From positions 2,656,501-2,720,500 of the forward strand of contig NC_088787.1 of assembly GCF_949628265.1 (NCBI RefSeq): a stretch of DNA of 64,000 nt, written 5' to 3'. A program made the translations under genes and the position numbers. Positions 1 to 64,000 of this stretch are shown here, one piece after another. Each line of letters opens with the position of its first letter. Position 1 is the first letter of the stretch. Under the pieces are notes generated by a model. That model was not told the DNA's origin and did not search any database. It saw only the letters and a list, made by a program, of their open reading frames with translations. The DNA is from Cloeon dipterum (taxonomy: Eukaryota > Arthropoda > Insecta > Ephemeroptera > Baetidae).

Positions 1-1
1 G

Positions 2-381
2 CAGAACTGCATCGGGCCAGATGCCGAGTACATCAAGCTCATTTCCTCCGATAAAAAGGAGTTTGTCGTGAAGAGAAGTGACGCCGAGGCCTATTCTGGG
101 ACAATTAAACGGATGCTCAGAGGCCCAACCCTTTTTGCGGAAGGCGAAACCAATCAGATCGAGTTTAGCCAAATTTCGTGAGTGCAAAAAATCGAAAAAC
201 AGTTCATTTTAAATTTGATTTATCCCACAGGGGTGAAGTGCTGGAGGTAATTTGTAAATTCCTCGAGCACAGGGCGCAATCCGTAGTCATCGAGCAAAAT
301 GGCGAGTTAATTCCAGAGTTCGATATACCACTTGAAATATCCACAGATGTTCTTTTCGCTGCTCATTTCCTTGGGTGTTGA
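2..381 (+). CDS. EloC: Elongin C (3' part, divergent copy)
   Basis: These are the last two exons of an Elongin C gene that begins outside the window: 2-177 (donor GTGAGT) and 231-381 (acceptor after TATCCCACAG). The first shows the family signature [12 protein letters not shown]...EFVVKR followed by SGTIKRML and [11 protein letters not shown]. The second ends in [10 protein letters not shown]...FAAHFLGC, then TGA. Elongin C is the BTB/POZ-like adaptor that pairs with Elongin B. Together they link SOCS/VHL-box substrate receptors to Cullin 2/5 ubiquitin ligases, and they also form part of the Elongin transcription elongation complex. The middle ([18 protein letters not shown]) and the C-terminal helix are much less conserved than usual for this very slowly evolving protein, so this may be a duplicate rather than the housekeeping gene. 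An AATAAA lies at about 538-543. Family assignment is certain; orthology is not. Confidence 0.9.
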
Positions 382-599
382 ATTAATAATAAGATATTGG
401 TTTACAAAAATACACATTTGTTTCATTTTTAAATCAATATTTGCCTGAAAATTCTAAAAACAACAACAAATATTTAAACTTATTTACGCATATAAGGTAC
501 CAACGTCAATTGCATAACAGTTGCTTCGTTTTGAGCAAATAAAAGTGTATTTATAATGTTATTCAAACCGGAAATAATTTTGTGACAGTAATAAAAATA

Positions 600-1640
600 A
601 TGTGGACCCCACGCTGGCGACAAATTGGCCCCAGGACTGATCTCAGGGTGGAGTACCCTGAAAAAGGTCGTCAGGGTGGGTAGGGCTTGTGAAGCCGATT
701 CGTTTGAGATGTCGTGACTTGAAATCCGTGGACCCGTTGAATTTTAAGAAAAATAAAACAATTTTCGGCTGTGCACTTGTAAGTTGGAAAGCAGTAAAAA
801 ACGAAAATTAATTTTTCTATGGGCGAGAGAAAGCTCAAAATCGGTTTCCAGACCGACGTTGAGCTTTCGTGTGTGGTCAAACAGAAATTATCGCAATCTG
901 GGTCCATTCGCAAAAAAAAAATAAAATAAAATAGGCCAATTTCCGGAGTGAATATAAAAACACACATTTTTCAAACTTCTAATCAAAATGGATCGTAACT
1001 GGTTCGTAATTAGTCTCAAAATGATTCCAGATAAAGTACGCGTCGAGTATCTTCTGAGTTTTTAAGAATTTTTTGCCCTGGACCGGAGATATGGCTGGCG
1101 GAAGCCGAAATGGGTTAAAAATACCGCAAAATTCCACTAAACTTGCTTATTTTTGTTATGAAAATCCCAGGAGATGATCTTTATTCAAAACCTAGCCGAA
1201 ATGGCCGGGCGGCATTTCCGGAAAAAGCTTGGGTAATGGTGCAATAATTATTGGTGAAAATTTTGAGTTTTTGCAAAATTTGAATCTTTAAAAATTCATA
1301 TCAATTCGAAAAATGGCCCAATTCTAAAAAACCACACACGAGCGGACGTGTCTCGTCATGGGGTATCGATTGGTGTAGAAATCAACGCCGGCCGGCCCAC
1401 AGGACCCCAGCCGGGCCCCGAAAACCGAAATTTTGGGATGTCACAAATCATGCTTTTTTACTTTTAAAGATTCATAGCTCGGTTCCTATTGGTTTTACAG
1501 TGAAAAAATAATTTACGTTGGACTTGCGATACAATTCTGCGTATTTTAGACACCCTCACTACCCCCGCCAGCCCCCGCCACCTCCAAACCCCCCAAAAAT
1601 CCATGCTAAAAGAGTCATTTTCTTCTTAATTCTTCTATGG
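600..1640 (-). mobile_element. Non-autonomous DNA transposon with long inverted ends, copy A
   Basis: This is a diverged copy of a roughly 1 kb repeat also found at about 4.48-5.48, 9.61-10.55 and 44.49-45.38 kb. Its left end (620-790) is the reverse complement of the right ends of those copies, including an outer palindrome-like core of the form TCAGGGTGGRGTACCCTGA beside GGTCGTCAGG, then CGTTTGAGAT and ACCCGTTGAATTTTAAG. The interior shares GGTTTCCAGACC and ACACGAGCGGACGTGTCTC with copy B. The right end is missing after about 1,640. No transposase reading frame is visible, so it would be a MITE-like passenger. Confidence 0.65.
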
Positions 1641-1739
1641 GTCTGAGAATGATTTTAATCCAAATAAATTAGGTTCACTGTTATAATTTTCAATTTGATT
1701 AGAATCATTTGATTAGCAATTTAATTAATTTTACGAAAA

Positions 1740-3460
1740 ATTCATCGATAATTATATTTTTTTTCTATCGACGGAGTAAAAGTGTGTGAATTTACTGGAA
1801 TCGCCTTTTGCGACAGAAAAAATCGTTTGCTCGTCCTTGATAAAAAAATATTTCTTAACGTGCATGCGCCTTTTTTGTGTCATGTTAAATTCTTGGAAGA
1901 GAACAAAATGCAATTTATTATACTGTATTGGATATTTTGTCACTGCAAGGGTTGTTGTTTTTCTCTACCAAGGCCAAAAGGTGAGCAACCAGAATGAATG
2001 ACATGCTTTCGAAAGTTCATCGACACAAACATCAACTTGCTTGCGCTTCTCCATCGACGGATTAAAATTTCGAAACTAAATAATTAATAAAATCGACAAA
2101 CGCATGATGCAAAACGTTGCGTCACAATAATTCTAATTTCTATGTGTTGCCACGCCACCGTAATAATGAAAAATAACTTTAAATGTGGCGTGTAAAAACA
2201 GAAATCGCGAGTCATTCAATTAGTTGCCTTTGTGACATTTTTTTCTTCTTCTCTATTCATTTTAGAGTGAAAAGAAAAGAAAACAGTGGAAATATTGTGC
2301 ACCCCCGCGCGCTTTGCTCGCTCGCGGCACTGCTCGTTGTGTGTTTTCCTATTGTTCGCACTATTCTTTCCAATTCCTTGCCATTTCTCCGTTAACGGCG
2401 AGGCAAACAGAAAATTTATTAAGTTGCTCAAAAATATTGAGAGCTCTGCAGAGTGGAATTTACCCTGCCAGTTTTTATTTCATAATTTTATTGTTTGATA
2501 ATTCATTTCAGAATGTGTCCTCGCTGCTCAATCGCGAGAATTTTGTAATATCAAATAGTTCTTTATTGATATTATTTTGTCTGGCGTAATTATTTTAATC
2601 CATTGTGAATGAATATTCGAATTTGTGTCATTCTTCATTCGGCGAGTCAGTTAAATAGTTAATTGTCATAATTCTCATTAAACCAAACCTAAATTATCAA
2701 ATTAACTGTAATTCCTTGTAAAATATTGCAGTTCTGTTGGTGATAAAAAATTCTTTCTGAAAGACAGAAAACACAGCAGCGACTCGGTAAACTTTCATAC
2801 GATTTTAGAAGAGGTGTAAAAATTGTGTTCAAAAATCTAATCACGCCAAAATTACTGCTGACATTAAATCATCGGTTAAATAAAGAAAAATAACTTAATT
2901 TTAATCAGAAATTCCAGCAAATCAGCGATGATCCTTAATTTAAATATCATAAAAAAATCTCTGCTTTCTCTCTTTTCCGTTTTTAAGGAATAATTATTGA
3001 ATTGACACTGACCTGTCTCACAGATGCTGAGATGGCTCTCTTATTTCCGCATCGAACGGAGAAAAAGGAAGAATGGTAACAAACTATTCTCTTGGGCCAG
3101 CAGCCGCAGCACTTCTTCAGCCAGATTAGTGTCGAGCGCCGTGCGTGGATTCCCCTTCCACTTCGCTATTCCATTCAAAAGTCTCTGCTGGGCGGCCGCC
3201 TCTATTTCTTCTCGCTGTGAAACACAATAATAAAGGACACTTCTTATTCAGGGAGCCAGCAAGGTACATGTTCTTCTTTTTTTAAATTAATTTACGAGCT
3301 GAAAAATAATTTAAATATTTTTTCGTATGTTTGGACACTCAGGATCAAACCCTGAAAGTTATAATTGGCCTCAAATGGTTCAATTTGGTATATTTTTATT
3401 ACTAGGACAAGAAAAATTATTTAATTACAATCAATTTCAGGTTTTCAAACTTCAAAATCA
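1740..3460. repeat. Segmental repeat unit, copy U1
   Basis: This is the first of three diverged copies of a unit of about 1.7 kb (others at 5.56-7.23 and 10.62-12.49 kb). Shared blocks include the stretch around ATCGACGGATTAAAATTTCG, the block with GCAAAACGTTGCGTCAC, one ending in TTTTAGAGTGAAAAGAAAAG, the CCCGCGCGCTTTGCT block, and an end containing CACTGACCTG. On the minus strand the right end holds an exon-like stretch with a splice acceptor at 3,215 and a donor at 3,012 (described separately). Apart from that I see no convincing coding sequence. It lies next to a GCGCATGCGC array. Confidence 0.7.
3013..3214 (-). pseudogene. Orphan exon-like ORF in repeat unit U1
   Basis: On the minus strand a good acceptor (GTGTTTCACAG) is followed by 57 open codons. 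They begin QREEIEAAAQQRLLNGIAKW and continue with KGNPRTALDTNLAEEVLRLL, then stop at 3,041. A consensus donor (CAG|GTCAGT) follows at 3,013. The helical, charged composition looks like real coding sequence. The matching stretches in the other two units (about 7,030-7,190 and 12,040-12,260) keep the splice signals but carry indels that break this frame. I do not recognise the protein. It may be an exon of an unknown gene copied and decaying here. Confidence 0.35.
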
Positions 3461-4310
3461 TGCGTGCGATGCCCAAAAACCTACTGCGCATGCGTGCGAT
3501 GCGCAGAAACCTACTGCGCATGCGTGCGATGCCTACAAACATAGTGCGCAGGCTTAGATTATCACTTTAAGCCTTATCACTCAAAAGAACATAGTAAAAT
3601 TTCAACAACTTCTTTTCCCGCCAATTCCGAAATTTCAAATCACCATTTATCGCATGCGCAGAACGTTTTAAAGCGGAAAAAGCATGCGCAGTGGAAGCTT
3701 CAATGATCTGCGCAACCTAAAGGCTCTAATTGTACTCAATGCGCATGTATATCATGCGTAGAAACCTACTGCGCATGCGTGTAATATGCACAAACCTACT
3801 GCGCAGCCTTAGATGATCGCTTTTAGGACTATCTTTTGAAAGAACGTATTAAATTTAAACGACTGTTCTTTTCCCGCCAATTCCAAAATTTCAAATCACC
3901 ATTTGTCGCATGCGCAGAACGTTTCAAAGCGGAAAAAGCATGCGCAGTGGAAGGTTACATGGTTTGCGCAACGTAAAGGCTCTAATTGTACTCAATGCGC
4001 ATGCATATCATGCGCAGAAACCTACTGCGCATGCGTGTAATATGCACAAACCTACTGCGCAGCCTTAGATGATCGCGTTTAGGACTATCGATTGAAAGAG
4101 CATGTTAAATTTAAACGACTGTTCTTTCCCCGCCAATTCCGAAATTTCAAATCACCATTTGTCGCATGCGCAGATCGTTTGAAAGCGGTAAAAGCATGCG
4201 CAGTGGAAGCTTCAATAATCTGCGCAACCTAAAGGCTCTAATTGCACTCAATGCGCATGTGTATCATGCGCAGAAACCTACTGCGCATGCGTGTTATGCG
4301 AACTAACCTA
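3455..4310. repeat. Array of GCGCATGCGC palindromes in a ~290 bp tandem repeat
   Basis: About three tandem units of roughly 290 bp each contain several copies of TGCGCATGCGT or CATGCGCAGAAACCTACTGC. They also share TTTTCCCGCCAATTCCGAAA and TCAAATCACCATTTGTCGCA. The same unit recurs at 13.16-13.46 kb and inside introns at 25.36-25.73 and 34.69-35.41 kb, with short relatives at 17.05-17.17 and 26.21-26.33 kb. The palindrome matches the binding consensus of NRF-1 (Erect wing in flies). No coding content. Confidence 0.8.
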
Positions 4311-4317
4311 TCCTTAC

Positions 4318-4460
4318 TATAGTTATGCCACCGAACCTGCAGTTACTGCGGCTCCCACGCAGTCCGTGAGCAGCGCTGTGGTCGTGCGTGGGGTAGCGTT
4401 ATCAACCGTCATTCTGGACCCTTCTTAGTCTCTTTTCAGTTGTGTTGGTGCGGGCGCTTG
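4318..4460 (+). repeat. Partial copy of the 13.9 kb first-exon-like sequence
   Basis: The stretch from TATGCCACCGAACCTGCAG through GTCCGTGAGCAGCGCTG to the TGTGTTG..TGCGGGCG region matches 13,875-14,010 (TCACGCCACTGAATTTGCAG, GTCCGCGAGCAGCGCTGG, TGTTGTGCTGGCGGGC) with substitutions and small gaps. It looks like a duplicated, decaying copy of a promoter/5' UTR exon. Transposon copy B follows directly. Confidence 0.5.
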
Positions 4461-4479
4461 CCGAGTCGTGAGTCGAAAA

Positions 4480-5480
4480 TGATGAAATTTAATTTTCTAC
4501 GGACGCGAGAAACCTCCAAATTGGTTTCCAGACCAGACTGACGTTCTGTTTGCGTGTGCAGTGAAAAGTGAAACAGCAAAGATGGCAATCTTGGTCCAGT
4601 GGCGAAACAAATGGAAAATTAATTTCCTAATTCCAAGAGGAAGTGAAAAAAATCAAGTTTTTTCAAACTGGAAATCAAAATGGAACATATATGGTTCGTA
4701 ATCGTAATTAGTCTCAAATAAACTTAGATAAATTTCGCGTCGATTACCGATTGGGTTTTTAAGGATATTTTGCCCTGGTCCAGACGTCCAGAGATGTGGC
4801 TGGCACAAGCTGAAATTGGCGGGAAAAACGCTAAATACCATCACTTGCCTTTTTTAAAATGAAAATCCCACAAAATTATCTTCATTCAAAACCTAGCTGA
4901 GTTGGCTAGGCGGCAATTCCGGAAAAAACCTCGGGTCATGGTAAAATAATTTTTTTGAAAAATTATTTTTCCTAAAATTGAAGCTTTGAAAAATCGTAGA
5001 AATTCGAAAAATGGTCCAATTTTGAAATACTGCACACGAGCGGACGTGTCTCATCATGGGGCATCGATTTATGTAAAAATCACCCTAAGCTGGCCCATAG
5101 GACCCCGCATGGGCCCCAAAAACCAAAATTAAGGAATGTCATTTACCGCGTTTTTTCACATTTAAAAATTCATAGCTTGGGTCTTAGAGGTCTTACAGTA
5201 AAAAAGTAATGTATTTTGTACTCGTGATAAAATTCTTCATACGTTAGGCAACATAGCTACCCCCGCCCGCGCCCCTGCCACCCCCAAACCCCCCAGAACT
5301 CACAAAGTGCACAGGCGATATTGGTTTTATTTTTTTTTAAATTCAACAGGTTGATAAATTCAAAGTCACGAGGTCTCAAACGACAGGTCTCGGCAAGACC
5401 TGTAATACCTGCCTTACCCTGACGACCTTTCTCAGGGTAGCCCACCCTGAGATCGGTCCAAAAGCCACTTTTGTCGATTT
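4480..5480 (+). mobile_element. Non-autonomous DNA transposon, copy B
   Basis: The interior is the same as copy A in the same direction (GGTTTCCAGACC, ACACGAGCGGACGTGTCTC, CCCCAAACCCCCCA). This copy keeps the right terminal module instead of the left: CACAAAGTGCAC, AACAGGTTGATAAATTC, AGGTCTCGGCAAGACCTG, then CCTGACGACCTTTCTCAGGG and CACCCTGAGATCGGTCC. That module is the reverse complement of the left end of copy A, so the two together show the intact element had long terminal inverted repeats. No transposase is visible. Confidence 0.65.
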
Positions 5481-5559
5481 TATCTTTTTCTGACGCGTTT
5501 TCGGCTTTTTGCTTTTTTGTAAAAAAAATAATTGCGTATCAATTAGAAATAAACGTGAA

Positions 5560-7230
5560 GTTACCCTCTGTAGTTTTGCCCAATTTTGGATAAATTTATT
5601 AAAAAAAACCAGGCTCTGTATAAATATTTTAAGCATGTTTTTGTGAGAGGTCTTTCGAGCCGGCATTTCGTGTGCGTGTGCCCGCCGCATTTACCCTCCG
5701 TCTCGCAGGGAGAGCCAGAGTCGCTTTCGAGCAACAAACCAATAACTCAATTTAATTGTTTAATTTGTTTGCTAAAATACAGCTGGTAGACTGTTGGCGT
5801 GAATTTTTATTTATCTCAAGAACCCAATAAATAAATAAATTTTTAATGCCGTCCAAATAAAGTGGAGGAAGAAGTTGGGATATTTTTATATAAAAAAATC
5901 AATATTACGTTATTTAATTATGAATAAACGTTTCACAGAGCCAAAGCAGGAGCCTTGCATTTTATTTTTTGGTATCTAAAAATATTGCGGCAATTTTCTA
6001 GATCGCGTGAGACAAAAAAAATCGTTTGCTCATCCTACAAAAATATTTCTATGCACCTTTGTTGCCTCGAAAATGCCATGTACAATTGGATATTGTGTCG
6101 CTCTGCAGATTACCTGCATGCCTTATTGTTAGCAGCAGGGGCGCGCTCGCTCACTGACCAGCGTAACAATAAAAGCAAAGCAGTGGCTCTTTTGATCCTC
6201 ACCCAAGGCCGAGAAGAGGGGCAGCACAATGTTTTCCGCTTTCGAAAGTTCGTCGACACAACATCCACTTTTGCTTGCGTTTCTCCATCGACGGATTAAA
6301 ATTTCGAAACTAAATAATTAATAAAATCGATAAATGCATGATGCAAAACGTTGCGTCACAAAAATTCAATTTTAACTATTTTTCCACGCCGCACCGTAAT
6401 AATAAAATTGAAAAATAACTCTAAAAACAGGAAACTCGGGTCATTCATCCATTATCCGCCTTTGTGGCATATTTCTTTCTTCTTCTCTATTTATTTTAGA
6501 GTGAAGAGAAAAGAAAACATGTGTTTTTGGCCTCCCTACACGTGACAAAAAAGAATCCGAGAGAGAGAAGTGTAATAAATATTTCGCAGCCCCGCGCGCT
6601 TTGCTGAATAGTTGTGTTTTTTTCTCACTACTCTTTCTTCCTATTCCTTACCATTGCTCAGTTGCACGAATTAAAATATAGAAAGGTCCGCTGAGTGGAA
6701 TTTATCCTACTATTTTTTATTTAAAAATTGAATTATTGGTTAATTTCAGAATGTGTCATCACGAGATTTAATTTCCAACAGACAGAGAAAAACATTCATA
6801 CCATTTTAGAAAGGGTGTAAAAATATTGCCTTACAAAATCTAATCACGCCAAAATTCCTGCTGACATAAAAATATATTTTAAATAAAAAAAAGAGAAAAT
6901 CTTTCAGCTAATCAGTATTGATCCCGTATTTAAATTAAATTTAATTAAAACTTCCTGCATTCTATTTACTGTTTTTAAAATAATAATAAATTGACACTGA
7001 CCTGCCTTACTCGCGCCGAGGTTGCTCTCTTGCTCTCGCGTCAAACGGAGAAAAGGTAATGGCAAAAAACTATTCTCTTGGGCCTGCAGCCAGCGCACCT
7101 TCTGCCAGGTTAGTGTGCACCGCCTCGCACGTGGATTCCCCTTCCACTCTGCTATTCCATTCATATTAGAGCTCTCTCTCTCCTCGCTGTCAAATACAAA
7201 CATAGGACTCGCCCTCGCTACCACCTACCT
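5560..7230. repeat. Segmental repeat unit, copy U2
   Basis: This is the second copy of the ~1.7 kb unit. It starts with a block shared with U3 (GGCTCTGTATAAATATTTTA, then GTGCGTGTGCCCGCCGCATT and GTCTCGCAGGGAGAGCCA) and runs to the exon-like stretch at 7,030-7,190. On the minus strand that stretch still has the acceptor (TTTGACAG) and the donor (CAG|GTCAGT), but its frame is broken relative to U1. No intact coding sequence is seen. Confidence 0.65.
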
Positions 7231-7239
7231 TCCTCAGGT

Positions 7240-7930
7240 CATGCCGACGCTTCTTTTCGCTACCTTCGTGGTTATTAGAGTTAATTTAAGTGGATTTTGA
7301 AATCGCGAACCCTCCAGCACTGTCTGAAGGGCAGTGCCAAAAGAGGAGCTTTACCTAACTTGCAAAGAAACTGAAAGATCTAGGGGTAAATAAAAACTAC
7401 TCCTAGTTGTTGGCACTGCGGTTTATTAAAATACCGTCTGCCTCTCATCGCGGCTCGCGTACAACTACCTCCTCCTCACTCTTTGAGTGCAGGGAGGGGA
7501 AAATTAAACATAAGTTAGGGGAAATCTCAAAGATACCCTGCAGTATACACATTACAAAATGAAAGCACGAAAGAATGGGCGACACCGCTGTTAAACAATA
7601 ATTTATAATGACTCTATGTCGTCAGGATAACACAGCTGAAGAAATAAGATGAAAATGACGTCATATAATATATGTGAGTCGTATATACACATAAAAATCT
7701 CGCCATCGCCATCACATGCACCTTACAAAGGGAAGGAAACTGCGATGCTGAACAGCCTTTGAGCGTGGGTTACAAATCGTTCCAAATTTTCACTACGGGG
7801 TGGATTACGGCGACGCAACCTTGACAGAAAATGGCAACGCTGGGCATCAACTGTACAGTGTTGGATAACGTGCAGCACCCTGTGTTCTGCAACGAACGAT
7901 TGTGCAGGGCGGGCGCGCAAACGTTTTATA
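7240..7930. other. Non-coding spacer
   Basis: About 700 bases between repeat unit U2 and the leucine-rich-repeat gene. There is a TC-rich, moderately GC-rich stretch at 7,430-7,500 but no convincing gene, RNA or repeat that I can identify. The last part may be the 3' UTR of the minus-strand gene ending at 7,937. Confidence 0.4.
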
Positions 7931-7936
7931 TTTTGG

Positions 7937-9382
7937 CTAGGAAGAAGACAAGAACCAGATGAGGTCAGGTTCTCCAAGCATGTCGAATTTCCAAGCCTGA
8001 TCAGAAAATTCCGGATAACCGAAATCGACGAAGACATGTGCGTAGGTGAAATTTGGCAGAGAGGTGCGCTTATGTTTGATCAGGCGGCTCATTTCCGAGA
8101 AAATGGTCCGGTTGAAGCCGGCGAAGGTGTTCGAGTGCGAGATGAAACGGCAGAATGTCAGATTTTGAAGGGCATTTGGGTTTTCCAGCAGGATTTGCAG
8201 CGATTCCACGAGGGTTATGTCCTGGTGCCCTTTTGCGATCATCAGTTCGAATTTCTCCAGTTTCGGAGCAAGCAGGATATTGGCCAGACTAATCGAATTA
8301 TTGATGCATCTGAAGTCAAAATGTACGAAAAAAGATTATAATATATGTACGGCTCAAAATCTTAGGGGAATTTAATTGGAAAGACCGTCTATGACGAAGT
8401 TTCTGAGCACACCAATCGATTCCTGAGAGTCGAATTAGGTTAAATGAACATTTTTTCCGGCTTAAATGTCCAGCGCGACGTGCGAACTTTTTTTCCCGCC
8501 AAAACAATATGAAAGCGAGAAGTGCGCATGCGTGAGAGCTGGCTGGATCTGACAAAGAAGTCATTCGAACAAGTGGTCTCTCTGAAAGTGCTCAAACCAG
8601 CTCTCACGCATGCGCACTTCTCGCAAATACGTTAATTTAGTTTTGGCGGGAAAAACGTTCGCACGTTGCGCTGGACGTTTTGGTCTGAAAAACATCCTCT
8701 ATACCTAATTCGACTCTCAGGAATCGATTGGTGGGCTCAGAAACGTCCTCAAACACGTTAATCTTTAAGATTTTCCATGAATTTAAACCTATTTTCCGAT
8801 AAATAAACTCACGTGCAGGGCATCCACACGAGTTCCTTTAGTTGAGCAAAGGACTGGATGTTCTCGTCTGCTTTGGTCTGGACCGAGACAAGCGAGAGCT
8901 TCTCCAGATTGGGGCATGTGCTGAAGATGTTTTGTAAACTCAGCTGAATCGGTTCGGTTTGCCTATTTTCCGAATCGCTGATATAGATGCTGCGCAAGTT
9001 TTGCCCATATCTTCCGAACAGTCGGTTCAAACAATCGATATGCGGCACGTTGAGCAGTTTGAGGCCCTCGATGTTCGAGTACCGCATCCAAGAGTCCAAG
9101 TTCTCATTGGGGTTACGCAAGTTAACCGTCGGCCACTCAATCTGCACAGAAATTAAATATTTTATCACAGAGATTTTCAACGTTTTCTTCTATAAAATTC
9201 ATTAGAAACAATTCACAAACCATAAGTTGCAGAGCTCGATGATTAGACGTGTTCAATGGCAAAAAATGAACTATGGGGATGTTAAAAAGGTTTATTGCGT
9301 CCATAATTTGCGTTTCCCCAATTTCTCCAGCGTGCAGGCTCACGTCGGAAGTATCATCGATGAGGCCCTCGGTGGTTTCCAT
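7937..9382 (-). CDS. Leucine-rich-repeat-like protein of unknown function
   Basis: Three exons on the minus strand join in phase: 9,382-9,221 (donor ATG|GTTTGT), 9,141-8,813 (acceptor TTCTGTGCAG, donor CAC|GTGAGT) and 8,309-7,937 (acceptor TTGACTTCAG, stop TAG). Together they encode 287 residues. The sequence has LRR-like spacing (IEGLKLLNVPHIDCLNRLF; LRSIYISDS; CPNLEKLSLVSVQ; LKELVWMPC; LEKFELMI; LQNLTFCRF), typical of the C-terminal part of F-box/LRR proteins. No F-box is visible. The ATG at 9,382 follows a possible acceptor (GCTTCAG) at once, so an upstream exon may be missing. A foldback element fills intron 2. The gene lies 64 bases downstream of an Elongin C pseudogene on the same strand. 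Function unknown. Confidence 0.6.
8388..8755. mobile_element. Foldback (inverted-repeat) element in an intron
   Basis: Two arms of about 140-150 bases are inverted copies of each other. The left arm runs from AGTTTCTGAGCACACCAATC through GATTCCTGAGAGTCGAATTA and CCCGCCAAAA to GAGAAGTGCGCATGCGTGAG. The right arm runs from CTCACGCATGCGCACTTCTC through TTTTGGCGGGAAAA to TAATTCGACTCTCAGGAATC and GATTGGTGGGCTCAGAAAC. The centre is about 50 bases. Each inner arm end carries a GCGCATGCGT-type palindrome like that of the larger arrays. It is likely a MITE. Confidence 0.75.
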
Positions 9383-9445
9383 TTCACTGAAGCAAGAATA
9401 AAATTAAACAATAAGTTTTTTTTGTAAATCAACGTCCTCTTTAAT

Positions 9446-9598
9446 TCAAAACTCAAGAAAATCAGCAGCCAAAATAAGATCCAAGCCTATTTCAAGCGGT
9501 ATATCCAACTCTGGAATTTCCCCGCCATTTTGCTCGATGACTATACGGATTCCGCCCTGTGCTCGAGGAATTTACAAATTAACTCCAGCACTTCACCT
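9446..9598 (-). pseudogene. EloC: Elongin C last-exon pseudogene
   Basis: On the minus strand TTTATCCCACAG is followed by a near copy of the last Elongin C exon at 231-381, including the same intron acceptor. It reads [18 protein letters not shown], then an extra dinucleotide (TATAGTC instead of TAGTC) shifts the frame to a stop. In the shifted frame the remainder reads IEQNGGEIPELDIPLEI...LILAADFLEF and ends in TGA. The rest of the gene is absent, and a transposon copy abuts it at 9,610. This is a partial genomic duplication, not a retrocopy, since intron sequence is kept. Confidence 0.85.
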
Positions 9599-9611
9599 CT
9601 GTGGGATAAAT

Positions 9612-10555
9612 CAATCGATTCGTTTGAGACATCGTGACTTGAAATCCGTTGACCCGTTGAATTTTAAGAAAAAATAAAACAATTTTCGGCTGTGCACTAG
9701 TTGAGCAATGACTAAGTTGGAAAACAGTAAAAAACGAAAATTAATTTTTCTATGGGTGCGAGAAAGATCAGAACAAGGAAATCAAGAAAAAAATTACCAT
9801 ATACATTACGGAAGGAGAATTAAAAAATCCAATAAAAAATTGGATTTTGTTACGCATATTTTAGGGACTTCTATAGAGCCGAGGGGCCGTACTGGGGCTG
9901 CGTTTCGGCCCATTCGACGCAAAATTGCAGCACGAGTCCAATGAACTTTGAATTTTTACTCTGCGACCCAAAGGAGCCGAGTTATTAATTTTTAAAAGCT
10001 GAAAAACCTATTTTTTGACATTTCATAATTTTTATTTTTGGGGCCCAGACCAGGCCCAATGGGCCGGAGGCTCATGATTGTTACAACAGTAAATGGTCCT
10101 TAATTAGGTGCGTCCTCTTGTGTGCAGTTTTTCAAAATCAGGCCGTTTTTCGAATTACTGCGATTTTTCAAATGTCTGATTTTTCAAAAAGCTACACGAT
10201 CGTTCATAACTTTCCAAGTAATATTTCCGCAATTGAAGCAATAAGATTGAAGAATTTTCTGCTCTATTGCACACGCAGACCCAACGCTGGTCTGCAAACC
10301 GATTTTGAGCTTTTTCTCGCCCATAGAAAAATTAAATTTGAATTTTTTTGGTTTTTTGCCTCCGGCACTCACAAATTGCACCGGCGAAATTGGTTTCATA
10401 TTTTTTACAATTCAACAGGTTGATGGATTCAAAGGCACGAACTCTCAAACGAAAGGTCTCGGCAAGACCTATATCACCTGACCTATCCTGACGACCTTTT
10501 TCAGGGTACCCCACCCTGAGATCGGTCTAGAAGCCACTTTTCGCGATTTTGCCTC
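9612..10555 (+). mobile_element. Non-autonomous DNA transposon, copy C (both arms)
   Basis: This copy has both inverted arms. The left arm (9,615-9,700: CGTTTGAGACATCG, GACCCGTTGAATTTTAAG, TTCGGCTGTGCAC) is the reverse complement of the right arm (10,365-10,445: GTGCCGG-type GCACTCACAAATTGCACCGG, TTCAACAGGTTGATGGATTC, ACTCTCAAACG). The outer palindrome survives only on the right (10,485-10,525: CTGACGACCTTTTTCAGGG, CCCCACCCTGAGATCGG). Its left end sits against the Elongin C pseudogene. No coding capacity seen. Confidence 0.7.
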
Positions 10556-10619
10556 TTTTCGACGCCTTTTTTTCTTAAATAAATGGATTAAAAGTAGAGA
10601 AAAACGTGAAATATTCCTG

Positions 10620-12490
10620 AGTAGTTTTGCCCAGATTTGGGATAAATTTAATAAAAAAACGGCTCTGTATAAATATTTTAAGTATGTTTTCGTGAGAGGT
10701 TTTTCGAGCCGACATCTCGTGTGCGTGTGCCCGCCGCATTTACTCTCCGTCTCGCAGGGAGAGCCATGTCGTTTTCGAGCAACAAACCAATAACTTTAAT
10801 TTAATTGTTTAATTCGTTCGCTAAAATACAGTGGGTGGAAAATTTTATTTATCTCGAGAACCCAGCGCCTGGCTGGTAGAATATTGAATTAATATAATGC
10901 CGTGTAAATAAAGTGGAGAATGAAATAACTAGGAAGAAGTAGGGATTATGTGTTTTAATTATTAATAAACTTTTCACAAAGCCGAAGCAGGAGCCTTAAG
11001 CCTTGCATTTTATTTTGTTGCCTTTGATAGATAAAAACATGCGCCTTTATTGTCTTTTGTAAATTTTTTTCCTCAAAATTGTGCAATTTATGTTGTGTGT
11101 TTTGTCACTACACATAAACCTAGCAGCAGGTTTCTCAGATCAACGTAACAACGAAAGCAAAGCAAAGGGATGTTTCCCTCCTCCTTCTGTGGCTCTTTTT
11201 TTAATCCTCACCCAAGGCCGAAGCCGGGGCAGCACAATGTTTTCCGCTTTCGAAAGTTCGTCGACACGTAACATCCACTTGGTTGCGTTTCTCAATCAAC
11301 GGATTAAAATTTCGAAACTAAATAAGTAATAAAATCGACAAACATGATGCAAAACGTTGCGTCACAATAATTCAAATTTCTTCATGTTGCCACGCCACCG
11401 TAATAATGAAAAATAAATTTAAATGTGGCGTGTAAAAACAGAAATCGCGAGTCATTCAATTAGTTGCCTGTGGGTGACATTCGTAGCTTCCTCTCTATTC
11501 ATTTTAGAGTGAAAAGAAAAGAAAACAGTGGAAATAATATGTGTTTGTGTGCTCTCCTGGCCCGCAATACTGCACGATAACATAAAAGAAATATTGTGCA
11601 CCCCCGCGCGCTTTGCTGGATCGTTGTGTGTTTTCCTTTTGTTCGCACTATTCTTTCCAATTCCTCGCCAGGTAAGGCAAACAGACAATTTAATCCTTTG
11701 CACAAAAATATTAAAAAGAGAGGAATTTACCCTGCCAGTTTTTATTTCGAAATTTTACTGTTTGATAATTCATTTCAGAATGTGTCCTCGTTGCTCAATC
11801 ATGAGAATTAATTTCCAACAGACAGAGAAAAACATTCATACGATTTTAGAAGGGGTGTAAAAATTGTCTTGAAAAAATCTAATCACGCCAAAATTACTGC
11901 TGACATAGAAATATATTTTATATATAAAAAAAAGAAAATCTTTCAGCTAATCAGTATTGATCCCGTATTTAAATGTAATAAAACTGCCTGAATTCTGCAT
12001 TCTATTTTCTGTTTTGAAAATAATAATAAATCGACACTGACCTGCCATACACGAGCCGAGGTTGCTCTCCAGCTAGAGTGTCGAACGGAGACTGCCGAGA
12101 CCCGAGACTGGACTGGTAAAACAACTAAACTACCCTCTTCAACCTGCGACCAGCACCTGTCTGCCACCTTAATATGTTGAGCGGCTCGCGGCTCACGTAA
12201 ATTCCCCCTCCACTGCAGTTCCATTCACATAGTCTGTGCTCTGTGCTGGGCGGCCGCCTATTTCATCCCGCAGAGAAATCTAAAAAAGGGAGCCAATATG
12301 CCCTTTTTAACATTTTAAAAATTAATTTAAAAAAATGTCTTTATTTTTTACACTCAGGGTCACGTCAGGGTTGGACCCTGAAGGTTGTAATTGACCTAAA
12401 ATGGTTTTATTTAGTATAATCCAGTTACTAGGACAAGAAATATTATTTTTATAACAATCAATTCCAGGTTTTTAAACTTCAAAATTATAT
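10620..12490. repeat. Segmental repeat unit, copy U3
   Basis: This is the third copy of the ~1.7 kb unit, with the same order of blocks as U1 and U2. It starts with the GGCTCTGTATAAATATTTTA block and ends past the exon-like stretch (12,040-12,260) into a tail shared with U1. That tail (12,355-12,485 versus 3,335-3,460) contains ACTAGGACAAGAAA and TTCAAAATTA-type sequence. The CCGAGACCCGAGACTGGACT region at 12,090-12,115 is unique to this copy. No intact gene. Confidence 0.65.
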
Positions 12491-12984
12491 TACAATTTTA
12501 CTTTAAAAATTTCCACCCTGAAACTTGTTGCACCTGTGCAGAATTAAAAGGACTACATTTTTGCCTGAGGCTAAACAAAATCTAAAGTGGTTATAACCCT
12601 GAAAATTCGAATTTTTTGAAAAAGGTCACGAAAAGGTGACCTTAACCTTTTTCCTGCGATGGTATTGTAAATTGAAAGGTTGCTTAGAATGGAAAAATAG
12701 GTAAATTAGTGAAAATTTCAGGATGATATCTCAGCTCAATAAAAAGTTACACGCCATTTAATTTTCGGAGATATTTTTAAATTAAAAAATGTGTAAATAT
12801 TGATTCAGAGGGAAGGAAAAATCTTCCTAATACCAACAGCGCCGGCAAAGGCACATGAAAAGGCTTAAAAAATGAATAGCCAGCCTTCTCTGGCTTTGTT
12901 TTCAGCGCTGCGCTGCGAAAGACTATACTCAAGTGGCGCAGTGGCGTATGGAGGGGATTAAAATTAAAATTAATACTTTTTTTT

Positions 12985-13690
12985 AAAGAACGGGAGCCAC
13001 TTTGAACTTGTTTGCGATCCATTTTAGTCATTATTTAATTACAAAATTGATTATTTGGCAGTTTTATCATTATTTTTTAAACTCTACAAGGTGGAAATCC
13101 TATAAAAATATCAATATTTTGTGTCTTGGTAGTTTCCTTACAAAAGTAACGTGGAAAATGTCAACTGCGCATGCGTGTGATGCGCAGAAACCTACTGCGC
13201 ATGCATGCAATAGGTACAGACCTACTGCGCAGCCTTAGATTATCGCTTTTTGGCTTATCAATTAAAAGAGCATAGTTAAATTTCAACTATTTTACTTTTC
13301 CCGCCATTCGGCAATTTCACATCTCCATTTTTGGTATGCGCAGAAAGTTTTCACGAGGTATAAGCATGCGCAGAGGTACATTTCATGATTTTCGCATCTT
13401 ATAGGTTCTAATTCTTTTTAATGCGCATGTATATCATGCGCCGAAACCCACTGCGCAGCCTTGGTTTCTCAATTTTTGGTATATTGGATATAAGTATTTC
13501 AGGGATTTAAAATTGAAATAAATATTATTATTTATAAGGAACGAGAGTCACTTTTTGAAGTTGTTTGCATTCCATTTTAGTTAGTATTTAATTCCAAAAT
13601 GAAGGAAAAAGTCAGAAGTCGATTTTTCGGTAATTTTAACATCATTTTCGAACTCTACAGGGTGGAAAACCTATAAAAAGACACCCCACT
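12985..13690. repeat. Direct repeats flanking a GCGCATGCGC block
   Basis: 12,985-13,110 and 13,535-13,685 are direct repeats. Shared pieces are ATTCCATTTTAGT-type and GTTTTTAAACTCTACA(A/G)GG TGGAAA, then CCTATAAAAA. Between them (13,160-13,460) lies one unit of the GCGCATGCGC array (ACTGCGCATGCGTGTGATGC, CAGAAACCTACTGCGC). The stretch 12,500-12,980 before them is AT-rich with nothing recognisable. The spacer after them to 13,860 includes a CAGGGT-rich patch. Confidence 0.6.
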
Positions 13691-13869
13691 TTGCCAACTT
13701 CAGACTCACCTGAAACCCACCTTCTTCAGGGTAGCGTCAGGGTCATGCCCTGAGAGTGTTATAAATTAAGCAGAAAATGAATAAAAAAGGTTTAAATCAA
13801 ATACAGAGCAGTAAATAAATTTATTTGTATAATTTCCTCATCATCCCTCGAGCACAAAAGAAATCGTCT

Positions 13870-14127
13870 AGTCACGCCACTGAATTTGCAGCTTCCGCGC
13901 GGTCCGCGAGCAGCGCTGGTGTCGGGCGAGGGGCAGCAGCCAGCCGGCAGTCTGGGCCCCTGCTCAGTGTGTTGTTTGTTGTGCTGGCGGGCAAAAAGGA
14001 GTCTCTCTCGCCGCTCGAGAGCGTCACGACGGGTCGGAAAATTATCGATCGGCCAACAGCCAGCCAGCCGCAGCTGGGCCGACGCGAGGGCGTGGTGCTT
14101 CGGCCGCCGACGTCCCTTCCGCAGGTC
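13870..14127 (+). promoter_or_regulatory. Probable CpG-rich first (5' UTR) exon and promoter
   Basis: A sharply GC- and CpG-rich stretch in AT-rich surroundings ends in a consensus donor (CTTCCGCAG|GTCAGTACC, exon end about 14,125). It contains no long AUG-initiated frame that looks like protein and no TATA box. The next convincing plus-strand acceptor is at 22,579, before the coiled-coil gene's start codon, so this may be its first non-coding exon with an 8.4 kb first intron. A partial duplicate lies at 4.32-4.46 kb. Confidence 0.4.
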
Positions 14128-15297
14128 AGTACCAATCACCCCCCTGAGTATCTTCCAAGGCAAGGCAATTGTTTGTGTTTTGAAAGTCTGTCTGGCATTC
14201 TATTCTGCGCCCCGGGGGAGGGAAAAATATGTACACAAAGAAACAAACGCTCCAACGAACAGATGCATTGAATAGCATAAATTTATCTCAACAGTTTCAA
14301 CGGCTTAACGGCCCTGATTGATTTTCATGCCTTGTCCGGCGCAGGAAGTTTTTGTTTGATAACAAAACCAGAGTTTTGCCTTTTCGAAGGAAAGCTGAAT
14401 GTTCTGAGAAAAAAACGCGAGCAGCTGCCTTTGATATAATTAAAGCAGAGGAGAAATTATTTTTCAGCTTTTCGAGCGTGTGACTGATTGTGAGTTTGTG
14501 CTCACCGAGTGCGGCGAAATGCGAAATGCAATTTAATTCTGCAGCCTGCACACCTAAAAATACACAGACTCGCTCTAAAAATTAATTAATTCAATTTTTT
14601 TTAATTAAAAAAATTTCCAGCCCCTTGAAAATTTGAAATTTACAATTTTCAGGCCAGGATTTACAAGAAAAGTAATTTATTCCTTTTAAAATGAGGTCCA
14701 TTCACCCCGGAAAATTAAAATAAATTTTTTAAATTTATAAATAAAGCCTAAATGATTTTCCTGATTTTTAAATAATAATTTTGTATGAATTAAATTAAAT
14801 ATAATAATAAAATAAAGCCGTTTAACCGTTTAACCCCTTTTTACAGACGCATTTGACACTTGAACAAATAATGAAGACATTCCCGTTTACTTATTTTTTG
14901 TTTTCGTCGCCGCAAAGGTATAATTGAAACACGTGCTGTGAACACAACATAAAACAAAAACCAGTTACGACCGGTTGACAGCCGCACTAATTCGATTACC
15001 ACACGCGCCACCTGATCCTGATTCCACGAAAAATGAATTTCTAATTCCTTCTACGGCGAAAATTCGCGTTTTGGTCCGATCAGGAAGCGCTTAGGGCAAA
15101 CGGCACACGCGTTCAGGGTCGACTCAGGGTCGTCCAGGCCCTTTTCCAGAGCTGACAGGTCGACCACTCACCTCTCAGGGTCGACGCTCCCTTTTGAGGG
15201 CAGGGAAACGCTTCTATCCGGATGAATCAGGGGGTTTGGGAGTGTTTTAATGTAGGGGAGGGGCTTTCAGGGTAGAGCTTCATTTTTTATATGATTT

Positions 15298-15885
15298 TTA
15301 GGGTTAAAATTTTGAATTATGGTCCGAAGGGGAATTTTAATCACTTCTCAGGGTTCGCAGGTGCTTTTGCGGAAATTTCGGTTTATTTTCCAGGTCCGAG
15401 TGGTTCAAATTCAGGGTAAATTTATCGATTTTTCGTGGATTAAATGAAAATGAAACATGGTTTCTGTCACGATTTTAAATTGGAGAAGGATTGGAGGGCA
15501 GAATTTCAGGGTTTAATAATATTTGAAGAGGATTAGATTTGAGGGGAAGTGCTCTCAGGGTTCAAATGTAGGGGTAGAGATTTGCTCAGTTGATGATTTT
15601 TAGGGATATTTTTTTGCATTACAGTCAAAAGGGGAATTATAATCGCTATTCAGAGTTCTCAGGGTCTTCTGCGGAGGTTTTAGTTTGATTTCCAGGTCCT
15701 AGTGGTTCAATTTCAGGGTAAATTTACCGATTTTCCTAGCTTAAATTAAAACAAAATTGGTTTCTGTCTCTTTTTTAATTGCAGAAGGATTGCAGGGCTG
15801 AATTTCAGGGTTCATTTTGATTTTTAAAACGATTAAGGTTGAGGGGAAGTGCTCTCAGGGTAAAAATTTATTTTTACAGATTTAC
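15298..15885. repeat. Diverged tandem duplication rich in CAGGGT
   Basis: Two direct copies of about 295 bases (15,298-15,590 and 15,600-15,885) share AAAAGGGGAATT-type, TTTCCAGGTCC(G/T)AGTGGTTC, TTCAGGGTAAATTTA, GAAGGATTG(G/C)AGGGC and GAGGGGAAGTGCTCTCAGGG. CAGGGT occurs more than a dozen times between 15.1 and 15.9 kb. No coding content. Confidence 0.7.
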
Positions 15886-17054
15886 ATGGATTTTAACTAG
15901 GTGAATTGGTTTAAGTGACGTAAAAGTATCATTCAGTGTATTCAATTCAAATCAGGGCAAGAGGGAAAATCACTTTTTAGAGGTTTTGATAATTTTTTGG
16001 CACGAAATTCAGGCAGTTTCTCCTTCAGTGTCTCAATTTGAAACATTTCGCGAGCTAAAACTGTTCATTTTTTTGCAACAACGAGTCAACAATTTTGGCC
16101 CTGGTCCAAAATGCACAAAATCGAACCTCAGAGACCATTTGGGAAATTTTCCCCCCGATCTTGATGTGCGGCCAAACAGGGAGAACGGCCGTAAATCTTT
16201 GCTGTCAACCGAAAATAAACCCATTCTTCTCTGCGACCGACATTCGGTCCAGAGGGAACGTAAATAAATAAATTGTTGCGTAAGAGCGCGGCCAGGTGTT
16301 GGATGCGAAAAGACCAAGCAAGGTTGTTTCTGCCTTAAAAGGAAGGCGTTCGTTCGTTCGCTCTTTCGCTCGACACACAAAGCGAAAGAAAGGTCGGCCG
16401 GGGACCTTCCTGCTCAATGCGAACGGTATTTTGGCGCCGAATTGACGCAGCTTCCTTTGTTCTGTCGCGCGGCGGATCGTCTTCTTCAACGGCCAAAGGT
16501 CGACAGGGTTTTTTTCTTCGTTTAACTGGGAAAGATAGAGAAAGTGAGTCATTTGCGTCAGTGCTCAATGACTTCGTGGAAACGCTTGCTGCAAGAATGT
16601 AATTATTCGGCTGTTGAGCGACCTTTTATGCACAGAGGGACACTCTTTAAATTTAAATGAGGAGAAAATTGAATATTTGCATGGAGGAAATTTAAATTTA
16701 ATTTCTTAAAAAAAGTAAAATTCTGTGCGGGTTCACGCGACGCGCAGTTGTGGCGTCTGAATGAAATTTTTCATGAAAATACCGTCAGCACAATGAATAT
16801 TTTCGTTTTTATTTATTTACTAACAGCTGATTACGCTGGTAATTGGCGAATCGACCGTTAGATGGCACAACAGGCCGATGGAAATGTAACAAAATACGCG
16901 GGAATGAAATTATTAGGTCGGCACGCCCCTTTTTGACGCTTCTGTGGAATGTCTCCTGATTGGCATCCATTATTTTGACGCCATTTCGACTTCTGACAGG
17001 CGGGAACCAAAAACAGATCGCAACTTGACCCCCAGTGGGAATTACGACTGCGCA

Positions 17055-17175
17055 GAAGGTTTTAATTTGAGTCACGCATGCGCAGTGATGAGTTTCAGCC
17101 TCTCGGTGAGTTTAAGAAGCGATGTGAACACACTGCGCATGATTAAGATGCGCACAAGTTTACTGCGCAGCTTCA
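17055..17175. repeat. Short GCGCATGCGC-related cluster
   Basis: Contains CTGCGCAGAAGG, CACGCATGCGCAGTG, ACTGCGCATGATTAAGATGC and TACTGCGCAGC within 120 bases. It is a truncated relative of the larger arrays. Confidence 0.6.
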
Positions 17176-19659
17176 AAATGGGTGAATTTTAATGCCGACT
17201 CATTTAACTATAAAAAAGTAGTTTTAAAGCCATTTTAAAATTTTTTCTTGTTGAATTCCGTCTGTTAAAATGTTATTAGCACGAAATAATTACTAAGAAA
17301 GATTACGCTCGTGATTTCAAAGGTTGAAAAGCTCCGAAAATGAGGAATCCGTGACGAGAAGCAGGCTTTGTTTACTAGGAAAAGAGATAAACGAACGCGA
17401 TTTACACACAAAAACGGAACGAAATCGGCGCTGCGGCCAGAGCAGTGAAGAGGAGGAGGAGGAACAATAACAATTTTTCGGTCGCGGGATCGCTGAAGCG
17501 TTGAGCGCACGAGAGAGAGAAATGCGCTTCTTCGGTTTCTGCTGCATCGCTGGCAGGAAATTGAATATTATATTTTATACTTTTTTCAGCAACCGTTGCT
17601 TATTATATGGTGTCGTCTGCTTCATCTGCCACATTGCTTCCCTCGAGACGCAGACGAGAAATCTGATCCCATTGTTTTATTTTAATTAAAAATTAAAAGA
17701 GAAATTCCTGATTTTACCGGTTACGCCCTCTTTTTTAGCAAATTTAGGAAATTAATTGCTTCCGGGTGAGAAAAATTATTGAAATTTAATTGCGAGAGGA
17801 TAAAAAACAGTTCTTTTCAGTCTTGAAAGCTATTTTTTATTTTTTCAAAAATTGCAGATTTTCGAAAGGGGTGTGAGTTTTGCCTGATTAAAATTCAGCA
17901 GTTGATAGTAGCGTCAAAAACTGCCTAAATTCAGAAAGCTGATTAAATTTCCAGTGTTTTTCCTATTGAGCAAATTTTTCTCAGATTTACCATTTTTGCA
18001 CAAAATTCGTCTGAAAATTTCTTTGCAAATCGTGATATTTTAAAATTTTGATTTTCACTTGTTCCTCTTCCTCTCAATTTCCCCCATTAGACACTGGATA
18101 CACCTCTAAAAAACCCACTATATATGCAACAGAGATCAAATTTCGAGCTTCGTCCCTGCCGGAAAAAATTTCACTGGAGCGTGAAATCGATTAAAATGCA
18201 ACAAACAATTCATACAGTCGAGGCGCGTGAGAGTTTTCTTGAGAGAATTATTTATTTGCGTGCTCTCTATATAAAAATGAATTCGGTGACTCTTTTATGA
18301 GGCGCGCAATTAACGGATTATGTGCGCGGATTCGTTTGGCGGCGGGCGTGGAGGAGATAGCGTCGAGTGTGCGCGATAATTGCGCCATTTGGGCGCTTTG
18401 TTCCTCCTTTCCTTGCTCGCTGCTGCGCTCAGGTCGCGCTTCATCGCCGCGGACTTCATCCTCCACCGGCTCCAGCGGACACTCATCTCGCCCAGTCCGA
18501 CACGTTTCATCGGACGTGAATCTGAAACGTCAGGAAATGTGTCTTTCTTAATTCTTTATTTAGACTTGGGAGATTTGAACGATTTTTTTGGGGGGAAATT
18601 GTTATTTAAACGCGTGTAGATTAGATTAAAAATATTTTTAGCTCTAAAAAATCAGGAAAAAATATTTATTCAATAAAAATCAATTTTTTTCTCCTCTCTT
18701 ATTAAAAATTAAATATTTTTTGGATTTTTCCCGGAAGAAATTCACCAAAAAAACTGTTAACAACTTAATTTCAGGCTGAAAAGCGTGCTCAAGCGTAGTT
18801 TCCCTTTGATTAAACGAGAAATTTCGCTCGAGGCGCAAAACCGCAAGCCTATTTAATCCGGCATGAGCAACATTTTATGAATTTACGACTGCGGCTCTCG
18901 GCGGGTTGAGAGAGTTATTAGATAATGGTCGGTGAGCAGCTCTGCTTGAACTCGTGTGCCGAGTGGAAATGATTTTTTCGTCCCCTCGTCGCGGGCGGCA
19001 AGGTCGTCGTGATTCAGATGTTGCCACTCACAGAGTCAGAGAGGCACAATAATCGCGTGTCAGAGACGCTTTTGCCGCATTTCACCGCCGCTAATGCGCC
19101 ATTTCCACGCACGCCGACCTCAGCTAACTGCCAATTATACGGTTCTATTTTCTCCCTTAAAAAATGACCCAAGAATTAAATTTATCTGCCTTTAAAATCC
19201 TCCTGAACATGAACAAAATGGCGTCCATCATTTAATTTAAATTCAAAAAAATAAATTTGCCTCCCGAAATGGCGGAAATTCTATTTCTAGAGCGTCCGTT
19301 GGGGTCTCTCTCACTCATTTTCTGCTCACACGATAAATATATTTCCTCCCCGGCCGACAAAGCTGCGGCTGCGGCGGCTGCTTGTTCTTAATTAGAGCTC
19401 TTTGCCTGCTCGCTCTCGCGCGGTTCGTGCACGTGCGATTAGCGGGCATACGGACGCACTCGCTAAATTCGCTAACGCGATTATTTTTCGCGCACGACCC
19501 CGAGACGTTCGCCGCCGTCGCCGGCGGCAAGCAAAGCACACACACCAAACACCATAGCAGGAAATGAGACCAAAGACAAACGCCAGAGCTCACACTCACG
19601 AACCTATCAATCAAAACAGGCGAAAAAGGGAATAAATAAACCGCAGTAACTTATTAAAA

Positions 19660-21010
19660 TTTGATTTAAATGCGAATAAAGCAGCAAGAATTCTTTGTTT
19701 GAAAAATCCTGGACGCTGATTGGCTGACTCTTCCAAAGTAGTTCAAAAAACATCATTCTAACTGTTGCTAGGCAACCCCGGAAACAGCTGACAAGCGCCT
19801 AGAGCCAGCCAATCAGCGTCCAGGATTTTCAAAACAGAGAATTCTTGCTGGGTTCCCCGATTTTCGAGTTTTCTTCCGCAATAAAGTCAGTTTAAATCTA
19901 ATTTCAACGTGTTTCTGCGATTTTAAATCAATAGATCACAGATTTTTCTTATCAATTCCTCTTGCAGAAGTCGGTTTAAAGCAACTCTCAACACGGAAAT
20001 CATAGAAAGCAGCAATAATTCTTTGCTTGAAGAATCCTGGTCGCTGATTGGCTGACTAACGCAAACGTCAGCAGATCCTGGCAGATCCCGAGTTATTCAA
20101 AATACATGTTTAACTGTTGCTAGGCAACCGCGGAAACAGCTGACACGCGCCTAGCGCCAGCCAATCAGCGTCCAGGATTTTTCAAACAGAGAATTCTTGC
20201 TCATTTATTCGAATTTAGAGTTTTCTTTCGCCGTTTAGTCAGTTTAAATCAACTTTCAATGTGTTTCTGTGATTATAAATCAATTGATGAACTCTTTGGC
20301 TGTATTTAGACACCTAAAAATCGGTATTTAGCTCATTGGTGAGGCGTTTGTTGACATTTAATGACCTTTAAAAATGTCGTCTTATTTTAATTTGTCATGT
20401 TCAAGGTCTGTTAAGTCTTTCTTCAGATAAAAACATCCTGATTAAAAGAGATTAACAGACATACATCTTTCTTCATGTTGAAATCCTTGAACTTCAACCG
20501 CCGAAACAAATTAAAAGTTGATTTAAATGCGAATAAAACTCGTAAATTTAAGAGAGCAGCAAGAATTCTTTGCTTGAAGAATTCTGGACGCTGATTGGCT
20601 GACGCTAGGCGCACGTCAGCAGCTCCCGACTTCCCGAATTATTCAAAACATAATTGTAAACTGTTGCTAGGCAACCGCGGAAACAGCTGACACGCGCCTA
20701 GCGCCAGCCAATCAACGTCCAGGATTTTTCAAACAAAGAATTCTTGCTGCTTTATTCGTATTTTAATCAGTTTAAATCAACTTTCAATGTGTTTCTGCGA
20801 TTATAAATTAATAGGTGAACTCTTTAGCTTAAATTTACACCTAAATCAATCGGTATTTAACGCTCATTTGTGAGGAATATTTTAAATGGGACGTTTTACG
20901 ACCTTTGATAATGTCGTCTTATTTTAATTTGTCATGTTCATGGTCTGTTAAGTCTTTCTTCAGATAAAAACATCCTGATTAAAAGAGAATAACAGACAGA
21001 CATCTCTCGT
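19660..21010. repeat. Three tandem hairpin repeats carrying RFX-type X-boxes
   Basis: Three units (19,678-19,850; 20,008-20,205; 20,553-20,755) begin with AGCAAGAATTCTTTG(T/C)TTGA and CTGGACGCTGATTGGCTGAC. They end with the inverted form (CAGCCAATCAGCGTCCAGGA, then CAAAGAATTCTTGCT). In the loop each has CTGTTGCTAGGCAACC, a palindromic X-box, followed by GGAAACAGCTGACA and GCGCCTAGCGCC. About 250 bases of flanking sequence are duplicated after units two and three (20,220-20,480 and 20,760-21,010). CCAAT boxes sit in both arms. Confidence 0.8.
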
Positions 21011-22617
21011 CATATTAAATTTCTAATCAGCTTTCCATTTCGTTTATTGTTATCTAATCGAGAGTCTCTTCTTGTCATCTGGCATGTTTTCCATTTAATC
21101 CGATTCACGTGCCGACGTGCCGCGTCCGATTGTTAGGCGAACGTGCCCCGCATCAAAATTATTATTTAATATACCAGCAGGAGACAGGAAACGCGCATTT
21201 CGGAGCAACACACTCCTTGCAAGGCAGAAATCTCCGCTTGTGATTAATTGGTCGACGGCCAAAAGTTCTTCTTTTTCATTTTGAATCGGGTGCAGCGTTA
21301 AAATTAGACGATTCTTTCTTCACCTTGGCGCATAATGCGCGCAGCTCCTTTTCGCGTGGGAAAAATTGTGTCGCTTTGTTAATTGTTCCCAAGTGTAATT
21401 GATTCACAATCCTTGAAGTTTTTATTTTAGTTTTGTTTCAGACTCGGAAAGGAATTTAAATTGTTAAACAGGAGAAATTCCTTTTTTTCTTCTTTGTTTG
21501 GTGACAAGGACTTCAAACTGAAACGAGAAGGTTGCGTTGGATTTCATTACTCATCGCGAGAGTCATTAGCATCGAGTACAAAACGGCAAGGCCGACCACC
21601 GTCGGTTTTCTTGGCTAGAAAGTGCCTGCATTTCAATGAAAACGTTCCACGCACGGCCAGAAAAATCGGTTCACTTCACTCCCAGCATGAGTTGAATTTT
21701 AATTTGAAACCGCGTGAATGAGACTAAATATGGTTCTACGTGGCGAAATAATCACAAAAAAATAATTTAAACAGTTACTATTTACATTCGCGTAGACTTG
21801 TTGATGCCAAGTCGTGACCGTTTTTGGGCAGAGCGGCTTTTCGAACGTGTTAATTTCTCGGGTAATAAAGAAATGTGCAATTGCGCGCGCGGTGAGTCAC
21901 GCTCGGGTGGGTTGCGCCCTAAAAAGGTTTCGCGTCCAACCAACGCCGGCTCCAATTAGTTGCTCTGCGCCACGACCGACGGAATTAAGAGCCAACGAGA
22001 ATCGATTATATGCCGCTTGTTGTGCAGATGAAACGCGAGAGTCTGTCTCTCTGTTTCTGCTCCTTCGCCGGCCGACATACTCTGGTTGACGTCCGCGGCT
22101 CCAATTTCCATTCTTTCTTCGTCTCTCGCTCCCAGCCAGACCTTTTTTCAATCGCCAATGTCAACTTTTTGCGATTGTTCAGCGACGGATCTGGGTCGCG
22201 GCGTCAGAAATATGTATTATAATGCACGCCCCTTGATTAAAATGCCACATGATTAATTCATTGTTATCAACAACAGTGGCGCAGAATTTTCGAGTGGCTC
22301 ATTGAGAGAGATGAATAAAGGAGGTCGGGAAAACCTCAGATAGGGGGTCCATATAGGAGCCCAGTTGCCCCGAGGGGACCCTGACTAATCCTGGTCTATA
22401 AACCTTTCCGAGACCTTTCAAATGAGACCTAGAACGCCCAATTCGGACCAATAGAACGGCGTTGGCAGAAATAATATTGAATCCACCTGGATTCAACCTA
22501 TTTTTTCCCCAGAACGTAGATTTAACCCTATGAAACCTGTAGAGGTCTTATTTTAATCTGTAAACAATTTATATTTCAGATGACTGTGTGGACGGTGTAG
22601 CCACCTGAAGATCCAAT

Positions 22618-25600
22618 ATGGCGGAGTCAGGCGTAGGTGCCTGCCTGGCGGGCAGCGATAGTGGTGTAGAGTACGCGGGCGGCGCCTCGTGCGACTCCAG
22701 CCTGCTTAGTTTCTCCGGCGACCTGGCGCTGCATTGCACCATGGAGGGCAAGAGCAGCCCTGGCAGCCTGTCGCCGAGCCTGCCCAGTCCAGGGTGCCAT
22801 TCTTCGCTCTCCTCATCCCTCAGTGCCCCAAAGCTGATGACCACCTCGCTCAACAGCGCCCTCAAGACCAAACGCTCCGAAACCAAGTAAGTTTTGAGGG
22901 GAATGAATCAGGGTTGTAGGGGAGGCGTGGATTCTTGAGGGATCGAGGTTGAAATTGGAGGTATAGGACCCCTAGAGTTAAGGAAAGGGGTTGTGCGGTC
23001 CCAGTTGCCAATCCTGGTGGATCTAGGTGGAATCCAGGTAAATTCAATGTTATGGCTGCCAAGCAAACCTCATGACCCCTTCTTCGCGCCTCTAAAGTCC
23101 GAAATTTTCCCCTCCAGGGCGTCTAGCTGCAAGGGTACGAGTTCCCGGCGGTCCGAGCCGCGCAGCGTGTCGCAGAGCCGGATTCCGCCGGCGCTGGACG
23201 ACGGTCGGTGGCCGTCGGTGAACAGCAAGGCGTCCCGCCGCTCGGCAGGACCCCCGAGCAACACGGAGCGGCGTTCGTTGGCGCGTCACGAGCGTCAGCA
23301 GACTCCGCAGGCATCCTCCACGACGAGCACGACCTGCTCCAGTTCGGCCGCAGCGTACGCCACCCTGCCGCGGAAGACGCGACACGTGAAGGTGGCGGTG
23401 CCTGACAGCGGGCCCAGGTCGCTGATCGGCCTCCCCTCCCCCGCAAGCAGGGAGCCCAGCCTCAACAGGGCGGCCAGCCTGCGTAGACAGAGGAATGCAG
23501 TCCACCTGCCAGGGTAAGCAATAATAGAGGGATAGAAAAAGTGGAAGAAGGGGGCGTAACCGAGGGAATACAGTATGGCGGCGTGGACACGGCAGGAAAG
23601 AGTGCACTGCTTGCTGCTCATAGGGGGCGTGGTCGCGTGGTGTGCCACCAATTTGTATAACCTTGGTTACGCCCCCCTCTTTAGCTGCTTCGACGCCGAA
23701 AATTTCAGTTTCACGAAATCTGAGTAGAACAAAAAAGCCCGATCGAAGGATACTTCTCTGTTGGGAACGCCCCCACGCCGTTGCAAATGGCTGCTTGGAA
23801 AGTTTTGGCGCCTAATTCTTAAAACACGTTAAAGAAATTATTTTGAACTTGATTTTAATGGATATTTTCATAGTTTTGAGGCTGACAACTTAAATTAAGT
23901 CCAAAATCGAAGTTAAGCAACAACTTCAGATCTTAATCGATAGATATCTCATCTGAAATGCGCTTTATTATGATTTTAGGATCCTGCAGGCTATGAATAA
24001 ATTAATTAAAAAGGTCAAAGTTCTTTTCAGTTGGTAATTTTAATTTTTTAAGACTAAAACCAAGTAAATTAAAATATAACTATGCATTTTTATCTCATTT
24101 ATTGGTCTGATTAATTGCAAAAAATACCCATAAAGGGAATTAACTGTATTTAATTTTTAATATTAACTTCCTGCGCCTTTTAAAGTAAAAGAGATTAAGC
24201 CGCAGCCCGATTCCTCGAACGTGGGCGCAGAGGAAGCGAGTTTTGGCGTGTCCCTCTGTGTGTTTTCTTTTTCTTTCTCTTTGATTTGCATTGTCGGCCT
24301 GCTCTTGCGCCTCACCCTTGCTTGGCGGCGTTTTGTGAATTAATTTGGCGTTTCCTGTGCGGCCGCAGGAGCAGCAGCAGCGGCTACAGGTCGGACGCAG
24401 AAGACGTGTCGGGCTCGTCGGTGCGATCCAAGAGCCTCACCCGAACGTTGCCCACGTTCCCCGCGCGCAGGAAAAGGCCCTCCACCTGCAAGGACGCCGC
24501 CGCCCAGACCGTCAGGGCCGATCCCAAGAGCCCAGAGGTGCGTTTTAATTTCTTAAAACCCTGAAATTTTTATTTTTAATATTTTCTGGTCGGTTTAGGA
24601 GATGGAGGAGCAGCTGTTGCAGCTGACCGCGGAGCAGGACCGGCTGTCCCGCGAGGTGGACGTCAGTATTAAGAGCCTGCTGAAGGAAAAGGAGACGCGG
24701 ATGAAGCTGCAGGAGGAAGTGGACGCGGTAAACACACGCATGCTGCAAATGCTCGGCCGAGACTCCACAGGTGAAGTTATTTTAGCATGAAATACATTAA
24801 AAATAATAAATTTTCGCCGCGTTAGATGGAGCCGTGCCAGATAACGTGATTTCCGAGGTGGAATCCCGACTGAGAGCGACTGAAGAGGTCGCAGCCAAGA
24901 ACCACAAGGAACTGCTGAAAGCACAAAAAGCTCAGAGGACTTTGACTGAGGTGTGTGCTGAATTTTTAAATTTAATTCCCTTTTATTGATTTATTTTTTA
25001 TTTGTCTAGGACTTTGAAAAGGCCAGAGAGGCAGTATCTCTGTCCAAACAGCAATATTTAGACTTGCAAGAGGAGTCCAACGAGCTCATCGACTTCCTGA
25101 CTGCCGAAAAAAGCACTTTGGCCGAGTCCCTGAAAGAAGCCGAGGAAAAAGTATTTATTAAGCTGAAATTTATACCCATTTAACGTTTTTATCTTTTAGA
25201 TTGTCAATCTTATTGCACAAATTGAGAGCAAAGACAAAGATATCGAGCGGCAGAAGGATGAATGCCGGCATTTAGTCAAACTTAGCGAGCAAAGAAGGTA
25301 TAAATATCGATAATTTAAAATTTCCTGGCAGTTTCCTATTAAAAATAAGCGTAGAATTTGTAATGTGCCAACTGCGCATGCGTGTGATGCGCAGAAACCT
25401 ACTGCGCAGCCTTAGATTGTCACTCTAAAGTGTATTGATTGCAAGAGCATAGGAAAATTGAAACAAAATGGCTTTTCCCGCCAATTCCGCAGTTTCAACT
25501 CTCCATTTATGGTATGCGCAGAACGTTTTAAAGCGGAAAAAGCATGCGCAGTGGAAGGTTACATGATCTGCGCATCTTAAAGGCTCTAATTCTTTTTAAT

Positions 25601-26998
25601 GCGCATGTATATCATGCGCAGAAACCTGCTGCGCAGCCCATAAGATAATTATTTTCAACCCCTTTCCTCAGAAACTAAAAATCATGCGCAGTAGATTTTC
25701 ATTCACTTCGCGCATGCGCAGTAGATTTCAGAGCTCCTGAATTTCACTCTGAATTTCAGGCAGGAAATCGCCGCCCTGCAGGCGAAACTGCAGTTTAGCG
25801 AGCGTCTGCTGGTGTCCCAAGGAGGAACGACCACCGCCGCCTCGGTGGCACTCGACGAGCTGTGCTCGCGGCTGGAAAGCCTGCTGCCGGCCTCGACCAA
25901 GGCGGCCATGGAGCCTCAGGCGGCCGACAGCTCGGCTCCGACAGCTGAGGCGGCGGCCAGCGACGAGCAGCGGCCGTTGGTGGGCAGCGAGTCGCTGCAG
26001 GACCTGACGCAGGCCATCATTTCGTGCCAGTCGAGTCTGGAGGCGCGCCCTGAGGCCGGTCAGGACGCCATGCACAGCCCCACCCTGACGGACCAGGCAA
26101 CCGAGCTGGACAAGCTCGTGTCCAAGGTCATCCTCACATTCCAGAGCGTAATCAAACAGAGGGAGCTGAGCGAGGAAGAGGCCGAACGGCTCAGGTACGA
26201 ATTTTTATCCCGTGCGCAGTCGGTTTTGGGTCGTCCTGCGCATGCGCACTGATAATTTACGATATCTGGGGACGTTCCTGAGTGCACCTGTACTCATTGC
26301 GCATGCGCACAACGCGCAGAAGTCTACTGCGCAGCACATTTGACCCAAATTTGACTTTCTGAGGACCTAACTTGATTTTTTATTCGTCCAGGTTGAAGTT
26401 TGAGTCTGAGAAGAAGGCCCTGATGGAAGCTAACCTGCAGCTAGAGGAGAAACAGCACAAAATGCACCAATTGGAGGCGGCCCAGAGGCTTCTCCAGCAA
26501 ACCAGCTCGGACGAGGTGAGGAAAATAATTTTTTAAAACATTAAAATACTGAAATTAATATCCTCTAACACAGATTTCCGCTCTGAAAACCCTGCTGAGC
26601 GAAAAAGAAGCTCAGCTAGCGCTGAAAACAAAGGAAGGCAGCAGCGCCGCCCTTCTTGCCAACTGGAAAGTGGCCGCTGAGGAGCTCAACCGACAGTATT
26701 TGGCCATCGACAAAGCGCTTGATGTAAGATTTCCCTCACATAACCTAAGAAACACTAAAAATCCGCCTCCCCCAATCAGGTGCTGCACAACGAACAGGAG
26801 TTCGTGAACCAAAACCCGGCGCTGGCGCAGCTGCAGGCCGACCTGGAGGAGACCAACTTCCGATGCGTCACCCTGCCGGCCCTGGTGCCCGAGGAGCTGA
26901 TCATGAACGGCCTGAACAAGCAGCTGGAAGCAGCGGGAAAGCTGTCGCCGCCGGTGCACGTCGTGCCCGGCGCCGTCAACGGAACCATTTCCACTTAA
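22618..26998 (+). CDS. Serine-rich coiled-coil protein (765 aa)
   Basis: Eleven coding exons join in phase: 22,618-22,886, 23,118-23,513, 24,369-24,537, 24,599-24,770, 24,826-24,950, 25,010-25,150, 25,200-25,297, 25,760-26,194, 26,392-26,515, 26,574-26,723 and 26,780-26,998. The exon containing the start opens after an acceptor at 22,579. The first 275 residues are low-complexity, Ser/Arg-rich and probably disordered. From about residue 278 (EMEEQLLQLTAEQDRLSREV) the protein is mostly heptad coiled coil to about residue 695, interrupted by an Ala/Ser-rich loop (residues about 480-540). A short conserved-looking C-terminus follows (VLHNEQEFVNQNPALAQLQA). It is probably a cytoskeletal, centrosomal or trafficking scaffold. 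I considered quick-to-court-like and rabaptin/golgin-like proteins but could not settle it. Exons are strongly GC-rich. AATAAA lies near 27,292. Introns 7 and 8 contain GCGCATGCGC repeats. Confidence 0.85.
25360..25730. repeat. GCGCATGCGC repeat unit in an intron
   Basis: One unit of the same family as 3.46-4.31 kb lies in intron 7 of the coiled-coil gene: ACTGCGCATGCGTGTGATGC, AGCATGCGCAGTGGAAGG, TTTTCCCGCCAATTCCGC, then CGCGCATGCGCAGTAGATTT. It ends only 30 bases before the next exon at 25,760. Confidence 0.8.
26205..26335. repeat. Short GCGCATGCGC cluster in an intron
   Basis: CGTGCGCAGTCGG, CTGCGCATGCGCACTG, ATTGCGCATGCGCACAACGC and TACTGCGCAGCAC lie within 130 bases in intron 8 of the coiled-coil gene. 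Confidence 0.7.
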
Positions 26999-26999
26999 A

Positions 27000-28050
27000 T
27001 TAATTCCGACCGTAGAACATAATATCCCTCTGTATACACAAGCACGAATGCTAGGTTTTAATCCAATTTATCGAGCTTGAGACTTTTGAGACAGACGTAC
27101 GTACGTGTGCAGCGCTGCACCAGAAATTTTAACCTCTCGGCCACTTTTTACAATAGTGACCATAGCTTTTAATTCAAAAGCGACACTCGTGACAGTATTA
27201 TTTATTGTGAACCGGCACTGTTTTAATTGAAATTAATCAAATTAATCTAAACAGACCAGTAAAAAATGTGTATGATAACTCTAGGCTATGAAAATAAACT
27301 TTTAAAATATTTCCTCGACTTTGGTGAATTATTCTGTTGCCTTTTCCCTCGATTTTTTTGTGGCGAGAATTCGCGTTAAAAGGAAATAAAGTGATAAATA
27401 TCAGAATAATATAACTTGGCAAAGTAAACAAGTGTGTACGCACTTTTTTAAGGGCGGAAACCACAGAGAACTGAAGGAAAAAACATAATTCTCGCTGATT
27501 TCTGTCGTACGTCCGGCGATTCAACGTAATCGCGCCAAAACATGACGAGTGAAACGGATTGAACGCTGATTGGTTAATTCTCAGATTCAAGCAGCAAAGA
27601 ATTTTTGTTTGGTACTAAAGATCTCTGGAAGATGGCGTCGTTCAACCAGACATTCTTCAATGTACCGGTTTTTTTATTATTAAATACACCGTTTGCCCGA
27701 ATTTCCAGTTTAAAAACCAACAATGGACTTTCAAAAATACATTTATGTGCAGGAAAAATTCTTAGAAACCTATTCACATCCGAAAAACCGTAAAAATCGC
27801 CGAATTTTGCACCACTAAATCCAAACTGTACCGGTATTTTCACTGCTTGACGAGGAGAAGTTTCCGATCGATCCCGAACGAGGCCGTCGCGCATATTATT
27901 CGAGAGGCGGAAGCACCCGAAGCACTGGCAAGGCTGCGAACACGAAGAGAGAAGTCCGAGTGCGCGAGGGTGAAAGAGAAATTTAAAGGGCCCGTGTTTC
28001 GCGTGCCGAGTGTCTGGGCCGAGAGTGGGCCGGAGGATGCGTCTGTGAGG
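27000..28050. other. Intergenic region with one doubtful small ORF
   Basis: This is the 3' UTR of the coiled-coil gene to about 27,310, then AT-rich DNA. At 27,632-27,793 a good start context (AAGATGG) opens a 53-codon frame (MASFNQTFFNVPVFLLLNTP then a basic stretch) that could encode a small mitochondrial-like peptide. I do not recognise it and it may be chance. A degenerate arm of the X-box hairpin family (ACGCTGATTGG..CAGCAAAGAATTTTTG) sits at 27,562-27,611. Confidence 0.3.
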
Positions 28051-28051
28051 C

Positions 28052-30121
28052 ATGCAGTCGCTGATTTGGACCGGGCGGCACGTGTCGCGCGCGCTCTTCG
28101 GCGGCATCTGCTCGTGTTCTTCGCATTCGCAGCATCAGCAGTACCCTTTGTCTTCGTCGTCGCCCTCGGCGGCGGCCACCGAGCGGCCCGGCCCGGAGGC
28201 CAGGCTCGTCTCGGCCATCTGCGGCTTCCCCAAGTCCGTGAAGAAGCGGCCGGCGGCCAGAAACCAGATCGGCGACGACGCCTGGTTCGTCGGCAGGCAC
28301 AAGGCCCTCGAAGTGCTCGGTGAGCCCTGACACGGCACACGGGGAAAATTTTCGCCAAATTATGCACGAGTCTTATGTAACTAATATATGACATTGTGAT
28401 GATGGCATCATCTGTTTTTGAACGTCGTGAGTGGCGAAACCCGGATGATCTTGCATAATTGGCATTGACGGCAATTAAGCATAAACATGTGGCCACTTAC
28501 TGTAATTGTACCATTTAGACCTATAATTTTTCCTCATTACGTCATCAGGTGGCCATAATCTGGAATTAAACCCTTATTTATTACATAATAGCATTGTTCT
28601 CATCTGTAATTTGACCAATTTTAGGAGTTGCTGATGGCGTGGGCGGCTGGCGGCACTATGGCATCGACCCTGGCGTCTTCTCCGCCTTCCTCATGCAGAC
28701 CTGCGAGCGTCTAGTCACGAGCGGCGCCTGCGGCACCTCCGATCCTGCTATGCTGCTCGCCAGGTCGTTCAGGGAGCTGCTCGAGAACAAACAGCCCATC
28801 CTCGGTATAATTAATTTTAATATAAAATTTTCAATTAATTAATTAATGAATTAATTCGCCAGGGAGCAGCACGGCGTGCCTGGTGATGCTGAACCGCGAG
28901 ACGAGCACGGTACACACGGCCAACATCGGCGACAGTGGCTTCCTGGTTGTGCGCGGCGGGCAGGTGGTGCATCGCTCTGAGGAGCAAACTCACTACTTCA
29001 ACACGCCTTTCCAGCTTGCCCTGCCACCACCTGAGCACTCGGGCCGCGTCCTCAGCGACAGGTATAACAAATTTGAACATTTTCGACGCGCAGGTTTTTT
29101 CAAAATGGCGGCGTTTAGTGACCGGAGGAAAATAGCTTGAATTTTGTACCAATGTCGAAATACTTTGATGAATTTGAAGCGGAAAAATCCCATCGGACAC
29201 TAACAGCGGCCATATTTGCGCAGCTCGAAGTGCTGAATCCACAGAAAATTAATCTTTTGTCACCAGACCCGAGTCTGCGGACGTGAGCGACTTCGTGGTG
29301 GAGGACGGCGACGTGATTCTCCTTGCGACGGACGGTGTGTTCGACAATGTGCCCGACTCGCTCCTTCTGGCCGAGCTGATCGGCCTGGAGGGCGTTCGGG
29401 ACGAGTCCAAGATCCAGGGGGTGGCCAACTCGATCGCCTGGATGGCCCGCAGCCTCGCCAACGACCCCAATTTCCTCTCCCCTTTCGCCAAGAGCGCTCG
29501 ACACAACGGAATCGATGCCATGGGTACGTATCAAGAATGCATTAGACACGCCCCCTTTTCAAATTTAACGTTAAACACGCCCCTTTTAACATCCTGTTTT
29601 AAACAATCCAAGAAATGTGCTGTACAAATGTCATTTTTGGACTGAAAGGGCTGGCTTTTCAAATTTCCCGCCAGTTATTTGGTTAAAAATCAAATACCTG
29701 CCACGCCCCTTTTTAAAAAATAAACAAAGCAACCTGCTTTTGCGTCATCTTTTAAAATTCCATGAAAACGTACGTTAAAAAGCGGTACAAACGGTATTTC
29801 CCAAGATGCCACGCCCCCTTTTTATATTTAGCCCGAGACACGCCCCCTTGAAAATGCTGTTAAATTGCCATTTACTAGTGGGACACTTACCGCGTCCCAT
29901 ATTTACACAATTTCTATGAGCCACGCCCCCTTTTCAAATTTCCCAATGTTATATCTGTGTAACGATATCCCAACCCGTGTTTTAGGGGTTTTACAACGTC
30001 CTAAATCCCATTAATTCAAATAAAAATGCCAAAACTTACGAGGAATAAATATTTTCTGTCCTCCAAAGGTGGAAAGCCGGACGACATCACAGTGCTTTTG
30101 GCGACGGTCGCCTTTTCCTGA
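28052..30121 (+). CDS. PPTC7: PPTC7-type PP2C phosphatase, mitochondrial
   Basis: Five exons join in phase: 28,052-28,319, 28,625-28,804, 28,863-29,061, 29,267-29,523 and 30,069-30,121. They encode 318 residues, close to the usual size. The PPM metal-binding signatures are all present: GDDAWF, DGVGGW (93-98), [11 protein letters not shown] (GDSG 172-175), [11 protein letters not shown] (D238) and PDDITVLLA (D306/D307). The N-terminus ([20 protein letters not shown]) is basic and amphipathic, as expected for mitochondrial targeting. PPTC7 is an Mn/Mg-dependent Ser/Thr phosphatase that dephosphorylates mitochondrial matrix proteins (coenzyme Q biosynthesis, import) and restrains BNIP3/NIX-dependent mitophagy. 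AATAAA repeats lie at about 30,338-30,350. The arrestin gene starts 340 bases downstream on the same strand. Confidence 0.95.
29545..29945. repeat. Cluster of CACGCCCCTTTT-type motifs in an intron
   Basis: In PPTC7 intron 4 the motif CACGCCCC(C)TTTT occurs about six times (near 29,547, 29,575, 29,702, 29,811, 29,838 and 29,922), often followed by CAAATTTCCC or CAAATTTAAC. It resembles KLF/Sp-type GC boxes but could equally be decayed tandem duplication. Confidence 0.55.
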
Positions 30122-30464
30122 TCACAATGACTGACTTTTGCGATTAAGTGACGCTGGCTCAACCTGTGTGAGACGACGTGCGCGGTCATATTGACTCGAT
30201 GCGTGCATTTTAGTAGCGACGAGTAACAAGAAGTGTAAGAAATGAATCTGTGAATGCACAGGTGCTAGAACGAGTGCTTTGTTAGTAAGCCGCCCCTTGC
30301 GGCCGCACCGATGACCTTTTGTTCAAACGAAAGTGCAAAATAAATAAATAAATACGTGTCTGATATTAAGCGATTATGAGCCATTTGTTTGGAATTCGCC
30401 TCCTTTTATCATTCTCTCTTTATCAGCAAAAGATAAGCTCTTTCAGTCAGTCGGGCTCGGCAAG

Positions 30465-32438
30465 ATGGAGCGGGTGCAAATCCACTTCGAGGGCTCAGAA
30501 AACACCTTTTACAGCGGCCAGTACGTCAGTGGACACGTCTCTGTCCACCTGGACGTGCCCACCAGACTCAGAGGTGCCCTGAAACACCAGAAATCTCTGC
30601 AGATTTAATTAATTCTTAATTAGCGATCACCCTTCGGATTTCGGGAACGGCCGAGGTGAAGTGGGAGGAATGGATTCACAAACGGAACCCGCAGAAGCAG
30701 CTGCGGAGGGCCAGCCAGCGCAGCGCCAACGGCCTTCCGCAGCAGGCGCCGCCGTCCAACGAGATGAAGCTCTTCAAGAGCAACGAACTCTATTTTGAGT
30801 ATAAAATCGCCCTGCTCGCCGCCTCAAGTGCGAAAATTCCCCTTCTATTGCCATTTGGTAGTGTTTGGAACGTGCCATAGAGGGCGCCTATGCGTTCTTG
30901 CCGCCATTTTCCACCCCGCCCACTTTTATATCCACGAGTCAGCTGATGGGAGTAAAGTTTGCTTCAGTTGGTAGACCTGTCTAGAGGGGTACTAAAGTGG
31001 GCGGGGCAAAGATGGGCCATTTTTCCGCGGCAGACTGTTCATGTAACACGATTTTAAAACAAAAATCAGCCATCCCAGTTGCCCTAGAACCTTTTTTTAA
31101 CTTTAAATTACGGGAAAACGCCCCCCGTGGCACCTTTTTGAACTACCTAATGGCTACGCAGTTTTTCCTTTATTGTTTTCTAAATTGGGCGTGGCAGATC
31201 ACGACCCGATGTTTGAGGCCCGCGAGTACAAGTTCCCGTTCCACTTCAACCTGCCGCAAAACATCCCGTCATCCTTTGAGGGACAATTCGGACACGTCCG
31301 CTACGTGGTCTGCTGCAAAGTGGACAAGCCGTGCGCCAGGGACCACGAGGCCAAGACCATGTTCACCGTAATCTGCCCGCTCGACCTGAACCGCTTCCCC
31401 CACCTCGCTGTAGGAATTTTTTTAAAAATTTTCCCGCCAAAATTTTAATTTGAAAATTAGACAATGGCTGACGCGAGTGACGTGAGGAAATTCTGGTGCC
31501 TGTTCCACCGTTCCAAGCCAACGACGGTGATCATGCGCCTATCGGAGAGTGGCATCGTTCCTGAACAGCTGATCAACCCGAACATCGACGTGGACAACAC
31601 GAGCGACGTCAGGATCAACCAAGTCAGACTCATGCTCATCATGGTACGACAGATTTTCTGTAGATAAAAAATTAAAAATGGCGACGGTGTAAACCTCCTT
31701 TAAAGCCTTTTTTAAGGAGAAGTTGAGTCTCCCTTCTATTTGTTTGACAGAGTTGCAGCTACACGGCGATGGGCGTGAAGAAAGTGGAGAAGACAGTGCT
31801 GGTGGAGAGCCATCTGGGGGCCGTGGAGCCAAAGAAGGCGCGTTCCTGGTTCCGCGGCATCTTCATCCAGGTGCCTCCGGTGCCACCTTCAGGGCTGAAC
31901 AACTGCACGCTCATCGACATCACGTACAAGCTCAAGGTTCTTAATTTTAAATCTGCTTGATGGACGCTGTTGGACGCCATTTTGAATATTTGTGCGCAGT
32001 GCCCGGAATTAATTATAATTTTATTATTGTTTTAGTTGGTGGCAGAGCCGGAACGTCCGCACCTGAATATAACGGTGTCCCTCCCTCTGACTGTCGGAAC
32101 AATTCCGTTCCGGAACAACTTTGACCCGAGCACTCCTTTGCCCAGTGCCCCTCCTTCGATAGAACCCCTTATTGGCACACGATTATTAACAGGTTTGTTA
32201 TTTAAAATTATAAAATTAACATTTATCTTAATAAAAATGTATCTGTTGTTTGTGTGCGCTCATGAATAATAATTCCAACGCAGAGCCGCCGAGCTACGAG
32301 GAGTCGATCAACTCGCAAGGCTCGCCGGATTACTTGGAAATTCAACCGTCACAAGGCTTCTTGCCTCCGCTCTACCCGTCACTTCCGCTGCCGCCAGAAA
32401 TCATACAGGACACTGTCAAAGAGCCGCCACCAGCCTGA
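30465..32438 (+). CDS. Arrestin domain-containing protein (alpha-arrestin) with two PPxY motifs
   Basis: Seven exons join in phase: 30,465-30,573, 30,624-30,827, 31,198-31,409, 31,461-31,643, 31,751-31,936, 32,036-32,192 and 32,284-32,438. They encode 401 residues, typical for ARRDC2/3/4-type proteins. The arrestin N domain begins VQIHFEGSENTFYSGQYVSG and contains EFPF-like EYKFPFHFNLPQNIPSSFEG and VRYVVCCKVDKP. The arrestin C domain includes GIFIQVPPVPPSGL and LVAEPERPHLNITVSLPLTV. The tail carries PPSY (352-355) and PPLY (378-381), which recruit WW domains of NEDD4-family ubiquitin ligases. The protein therefore probably acts as an adaptor in ubiquitination and endocytosis of membrane proteins. 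AATAAA follows at about 32,449. Intron 2 carries a hairpin element. Confidence 0.92.
30890..31035. mobile_element. Short hairpin element (CAGCTG family) in an intron
   Basis: CGCCATTTTCCACCCCGCCC, ACTTTTATATCCACGAGTCA and GCTGATGGGAGTAAAG are followed by the inverted end TAAAGTGGGCGGGGCAAAGA with GGGCCATTTTT. It is the same family as 40,225-40,425 and 41,960-42,150 in SORL1 introns: GCCC(A)CTTTTATA...GTCAGCTGAT on the left and the inverted form on the right, about 150-180 bases. No coding content. Confidence 0.7.
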
Positions 32439-32439
32439 T

Positions 32440-33370
32440 TGCAACCACAATAAAATAAACGATTATCCGCTGTGTATTTTATATTTACAGTTTTAATTAT
32501 GTTTTATCTGTAATCTCAAGAAGGCCGTTATCTCTAATAAGACGCACATCGATCGGCTTTTATTTATAGAGCAGAGACTCGTCGTTACTTAATTAAATGT
32601 GTTGCGTAACGCATTGATAATGACAAAAAAATTGATTAAGACTCTAAATTCTTCATAGAATTGGCGTGAAAAACACAAAATCCAATTAGGCGCAAAGAAT
32701 AGTCCAAAAAAGCCATTCTCAGAAGCTGGCAAAGTGCCGTGAAAGAGCGAGAAACCCATCTGCGACGCAAAATCTGGCTTATGCAACCCGCCAAACACAT
32801 CCGGAGCGTAAACATAACAAACCGGTTGTTATTTTAAAAAACCGAATGATTAAAATGCCTCAAAAACAGCAAAATTAGATGAACAACTCTGAATTTACTT
32901 CTAAAATTCAAAATTCTGTATATTCTTGAAATAGATTTGAGCTTAAACTCCAAAAAATTGAAAATTCTTTGAAATTCTCATGAAAAAACCGGTTTAATAT
33001 CAATCACCTCTGGTGACAGAAAAATTCTTTGTGTCAAACCGCTGTTTTTCAATTTTAACCGGTATCAACATCAAGCAACCTGTTATATTCATCCAGTTAC
33101 ACTAAATAAAACCGGTTTAAATCACCGGTGATGAAAAAAAATCTAGTAAATCCCGCAAATTCAGTGAACCGGTATCCTTGCTCACCTATTGGTACAGGTG
33201 GCAGCAGCGTCGGCGTGACCAGCTGGCTGGAGTCTGGAGTTGCGGCTCGGCAACAACGAGAGGAGAACGAACAGAACAGAACACAAATAATCGAGAATCG
33301 AAAGATTGAAGTGGTGAAGAGTCATCGTCACGCGCCCGTCGGCAGAGATTGACGTGTCCGACGCAGGACA
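32440..33370. promoter_or_regulatory. Intergenic region upstream of SORL1 with a CCGGT cluster
   Basis: AT-rich spacer between the arrestin gene and SORL1. Six CCGGT cores lie at about 32,820, 32,989, 33,059, 33,111, 33,124 and 33,169. Two are AAACCGGTTTAA and one is AACCGGTT, matching the Grainyhead consensus. The last lies about 200 bases before the SORL1 start codon at 33,371, so this is a plausible promoter/enhancer. No gene is visible here. Confidence 0.45.
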
Positions 33371-36300
33371 ATGGACGCGATGATGCAGCGACTCGCGTTC
33401 TCGGCGTTGCTGCTTTTCGCCTGGGTGGCCGACGACGCGCTCGTCGGCGGCCGACTCACGCTCTCACCCGACCTACGAGGGCCCGCCAGCGGCCCGAAGG
33501 CCGTCTTCGCGGCCGACCCTGCAGAGGAAGGCCCTGCGGACGGACAAGCACCGACCAGGGTGCGCAGGGAAGCCACCCTGGACCCGAATGTCAAGGTGAA
33601 TTTGGTCGTGTTACGGATGGGGACAGGTTTTTAGGTGGTTCGTGATTGTAATTGCTCGGAATTTTGAATGAAATTACGTTTTTGAAGGTTTTGGCGTTGG
33701 CGAAATACGTAAGGTGGCCGATTTGTGTATTTTCGCACCTGTGTTGCGCAAAAGGCGCCGTGTTGGACAGGTTAGGGACCAGTTGGCTCGCTGCGGGCCG
33801 TCCGAAAATAGAAGCCAAACGCGTAGTTCGGACAATGACGCCTTTTTTGCGCCACTTCCTCGTCGATAATTTTTAAAAATCGAAGATTTCTTAAGATTGG
33901 GTTGACGTCACGGCATTATTTGATATCAAATCTATCTCAAAATATCTCATCACATTGGTTAAATTACAAATCTGGGCCTTACGTAATTTTTAATAAATAA
34001 AAAACGGGATTCCTGGTTGAAACACAGTAGCTGGTCACTAATTTAATAAAATTTGCGCAACCCTGATTGTGTTTTTTTCTCCCTGATTGTCAGCCAAAGG
34101 TGGAAGTGGTGCACCTGAACGACACCCGGCAGCAGCTGATGGTGCACTGGGCCGGGGACAACTCGAACCTGGTGGTGTGTCTCGCCAAGGACGTGACGCT
34201 CGTGTCCGGACAGACCAAGAGCCTGCGTCCGTCGACCGTCTACATTTCGTACGACTACGGCTCCACGTTCAAGAACAGAACCGAGTTCTTCCGGCTGAAC
34301 GACAGCCAGAACGCCGGTTACGCCCACCTGGACAGCTTCTACAACCACAACAAGTTCTATAGCCACGTGAGGATTGCGTTTGAATTGCAACTTGAACGGG
34401 TTTTAATCGTTTTGGGGCGCTAGTTTGTGTTTCCGGACAAAGAAAACCGGGTCATCTTCACCAGCAATGACTTCGGGAGAACTGTGAAGCGCCAGAGGGT
34501 GGATTTCACCATTTCGGAGCTCAGCTTCCACGATGAGGAGCCCGAAACCATCGTCGCTCTCGACGCCAGCACCGAAGATAAAAAGGTGAGTGCTTTTTTT
34601 ATGACACTGTTGGATTTTTTACGGTCTACAATTCGTTTTAAAGGCATTTTTGAAATCCATTGATCGTTAATAATTTGAAAAACGTCATTGCGCATGCGTC
34701 AAATACCGAAAAACCTACTGCGCATGCGCGTCTGGCTGACTTATTATTTAATGTTTAAGTTTCCCGCCTTATAATTTCGTTTTAAACCAATCACGCGTGT
34801 TAAAATAATTTCAGGCATACCTAATTGGATCTGACCCATTTCACGCATGCGCAGTAGATTTCTGCTTTGTCCTTCCATGCGCAGTTGGTGTAAATGTATG
34901 CAATATATTATGATGATGGTAATCCATGCCTTTGCGCATGAATTTTAGGGCTTTTAACCTACTGCGCATGCTCTATATGTCAGAAATAAGGTAAGCGTCA
35001 TTTTAACGTTCTGCTCAATACCTTATTCTCAGGCATGCGCAGTGTTTTAGTGGGCAATTGTGCATACATTTCTGTCAATTTTTTAACTCTAACGCGCTTA
35101 CCATTTGCCTTTTGCCCTCATAGCGCATGCGCAGTAGGTTTCTGAATTGTTCTTCCCTGCGCAGTTGGTCAAATTGTATGCAATGTGACGTCAGAAAGAT
35201 AATATTCGCCTTTGCGCATGTCTCTATCTCAATTAAATCTACTGCGCATACTCCTTTTAAGAGATAATTAATTTTCGTTCATGTTTCTCACGCATGCGCA
35301 GTAATTTTATGATCAAAATATTCCTGCGCAGTTTTAAAAATGTGATTCAATGACCCTATTTTCCTCCATTGCGCTTGGTTTAAAAATTCCCAGTCCCTCT
35401 GCGCATGCGCAGTTGCAAAATTTTATTTATTTTTGTGTTGCAGCTGTGGCTGACGGACAATTTCGGACGCACGTGGACAATGGTGCAGGAGTACGTGTTC
35501 GCGTACAAGTGGATGTCCGTGCCGGGCCGTCCGACGACGCTGTACGTGCAGCGCCAGGAGCCGACGGGCACCTTCTCGGTGCTCACGTCTCCCAGCCTTT
35601 TCCGCGCCAGGGGTGACATCCAGGTCGTCGTCACCGGCGTCTCGCAGTTCGAAATCGTCGACAATTTCATGTTCGCGAGCAGGAAGGTCGAAAACAAGGT
35701 TTGTTTTATTTTTTTCGGGGCAGGAAATTGATTTATTTATTATCTATTTGTTTTGTTTATTTTCTTGTTTGTCCCGGGCTAGATAACATTATCTAGCTGA
35801 ATTGTTACATGAATTGGAGGCAGCGTGGGGGCCCATTGTCGATTTCTGCGCGTTATCATTTTCGTTCCTCTGTGGCTCTGGGAATCGGGCAGAGCGTGAT
35901 TCACTGCGGCTGTTCGCTGAAAGTCACATGAGCGTGATAATTCAGCGGGTCCACTGTCACGCCGGCCTGACTCACCCACTCGCTCGCTCGCTCAGACCGC
36001 AAACGAAATTCCGCAGCTTGAAAATAATGCCCTTTTCCGTTCGCTCGCGGTTGTTTTCCTTTTCGTGCTTATCTTATCGCCGCCTGAGGTGACATTTGCG
36101 CTTCCACGTGACTTAATTCCAGAAATCTGGCTCTCTAAGCCGGTAAAATTGTGGTTCCGTTTAAAAAAATAATTTTTTTAGTAAACAAAAACAGGAAAAA
36201 ATAAAATTCAACGAGCCGAGAGTGATTAGATTATATTTTTAGGAAATAAATCTTATTTTTTGAATTTGAAGGATGCTTACGAAATGCTGGTGTCGCGAGA

Positions 36301-39300
36301 CCGCGAGCCCTTCATGACGGCGGTGTTCCCGAACGACCTGCCGACCCTGGCCTTCCACGTGTGCGACGTGTCCAACGGACAGGTGATGGTGAGCGTCAGC
36401 CACGGCCGCTCGCTGTCCAATCTCTACGTGTCGGACAGCACGCGCGACCAGCAGATGCTCTTCTCGCTCTCCATGGCCAGCGTGCTCGCCTACTTCCCCA
36501 ACATCACCTGGGCCGACTCCATTTTGAAGTCAGTGTACCCCTAAATGCCGCCATTTTCCAAAATGGCCGGTGTCTTAAATGTCCGCCATTTTTTAAAATA
36601 CATGAAAATCCTTTAAAGGACCACTAAAGCCGCCATCTTGAATTTTTAAACTCAGGTTTCGAGTGCCTTGCTGATGTTGTATCCTTTCTCAGGGACCTCA
36701 CGAACGAGCCCTTTGCCGACATCTACAAGGTGAAGGGCATGCGCGGCATCTACATCGCATCTCAGGTCAAGGAGAGCACAGTCTCGAGAATCGGCCCTGA
36801 GAGCCTCGTCACCATGATTACCTTCGATCAGGGCGGACAGTGGCGCCGCATCACGCCACCCGTCACCGACGCCAACGGCAACAAGTTCAACAACTGCAAT
36901 ACGGTTAGTAGGGGAAAGGAGGGGAGGGGAAGCTGCACCTTTAGATTATTTTAGGTTCTATCGACTCCCTTTTGTTTTATTAATAAATTTCAAGCGAGAA
37001 ACTAACCGTTTTTACGTTTAAATGAAATTTAAAAAAAACAAAGATGGCGCCTGAGACCTTAAAAGCCCTGCCGATTCCTCCCAGGTCGTCCGAATTAAAT
37101 TTTTCGACCTGAACCGGACTCCTGATAAAATCACCAATCAAACCCAACCAAAAAATTAATCAACTAAAACATTCCTTTAAATTTTCTCCATCAGAGCGCC
37201 GACTGTTCGCTGCACCTGTCGCAACGGTTCGGCCAGCTGTACCCGTCGATCCGCTCGATCCCGATCCTGAGCTCCGCGTCCGCCCCAGGGCTGATCATGG
37301 CGACCGGGGCGGTGGGCCGGTCGCTGAAGAGCCACGCGAGCGTGTTCATGAGCCACGACGCGGGCCTGACGTGGCGCGACGAGCTGCCCGGCCTCTACAT
37401 CTACGCGATGGGCGACCACGGCGGCATTCTGGTGGCCGTCAAGTACTTCCGCGACAACACCAAGGCCAAGGAGCTCGTCTACTCGATCGATGAGGGCGCC
37501 AACTGGCAGAGCATTGAGTTCCACGACCAGGAGCTCAAGATTTACAATCTGTTGACCGAGCCGGGAGAAAATACCACCACTTTTACCATGTTTGGGTCGC
37601 TGCCCAACAAGCACCAGTGGATTATCGTCAAAATCGATTTGCGCAACGTCTTCAGTGAGTAAAATATTAATTATAATCTGCAATTCTTGGGATTTTGTTG
37701 GTAATTAATTTATTTACAAGGAGCTTAAGGCCTAAAATTTTTTGTTTTACATTTTTATTAATTTTAAAGTACGGTTTTAGTGAAAAAATTGCTTAAAAAA
37801 TAAATCGGTATTTTATTTTAATTTTTATTTCAGAATACGACTGCACGGCGGACGACTACAAGTTCTGGTCGCCGAGCAGCGAGGACGGTCCGCACATGCC
37901 GTGCATTTTGGGCCGCAAGGAGACCTACCAGCGGCGGCTGCCGCATTCTCAGTGCTACAATGGCAAAAACTTCGACGGGCCCATCAAAATGGAGACCTGC
38001 GAGTGCGACTACGAGGACTTTGATTGGTTTGTTTTAAATAAAAATATGCAGCAAACATAATTTATTGCAATTTTTCAGTGATTTTGGCTTCACTCGGAGC
38101 GTGGAGATAAAGACGTGCGTCCGGAACAAGACGAGCGGCGTGGACCCGTTCGCGGTGCCGACGTTCTGCAAGCCTGGCGCCACCTTCAACCGCACCAAGG
38201 GCTACCTCAAGATCCCTGGCGACGTCTGCCAGGGCGGCAACGAGCACCGTTTCCTCCCGGCGAGAATTCCTTGTCCCATCAAGTAAAAATTTAAATATTC
38301 TAAAAGGTGTAAGTTAAATTTTATAATTTTTCAGGGAGCAAGACGATTTCCTGGTGGTGTCTCAGCGTGAGCGGATCGGCACAATTTCTCTGAGCGGAAA
38401 CAGGCAATTCCAGCACATTCCGATCAAAGGCATCAAAGCCGTCATCGGAGTGGAGTACGACATGCAAAACAACTGCTTCTTCTACGGCGATGCCGACCAG
38501 GACTTCATCGGGGTAAAAAATCAAATTAAATTTTCTCTTTATAAATCATTACAATTTAATTTGTATAGCGTCAATGTGTGGGAAACGGCACTGCGGAGCC
38601 TGAGGTGCTGGTGAAGACGAATTTGGAGTCGGTGGAGGGGATGTCCTACGATTGGATCAACCACCTGCTTTATTTTGTGGACGGCGCCCGCTCCAGCATC
38701 GAGCTCATCCGCACCGACATCAACCACTCGGGCCGCATGAGGCTCACCGTGCTCGATAAGACAAAACTCAAGAAGCCCAGAGGCATTGCTGTCCACCCCA
38801 TTGAAGGGTGCGTAACATTTTAATTTAATTAAATTCGTTAATATTACCCTTGAACTCGGCTCGAAACCAAATTATGAGAACTCGAGGAGGGGGAAGTCCC
38901 TGTGCTATTATTTATCGCTTATTGGGTTCTTGCAGCTTTTTCCAATTAAGAATTTTAGATTATTCACAATTACAGCTGTTTTTCTCAGTAGAAAATTTTA
39001 ATTAAAGAAATCTTTAATTTTAGATACGTGTTTTTCACGGACTGGGCGCCGGGCGAGCCGAGCATCAGCAGGTGCAACGCCGACGGCTCGAAGGTGAGGC
39101 ACCTGTTCACCAACAACGTGGTGCACTGGCCAAACGGCATCACCATCGACTTCACCTACGAACGAATCTATTGGGTCGACGCCAAACTCGACTACATCGG
39201 CTCCTCCGACCTTGAAGGCCAAAAGTTCAGGAAGGTTCTCACCAACTCGGTAAAAATCACAAATTATATTCAATATAAAAAATAATTAAATCAATTATCT

Positions 39301-42300
39301 AGAAGTTCATCGAGCATCCGTTCGCAATCGCCGTTTTCAAGGACAACATGTACTGGACAGACTGGAAGAAAAACGCCATCTTCGAGGCGGACAAGGACCA
39401 CGGCGTGGGCGTAACCACCCTGGCATCCGGCCTGTCGAACGTGATGGACCTGAAGGCGTACTCGGCCGGCATGCAGGCGCATGTGGTCAACCACACGTGT
39501 GCCTTGGCCAACTGCAGCCACGTGTGCGTCGCCATGCCCGGCCATTCCTTCAAGTGCCTCTGTCCCGACGGACTCGAGCTCAGCGGCAGCCAGTGCTACT
39601 GTCCCATGAAACTCAAGCCCCTCCAGAACGGAACCTGTCCCGCAGGTTTGAATCCATTTTTAGCGGGTTGTCTAAAAAATAATTTATTTTTAGTTAAAGA
39701 CAAGTGCCCAGTTGACTACTTCCGGTGCAGAAATGGAAACTGCGTCCCGAAACTGTGGAGGTGCGACGGAGACAACGACTGCGTGGACAACTCGGACGAG
39801 GTTTGTCTGAATTAAGCATTTTTCCGAAAATTAATTGCCATAATTTAGGAAAACTGCGGCCTGTCGACGTGCCAGGTGAACCACTTCCAGTGCAAGAAGA
39901 GCGGCAAGTGCATTCCGTCGTTCTGGAAGTGCGATTTCGACCTCGACTGCGAGGACGGCAGCGACGAGGAAGGCTGCAGTGAGTTAATTTTAGATTTCTG
40001 ATGCCTTTTTAATTTAAAATTTAATTCCTAGGCTATTCGAACTGCACCAAGGATCAATTTAAGTGCGACAACGGGCGTTGCATCAACCTCAAATGGGTCT
40101 GCGACATGGAGGATGACTGCAGGGACGGCTCCGACGAAAAGGTCTGCCCTTCATTCAAGCCGGTCACCTGCGGAGGTGAGTCTGAAATTAAATTGATGAA
40201 AATTTTGTGTTCGGCGCCAATTTCAAATTGTTCGTCCAGCGGAAATTTGGCTCATCGTTCGCTCCGCCCACTTTTATATCCCTCCGCACCCCCGCACGTG
40301 TCAGCTGATAGGATTGAAGTTCGCTCCAAGTGATAGACCTTTCAAAGCACTAACTTCTCTCCAATCAGCTGACTCGGAGAGATTTAAAAGTTGGCGGGGC
40401 GAATGAAAAGCCTAATTTCCACGACTTAATTGAAATTTTTTATTTTCAAAATAATTTAATCAATTCCCTCTTTTAATCAGCTGGTGAATTCCGTTGTGGC
40501 GGCAACACGACGCAGTGCATTCCGACAACATGGCGGTGCGACGGTGACAACGACTGCCACGACCAATCGGACGAGCAAAACTGCCAGCAGAACAAGTGCG
40601 AACCCTGGCAGTTCACGGTAGACAACAAACAAATAAATTAAACCACCTGATTTAACCGAATTTATACTTCTAGTGCGGTACGGACCAGTGCATCTTCAAG
40701 TCGTGGGTTTGCGACGGCGAGGACGACTGTCCCGACCGCTCCGACGAGAAGAACTGCACGGCTCCGCCGACCAGGGCACCGACCACGCCCCCTTCTCGCA
40801 ATCAGGCTCCTTGCAACGAGTGGCAATTCACTTGTAACAACAAAAAGTGCATTCCGTCGTGGTGGAAATGTGACTCGGTGAACGACTGCGGCGACAACAG
40901 CGACGAGCAAGACTGCTGGTCGGACGCTTCGACCACCCGGAAGCCTCCCAAGCCTTCCCCGACGCCGCCCAGCGGCACGTGCCTGCTCAACCAGTTCCGT
41001 TGCTACGACGGCACTTGCATTCTCGAGACGTGGGTCTGCGACGGCGTTGCTGATTGCTCACACGACGAGGACGAGGAACATTGCGGACAAGCTGGCTGCT
41101 CGTGAGTTTATTTATTTATTTTTTTTTTTGTTATTTAAATTAAGATGTAAATTTCCTTCAGGATTGGTATTTACCAATTTCTTGCGCAGGAAAATTTTTC
41201 TTTCGAATTACCATTTTTTCTACGTCAATTTTGTAAAAAATTCAGGTCTGATCAATATGCCTGCCGCGTGGATGGAACCTGCGTGAACATTACAATGGTT
41301 TGCAACGGCAAGAAGGACTGCATTGACGGCTCGGACGAGTTCGGCTGTGATGGCAAACCTCCAAATCGTAATTATAAAAAATTATTTAAATTCCAAATTA
41401 ACTGTTTTGATCTAAATATAGTGCCTGACGACACGGTGTGCAGTTCTGGATTTTTCTCGTGCGACGCGGGAAGCATCTGCCTTCCGCTGAGCAAAATGTG
41501 CGACGGCCACTCGGACTGTTACGACGAGTCGGACGAGTCTGTGTGCTCGCGCAACAGCAGCAAAGTGTACCAAGTGCTGCAGATGAGCGTCAACGAGCGC
41601 AGCATCAGCAGCGACACCATCATGCTCTACTGGTGGATCCCGAAGCCTGCAAACCTCACTTTCGAGTTCCTGCCCAGCCGTTCGGAGGTGTCCTCCTCGG
41701 CGCCGATGGCCGAGTGGGTCAACAACTCGGCCTGGGTCGACTCCAATAACTTCCAGGCCGCGGTCACTGGCCTCAAACCCTTCCAGCTCTACAACCTGAC
41801 CGTGTTTGTCCGCGTCAAGGGCTCGGACGTTGTCTATCCACCCGCCAAGTACATCACCGCACGCACTGCTGAAGGAGGTAATGAAATTTCTGATGTAAAC
41901 AACTTATTTATTCCTTCGCATCGCCGAGATCCGTCGTCTAATAGGATTCTCTTCGTTCGTGTCGTGGAAATTTGGCCGATCGTTCGCCCCGCCTACTTTT
42001 ATAACCCTCCGAGTCAGCTGATCGAAGGGAAGTTAGTATTCGAAGAGGTCTGCCACACGGAGCTAACTTAAATCCGTTCAGCTGACTCGTTTGGGCGAAG
42101 CGGAAGGATATCGAAAGTGAGCGGGCGTAAGATCGGCCAATTTTCTGCTTAGAAATTCTTCCCCCTGAGGAAATTTTCTAATCCTTCATGATATTTTTGA
42201 AGTGCCGTCGCCACCCTACGGCATCAAGGCCTCCTTCAAGAGCAGCAACGAGTTGGAAGTGTCGTGGAACGAGCCGTTGAAGGCGAACGGCATCATTGTC

Positions 42301-45300
42301 AGCTACACGCTGTTCATGTCGCCGCCCTACCCCCCGATAGAACAACAGCTCTACGCCAAGCCTAACCGCCACGTAATCAAAATGGATTTCCTCCCTGACG
42401 AACCCTACTCTATTTGGGTAAGTTGCTTATTTTGCCTTCCTTACTTTTTTCTTCGTCAGCTTCCGATCGGCCAAATTTTCGCATCACGAATGTTTTTTTC
42501 CTGTTTAAAATGGCGGCAAATAGTTTCTAACCAATATTCGACACAGATGACGTCGAAAAACGGTCGCGAGACGAGCAACACCTCTGAAATCACCTCTGCA
42601 AAGATCAGCGGCTCCGTGGTGGCGCCTATCGAGGGGCTCAACGTGACGAAGGTGAGCAGTGACTCGGTGACGCTGATGTGGCGCGGCGTGCAGAACGCGG
42701 ACGGCTACCGCGTCTCGGCCAAGGGTGGCCTGGCTTACGCGGTGCTGGACACACGCACCGTCACGCAGCCGACCATCGAGTTCAGCATGCTCGCCCCTGG
42801 CGCCACCTACACCTTCAAGGTCACCGCCTACCACCTCGGCTACTCCGGCATCTCTTCTCAGGTCACCGCGACCACCGAAGGTCAGGGTTGATTGAAATTA
42901 TTATTTTGTCAATTAAAACAATTTTTCAACAGGTGTGCAGTTGCCAGTCGTGCCGAACGTGAAGGCCGAAGTGGTCAAAAGTCAGGGTACGACGGTCAAG
43001 GTGACCTGGGACCAGCCAAAGGACTTCCGCCAGGTCAAGTGGTACTACGGCGTTTACTACGGCACAGACATGAGCCACCTGATGCAACGTAAGATCTCAA
43101 TTTCCACTGATTCAGGAGGGGAGGTAACCGACATTAATATTAATTTTCTCCTTCAGGGCCGTTGGTGACGACGTCCGAGCTGTCAGTGTCGATCCTGCAG
43201 CTGGCTGCATGCGAGTCGTACCTGTTTGACGTGGGCATTGTTGGTCCTCTAGGGGCCGGACCCATTTCCGGCCGCCAGGTCAACCTGATCACCGAGTACA
43301 GCCCGACGGCGGCACCCAAAAACCTGCGGGCCGCCAGACACCCTGTCACGCCAACCAAACTCACCGTCTCCTGGAGTGCCTCGTGTGATGCCATCCAGAT
43401 GCCTATCTCGTACTTCGTGAGTGCTAGAAATATCTTATGATTTTAAGAGGGGAGGTAGAGAAAGGTTACTTGCTTAAAAAGGGAGGATTGGCTTTACAGA
43501 GCGAAGAAAGAGAGAAATAGGAATTTTTTCGGTTGAAACTGTTGAATTTTTTACTTTCAGTGGACAATTGAGGGGGAAACGGCATCAGGGGGCACCAGGG
43601 GAGGGGAGGGATATCATAAGATTAAAGGGTGAATAGGAAAGTAGTTAATATTTAAATGGTTTATGAGGATATTGAAGAGTTTCCTATCGCTTTGAAGACT
43701 GGAGAGGGGAGGGGTATCCGATTGTGAAGGTTTTTCTCGTGAAAATATGACCCTTGACCTGATATCTGTGAAAATGCAATGGAAAACGATGCTAGAAAAC
43801 TAATTTTCTTTTTAAATTAAATTTAAATAGGAAAGTTAGGGGAGTTAATTTCAGGTTTTAATTTAAAGACATCTTTTACTGCAGTTTTTTCATGTCAAAA
43901 TTTTTTCCTTCAGGTGTTCTTTGACGAGGTGACGACCAAGAAGCATTTCGTGAAGCAGACGGCAAAGTCGAACGCGTCGACCTTCTCGCTGGAGTTTGAC
44001 GGCGTGTACGGCGCCGAGTACAGCATCCAGGTGTCGACGAGCGCATTCGGCGCCCTCAAGTCTGCAAGCGTGCTGCACAGCATTCCCATTCCAGCGCCGC
44101 ACCAGCTGCAGGTGCTTCCTGAAAGCAACGGAAGTCTCATCATCTACTGGCAGAACAAGGAGTTGCCCACCGAACTCGCCAAAGACAAGTAAAAATACTG
44201 CCATTTTTTAATTACAGATTTTGCTAATAATTTATGTGCAGGTATCAGTACGAGGTGTTGATCAGCAAGGGCTCGTGGCAGGGCGTAGAAAAGGCCAGGA
44301 AGTTCTACGCGGCGGAGGCGCCGTTCGTGCTGAACGAGACCGACAGCGGCACCGCCTACTCGGTCGCAGTCCGACTCGTCACCTCAAAGGGATACTACTC
44401 TCTCCTCTCAGAGATCAACACAATGGAGACAAGTCAAAGTGAGTGTCGAGAGAAAAAAAGCGGCAAAATTCAAATTCTAATTTGACGCCTGAATTCGGCC
44501 CTTCTGCTAAAATATTGTAATAATGACAAAAACTTTTATGGAGCGCGGATTTTGGGTACATTTGACGCGAAATTCTACGGCGAGTCTAATAAACTTTGGT
44601 TTTTTACTCCAGGGCCCATAGGAGCCGAGTTGTTAATTTTTAAAGGAAAAAAACTATTTGTGACGCTTCCCTATTGTGGTTTTTGTGGTCCAGGTGGGGC
44701 CCTATGGGTCGGATGACGCCGATTTTGGTACCAATTGATTCCCCTCAGTAAAGCGAGTCAGCCCGTGTGCAATTTATCAAAATCGAACCTCTTTTCGAAT
44801 TAATACGATTTTTTTGGCCGAATTTTCGACAATATCCCGCTTTCGGCCACCGTATTTTGCGATTGGGGTAAGAATTCGACACATCACGTGTTTAAATAAC
44901 GCAAAATTTATCTGGGAAAGTTTCGAGACCAAATTCGAGCCGATTTGATAAAAATCCTAGGAGGAAATTGATTTTGAACTTTGAAAAATGTGATTTTCGC
45001 ACTTTCTCCATAAAGGTAACATGGTGGGAAATCTAAAATTCTCGATTTTTTTCCAAACGGATTAAATTTGAAGGATCTTACGAACTCCATCGCACGCGCA
45101 GGTCCAACGCCGGTCTGGAAACCGATTTTCAGATTTTTCGCGCCAATAGAAAAATTATAATTAATTTTTTTCGGGTTTGTCGGCTTTGGGACGTGCACGG
45201 GCGAAAATGGTTTTATTTTTGTTTAAATTCGGCCGTTCTTCCGATCACCAACCACGACCCCTCATTGGAAACGTCTTGGACGGGGCTTTGACCTTCAGTA

Positions 45301-45851
45301 CCCTGATGACCTTTTTCAGGGTACCCCGCGACCTGAGATCTGCTCCCAAGCCGTTTTTTTTTTATCAATTTTCACTAATTTCGAGCTGATTTGGCGTTAC
45401 GTGGTTTCGATTTGCGACCCATAACCTTCACCAACCTTCCTCAGGTCACGCGACCTGATATCAATCCCCAGACTGTTTTTACGGATTTTAATCTGCCAAA
45501 TTTAACCGTGCTTAAATTTATTTTTCAGTGTCATGGTCCGAGTTGATCACTCCGACTCACGTGGTGAGCGTCGCGGTGCCCGTGGTTCTGGTGATCGTGG
45601 CTCTGGCCGCCACGCTCGGCTGTTACGTCTACCGGCACCACCGGCTGCAACACAGCTTCTCGTCGTTCGCCAACAGTCACTACAACACCAGGTCCGGCGC
45701 GGCCACCTTCACAGGCGGAGAGGGACTCGGTAAATTAATTCTGAATTTAAAAGAAAATTAAATTTAATTGGTAATCGTGTTTGTTGCAGACGAAGACGAC
45801 GCTCCTGTGATCACCGGCTTCTCGGACGACGAGCCTTTAGTGATAGCCTGA
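33371..45851 (+). CDS. SORL1: Sortilin-related receptor SORL1/SorLA orthologue (2,149 aa)
   Basis: Twenty-eight exons join in phase: 33371-33595, 34094-34366, 34424-34585, 35444-35698, 36272-36528, 36693-36903, 37195-37654, 37834-38026, 38079-38282, 38335-38512, 38569-38807, 39024-39249, 39303-39645, 39694-39800, 39849-39978, 40032-40175, 40481-40617, 40674-41101, 41246-41367, 41422-41877, 42203-42417, 42547-42880, 42933-43088, 43157-43416, 43914-44188, 44242-44438, 45529-45729, 45790-45851. Order: signal peptide, propeptide ending in the furin site RVRR (63-66), VPS10 propeller (about 76-750 with its cysteine module), YWTD propeller and EGF module (about 755-1,075), nine LDL-receptor class A repeats (the human protein has eleven), six fibronectin III domains, one transmembrane helix (about 2,074-2,096), and a tail with FANSHY (retromer VPS26 site), an acidic cluster and C-terminal DDEPLVIA (GGA site). 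It sorts cargo between trans-Golgi, endosomes and surface. The retained sorting motifs imply conserved function. Introns hold four repeat insertions. Confidence 0.97.
34685..35412. repeat. Large GCGCATGCGC array in SORL1 intron 3
   Basis: Across about 730 bases there are at least ten TGCGCATGCG(C/T) or CATGCGCAGT motifs, including ACTGCGCATGCGCGTC, CACGCATGCGCAGTAGATTT, AGCGCATGCGCAGTAGGTTT and CTGCGCATGCGCAGTTGC. The last lies only about 30 bases before exon 4. The blocks 34,840-34,985 and 35,115-35,255 are diverged tandem copies (CCATGCGCAGTTGGT, GTATGCAAT, CTTTGCGCATG). Confidence 0.8.
40225..40425. mobile_element. Short hairpin element (CAGCTG family), SORL1 intron
   Basis: GGAAATTTGGCTCATCGTTC, GCTCCGCCCACTTTTATATC and GTGTCAGCTGATAGGATTGA are followed by the inverted partner CAATCAGCTGACTC, AAAAGTTGGCGGGGCGAATG and CCTAATTTCC. 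Homologous to 30,890-31,035 and 41,960-42,150. Confidence 0.75.
41960..42150. mobile_element. Short hairpin element (CAGCTG family), SORL1 intron
   Basis: GGAAATTTGGCCGATCGTTC, GCCCCGCCTACTTTTATAAC and GAGTCAGCTGATCG are followed by CGTTCAGCTGACTC, then AAAGTGAGCGGGCG and GATCGGCCAATTTTC. It lies in the intron between exons 20 and 21. Because it contains no stop in one frame, exon 20 reads through it for about 65 codons if unspliced. Confidence 0.75.
44490..45375 (+). mobile_element. Non-autonomous DNA transposon, copy D, in SORL1 intron 26
   Basis: This is the same family as copies A-C. Shared pieces are AGGAGCCGAGTTGTTAATTT, CCAACGCCGGTCTGGAAACC, GCGCCAATAGAAAAAT, and the right terminal module CCTGATGACCTTTTTCAGGG with ACCTGAGATC. 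The left arm is not recognisable. It lies wholly inside the 1.1 kb intron between the last fibronectin exon and the transmembrane exon. No transposase is present. Confidence 0.65.
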
Positions 45852-46269
45852 CGAACGACTCGTGCCGTTGCTCTGTGATAGCAGCCACGCGTTTGACAAT
45901 TGATTGATTGCTCCTATTTGTTAATTGATGTTGTTGATTCATTCCTTCACGCGCGGCGCCCGCGTCAAAGACTTTTATTTATTGCAAGCAGCACGAGATT
46001 GCTCTGATTTGTCCAACGGGTGCGAACTGAATGTATAAAGATGAATTATTTTATTTTATTTCTACTAGTAGTTGTATTTTTTAAATTGTACACTGGTCTC
46101 ATAATTTGTGCTTTCAACTCATTTTCCACGATCCGAAACAGAGGATAGAGACGTCATTCACGTGAAATTCCACTGGTATGTGGTTTTGTTCTTTCTAGGT
46201 TGATTGAGCGAAAATTAAGCTGATGCTGAATTTAATAAAATTAATTTGAATTTAAAATATTTCATTTTA

Positions 46270-46418
46270 TTTCAAGCAAAGTCCATTCAACTTGTAAAGA
46301 AACTCGATTCAAGTGCAACAAGTGCCAAAAGACATTCGCAAAAATGTCAATACTAAAATACCACGAGAATAGAAAACACGGAATCAATTCTTGGCGTGGT
46401 TTCGTATATCGTACATAA
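46270..46418 (+). pseudogene. Orphan C2H2 zinc-finger terminal exon
   Basis: After a possible acceptor (TTTTATTTCAAG) an open frame contains one textbook finger, RFKCNKCQKTFAKMSILKYH then ENRKH (C-x2-C-x12-H-x4-H). It ends in TAA at 46,416-46,418, and an AATAAA follows at about 46,430. It has the look of a last exon with its polyadenylation signal, but no matching upstream exon is seen between here and SORL1. It could be a fragment of a transposed zinc-finger gene or a last exon used by an unseen transcript. One finger alone is weak evidence for a functional gene. Confidence 0.45.
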
Positions 46419-46439
46419 CATTTGAATTAAAAATAAAAG

Positions 46440-47970
46440 TCTTGTTCAAAAATATTAAACTTAATTATTTTTTACGTGCTCCTCGATCTAAAGTTTATTT
46501 AATTATTCATGCCATTTCGCACTAATAATATATGTATATAGTGGTTGTGGAGCCAACACAATTAATTAGATTTTTACCTCTTGTTTTTATGCGATACAAT
46601 TAATAAGATTAAAAATGGGAAAAGGCTGCTCCTCAGAGTGAGCCTTTGATTAATAATGAAATATTCAGATTAATTTTATCGTTCCTTCAGAGTTTATGCT
46701 GGTGGCCAATAAGGTGAAAAAACAGCGTGAATTATTATTGAGATTAATTAATTAAGTTTTCGGGGTGGTTTATTTTGCTCAAAATGACTGATCTAACAGA
46801 GAGAAAAACACTTTCGATCGCGAAATTGGCCATAAATTACGTTACTGAAGTTAAAGTTAACGCGGACGAGACTTTATTTGAAATAAAACGTCAATTTTCT
46901 TACCATAAGACTGGCGAATATCAGGTCGAGGCGCAGGAGAGATGATGCTCGGCAGAGGGCGCAGAGGAAACCGTCTGCTGGTCTCCGAGCCGGCGTAAAA
47001 GCGCCGCCTAGAAATAATCAACTGCTGTATGGAAATTCAAAAGTGCCGCGTTAAAATGGGACCCCCTGCCGCAATCTCGCACCACTTTCAGGGAAGTTGA
47101 GAGAGGTCTGGCTAGATGGGAGTGTGGATAAGCAGCCGTTTTCGCAATGGAAGCCGAATATGATTTTTTTTTAATTTTAAAACATAATATGTGTCATACT
47201 TGAAGAACGATTAAGTTTATCAAAGCAGACGTAGCCAAATTTTAAATAGAAAAGTTACACTGGTACAGGGAAAGGTCTTTTTCTTTTACAGTTAATTTTC
47301 AAGAATTGGTTAACGGGATACTTTTACTGCTTTTACTTTAAAGTCATAATAAAATATTATTCGACGTATATTTGCGGCCATGATAAAAAATTAGGTTAAG
47401 TCTTTCTCTTTCCTTTGTTATTAATCTTAATAAATAAGATTATCCAATATATGTGGTTATTGTTATTTTGAGCAAAATTGATTAATATAGAAGTTTTAAG
47501 TGATAGAGTGATATCATAGCTGAATAAAATTGATATCAATATTTCTTGGATTCTAAAAAATTTTCAGTGCCCATAATAATGCTCTAGTAATATAAAAATA
47601 ATGCTTTTTTTGGAATAAAACGCAGTTATCGATTTACAAAATCATTTAGATTTTATTGTCAAATGTCAGCGGATCATTCACTTTTACATTATTCACATTA
47701 TAAAATTAAAATCTGCTATTTCAAAAATCTTATCAATAAATAACAAAAAAAATATATTCTGTATATGTTCCGTACACATCACCCTACACTGCGAAACTTA
47801 TTCTAAAAGGTAATTAAAATTAGTTTATACAATACATGGCATTACAATTAAAAATCAAGTAAAAATATGACCCCATACTAGAAAACTCCACGAAAACAAT
47901 TAATCATAGCAGCTCACCTCATACTTTCATACTGGAGTGACTCATGATCATACTCTGAACTCAATTTCTA
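46440..47970. other. Intergenic region between convergent genes
   Basis: AT-rich DNA of 1.5 kb, except for a GC-richer patch at 46,920-47,120 with no recognisable frame. I see no gene, RNA or repeat. The right part is probably the 3' UTR of the minus-strand gene ending at 47,975. A minus-strand AATAAA occurs near 47,655. Confidence 0.5.
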
Positions 47971-47974
47971 CACG

Positions 47975-50900
47975 TTACTTGGCGATGCTTGACGCTTCGA
48001 TATCATCAAACCTTTTAATAAGTATTAATTGAGTTGGACAATATTGTTCTACGTAGTCCCGAGCTGATTTCCCTTCATTGTCTCTTACGTTGACATCCAC
48101 ATTTTTAGACAGCAGTATTTCAACAATATCCCAAGTCCAGGGGCCCATTTTGCAAGCCAGAATCAAGGGGGTTTCGTTCAAAGCGTTTCTCGCGTTCAAA
48201 TCAACGACGCCTTTCTCCACAAGCCAAACAGTAATAACTGATATATTCCTGTCGTATTCCTCTAACTTGATTGCCAAATGCAGAGCGGTATCTCCATTGT
48301 TCAAACGCTGTTTAACCAAATCACCATTCAACCCATCAAGTAATCGAGCAATGTCAAAGTTTTTTATCGCATGGTGAAATGCGTTCATTCCATCGTTGTC
48401 TGTCAAAGTCAAATCTGCGCCTCTTTGGCACAGCTCATGCACAATACTATAATCAGATGGGATGGTTCTAATTATATTTTCTAACACAGGAGGATTTTCT
48501 TTCAAATTCACGGCGTAGTGGAGGGCCGTTCTTCCTTTTTTATCTTTCATGTGTATATCGACGCTTTTGTCCAACAAAATTTTGGCAATAATCCACTCTC
48601 CTTTCTTGCAAGCCAGTTGAAGTAGTGTCTCATGACCCTCGCTATTTGTCGAATTCAAGTCAATTGGATTTTGTTTAGAAATGGGCACATTTAATAAACT
48701 ATGGCTTGCCAAATGGAAGGTTGTGTCTCCATTTTTCAAACGCAACAATTCATTGTTTTTCTCGAGAATAAATAAAAATGTCTGAGAGTAACGCATTGCG
48801 TGGTGCAAAGTGTTCATTCCATCGTTGTCCGTTAGAGCAAAATCCGCACCTTTTTCATGCATCAGCTCCACTAAATTCAATTTTCCTTTCTCTGCGGCGT
48901 AGTGCATTGCAGTTTTGCCTCGCGCGTCTTGGACATTGACCTCAACATTTCTGGTCAGCAGCTTTTTGGCGACACTCCAGGTCATATATTTGCAAGCCAG
49001 TAATAGTGGTGTATCACCAGAAGCATTTTTTGCGTTCAAAACGGCGTCGTCTACTTTTTCTATAATCCACAAAGCGATGCTTTCGTACCCTCGTCCTGTC
49101 CACAATGCCAGATGTAGAGTTGTGCCTCCGCCGTTTAATGGCTGTTTCACTAGAGATCCGTTCTTCGCATTGATGAATCTTAACATTCTTTTGTTTTTGA
49201 TAGCGTAGTGGATTGCATTCTTTCCTTCCTTGTCCGTTTGTGATAAATCTGCGCCGTTTTTCAGCAACATTTTCACCAAATCAATATTTTCTGACTCAGC
49301 AGCGAGGTGCAGAGGTGTCCTTCCACGATTGTCACATCTGTTCACTCTCTCTTTCAGTGCTGATCCAATAGAACCCATACCAATATCTGGATTTTTGTCT
49401 TCCTTTGCCACGCAGGCTATAAGCTTTTCCACAAATGGCAAATGACCTCCTTCAGCAGCACAATGCAATGCAGTCCATCCATCTTCATCTACCACATCCA
49501 AGTCTCCACCGAGTTCTATCCAAGTTTGCAGAGCCTCTAAATCACTCCTTTCAGCGGCTGCATGCAGGCACGTTTGCCCCCATTTGTTTTTGAAATCCAG
49601 GTTGATATCCTTCGTCATCAAATAGTCAACGCAATCCTTTCCTTCGTTAACTGCAAGACGCAACGAAGTGCAGCCATTGTTGTCCTTTGCTCTTACGTCA
49701 ACTCCAATCTCTTCGACCAGAAAACGTGCTTTCTCATCCAAGGGGTCATTACAGGAATTTAGAAGAATATGCAGCCCTGTTTGTCCACTTTTGGTTGTCT
49801 CCTTGGCCAGTTGACAATCGGTGCTGTGCAACAATCGAATCACTTTTTCTTTATGGTCACTGTTACTTTTGCAAGCAAAATGAAATGCATTCCATCCATT
49901 TTCGTCTTGAGCTCTAATATTTGCGCCAGAATCGATCAACTCTTGAACACGCTCAAGATATCCATGTTCCGCAGCACAATGAAGAGCAGTTTTTCCTCTT
50001 TCGTCCGTCATGTCAATGTCACTCTTTTGCAGAATTAGGAAATGGTCCATGCATATAAAATCATCCAAAGACCAATGAGTTGGTTCTCCACTTGGTCGTA
50101 AGGTGTTCACGTCAACCCCTGCTTCGTCAACAAGCCATTGACACATTTCTAAACATCCTCTTCCTGCCGCAAATTGTAGAAGACTTCCGTCATAGCCATT
50201 TTCTTCGTGCTTCAAGCTAGAGCTCTTTTCCATTAAAAATTTTGCTATTTCTTTGTGACCTCTGTGAATAGAATATTGGAGAGCTTTCAAATATATGTTT
50301 ACTTCATTGTTTTCAAAAGTTTCTTTGTTGCGTTGCAGTCCACTGATATTTTCATCCAATAACAATTTGACCAGGTCAAGGTTATTTTCTTGTACAGCCA
50401 GCATCAAAGGGTCAAGGCTGTTACCCCATTTGTTTCTTGCCAATTTCGCTCCATGCTTAAGCAAAGTTTCCACGCACTTCATAGCTCCGTGTCTGGTAGC
50501 ATAATATAGGGTGTTTCCATAATACTTTTCCACGTAATCGATGTCAACACCGCTTTTCAACAGTAGTTCAAGGATTTCACCGTGATTCTTTCTTGCTGCA
50601 ATGACTCCTGCGTCTATTATACATCTTCTATAGCGAATCATCTCTGGCAATCTAGGAAATTTAGTCTTTAGCTTCTCATAGAAGCGAGTTGCGTTTGACC
50701 CTGCAACTGATGTCAACAGGGAAGGTAATATTATTAGCAAATCAACGTAACTGTTCATATAGTCCTTGTCAAGCAGCTTGATAGCAATTTCTTCCGCATG
50801 GCCAAGGATTGCTTTTTCTAAAAGAGACCAATTATTTATGACATAAATACAACTACCTTCTTGGTTTTTACTGAAGGTGATAATCGGATGGATAATTTTG

Positions 50901-53900
50901 AAAATATTTACATAGCCATTGCGAACAATCAATTCCAAAAACACAGGGGGGCACTCCTTCACGATTGGAAGAATTGATGCTCTGTGTTCTTCAATCATTT
51001 CCTCATCAGTCAACACTGTGGAATAGAAAAGATCGACAAAGTGTCTGAACCCAACTTGCCATTCCTCTAAAAATAATTGAGCAAGAATTTGAGTACTGGT
51101 TTGGTAATCGCATTTGCCACTATCCTCGATTTCTCGTAGGAAATGCTGGGCTGCAAGAAATTCGGCGAAAGTCTGATGAATGAAAATAACTTTGTTGTTC
51201 TCATACGAGGCAATGCCATAGCAGTTGATTTTTTCAAGGTCTTGTCTCGTGTAACCAATTGGGGGAAATACTCTCATGTGGAAACTTGCTATCTGTCGAA
51301 GACATTCGAAAGCGACGTCAATTTCCTCTTGAAATTTGACTTTGTTGTTCTTGTCGTATCCATTTCTGATCAGAGAATCTTCCACTTTGTGTCGCACGAC
51401 CTGGTCGTAGATTTGGTACAAATTTCCTTCTGCTCCGTACTTAGCAACCAAAGAAAGGTGCAAAGGATTACTTAAGATGTCCTTTGATGTAAAGTTCTTG
51501 ATGAATTCTTCACAATCGCCTTTACTCATGTCCGTCTCTTGCTGAAGCAACTCGATTTGCTGCTCTTGGTTCAAGCGATCAATCTTTACTAAAACAGCAT
51601 TTGATGTCCGCTCTAGGATTGTTTTTTCTGCGTGAGGTCTCGTTCCGATCCATACGGATATCTGCTTCTTTTCTAAAGCTTCGATAACTTTCAGAATTTT
51701 CTCTTGTTTTTCAGGACGGATTTCGTCAAACCCATCAAGAAACACAACACATTGCTTGTTTTCTATGCTTTTGATGATTTCCTCTTGTGAATTGGGAGTG
51801 GCTTTCGCGAGAAATTCAATCTCAGTCACATTCCGCTTGAGAGTGCTGAACGATACACTCGGGAGAGAAATGCGTAAAATTTTTAATTCTGGATCTAATT
51901 TCCCGAGCTGAAAAGCCATTTCCCTGAGGATTGTCGTTTTTCCTGATCCTGCGACTGAACTCAAGAGCCAAATTCGTTTTTTTCTTGCTGCCTCCTTAAC
52001 CAAGCTGTCGAAGCATATGATTTTTTCTTGAAATTCTTGAGAGTTTTGGACGAAAATTGGTGCAGTAGTCAATTTAATTTTGTTGAGATAAAATGATTTG
52101 TTGAAATTTGTAGAATGAGGTTGAGGCCTGGTTTTACATTCTTGAGAATCTTCCACTGAAAAGTTAAGTTTAACAAAAGACCCGTACAAGTCGGGAAAAT
52201 TGAGAAGATATTGAAGCGTCGAGTCAATCATATCCCTACTTTCTATAGAGTTGGAAATGAGCAGACTTGCGAGCAGTTCTTGCAGACTTTTCTCCTGTTT
52301 CAGCTCTTGCCCCTTGAAGATTTCGATCAGCTTTTCGATTTTTTCTAGGTACGAAAAAAGTTTACATCCTGTTACATTTTGGTTAGATAAATCTACCTTT
52401 GCTGTGTAAAACTAGGACTAACCATCCACTGTGGTTTGTTGCTGTATCATCCCTTTTGGGCTTTTCTGATACGGCGCTCTATAGGACAAAGACATTGCGA
52501 GTTTATTACTTTGATATGATTATTGTTCTTGACACATGAAGTATTTTGAAACTAGCTAATTACCAATCGTACTTACGTCGTCATCTAAGGTCGTTTCCTG
52601 ATCCAAAACGAATAATATTTTTGGTTTTCCAATCCACTTGTCGTTTTTTGGCCCAATAAACTGGCGCAGTATTTCAGATACTGCAGTTTCTCCACTGTCT
52701 ACCTGCACACAAACCTCGTTCGTGTCCTTGTTTTCACTAACTTGGGCAAACAAAAATAGAAAAAGGCAGCCATTGTCGCAGTCAAACCTCGGAACTGAAA
52801 TATGAATTGCTTGAGTTTGTATAGTAACAATAAAAAAATTGGAAATACTTTTATTAATGTGCGACCACGGATTTCCACTTAGCCTCCATTCGCTGGTCTC
52901 AAAACCTAGGTTTTTTGAGAGCGCTCTTTTAATTTCTTTCAACTGCTCATTTGGCTTTGCGGAAAATAGAAACGCAAGGCGGCGTCGCAATTTTTCCCAA
53001 TCGTAAAACTGGGCGTCAGATGTCGAGGTATCTGGCTTATTTGTAGGACTTCTGAAATTTTAAATTTTTCATGATACAATTTGTCTGCAGGGAAATCCTG
53101 TTAAATAACGAAAACTCACTCTGAGAAGAAAAAATATCTGTCCTGGGAAAACATCTTGAATTCTGGGGTCTGTCCATTTTTCCCGTCAACCACAATCTTG
53201 TGACTCTCATATTGAACAGTTGTCAGGACATTTACGAGACTCTGGTCCATTTTAAGCGAATTTAAGACTTGGCACGTAAGGCGGACGAAAGTTGATCCTA
53301 ACTGAGGGTGTCGTTTGGACATTGTTGCTGTGAAAATTATCGCAAAAAGTAGAGAAAATATACTCATTGACAAAAGTCTTACTTTCAACCGTAGAGAAGA
53401 ACACAACCGTGTTCCTCATCAGAGGGCTGTAGGTTATTTGGCAAGAATTTTCGTTCTTGAAAGAGACACATTTTTGACTTGGGACAAAAGCAGCGTCTTC
53501 CAGTTGCCCTCTACATGCCTATAAACAAATTATTTTGATACAATTAAGGCTTGGGTGATATTTGCAGAGACTTACACCAAAGTTTACAAATTTAAGGCAT
53601 TCCTCAAAACCAGTCAGCTTTTTTAGAGAATCGAATATCTCCGCTGTTGTGAAGGAAATAAAGTCGTTAGGATCATCGTTCTGGTGGTAGTCTGTCAAGA
53701 TTTTTCCATTTCTGCTGCCGTGAGAAAGAATGTAAAGCACAAATACTGAGGGAACATCTGGAAAATCAATACACTTAAGATACAATTTATAGAAAAGCTT
53801 TTCGTTTTACCTGAGCAGGTGAATAATCGTAATATTTCTTCCTGATTGGAGAGAAGTTTGAGCAACTGCCCTTTTTCCGGCGACAAAATACTGCGGAAGT

Positions 53901-54483
53901 TGCAGTTCCGGTTCACTCTGAAGGTTCTTTCCAGGTTCTTTACGTCCTCATCATCACCTCTCCGAACTTTTTTTGTGTTCTTTGCTTTTTTAAAGCTGTA
54001 GTGGACGACGAGCACGCAAACACTGAGAATTAAGGATTTATAATAATATTGTCAGATAATTTGCACGACATAATTTTCGTACTTGTCTGCGTTTTTTCTG
54101 GTTTGGTCTTTCGACACGAAATATCCTAATTTCGACGGCCCCTCGGGCATTTTCTCTTCTGAGAAATAGTCAAATATCAGTGAAAACTATTTATATTACC
54201 TGCAAAGTGCAAAGTCGTAGAATCCGGAATGGGGCCAATATTTTAACTGGGATCTAAAGTAAGGGTGCTCTCCCTCAAGGAGGCCCGCACCTTTGGTATA
54301 TTTGGGGACGGGAAGGTTCCACGAATTTTAATTTCGCGGTTAATGCACAAGATGTGAAATTTAACTTTTTTTTAACAATATTTAGAGCCCCATATGGTAG
54401 CTAAATCGGTGCACAGGAGCGACAAGGGGTGGGATCAGTTCGATATCCTTACCTGCTTCAACAATCCTTTCGTTTTTTTCCAT
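47975..54483 (-). CDS. Caspase - pseudocaspase - NACHT - ankyrin repeat protein
   Basis: Ten exons on the minus strand join in phase: 54483-54453, 54158-54083, 54022-53811, 53757-53576, 53518-53383, 53327-53120, 53051-52849, 52794-52577, 52478-52430 (its donor is weak) and 52368-47975. They encode about 1,902 residues. Residues 35-280 form a caspase: p20 has VFVLYILSHG (His119) and FGACRGQ (Cys169), the catalytic dyad, and p10 includes HPQLGSTFVRLTCQVLNSL. Residues 285-425 form a second caspase-like fold lacking both catalytic residues (...GKPKILFVLDQE). Then comes a NACHT NTPase: P-loop SSVAGSGKTT (about 575-584), Walker B VVFLDGFDE (about 648-654), and a downstream proline motif. From about residue 1,015 there are some twenty ankyrin repeats, all in one 4.4 kb exon. 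NACHT proteins oligomerise on ligand sensing and caspases execute cell death or cytokine cleavage, so an inflammasome-like or death-inducing receptor in one chain is the natural inference. The exons are AT-rich, unlike the genes to the left. Confidence 0.85.
54200..54290 (-). other. Possible mutually exclusive exon of the caspase-NACHT gene
   Basis: Between exons 1 and 2 lies a 91-base open stretch with an acceptor (ACCAAAG) and a donor (GCAG|GTAATA). It reads AGLLEGEHPYFRSQ, LKYWPHSGF, YDFALC. Its entry phase (1) fits exon 1 and its exit phase (2) fits exon 3, exactly as exon 2 (54,158-54,083) does, while joining it to exon 2 would break the frame. It could therefore replace exon 2. The acceptor lacks a good pyrimidine tract. 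Confidence 0.35.
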
Positions 54484-54489
54484 ATTAGG

Positions 54490-56455
54490 AAGGAGCAGAT
54501 TTTCGCGTTTTCCTGGTAACAGAGTTGACGTAGTCAATAAAAATCAATTTAGCATAAACCTCCCATCGTTGATGGATTTTTTATTTCTCTTGATAATATT
54601 AAATACTCTCGATATTTATATTGATAAAAAATATTAGGAGTGACTCATCGCCCGCCAACCGTTAATAATTTATAATTTTTCAATTAGTTTTAAAATCTAC
54701 ATACTTTCCACTTTTTATTAAGAAAATAATAAATAGCAACAAATCTCTTCACCCTATCCGTTATTAATTTTTTAAAATATTTTACCCAAATATTAATAAA
54801 GGGTAAAAAATCTGGTCACCGTAATGTAATGGCAGCCAGTTTAATGGGCATTTTATTTGTGTGATCGGTGCCAGCATGTTAAATGTTTTGAATCCTGTGT
54901 GTCGATCTGCCGCGCGGCTGCTCGGCGTCGACGGATGGCAAGAGGAAAGAGCGACTCGCGCACCAAAAGTCCAACAACCGCTTTCAAGGCCGTCTGCTTT
55001 ACCGCACTCGCACTCTTATCGCAGCAGTCGGCAGGCGGCGAACATTATTTTATTACGCAGGCTCTGTGGCTCGATTTTAGGAGAATAAATATTTAAACAT
55101 TAATTCCGTTAATTCTTACAGGGATTCTCGAATTATTTTACTCATCACTCCTTGAAAAAACAGTAAAATATAAATCGAAGAGTAATTATTTGCATTATTT
55201 TTTTAATTTAGTCTCAATTAATTGCTATTAAAACGTTAGCACAAAATATAATATTATATTGCAGAGCCAGGGACAAATAACTCTCTATAAAATTTTACTT
55301 ACCACATTTAGTCAGAGAACTCGGGAAATTTTTCAGGGCAGTTGCCCTCAAAATTTTAAGAGAGAGCAATTCGCCAGTCGTTGTGTGTGTACGTGCGGAG
55401 CGGCTGGCTGGCGAGTTTGCAACTCGCCTCTCGCGAGTTAGACTTTCTCGCTAAAAGTGAGTCACCGCGGTTTCGCTCTCCTCGCTGTCAGTTCAACACT
55501 CGCCCGCGCAGAGGCGGCAGCGGCCAAACTCGTCCAGCTAACCGAGATTGTTTATTTAATTCCTACCGCAAATTTAATTTCGGTTTTCTTTCAAGAAAAT
55601 TAAGAAAGTGTTTAATTATTTTCGTTCAATTTGGCTTATCGATTAAAAATTATATCAAAAAACAAGAAACATTTTAACCGGCAAAGGACCGGAAAGGATT
55701 TCAATAATAAAAAAATCGGTTTTCTTTTCAAATTCAAATTCAAATCAAAATAAGCAGGCTGAAAATTTTGGAGTGGTTTCATTTTCAGTTTTTTTCAAGA
55801 AATTCCACAGCAATTTTCGATTTTTTTGAGCGATTTTGGGATTTGTATACTCAGTTTCTAACTGTCAGAATTGCAAAAACCGCCACTCGTCTTGACCTCT
55901 TCAGAGCAGCTGAAGGGTTTAGAAGGTGCACACTTCCATCCCCTTTCATCCCCAACGCTAAAATTTTGATGAAAAGCGACGACCGTTTCCTGGCGCCGCT
56001 CACTCTGCATCTTTTAAGCTGTATGCCAACTTTGGGGTGGAAAGGCAACGAAATTAAAAAATGGAATCTCTGCTGGCCCTGAGCTCAGGTGGCGCGACCA
56101 ATGCTGATCTGAATAAATCGCAAAAACCGATAAATGTGGCCGAGGTGCCAATATAATATTGTAATTTTCTAGAACCCTCAAATTATTATTGAAGAATGAA
56201 TTTTGTGTAAAAATTTAAGTACTCTTCATTGCGCAGTGGATTTTTTTTGCGTATCATCATTTTGTTATTGAAACCAACCAGTCCCCAGGAAGTAAGGAAG
56301 TACTAAATAATTAATAATATTGGATAGGATTTGTTTTTATCGTTAAGTTTTATTTTTATCTCTTAAATTATGATAACATAAAATATTTATAAATAAGAAT
56401 AAAACAAATTTAAAAACATAAAGATATAGATATAAATATGTCCTGCGACATGTTG
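54490..56455. other. Intergenic region between two minus-strand transcription units
   Basis: About 2 kb with no convincing gene. 54,500-54,850 and 55,090-55,260 are very AT-rich. 54,880-55,060 and 55,380-55,540 are GC-richer patches with short frames that do not look like protein. Part of it probably holds the promoter of the caspase-NACHT gene (start at 54,483), and the left edge near 56,346 has a minus-strand AATAAA for the Yellow-like gene. Confidence 0.5.
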
Positions 56456-56461
56456 GTATTT

Positions 56462-58505
56462 TTACTGGTGAATTTCGGCAGCCACAGTGATAGCCACTGG
56501 TTTAATTTCTTCGTAGATCGGCTCGGATATTTCACCTTCGTTGCTGACTGAAAGATCAACAGAAATAACGCTCACATCTTCACGCTTCTTTTCCTTTTCA
56601 ACGATCAAGTCTTGCGACATTTTCATTTTTCTGAACCAATAAATTTGGAATGCGATCGAGAAAACGCAGATGACATTCCAGCAAGACAAAACGATGTTCG
56701 AAACACGCAAACTTGGGTATTTTGCCATCATACAGGTTCCATTTCCTTTTTCGACAGGATTGAGTCCTAGAGTTGTGTTAAGAATTTCTTCAGAAAACAT
56801 TGGGTGAGCTGGCCATGCGGTTGTCCTCTCTTGGTTTGAAGACAAAATATATATTAACTCGCTTTTTAATAGATTTTTCTTCGTGCTTTTTATAATAACA
56901 ATATTGCTAGCAAGTATTACAAAAAATTTGATTTTAATTACCTGTCAATAAGTGGTTATACAGGTAGGATCTAGCGCCAACGTCAGCCTTCAGTATTCTT
57001 GTTCGCGGTCTTTGATTGGATTTATATTGAACTAAAAGCCACATATTTCCAGACGCGTCTATGGTGAAAGAAAATGGCCAGGTATTCCTCTCCACTCCTT
57101 CTCCCTAAAACAAAAATCATAAAAGTCTTTTGCATAAGCAGAAGCCTCTTAGCAATCTTCAATTTTTGCCTCTAATACCTTGTAAATATACTTCTCCTTA
57201 AAGGGCAAATTCGTGTCATACATCGCAATACAATTCTCGGCCGGAAGGTCAAAGTATAGCACGCCATTTTCGTCCATGGTCATCCTGTTTGACTCGGCTG
57301 ACTTCATTGCCACTATTGTGGGCGTCACTATCTTCGCTCCTTTTCTTAGGTCTGATACGGAAATTGATAGTATATTCTTGGAGGAAGCTTCAGTAAGGTA
57401 AAGTTGCTGTCTCATTTTCAACGGAGAGAGAGCGACTGCTTCGATGTACGTATTTTTTACTTCCACGCGCCATGATTTTTTCTCCTTCAAACTAAACCCC
57501 ACCAGATGCTTAGAATGATAATCCACGATGTAAGCAAAGCAATCATTCTCTGATTGATCTAAAACCATTTCTTGCAGCCATCGTTTGCCATGGAAATGCG
57601 AGACGACTGTGTTCGGAAATACGTGTACGTGTTTTATAGCGTTATTGTCAGCTAGGTTGATAATTAAGAGTTTGGCTGGACAGTTCATACCGCCATTGTC
57701 CACAACCCACAGTTGGTCGAATGGGTCTACTTCAATTCCTTGGGCGTTTTGCACGGTGATGCATTTTCCTCTGTCGTCCTGCAGAAAAGCGTTAGAATTT
57801 TTCGTGAGCATTTTTAGTTATGCTAACGCAATAAGACATTAAAATGAGTAATTGAAAATAACCAGGGAGATTTCTGGAGGAGCATGTAATTGGGATGGAG
57901 CTGTATATGGCCGCACCCCGGCTTCCCGCTCACAATTAAGCGAACTATCAGCTAATGTAATCAGCCGAGCTAGGTGCGAGAGGCCGGGCCGCGTGCATAC
58001 AGCAAAAGAGAGTGTCACGAGTCTACGTTAACGACGCTAGACGCTATATTACTATAGGACTGGCGGACACCGACATATTCACAGACTGCCATATAGGGTT
58101 CAGTATATCAACTGAATCAATTAAAATTTGTAGAGGAATAAATTTTAACAGACGAAAAGCATTATGTGAACTTTTTCCAGATCCACCGATATTTTATTTA
58201 TTTCCATAGCTGTTTAAAAATATTCTTACCTGTTTTTGCAACGACGGGAAAGAATACAGTCTTGGAGACTTAGTTGGCGCATCAGTTCGAAGCCAAGCGA
58301 GAGTTGAAGGATAGGAAGAGCCAACATGACTTTTCAGACTGAGAATCATCTTGTTTTTGTAGACCGCGATGTACCGAGGATCTACTGTGCTGGACTTGTA
58401 GACGCCATCAAAATGGCCATTCCACTCGTAAACGGTAGAGAAGTTCTGGTGATGGGCTGCCGTGAGGAAGCCAAGCAGCGTAACCAGTTTGGAGTACGAA
58501 AACAT
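56462..58505 (-). CDS. Membrane-anchored Yellow/MRJP-like protein 1 (468 aa)
   Basis: Four exons join in phase: 58,505-58,230, 57,778-57,179, 57,104-56,942 and 56,829-56,462. The start MFSYSKLVTLLGFLTAAHH is a signal peptide and was chosen over an upstream in-frame ATG at 58,607. The body is an MRJP/Yellow propeller: FSTVYEWNG, QGIEVDPFDQLWVVDNG, FAYIVDY, SWRVE, ALSPL...LYLTEAS, GVLYFDLP and IAMYDTN. Yellow proteins are normally secreted. This one continues with a transmembrane helix (about 391-411, NIVLSCWNVICVFSIAFQIY) and a roughly 57-residue cytoplasmic tail ending with SEPIYEEIKPV (Tyr452). That motif resembles the pYEEI ligand of Src-family SH2 domains. The propeller's N-terminal segment is short for the family. 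A TATA box lies 125 bases upstream. It is tandem with two more copies on the same strand. Ligand and role are unknown. Confidence 0.85.
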
Positions 58506-58630
58506 TGCAACCTCCTTTGCGCAGTGCAAGTAAGACAATGAGTTATTCCTGCACAAAAAACGAGGCCTTGTTTCAATTCTCTTGCACTCCTCTTCGACAA
58601 CTGGCAAGGAAGTTGTTTTATTTAAAACGT

Positions 58631-58640
58631 TCTATATAAG
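58631..58640 (-). promoter_or_regulatory. TATA box of Yellow-like gene 1
   Basis: On the minus strand CCTTATATAGAAC lies about 130 bases before the start codon. The aligned position upstream of gene 2 (61,975-62,045) has lost it. Confidence 0.5.
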
Positions 58641-58866
58641 GAACGGAAATATCACACCACTATATATCACAAGGAAAAAAGATAAAATCATTTAAGATTA
58701 TAGCGCTAATTGTATTATAATTAATTGTGCATGTGTGAATCAGAATGTGGGGTTCATTTATCACCAACTCTTAGCTGTAGATAAAAATACAATTTTAAAT
58801 AAAATAAAATAATTCAATAATATAAACTGCTGAAATTCTTTGCAGTGCTAAAATTTTTAAGGTTCA

Positions 58867-59031
58867 CTATAGAGTTTCGCCATTGATACCACGGAAAATG
58901 AAAATTGATATTGATAGGAAGATGATAAATTCTGAGAACATTCCCAATGAATTTAAAGCCAGCATAATATGTCGAGTCGAGAGACAAAGCAGAGGAATGC
59001 AAGACACACTTCCTACGCAACCTGGAAATAT
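58867..59031 (-). pseudogene. Possible relic of a Yellow-like transmembrane exon
   Basis: After an acceptor (ATATTTCCAG) the minus strand reads SCIPLLCLSTRHIM, LALNSLGMFSEFIIF, LSISIFIFRGINGETL and then TAG. The layout (a cysteine, a hydrophobic helix, IFIFRG in place of IYWFRK) resembles the last exon of the neighbouring genes but similarity is low. The tail after the helix is missing. Confidence 0.3.
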
Positions 59032-59599
59032 CATCAAATTTTGCGGCTTTGTTTGAAAATCATTGAAAAAACAAATTGAAGTTATGCAACCGGCTCGATG
59101 CCAGCTATGTACAGGCTGCATAACTCCATCAAAAATGTTAAGGTTTTTAACTTAGTTCAAATTCAAATTTAATTCTCTTCATTATTTACTGCTAATTAGT
59201 GCTAGACAAGTGAATAGAAAAAAGGGCATCGGAGGATGTTTATTAAGCAAGCCAAGTGCGCACGAGAGTTTTTCGCGCAGATGCAAAAGCGATATAAGGG
59301 GACCATATTATAAATTGTTTGGCCTGTCGTCTTCCCTTCTCACTGGCAGATGGCGCAAATTCTCCGCTTTTCTCGCTACTTTAGCCGGCTGGAGGGGCCA
59401 ATGACGGACGCCTCTGATTGGCTGTCCGTCAAAACTACGCCTTACAAAAGCTATCAGCTTACTAATCGCAAACGGAAATGAATCTTATGCTCGCGTGCAC
59501 TTCACTTTTATTGTTTAAATTTAAAATTGATCTGACCAAATCACGGAATTGTATTAAAATATCCTGTTTTGTTGTCATGGGTGTATGATTTTTGGCCGC

Positions 59600-59692
59600 T
59601 GACTGCAGTTCTAAAAGCAACCACAGCCTCGACCTTTTGGCTGCACTACGAGCCACATATTTCCAGCTGCGTCAAGTTCAAGATACGCGTCA
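59600..59692 (-). pseudogene. Relic of Yellow-like exon 3
   Basis: The minus strand reads LDAAGNMWLVVQPKGRG and then a stop, matching TIDASGNMWLLVQYKSNQRP in exon 3 of gene 1. It sits between genes 1 and 2 with no intact partner exons, so it is a leftover of another copy. AT-rich sequence at 59,770-59,900 matches 63,150-63,300, another sign of duplicated units. Confidence 0.55.
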
Positions 59693-60159
59693 TTCTTCCG
59701 GGTTAAATCCATATACATTAAATAAAATTGTAAAATTTTTTAATATTGTTGGAAAGAAATAAAACATTTTATTTATTGAATAAAAATATTTATTACATTT
59801 CCACCATAAATATATCACGCAGCTGACGCAGGGCGCTGACGTTTAATTTTATCAACAGGAAATCAGATAAATGCTGAGCAAGAAACAATTCCATTCCATT
59901 TTATTAACATTTTTAATTTAATTTTTGGCTTGGTTAAGCATACAAAGATAAAAAATATCAAAATTAAGCAAAAAAAATATTTACAGCAATCTACTCTTTG
60001 GGAAGTATTAAGGATTAATAGTTATTATTAAATGTAACTGTGAATTTCAGCAACTGTTGTTGGCGCGGAAGTTGACCTCTACGTAAATCGGCTCGGAAGT
60101 CGGAAGTCTCTTTTTTGCGGTTGATTAGCGTACTCCTTTTGGTCTTAATGGCAATGCTT

Positions 60160-61888
60160 TTAATTATTCTTTCGGAACCAAAGAATCTGGGATGCGGTGA
60201 AGTAGAGGCAGAACACGTTCCAGCAGGACAAAACTATGTCCAAAACGAGCAGGCCTTTATATACTGCGTCGTCATCGCATGTTCTGATTTCTTTTTCTGT
60301 GAACAAGGAAGACATTTTTAGCATGTTTAATGACGTGAAACTGCTTTTATTAAGGTCTAGCGTAGTACATCTATTATGAAATAGCGATAACACCAACTTA
60401 TCATCAATCATTTCTGACCAAAAAGTATCCGGACGGAAATATTTTGGATATGATTCGGTCTAATGATGATTTGAATGATTTTGAGTCTTTTCCCTGATGG
60501 TTTGACAGGAAAAGGCAATCATTCGAGACTGTTAACCAGAGATTGAAAGAAAAATAAATTAACACGTTTATTTAATTGACCATTCTTCTTGCTTTCATTA
60601 ATAACCATATTGCTAGAGATAATTAAAAAGATATTCGAATTACCTGTCAAGTTTTTATACAGGTATGATCTTGTGCCGACTGCAGCCTTCATTATTCTCA
60701 TTTGCGGTTTTCGGTTGGATTTATATCGGACAATAAGCCACATATCTCCAGACGCGTCTATGGTAAAAGAAAATGGCCAGGAATTCCTCGCCACCTCCAC
60801 TCCTTCATCCTAAAACAAAAATCATAAGTCTTGTTCCATCAACCTTCCATTTTTTGTCTCAAATACCTTATAAATATACTCCTCCTTGAAGGGCGAATTC
60901 GTGTCATACATTGCTATGGACTTCTTGGCCGGAAGGTCAAAGTAGAGCACGCCCTTTTCGTCCATGGCCATCCAGTTTGACTCGGCTGTCTTCATTGCCA
61001 CTATTGTGGGCGTCACTATCTTCGCTCCTTTTCTTAGGTCTGATACGGAAATTGAGAGTATATTCGTGGAGAAGGCTTCAGTGAGGTAAAGCTGCTGTCT
61101 CATTTTCAACGGAGAGAGAGCGAGTGCTGTAATGTATGTATTTATTGTCACTTCCACGCGCCATGACCTGTTCTCCTTCAAACTAAACACCACCAGATAC
61201 TTAGGATCAACGATGTAAGCAAAGCAATCATTCTCTGATTGATCTACAACCATTTCTCGCAACCATCGTTTGCCGTAGAAATGCGAGACGACTGTGTCCG
61301 GAAATACGTGCACGTGTTTTAGTTTGTTTCTGTCAGCTAGGTTAAATATTGAAAGTTTTGCTGGACAGAACCATCCGCCATTGTCTACAACCCACAGTTG
61401 GTCAAATGGATCTACTTCTATTCCTTGGGCGTCCTGCACGGTGATGCAATTATATCTGTCCATCTGAAAAAGCGTGTAAATTTGCTGCGATTGGTATATT
61501 TACTTTTACTTAGATTTTAAAAATAATGAAACAGCAAAAGAAAAAGCACAGTTTTTGAGAATGTATAGAAACGACTTTTTTAATTTCCATACTTGTATAA
61601 AAATGTTCATACCTGTTTTTGCAATGACTGGAAAGAATACAGTCTTGGAGACTTAGTTAGCGCATCAGTTCGAAGCCAAGCGAGGGTCAAAGGATAGGAA
61701 GAACCAAAATGACTATTCAGACTGAGAATCATCTTGTTTTTGTAGACCGCGATGTGCCGAGGATCTATTTCGCTGGACTTGTAGTCGCCTTCAAACTGGC
61801 CATTCCACTCGTAAACGGTAGAGAAGTTGAGGCAATTTGCTGCCGCAAAGAGGCCGAGCAGCGCAACCAGTTTGAAGTGCGAAAACAT
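60160..61888 (-). CDS. Membrane-anchored Yellow/MRJP-like protein 2, tail-less (391 aa)
   Basis: Four exons join in phase with the same structure as gene 1: 61,888-61,613, 61,463-60,867, 60,809-60,644 and 60,296-60,160. The signal peptide is MFSHFKLVALLGLFAAANC. The propeller is very similar to gene 1 (QGIEVDPFDQLWVVDNGG, WRVEV, GVLYFDLP, IAMYDTN). The transmembrane helix is kept (VLDIVLSCWNVFCLYFTASQ, then ILWFRK), but the frame stops right after it (NN, TAA at 60,162-60,160). Beyond the stop, decayed tail sequence is still readable, including a seven-base tandem duplication just before the remnant of the SEPIY motif, so the tail was lost by mutation. The protein should still reach the membrane but cannot signal through the tail tyrosine. 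Confidence 0.82.
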
Positions 61889-61899
61889 TGCTCAACTCA

Positions 61900-63455
61900 A
61901 TTATGCAACCTTTTTTTTCCACAGTTTCAGTAAGTAATTCCTGCACAAAAAACGAAACCTCGTTTCAATTCTTGCACTCCTCTTCGACAACTGACAAGGA
62001 GAATATTTTATTTGTCACCCGGGATATCGATATTAGGAACGGAAATATCACACCACTTAACGCAAAGGAAGAAGATAAGATTGTTTCAAGCTTAGCTCTG
62101 ATTGTATCTGTATTATAATTAACTGTGCGCGCGTAAATCAATGTTGATTTCCTTCATCACGAGCTCTTGCTACGCAGGCTCGAAATATCATCAAATTCTA
62201 TACAGATTTGTTTAAAACTCATTGTAAAAACAATGGTTTTCTATTTTCTAGTCTACAAAAATCAAGCCGATATTTTGGAAGTATGCAACCGGCTCAATGC
62301 AAGCTGTACACAGGTTGCATACATCATCAAAAAGAAAAAATTTCAAGGTTTCGTTACGTCGTTCAAATTAAATTTTAGTCCTAGACAAGTGATTTAAAAA
62401 ATAAGCACCAGAGGCTGTTTTTTAAACAAGCTAAGCGCTCGAGAATTTTTCGCACAGACGGCCGCATATAGAGGGCGGGAGCCATAAATTTTGTTTTGCC
62501 TTTAGTCTCCCCTCCACCAGCAGACAGCGGACGAGCGGACATTCTCTGCCGTAAAACCGCCTTACAAAAAGGAGATCAGCTCACTCCTAAGTCCTAACAA
62601 TAAGCGCAAACGGAAATAATCAATTTACAGGCCTTCCTGTAAATACTGATTGCGATAAAAAAGCCATAAAAATTAGAGGTCTCAGCCAGCCGCTCTAGCC
62701 GGCAAATTTTGGGTTCCTTGGGCAGCCGTCAGCCACCGTGTTTCGGGCTAAGCCGCGCCAGCCGCCGTAGAAAGGGTCAAAATTTTAAATTGCAGGAGAA
62801 AAAAAGTCATCCGGATTTTTGGGACGTTAGGAACAATCAAAATTCACGTTTTAAATTTTGTCAGCCGCGCCAAACGCCGCCGCTGGGCAATATCTCGCTG
62901 CTGTGACCATTAATAAATATAAAAATTTATTATTGTAAACAGCATTGGAAGTCTTGAAGGTGAAGGTTAAACAGTGTTTCTCATTATTTGTAATGTAATA
63001 ACTTTAAATTGCTCTTATTCAATTGCAAACAAAATTAAGTATAAATTTAACGAATATATCTTTCTTTTGTGTCAAATAAAAACACGTCAAACACAGTGTA
63101 GAATTTCTGCTTGTTCTTAAAAGAAACACATCAAATAATTTATTTTATAAATAAAATTTTATTTAATTAATTAAATAAAATTACATTATTACTTTTCCAC
63201 CACAAAATATCAAGCAGCTGACGCAAAGCGCAGTGGCGTTCAACTTTATCAACAGGAAATCAGATAAAATGCTAAAAGCAAGGAATAAATCCATTCCATT
63301 TCATATGCAATAACAGTATTAATTATTAATTACCTTATGGTTAAACATATAAAGCCACACTTGAATAAATTGATTAATAAAATATTCAACAATTATTTTT
63401 TATTAACAGCAATCAACTAACTTGTTTAGAAGTAATGAGGAGTAATGCAAACGTT
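61900..63455. other. Upstream region of gene 2 and spacer to gene 3
   Basis: 61,985-62,645 is the second copy of the duplicated upstream region. 62,650-62,900 is moderately GC-rich with no clear frame. 62,900-63,455 is AT-rich and includes the stretch matching 59,770-59,900, which is probably the 3' flank of gene 3. No further gene is seen. Confidence 0.5.
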
Positions 63456-63461
63456 GTAGAT

Positions 63462-64000
63462 TTAATAGTGAATTTGAGCAACTGTGGTGTTCGCGGAAGT
63501 GGAAGGCACGGGTCCGACCTCTTCGTAAATCGGCTCGGAAGTTTCTCTCTCGCGGTTGATTGGCGTATCAGCACACATCTGCTCGTACTCCTTGTTTTTG
63601 GCGATGCGACGTTGCATTTGTTTAATTTTTCGAAACCAAAGAATCTGGGATGCGATCGAGAAGAGGCAGAAAATGTTCCAGCAGGAAAAAATTGTGTTCA
63701 AGATGAGCAGGCCTTTATATTTGGCGTCGTTCTCGCATGTTCTCATTCCCGTATCTGTGAATAAAATAATGTATGTATTTTTTGGCATGAAACTTGTGTT
63801 TCTTTTATTAGCTACTCTTGTGAACATTATTTGTATAAATTTCAATAAAACCAACTTAATTACTATGACAAAAATCTTCTACGATACCAAAATTACGAAA
63901 ATTACCTTTAGCAATCAGTAATTTTAGTTTCGAATTATTTTTGAGTGAATGCTCCAATATCCATAGATTCCCGGAGGTGTCCAAAGTAATACTCAAGTTG
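63462..64000 (-). CDS. Membrane-anchored Yellow/MRJP-like protein 3 (C-terminal part)
   Basis: The window cuts this gene. Visible are the end of exon 3 (64,000-63,906: NLSITLDTSGNLWILEHSLK..., donor AAG|GTAATT) and exon 4 (63,754-63,462, acceptor TTATTCACAG). Exon 4 has a short extracellular stretch, a transmembrane helix (ILNTIFSCWNIFCLFSIASQ), WFRKIKQ, and a tail of about 58 residues with SEPIYEEVGPV, ending QIHY and TAA. Exon 3 is more diverged from genes 1 and 2 than they are from each other, but helix and tyrosine motif are kept. Codons after the helix supply the intact tail that gene 2 has lost. Confidence 0.75.

Follow-up and report, generated by a model that had tools for sequence, protein, structure and literature searches.

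A mayfly gene family predicted to join a caspase, a pseudocaspase, a NACHT domain and ankyrin repeats in one chain

The plan of a STAND receptor that carries its effector in cis is already known from bacteria, fungi and plants, and plant TIR and CC NLRs are receptors of this kind. Metazoan NLRs such as NLRC4, NOD2 and NLRP3 have a NACHT domain followed by a winged-helix/helical part, with an effector side at the N-terminus and repeats at the C-terminus. The mayfly protein described here has the same layout, but the NLRs combine CARD, PYD or DD with LRRs, whereas the mayfly chain includes a caspase and carries ankyrin repeats, and its host is an insect. A further likeness is to caspase-8 and c-FLIP(L), two proteins with DEDs, in which an active caspase stands next to a catalytically dead one; the presumed mayfly pair would differ in lying within one chain, in which our Pfam scan of exons 3 to 10 found no DED match.

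Other parallels are drawn from excerpts of published papers. Bacterial STAND proteins, including members of the NACHT clade, can have an N-terminal caspase as effector in cis, which resembles the mayfly arrangement of a caspase effector on a STAND switch; they differ in that their peptidases are bacterial and caspase-like and their partners are FGS, glycosyltransferase-4 or TPR, and the excerpts mention no tandem pseudocaspase (PMC8195603). Fungal NACHT-ankyrin NLRs resemble the mayfly proteins in joining NACHT to an ankyrin array, in a fast-evolving concave face and in forming large families, but their N-terminal domains are PNP_UDP, SesB-like, HeLo and others; the main text of that paper contains 'caspase' once and 'C14' not at all (PMC4986451). 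In amphioxus, the 'shortcut' fusions TNFR-caspase and LRR-caspase join a caspase to a receptor part and bypass adaptors, as the mayfly protein would, but the fusions named in the excerpts are without NACHT, ankyrins or pseudocaspase (PMC2575513). A figure legend on NLRs of the sponge Dysidea avara lists CASc, a hint of an animal NLR with a caspase; this legend entry mentions no ankyrins or pseudocaspase (PMC12909245). In cnidarians, 35 Pfam domains were found together with NACHT, and no caspase is among those named in the excerpts (PMC8260672). The word caspase does not occur in PMC12258605.

Arthropods have been called 'apparently devoid of NLRs' in one excerpted source (PMC4986451), and arthropod NLRs are said to be without an N-terminal effector in another (PMC11508797); a shrimp NLRC has been a study subject (PMC12370184). 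The main text of the Cloeon dipterum genome paper does not mention NACHT, caspase or ankyrin (PMC7250882). Among the papers listed by our searches of openly licensed literature, none dealt with NACHT or NLR genes of mayflies, and the architecture reported here was not found described.

The locus lies in a window of 64,000 nucleotides, the whole stretch of DNA analysed, on contig C2 of the C. dipterum genome (positions 2,656,501 to 2,720,500; 190.1 Mb, 10 contigs in all). An earlier note made from the letters alone had proposed a gene of ten exons in consistent phase, and this gene model held: on the minus strand, ten exons (54,483-47,975), bordered by GT and AG and agreeing in phase, join into a single open frame that reaches a stop after 1,905 codons. 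The predicted protein of 1,905 residues has the domain order caspase, pseudocaspase (hereafter module 2), NACHT, helical part and ankyrin array. Exon 1 (54453..54483; this and all following features are on the minus strand) contains the start codon, reads MEKNERIVEA and ends at a GT donor in phase 1; the paralogue P0001 begins MEEVKRIVEE. Exon 2 (54083..54158) follows an AG acceptor, encodes the pro-segment EEKMPEGPSKLGYFVSKDQTRKNAD and ends at the donor GACAA/GTACGA. The junction of exons 2 and 3 is the sole doubtful one. We set the exon 2 donor at 54,083 on the basis of a comparison with the paralogues L042 and P0002; the junction is then in phase, and the joined exons read NADNVCVL, which is identical in the annotated paralogue P0002 and NAENVCVL in P0001. 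A candidate polyadenylation signal, AATAAA (47652..47657), lies ~0.32 kb past the stop.

Exons 3 to 6 encode the first caspase domain, which has both the p20 and the p10 part of the caspase fold. Exon 3 (53811..54022) covers the first part of p20 and contains RRGDDED, which we take to hold the S1 Arg. Exon 4 (53576..53757) carries the remainder of p20 with the catalytic His (SHG, residues 118-120; His119 at 53722). The catalytic Cys lies in exon 5 (GACRG, with ACRG at residues 168-171; Cys169 at 53515), which continues through a short inter-subunit linker into the start of p10 (53383..53518), and exon 6 (53120..53327) encodes p10. Pfam Peptidase_C14 matched the window protein with 53.0 bits (5e-14; cut-off 21.4), and caspase-3 was the top solved-structure match by sequence alone (E 1.4e-5). 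The caspase with p10 that the earlier note had recognized is well supported, and the SHG and ACRG motifs, the P-loop (GSGKT) and the FLDGFDE Walker B that it had listed were all found.

We compared domain 1 across 52 family members. The catalytic His was found in 52 of 52 rows and the Cys in 51, figures inflated by the fact that these rows had been picked with the catalytic motifs. The VIA-align rows were taken up by this first caspase (residues 25-284) and say nothing on module 2. The S1-pocket Gln of the QACxG motif is absent, being replaced by Gly in the window protein and in 48 of the 52 rows, and the p10 Arg is replaced by Thr in 13. Because of these two changes cleavage after Asp is not assured, and substrate choice is probably unlike that of apoptotic caspases. 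In the canonical Cloeon caspase loci that we retrieved, QACxG was present in three segments. Some family members are broken, as indicated by an in-frame stop within the caspase of L044, the closest paralogue among the loci read as DNA. Among the 53 mayfly proteins retrieved with the NACHT part as query, no SHG-like motif was found in nine; P0018 is a further exception, since its SHG-like match falls outside the caspase.

Module 2 begins in exon 7 (52849..53051), after a linker. Its p20-like core is encoded by exon 8 (52577..52794), where KPKILFVLDQ stands in place of the KPKLFFIQAC of caspases, and it continues through exon 9 (52397..52478; ATNHSGWLVLVLHSK), whose Trp (W456 of P0001) is invariant across the 52 rows of family alignment A2, into exon 10. 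The idea of a pseudocaspase was upheld by a family profile and a structure model but not by a single-sequence Pfam scan or by hhalign. With a profile built from 13 diverse members, 59 of 59 PDB matches (E<=10) were caspases or c-FLIP. The best was an ancestral effector caspase (5.2e-7), followed by caspase-6 and caspase-8 at ~1e-5 (caspase-8 1.3e-5), and the c-FLIP match was not significant (E 1.5); these matches cover the p20 part. Three of the 13 profile rows matched Pfam C14, the first with 24.8 bits, above the cut-off. However, a single-sequence Pfam scan of module 2 of the window protein gave no caspase match, and an hhalign comparison of this module with the first caspase domain of the family was negative (probability 0.3).

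An AlphaFold2 model was made of the paralogue P0001, not of the window protein (pLDDT 82.7, pTM 0.75, 52 sequences), and it is silent on oligomers. In its element list, module 2 has the strand and helix order of a caspase, including a p10-like second half, which is suggested by the model alone. At the aligned catalytic positions of module 2, Cys was found in none of the 52 rows and His in one, from which we conclude that module 2 is a conserved dead caspase. Family profile and structure model together support its assignment as a pseudocaspase.

Exon 10 (47975..52344) encodes the end of module 2, the NACHT, the winged-helix/helical part and the ankyrin array, and ends in a TAA stop. The NACHT domain (51520..51985) matched Pfam with 35.4 bits (1.2e-8; cut-off 26.7). 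Its Walker A (GSGKT, from 51949) and Walker B (FLDGFDE, from 51742) motifs identify it, by sequence, as a NACHT-clade STAND NTPase. Further downstream lies HQTFAEFLAA (51149..51178), which we take to be a winged-helix motif typical of NACHT proteins and whose H-x-TFAEF core shows little or no variation in family alignments A1 and A2. The P0001 model shows an NLR-like NBD/winged-helix fold, and its best Foldseek matches were NLRC4 (1.6e-12), NOD2 (3.5e-12) and NLRP3 (5.5e-12).

The ankyrin array (48025..50692) matched Ank_2 with 338 bits (4.9e-103), above the Pfam cut-off, so that C14, NACHT and ankyrin profiles all passed in the search that the earlier note had called for, and the caspase match is firm. 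The array itself is present, but the count of about twenty repeats was only partly borne out: we found 13 stretches with the single-repeat family PF00023 and 11 clear repeats in our own scan, and twenty are possible. On 20 shuffled sequences our scan found no repeat in 19 and a single one in the other. No LRR family was among the Pfam matches of the window protein at E<=1, and no CARD, PYD, DED, DD or BIR was among those of exons 3 to 10 at the same threshold (exons 1 and 2, 35 residues, lay outside the scan). With neither an LRR nor a death-fold domain among these matches, the protein falls outside the strict definition of an NLR; it nonetheless looks built for NLR-like working.

The window gene is not alone but belongs to a large family. 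We found at least 101 NACHT matches in the C. dipterum genome, a lower bound because only the best candidates were scored, with 46 on contig C4 and 34 on C2. They are clustered: the last 5.5 Mb of C4 contain 42 of its 46 matches, and the first 5 Mb of C2 contain 30 of its 34. The p20 of the window protein gave 186 matches as a genome query. When ~150 of these and 14 of 36 C14 matches were used for pairing, at least 84 of the 101 NACHT matches were preceded on their own strand, at no more than 6 kb, by a p20 or C14 match, compared with ~0.3 pairs expected from random placement; the distance from caspase to NACHT ran from 1,065 to 3,974 bases, with 1,584 as the median. For the other 17 no upstream p20 was among the matches listed, but one of them, L033, has a caspase by direct reading, which brings the number of NACHT loci with an upstream caspase to at least 85. 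At four places p20 matches were not followed by a NACHT in the next 6 kb. Of the 101 loci, the 20 with the best NACHT matches and L044 were read at length as DNA, and both caspase and module 2 were present in 19 of the 20 best, L024 being the exception. Exon sizes were largely alike across these 19 in spliced alignments, which include some spurious tiny end exons. We are nearly certain of the identity of the protein and of its membership in this family.

We also searched for the architecture beyond this genome. With the NACHT part as query we retrieved 55 proteins, 53 of them from mayflies, and 32 of these carry C14, NACHT and ankyrins in precomputed Pfam annotation. A profile query built from 15 family members returned 71 proteins, of which 52 were new (29 mayfly and 23 not assigned to mayflies); all three domains were present in 22 of the 29. 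A caspase domain from Neocloeon triangulifer as query returned 20 proteins, all from mayflies. In N. triangulifer, 16 LOC entries annotated 'uncharacterized protein' have C14, NACHT and ankyrins. The same domain order thus recurs in a second species, whereas C14 was found in none of the 25 proteins from the NACHT-part and profile queries that were not assigned to mayflies; the architecture was not found outside mayflies in these searches, whose reach is limited to proteins with exact 5-residue words in common. NACHT itself is not restricted to mayflies among insects, as shown by P0053 of the midge Polypedilum vanderplanki, a named NACHT protein with ankyrin repeats and without C14.

The mayflies represented are two species, C. 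dipterum and N. triangulifer, both Baetidae, and annotated protein entries do not equal gene counts. The annotations of two Cloeon assemblies and of Neocloeon include fused caspase-NACHT proteins, and since some Cloeon entries come from the other assembly, which has different contigs, the fusion is no accident of one assembly. Of the two outcomes that the earlier note had named as refuting it, neither was encountered: the caspase profile match is firm, and in these annotated proteins caspase and NACHT stand in a single chain. The caspase is absent from some annotated family members (e.g. P0012, P0014 and P0029). A midpoint-rooted tree of 52 members contains a Cloeon-only clade of 31 (support 0.992), a Neocloeon-only clade of 16 (support 1.0) and one cross-species pair, P0049/P0072. 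These clades and the pair suggest that the architecture is older than the Cloeon/Neocloeon split and then expanded separately. Sequence, paralogues, second species and the P0001 model together confirm the observation in the earlier note of an insect protein with caspase, pseudocaspase, NACHT and ankyrins in a single chain.

Rates of evolution differ along the chain. Among nine C4 loci the median dN/dS was 0.34 for the caspase, 0.36 for module 2, 0.31 for NACHT and 0.73 for both the post-NACHT part and the ankyrins (28 pairs kept at dS <1.5; 31 for module 2). Between the window gene and L044, the values were 0.33 for module 2, 0.32 for NACHT, 0.48 for the post-NACHT part and 0.55 for the ankyrins, the caspase being left out because of the L044 stop codon. 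For the ankyrin repeats we took positions 2, 3, 5, 13, 14 and 33 to be the binding face, as in DARPin design, and assumed the convex set likewise. In the C2 group (12 proteins) mean entropy was 1.43 bits on the binding face versus 1.12 on the convex side, with positions 3, 13 and 14 on top (one-sided Mann-Whitney p 0.010, 66 sites each; sites in these tests are not independent of each other). In the C4 group, counts of variable and invariable sites on the ankyrin face gave no significant difference (Fisher p 0.30, 18 v 81 sites). Positive selection on the ankyrins is not supported, as their median dN/dS is below 1. The rates fit a receptor whose effector and switch are under constraint while its sensor changes.

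With moderate confidence, we read the locus as encoding a single-chain, adaptor-free, NLR-like STAND receptor from a large baetid family, in which the ankyrins would sense, the NACHT oligomerise and the caspase act. The ankyrin array would keep the protein off and bind a non-self or modified-self ligand, and nucleotide exchange would then open the NACHT and lead to oligomerisation. This would crowd the N-terminal caspases together and activate them by induced proximity, with no CARD, DED or PYD adaptor; the short p20-p10 linker in exon 5 appears better suited to such activation than to cleavage by an upstream protease. The adjoining pseudocaspase may be the caspase's dimer partner or its allosteric brake, in the way that c-FLIP(L) acts on caspase-8, and by this analogy a partner or brake in cis is its best explanation. 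The outcome would be cell death or the processing of an immune substrate. The overall interpretation given in the earlier note is in this way partly supported, the roles of ankyrins, NACHT and caspase being predicted from sequence.

Several other readings have to be weighed against this one. In the same receptor, the caspase might serve in signalling and not as an executioner, processing an immune substrate without any cell dying; insect Dredd processes Relish. The catalytic dyad is kept, the S1 Gln is lost in 48 of 52 rows, the p10 Arg is lost in 13 of 52, and QACxG is retained in the three canonical Cloeon segments, all of which agrees with signalling but is compatible with killing as well; we regard this reading as rather unlikely. 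Loss of the S1 Gln, the stop in the caspase of L044 and the lack of the catalytic Cys from module 2 in all 52 rows might also point to a non-cutting caspase that forms, with the pseudocaspase, a scaffold or a decoy inhibiting other caspases. A scaffold, however, needs no catalytic dyad, and domain 1 keeps its His in all of the motif-chosen rows and its Cys in all but one, whereas module 2 has lost them in 51 and 52 rows, respectively. Together with the caspase dN/dS of 0.34, this makes a scaffold or decoy quite improbable.

It is likewise improbable that the proteins have a non-immune use, in self-recognition, development or gamete conflict, with neutral duplication behind the expansion. A median ankyrin dN/dS below 1 is in keeping with this, but the separate expansions in Cloeon (31) and Neocloeon (16) among the 52 members, the clusters near the ends of two chromosomes and the faster evolution of the ankyrins resemble conflict genes. 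We give almost no credence to two neighbouring genes, a small caspase and a NACHT-ankyrin gene, fused only by gene prediction. Annotated members without a caspase (P0012, P0014, P0029) and the four p20 places lacking a NACHT nearby could be cited for such an artefact, but module order is the same in 19 of 20 loci, fused proteins are annotated in two Cloeon assemblies and in Neocloeon, and exon 10 starts inside module 2, where a conserved block spans the exon 9/10 junction. The arrangement is repeated in paralogues and in the second species.

The single-chain receptor remains our preferred reading, and a more specific form of it is offered tentatively, by analogy and with some doubt: a baetid one-chain 'inflammasome' of ~100 receptors, in which each subunit would bring a caspase and a c-FLIP-like partner and NACHT assembly would build the active pairs. 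If true, insects said to be without NLRs would possess an animal version of the plant resistosome that has its executioner built in, and the ankyrins would be the diversified recognition part. The genome work on C. dipterum used inbreeding, and RNA-seq profiles span its life cycle (PMC7250882, excerpt), which places experimental tests within reach.

For one early-branching lineage of winged insects, the ~100 NACHT loci of this mayfly, the majority of which have a caspase of their own, overturn the view that arthropods are without NLRs or have NLRs without an N-terminal effector. Vertebrate NLR-type proteins reach a protease via ASC or CARD recruitment, and the mayfly family makes it possible to test directly if an animal protein of this type can function with its protease in cis. 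It also tests whether pairing with a pseudocaspase may be a general caspase switch.

In the Cloeon dipterum genome, NACHT loci are crowded at one end of each of two chromosomes, C4 and C2. A search that scored the best candidates alone placed 42 of at least 46 NACHT matches on C4 within its last 5.5 Mb and 30 of at least 34 on C2 within its first 5 Mb.

On the minus strand of the window, two open frames (57149-57817 and 60822-61499) are similar to each other (GIEVDPFDQLWVVDNG) and resemble tandem yellow/major-royal-jelly genes adjoining the receptor gene. Open frames on the plus strand at 39303-42891, in which LDL-receptor class A and fibronectin-III-like sequence was recognized by eye, perhaps belong to a sorting-receptor gene.

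Caspase exon 3 of locus L044, the closest paralogue read, contains an in-frame stop while the rest of the gene matches; some family members are therefore broken. Among the matches listed, p20 exons of the family type at C4:29.99 Mb (two places), C4:34.34 Mb and C1:41.63 Mb are not followed by any NACHT match in the next 6 kb. These are possibly solo caspases, broken copies or cases where the search missed the NACHT.

In the family-wide alignment, Thr replaces the p10 Arg at position 218 (P0001 numbering) in 13 of 52 rows, a possible shift of protease specificity between clades. By eye, protein P0022, from C4, reads TMANTS at this site. Proteins P0019 and P0025 both have a precomputed C14 match and both lack the SHG motif; the match may reflect the pseudocaspase module alone.

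The top-scoring NACHT of the genome, L024 (C1:9155645), lies inside a 193-codon open frame, and no caspase was found upstream when the locus was read as DNA. It is perhaps an unrelated and older NACHT gene. A protein search with the NACHT part as query found P0053 of the midge Polypedilum vanderplanki (E 3e-8), which is named NACHT domain-containing and has an ankyrin match and no caspase match. NACHT is therefore not entirely missing from insects other than mayflies.
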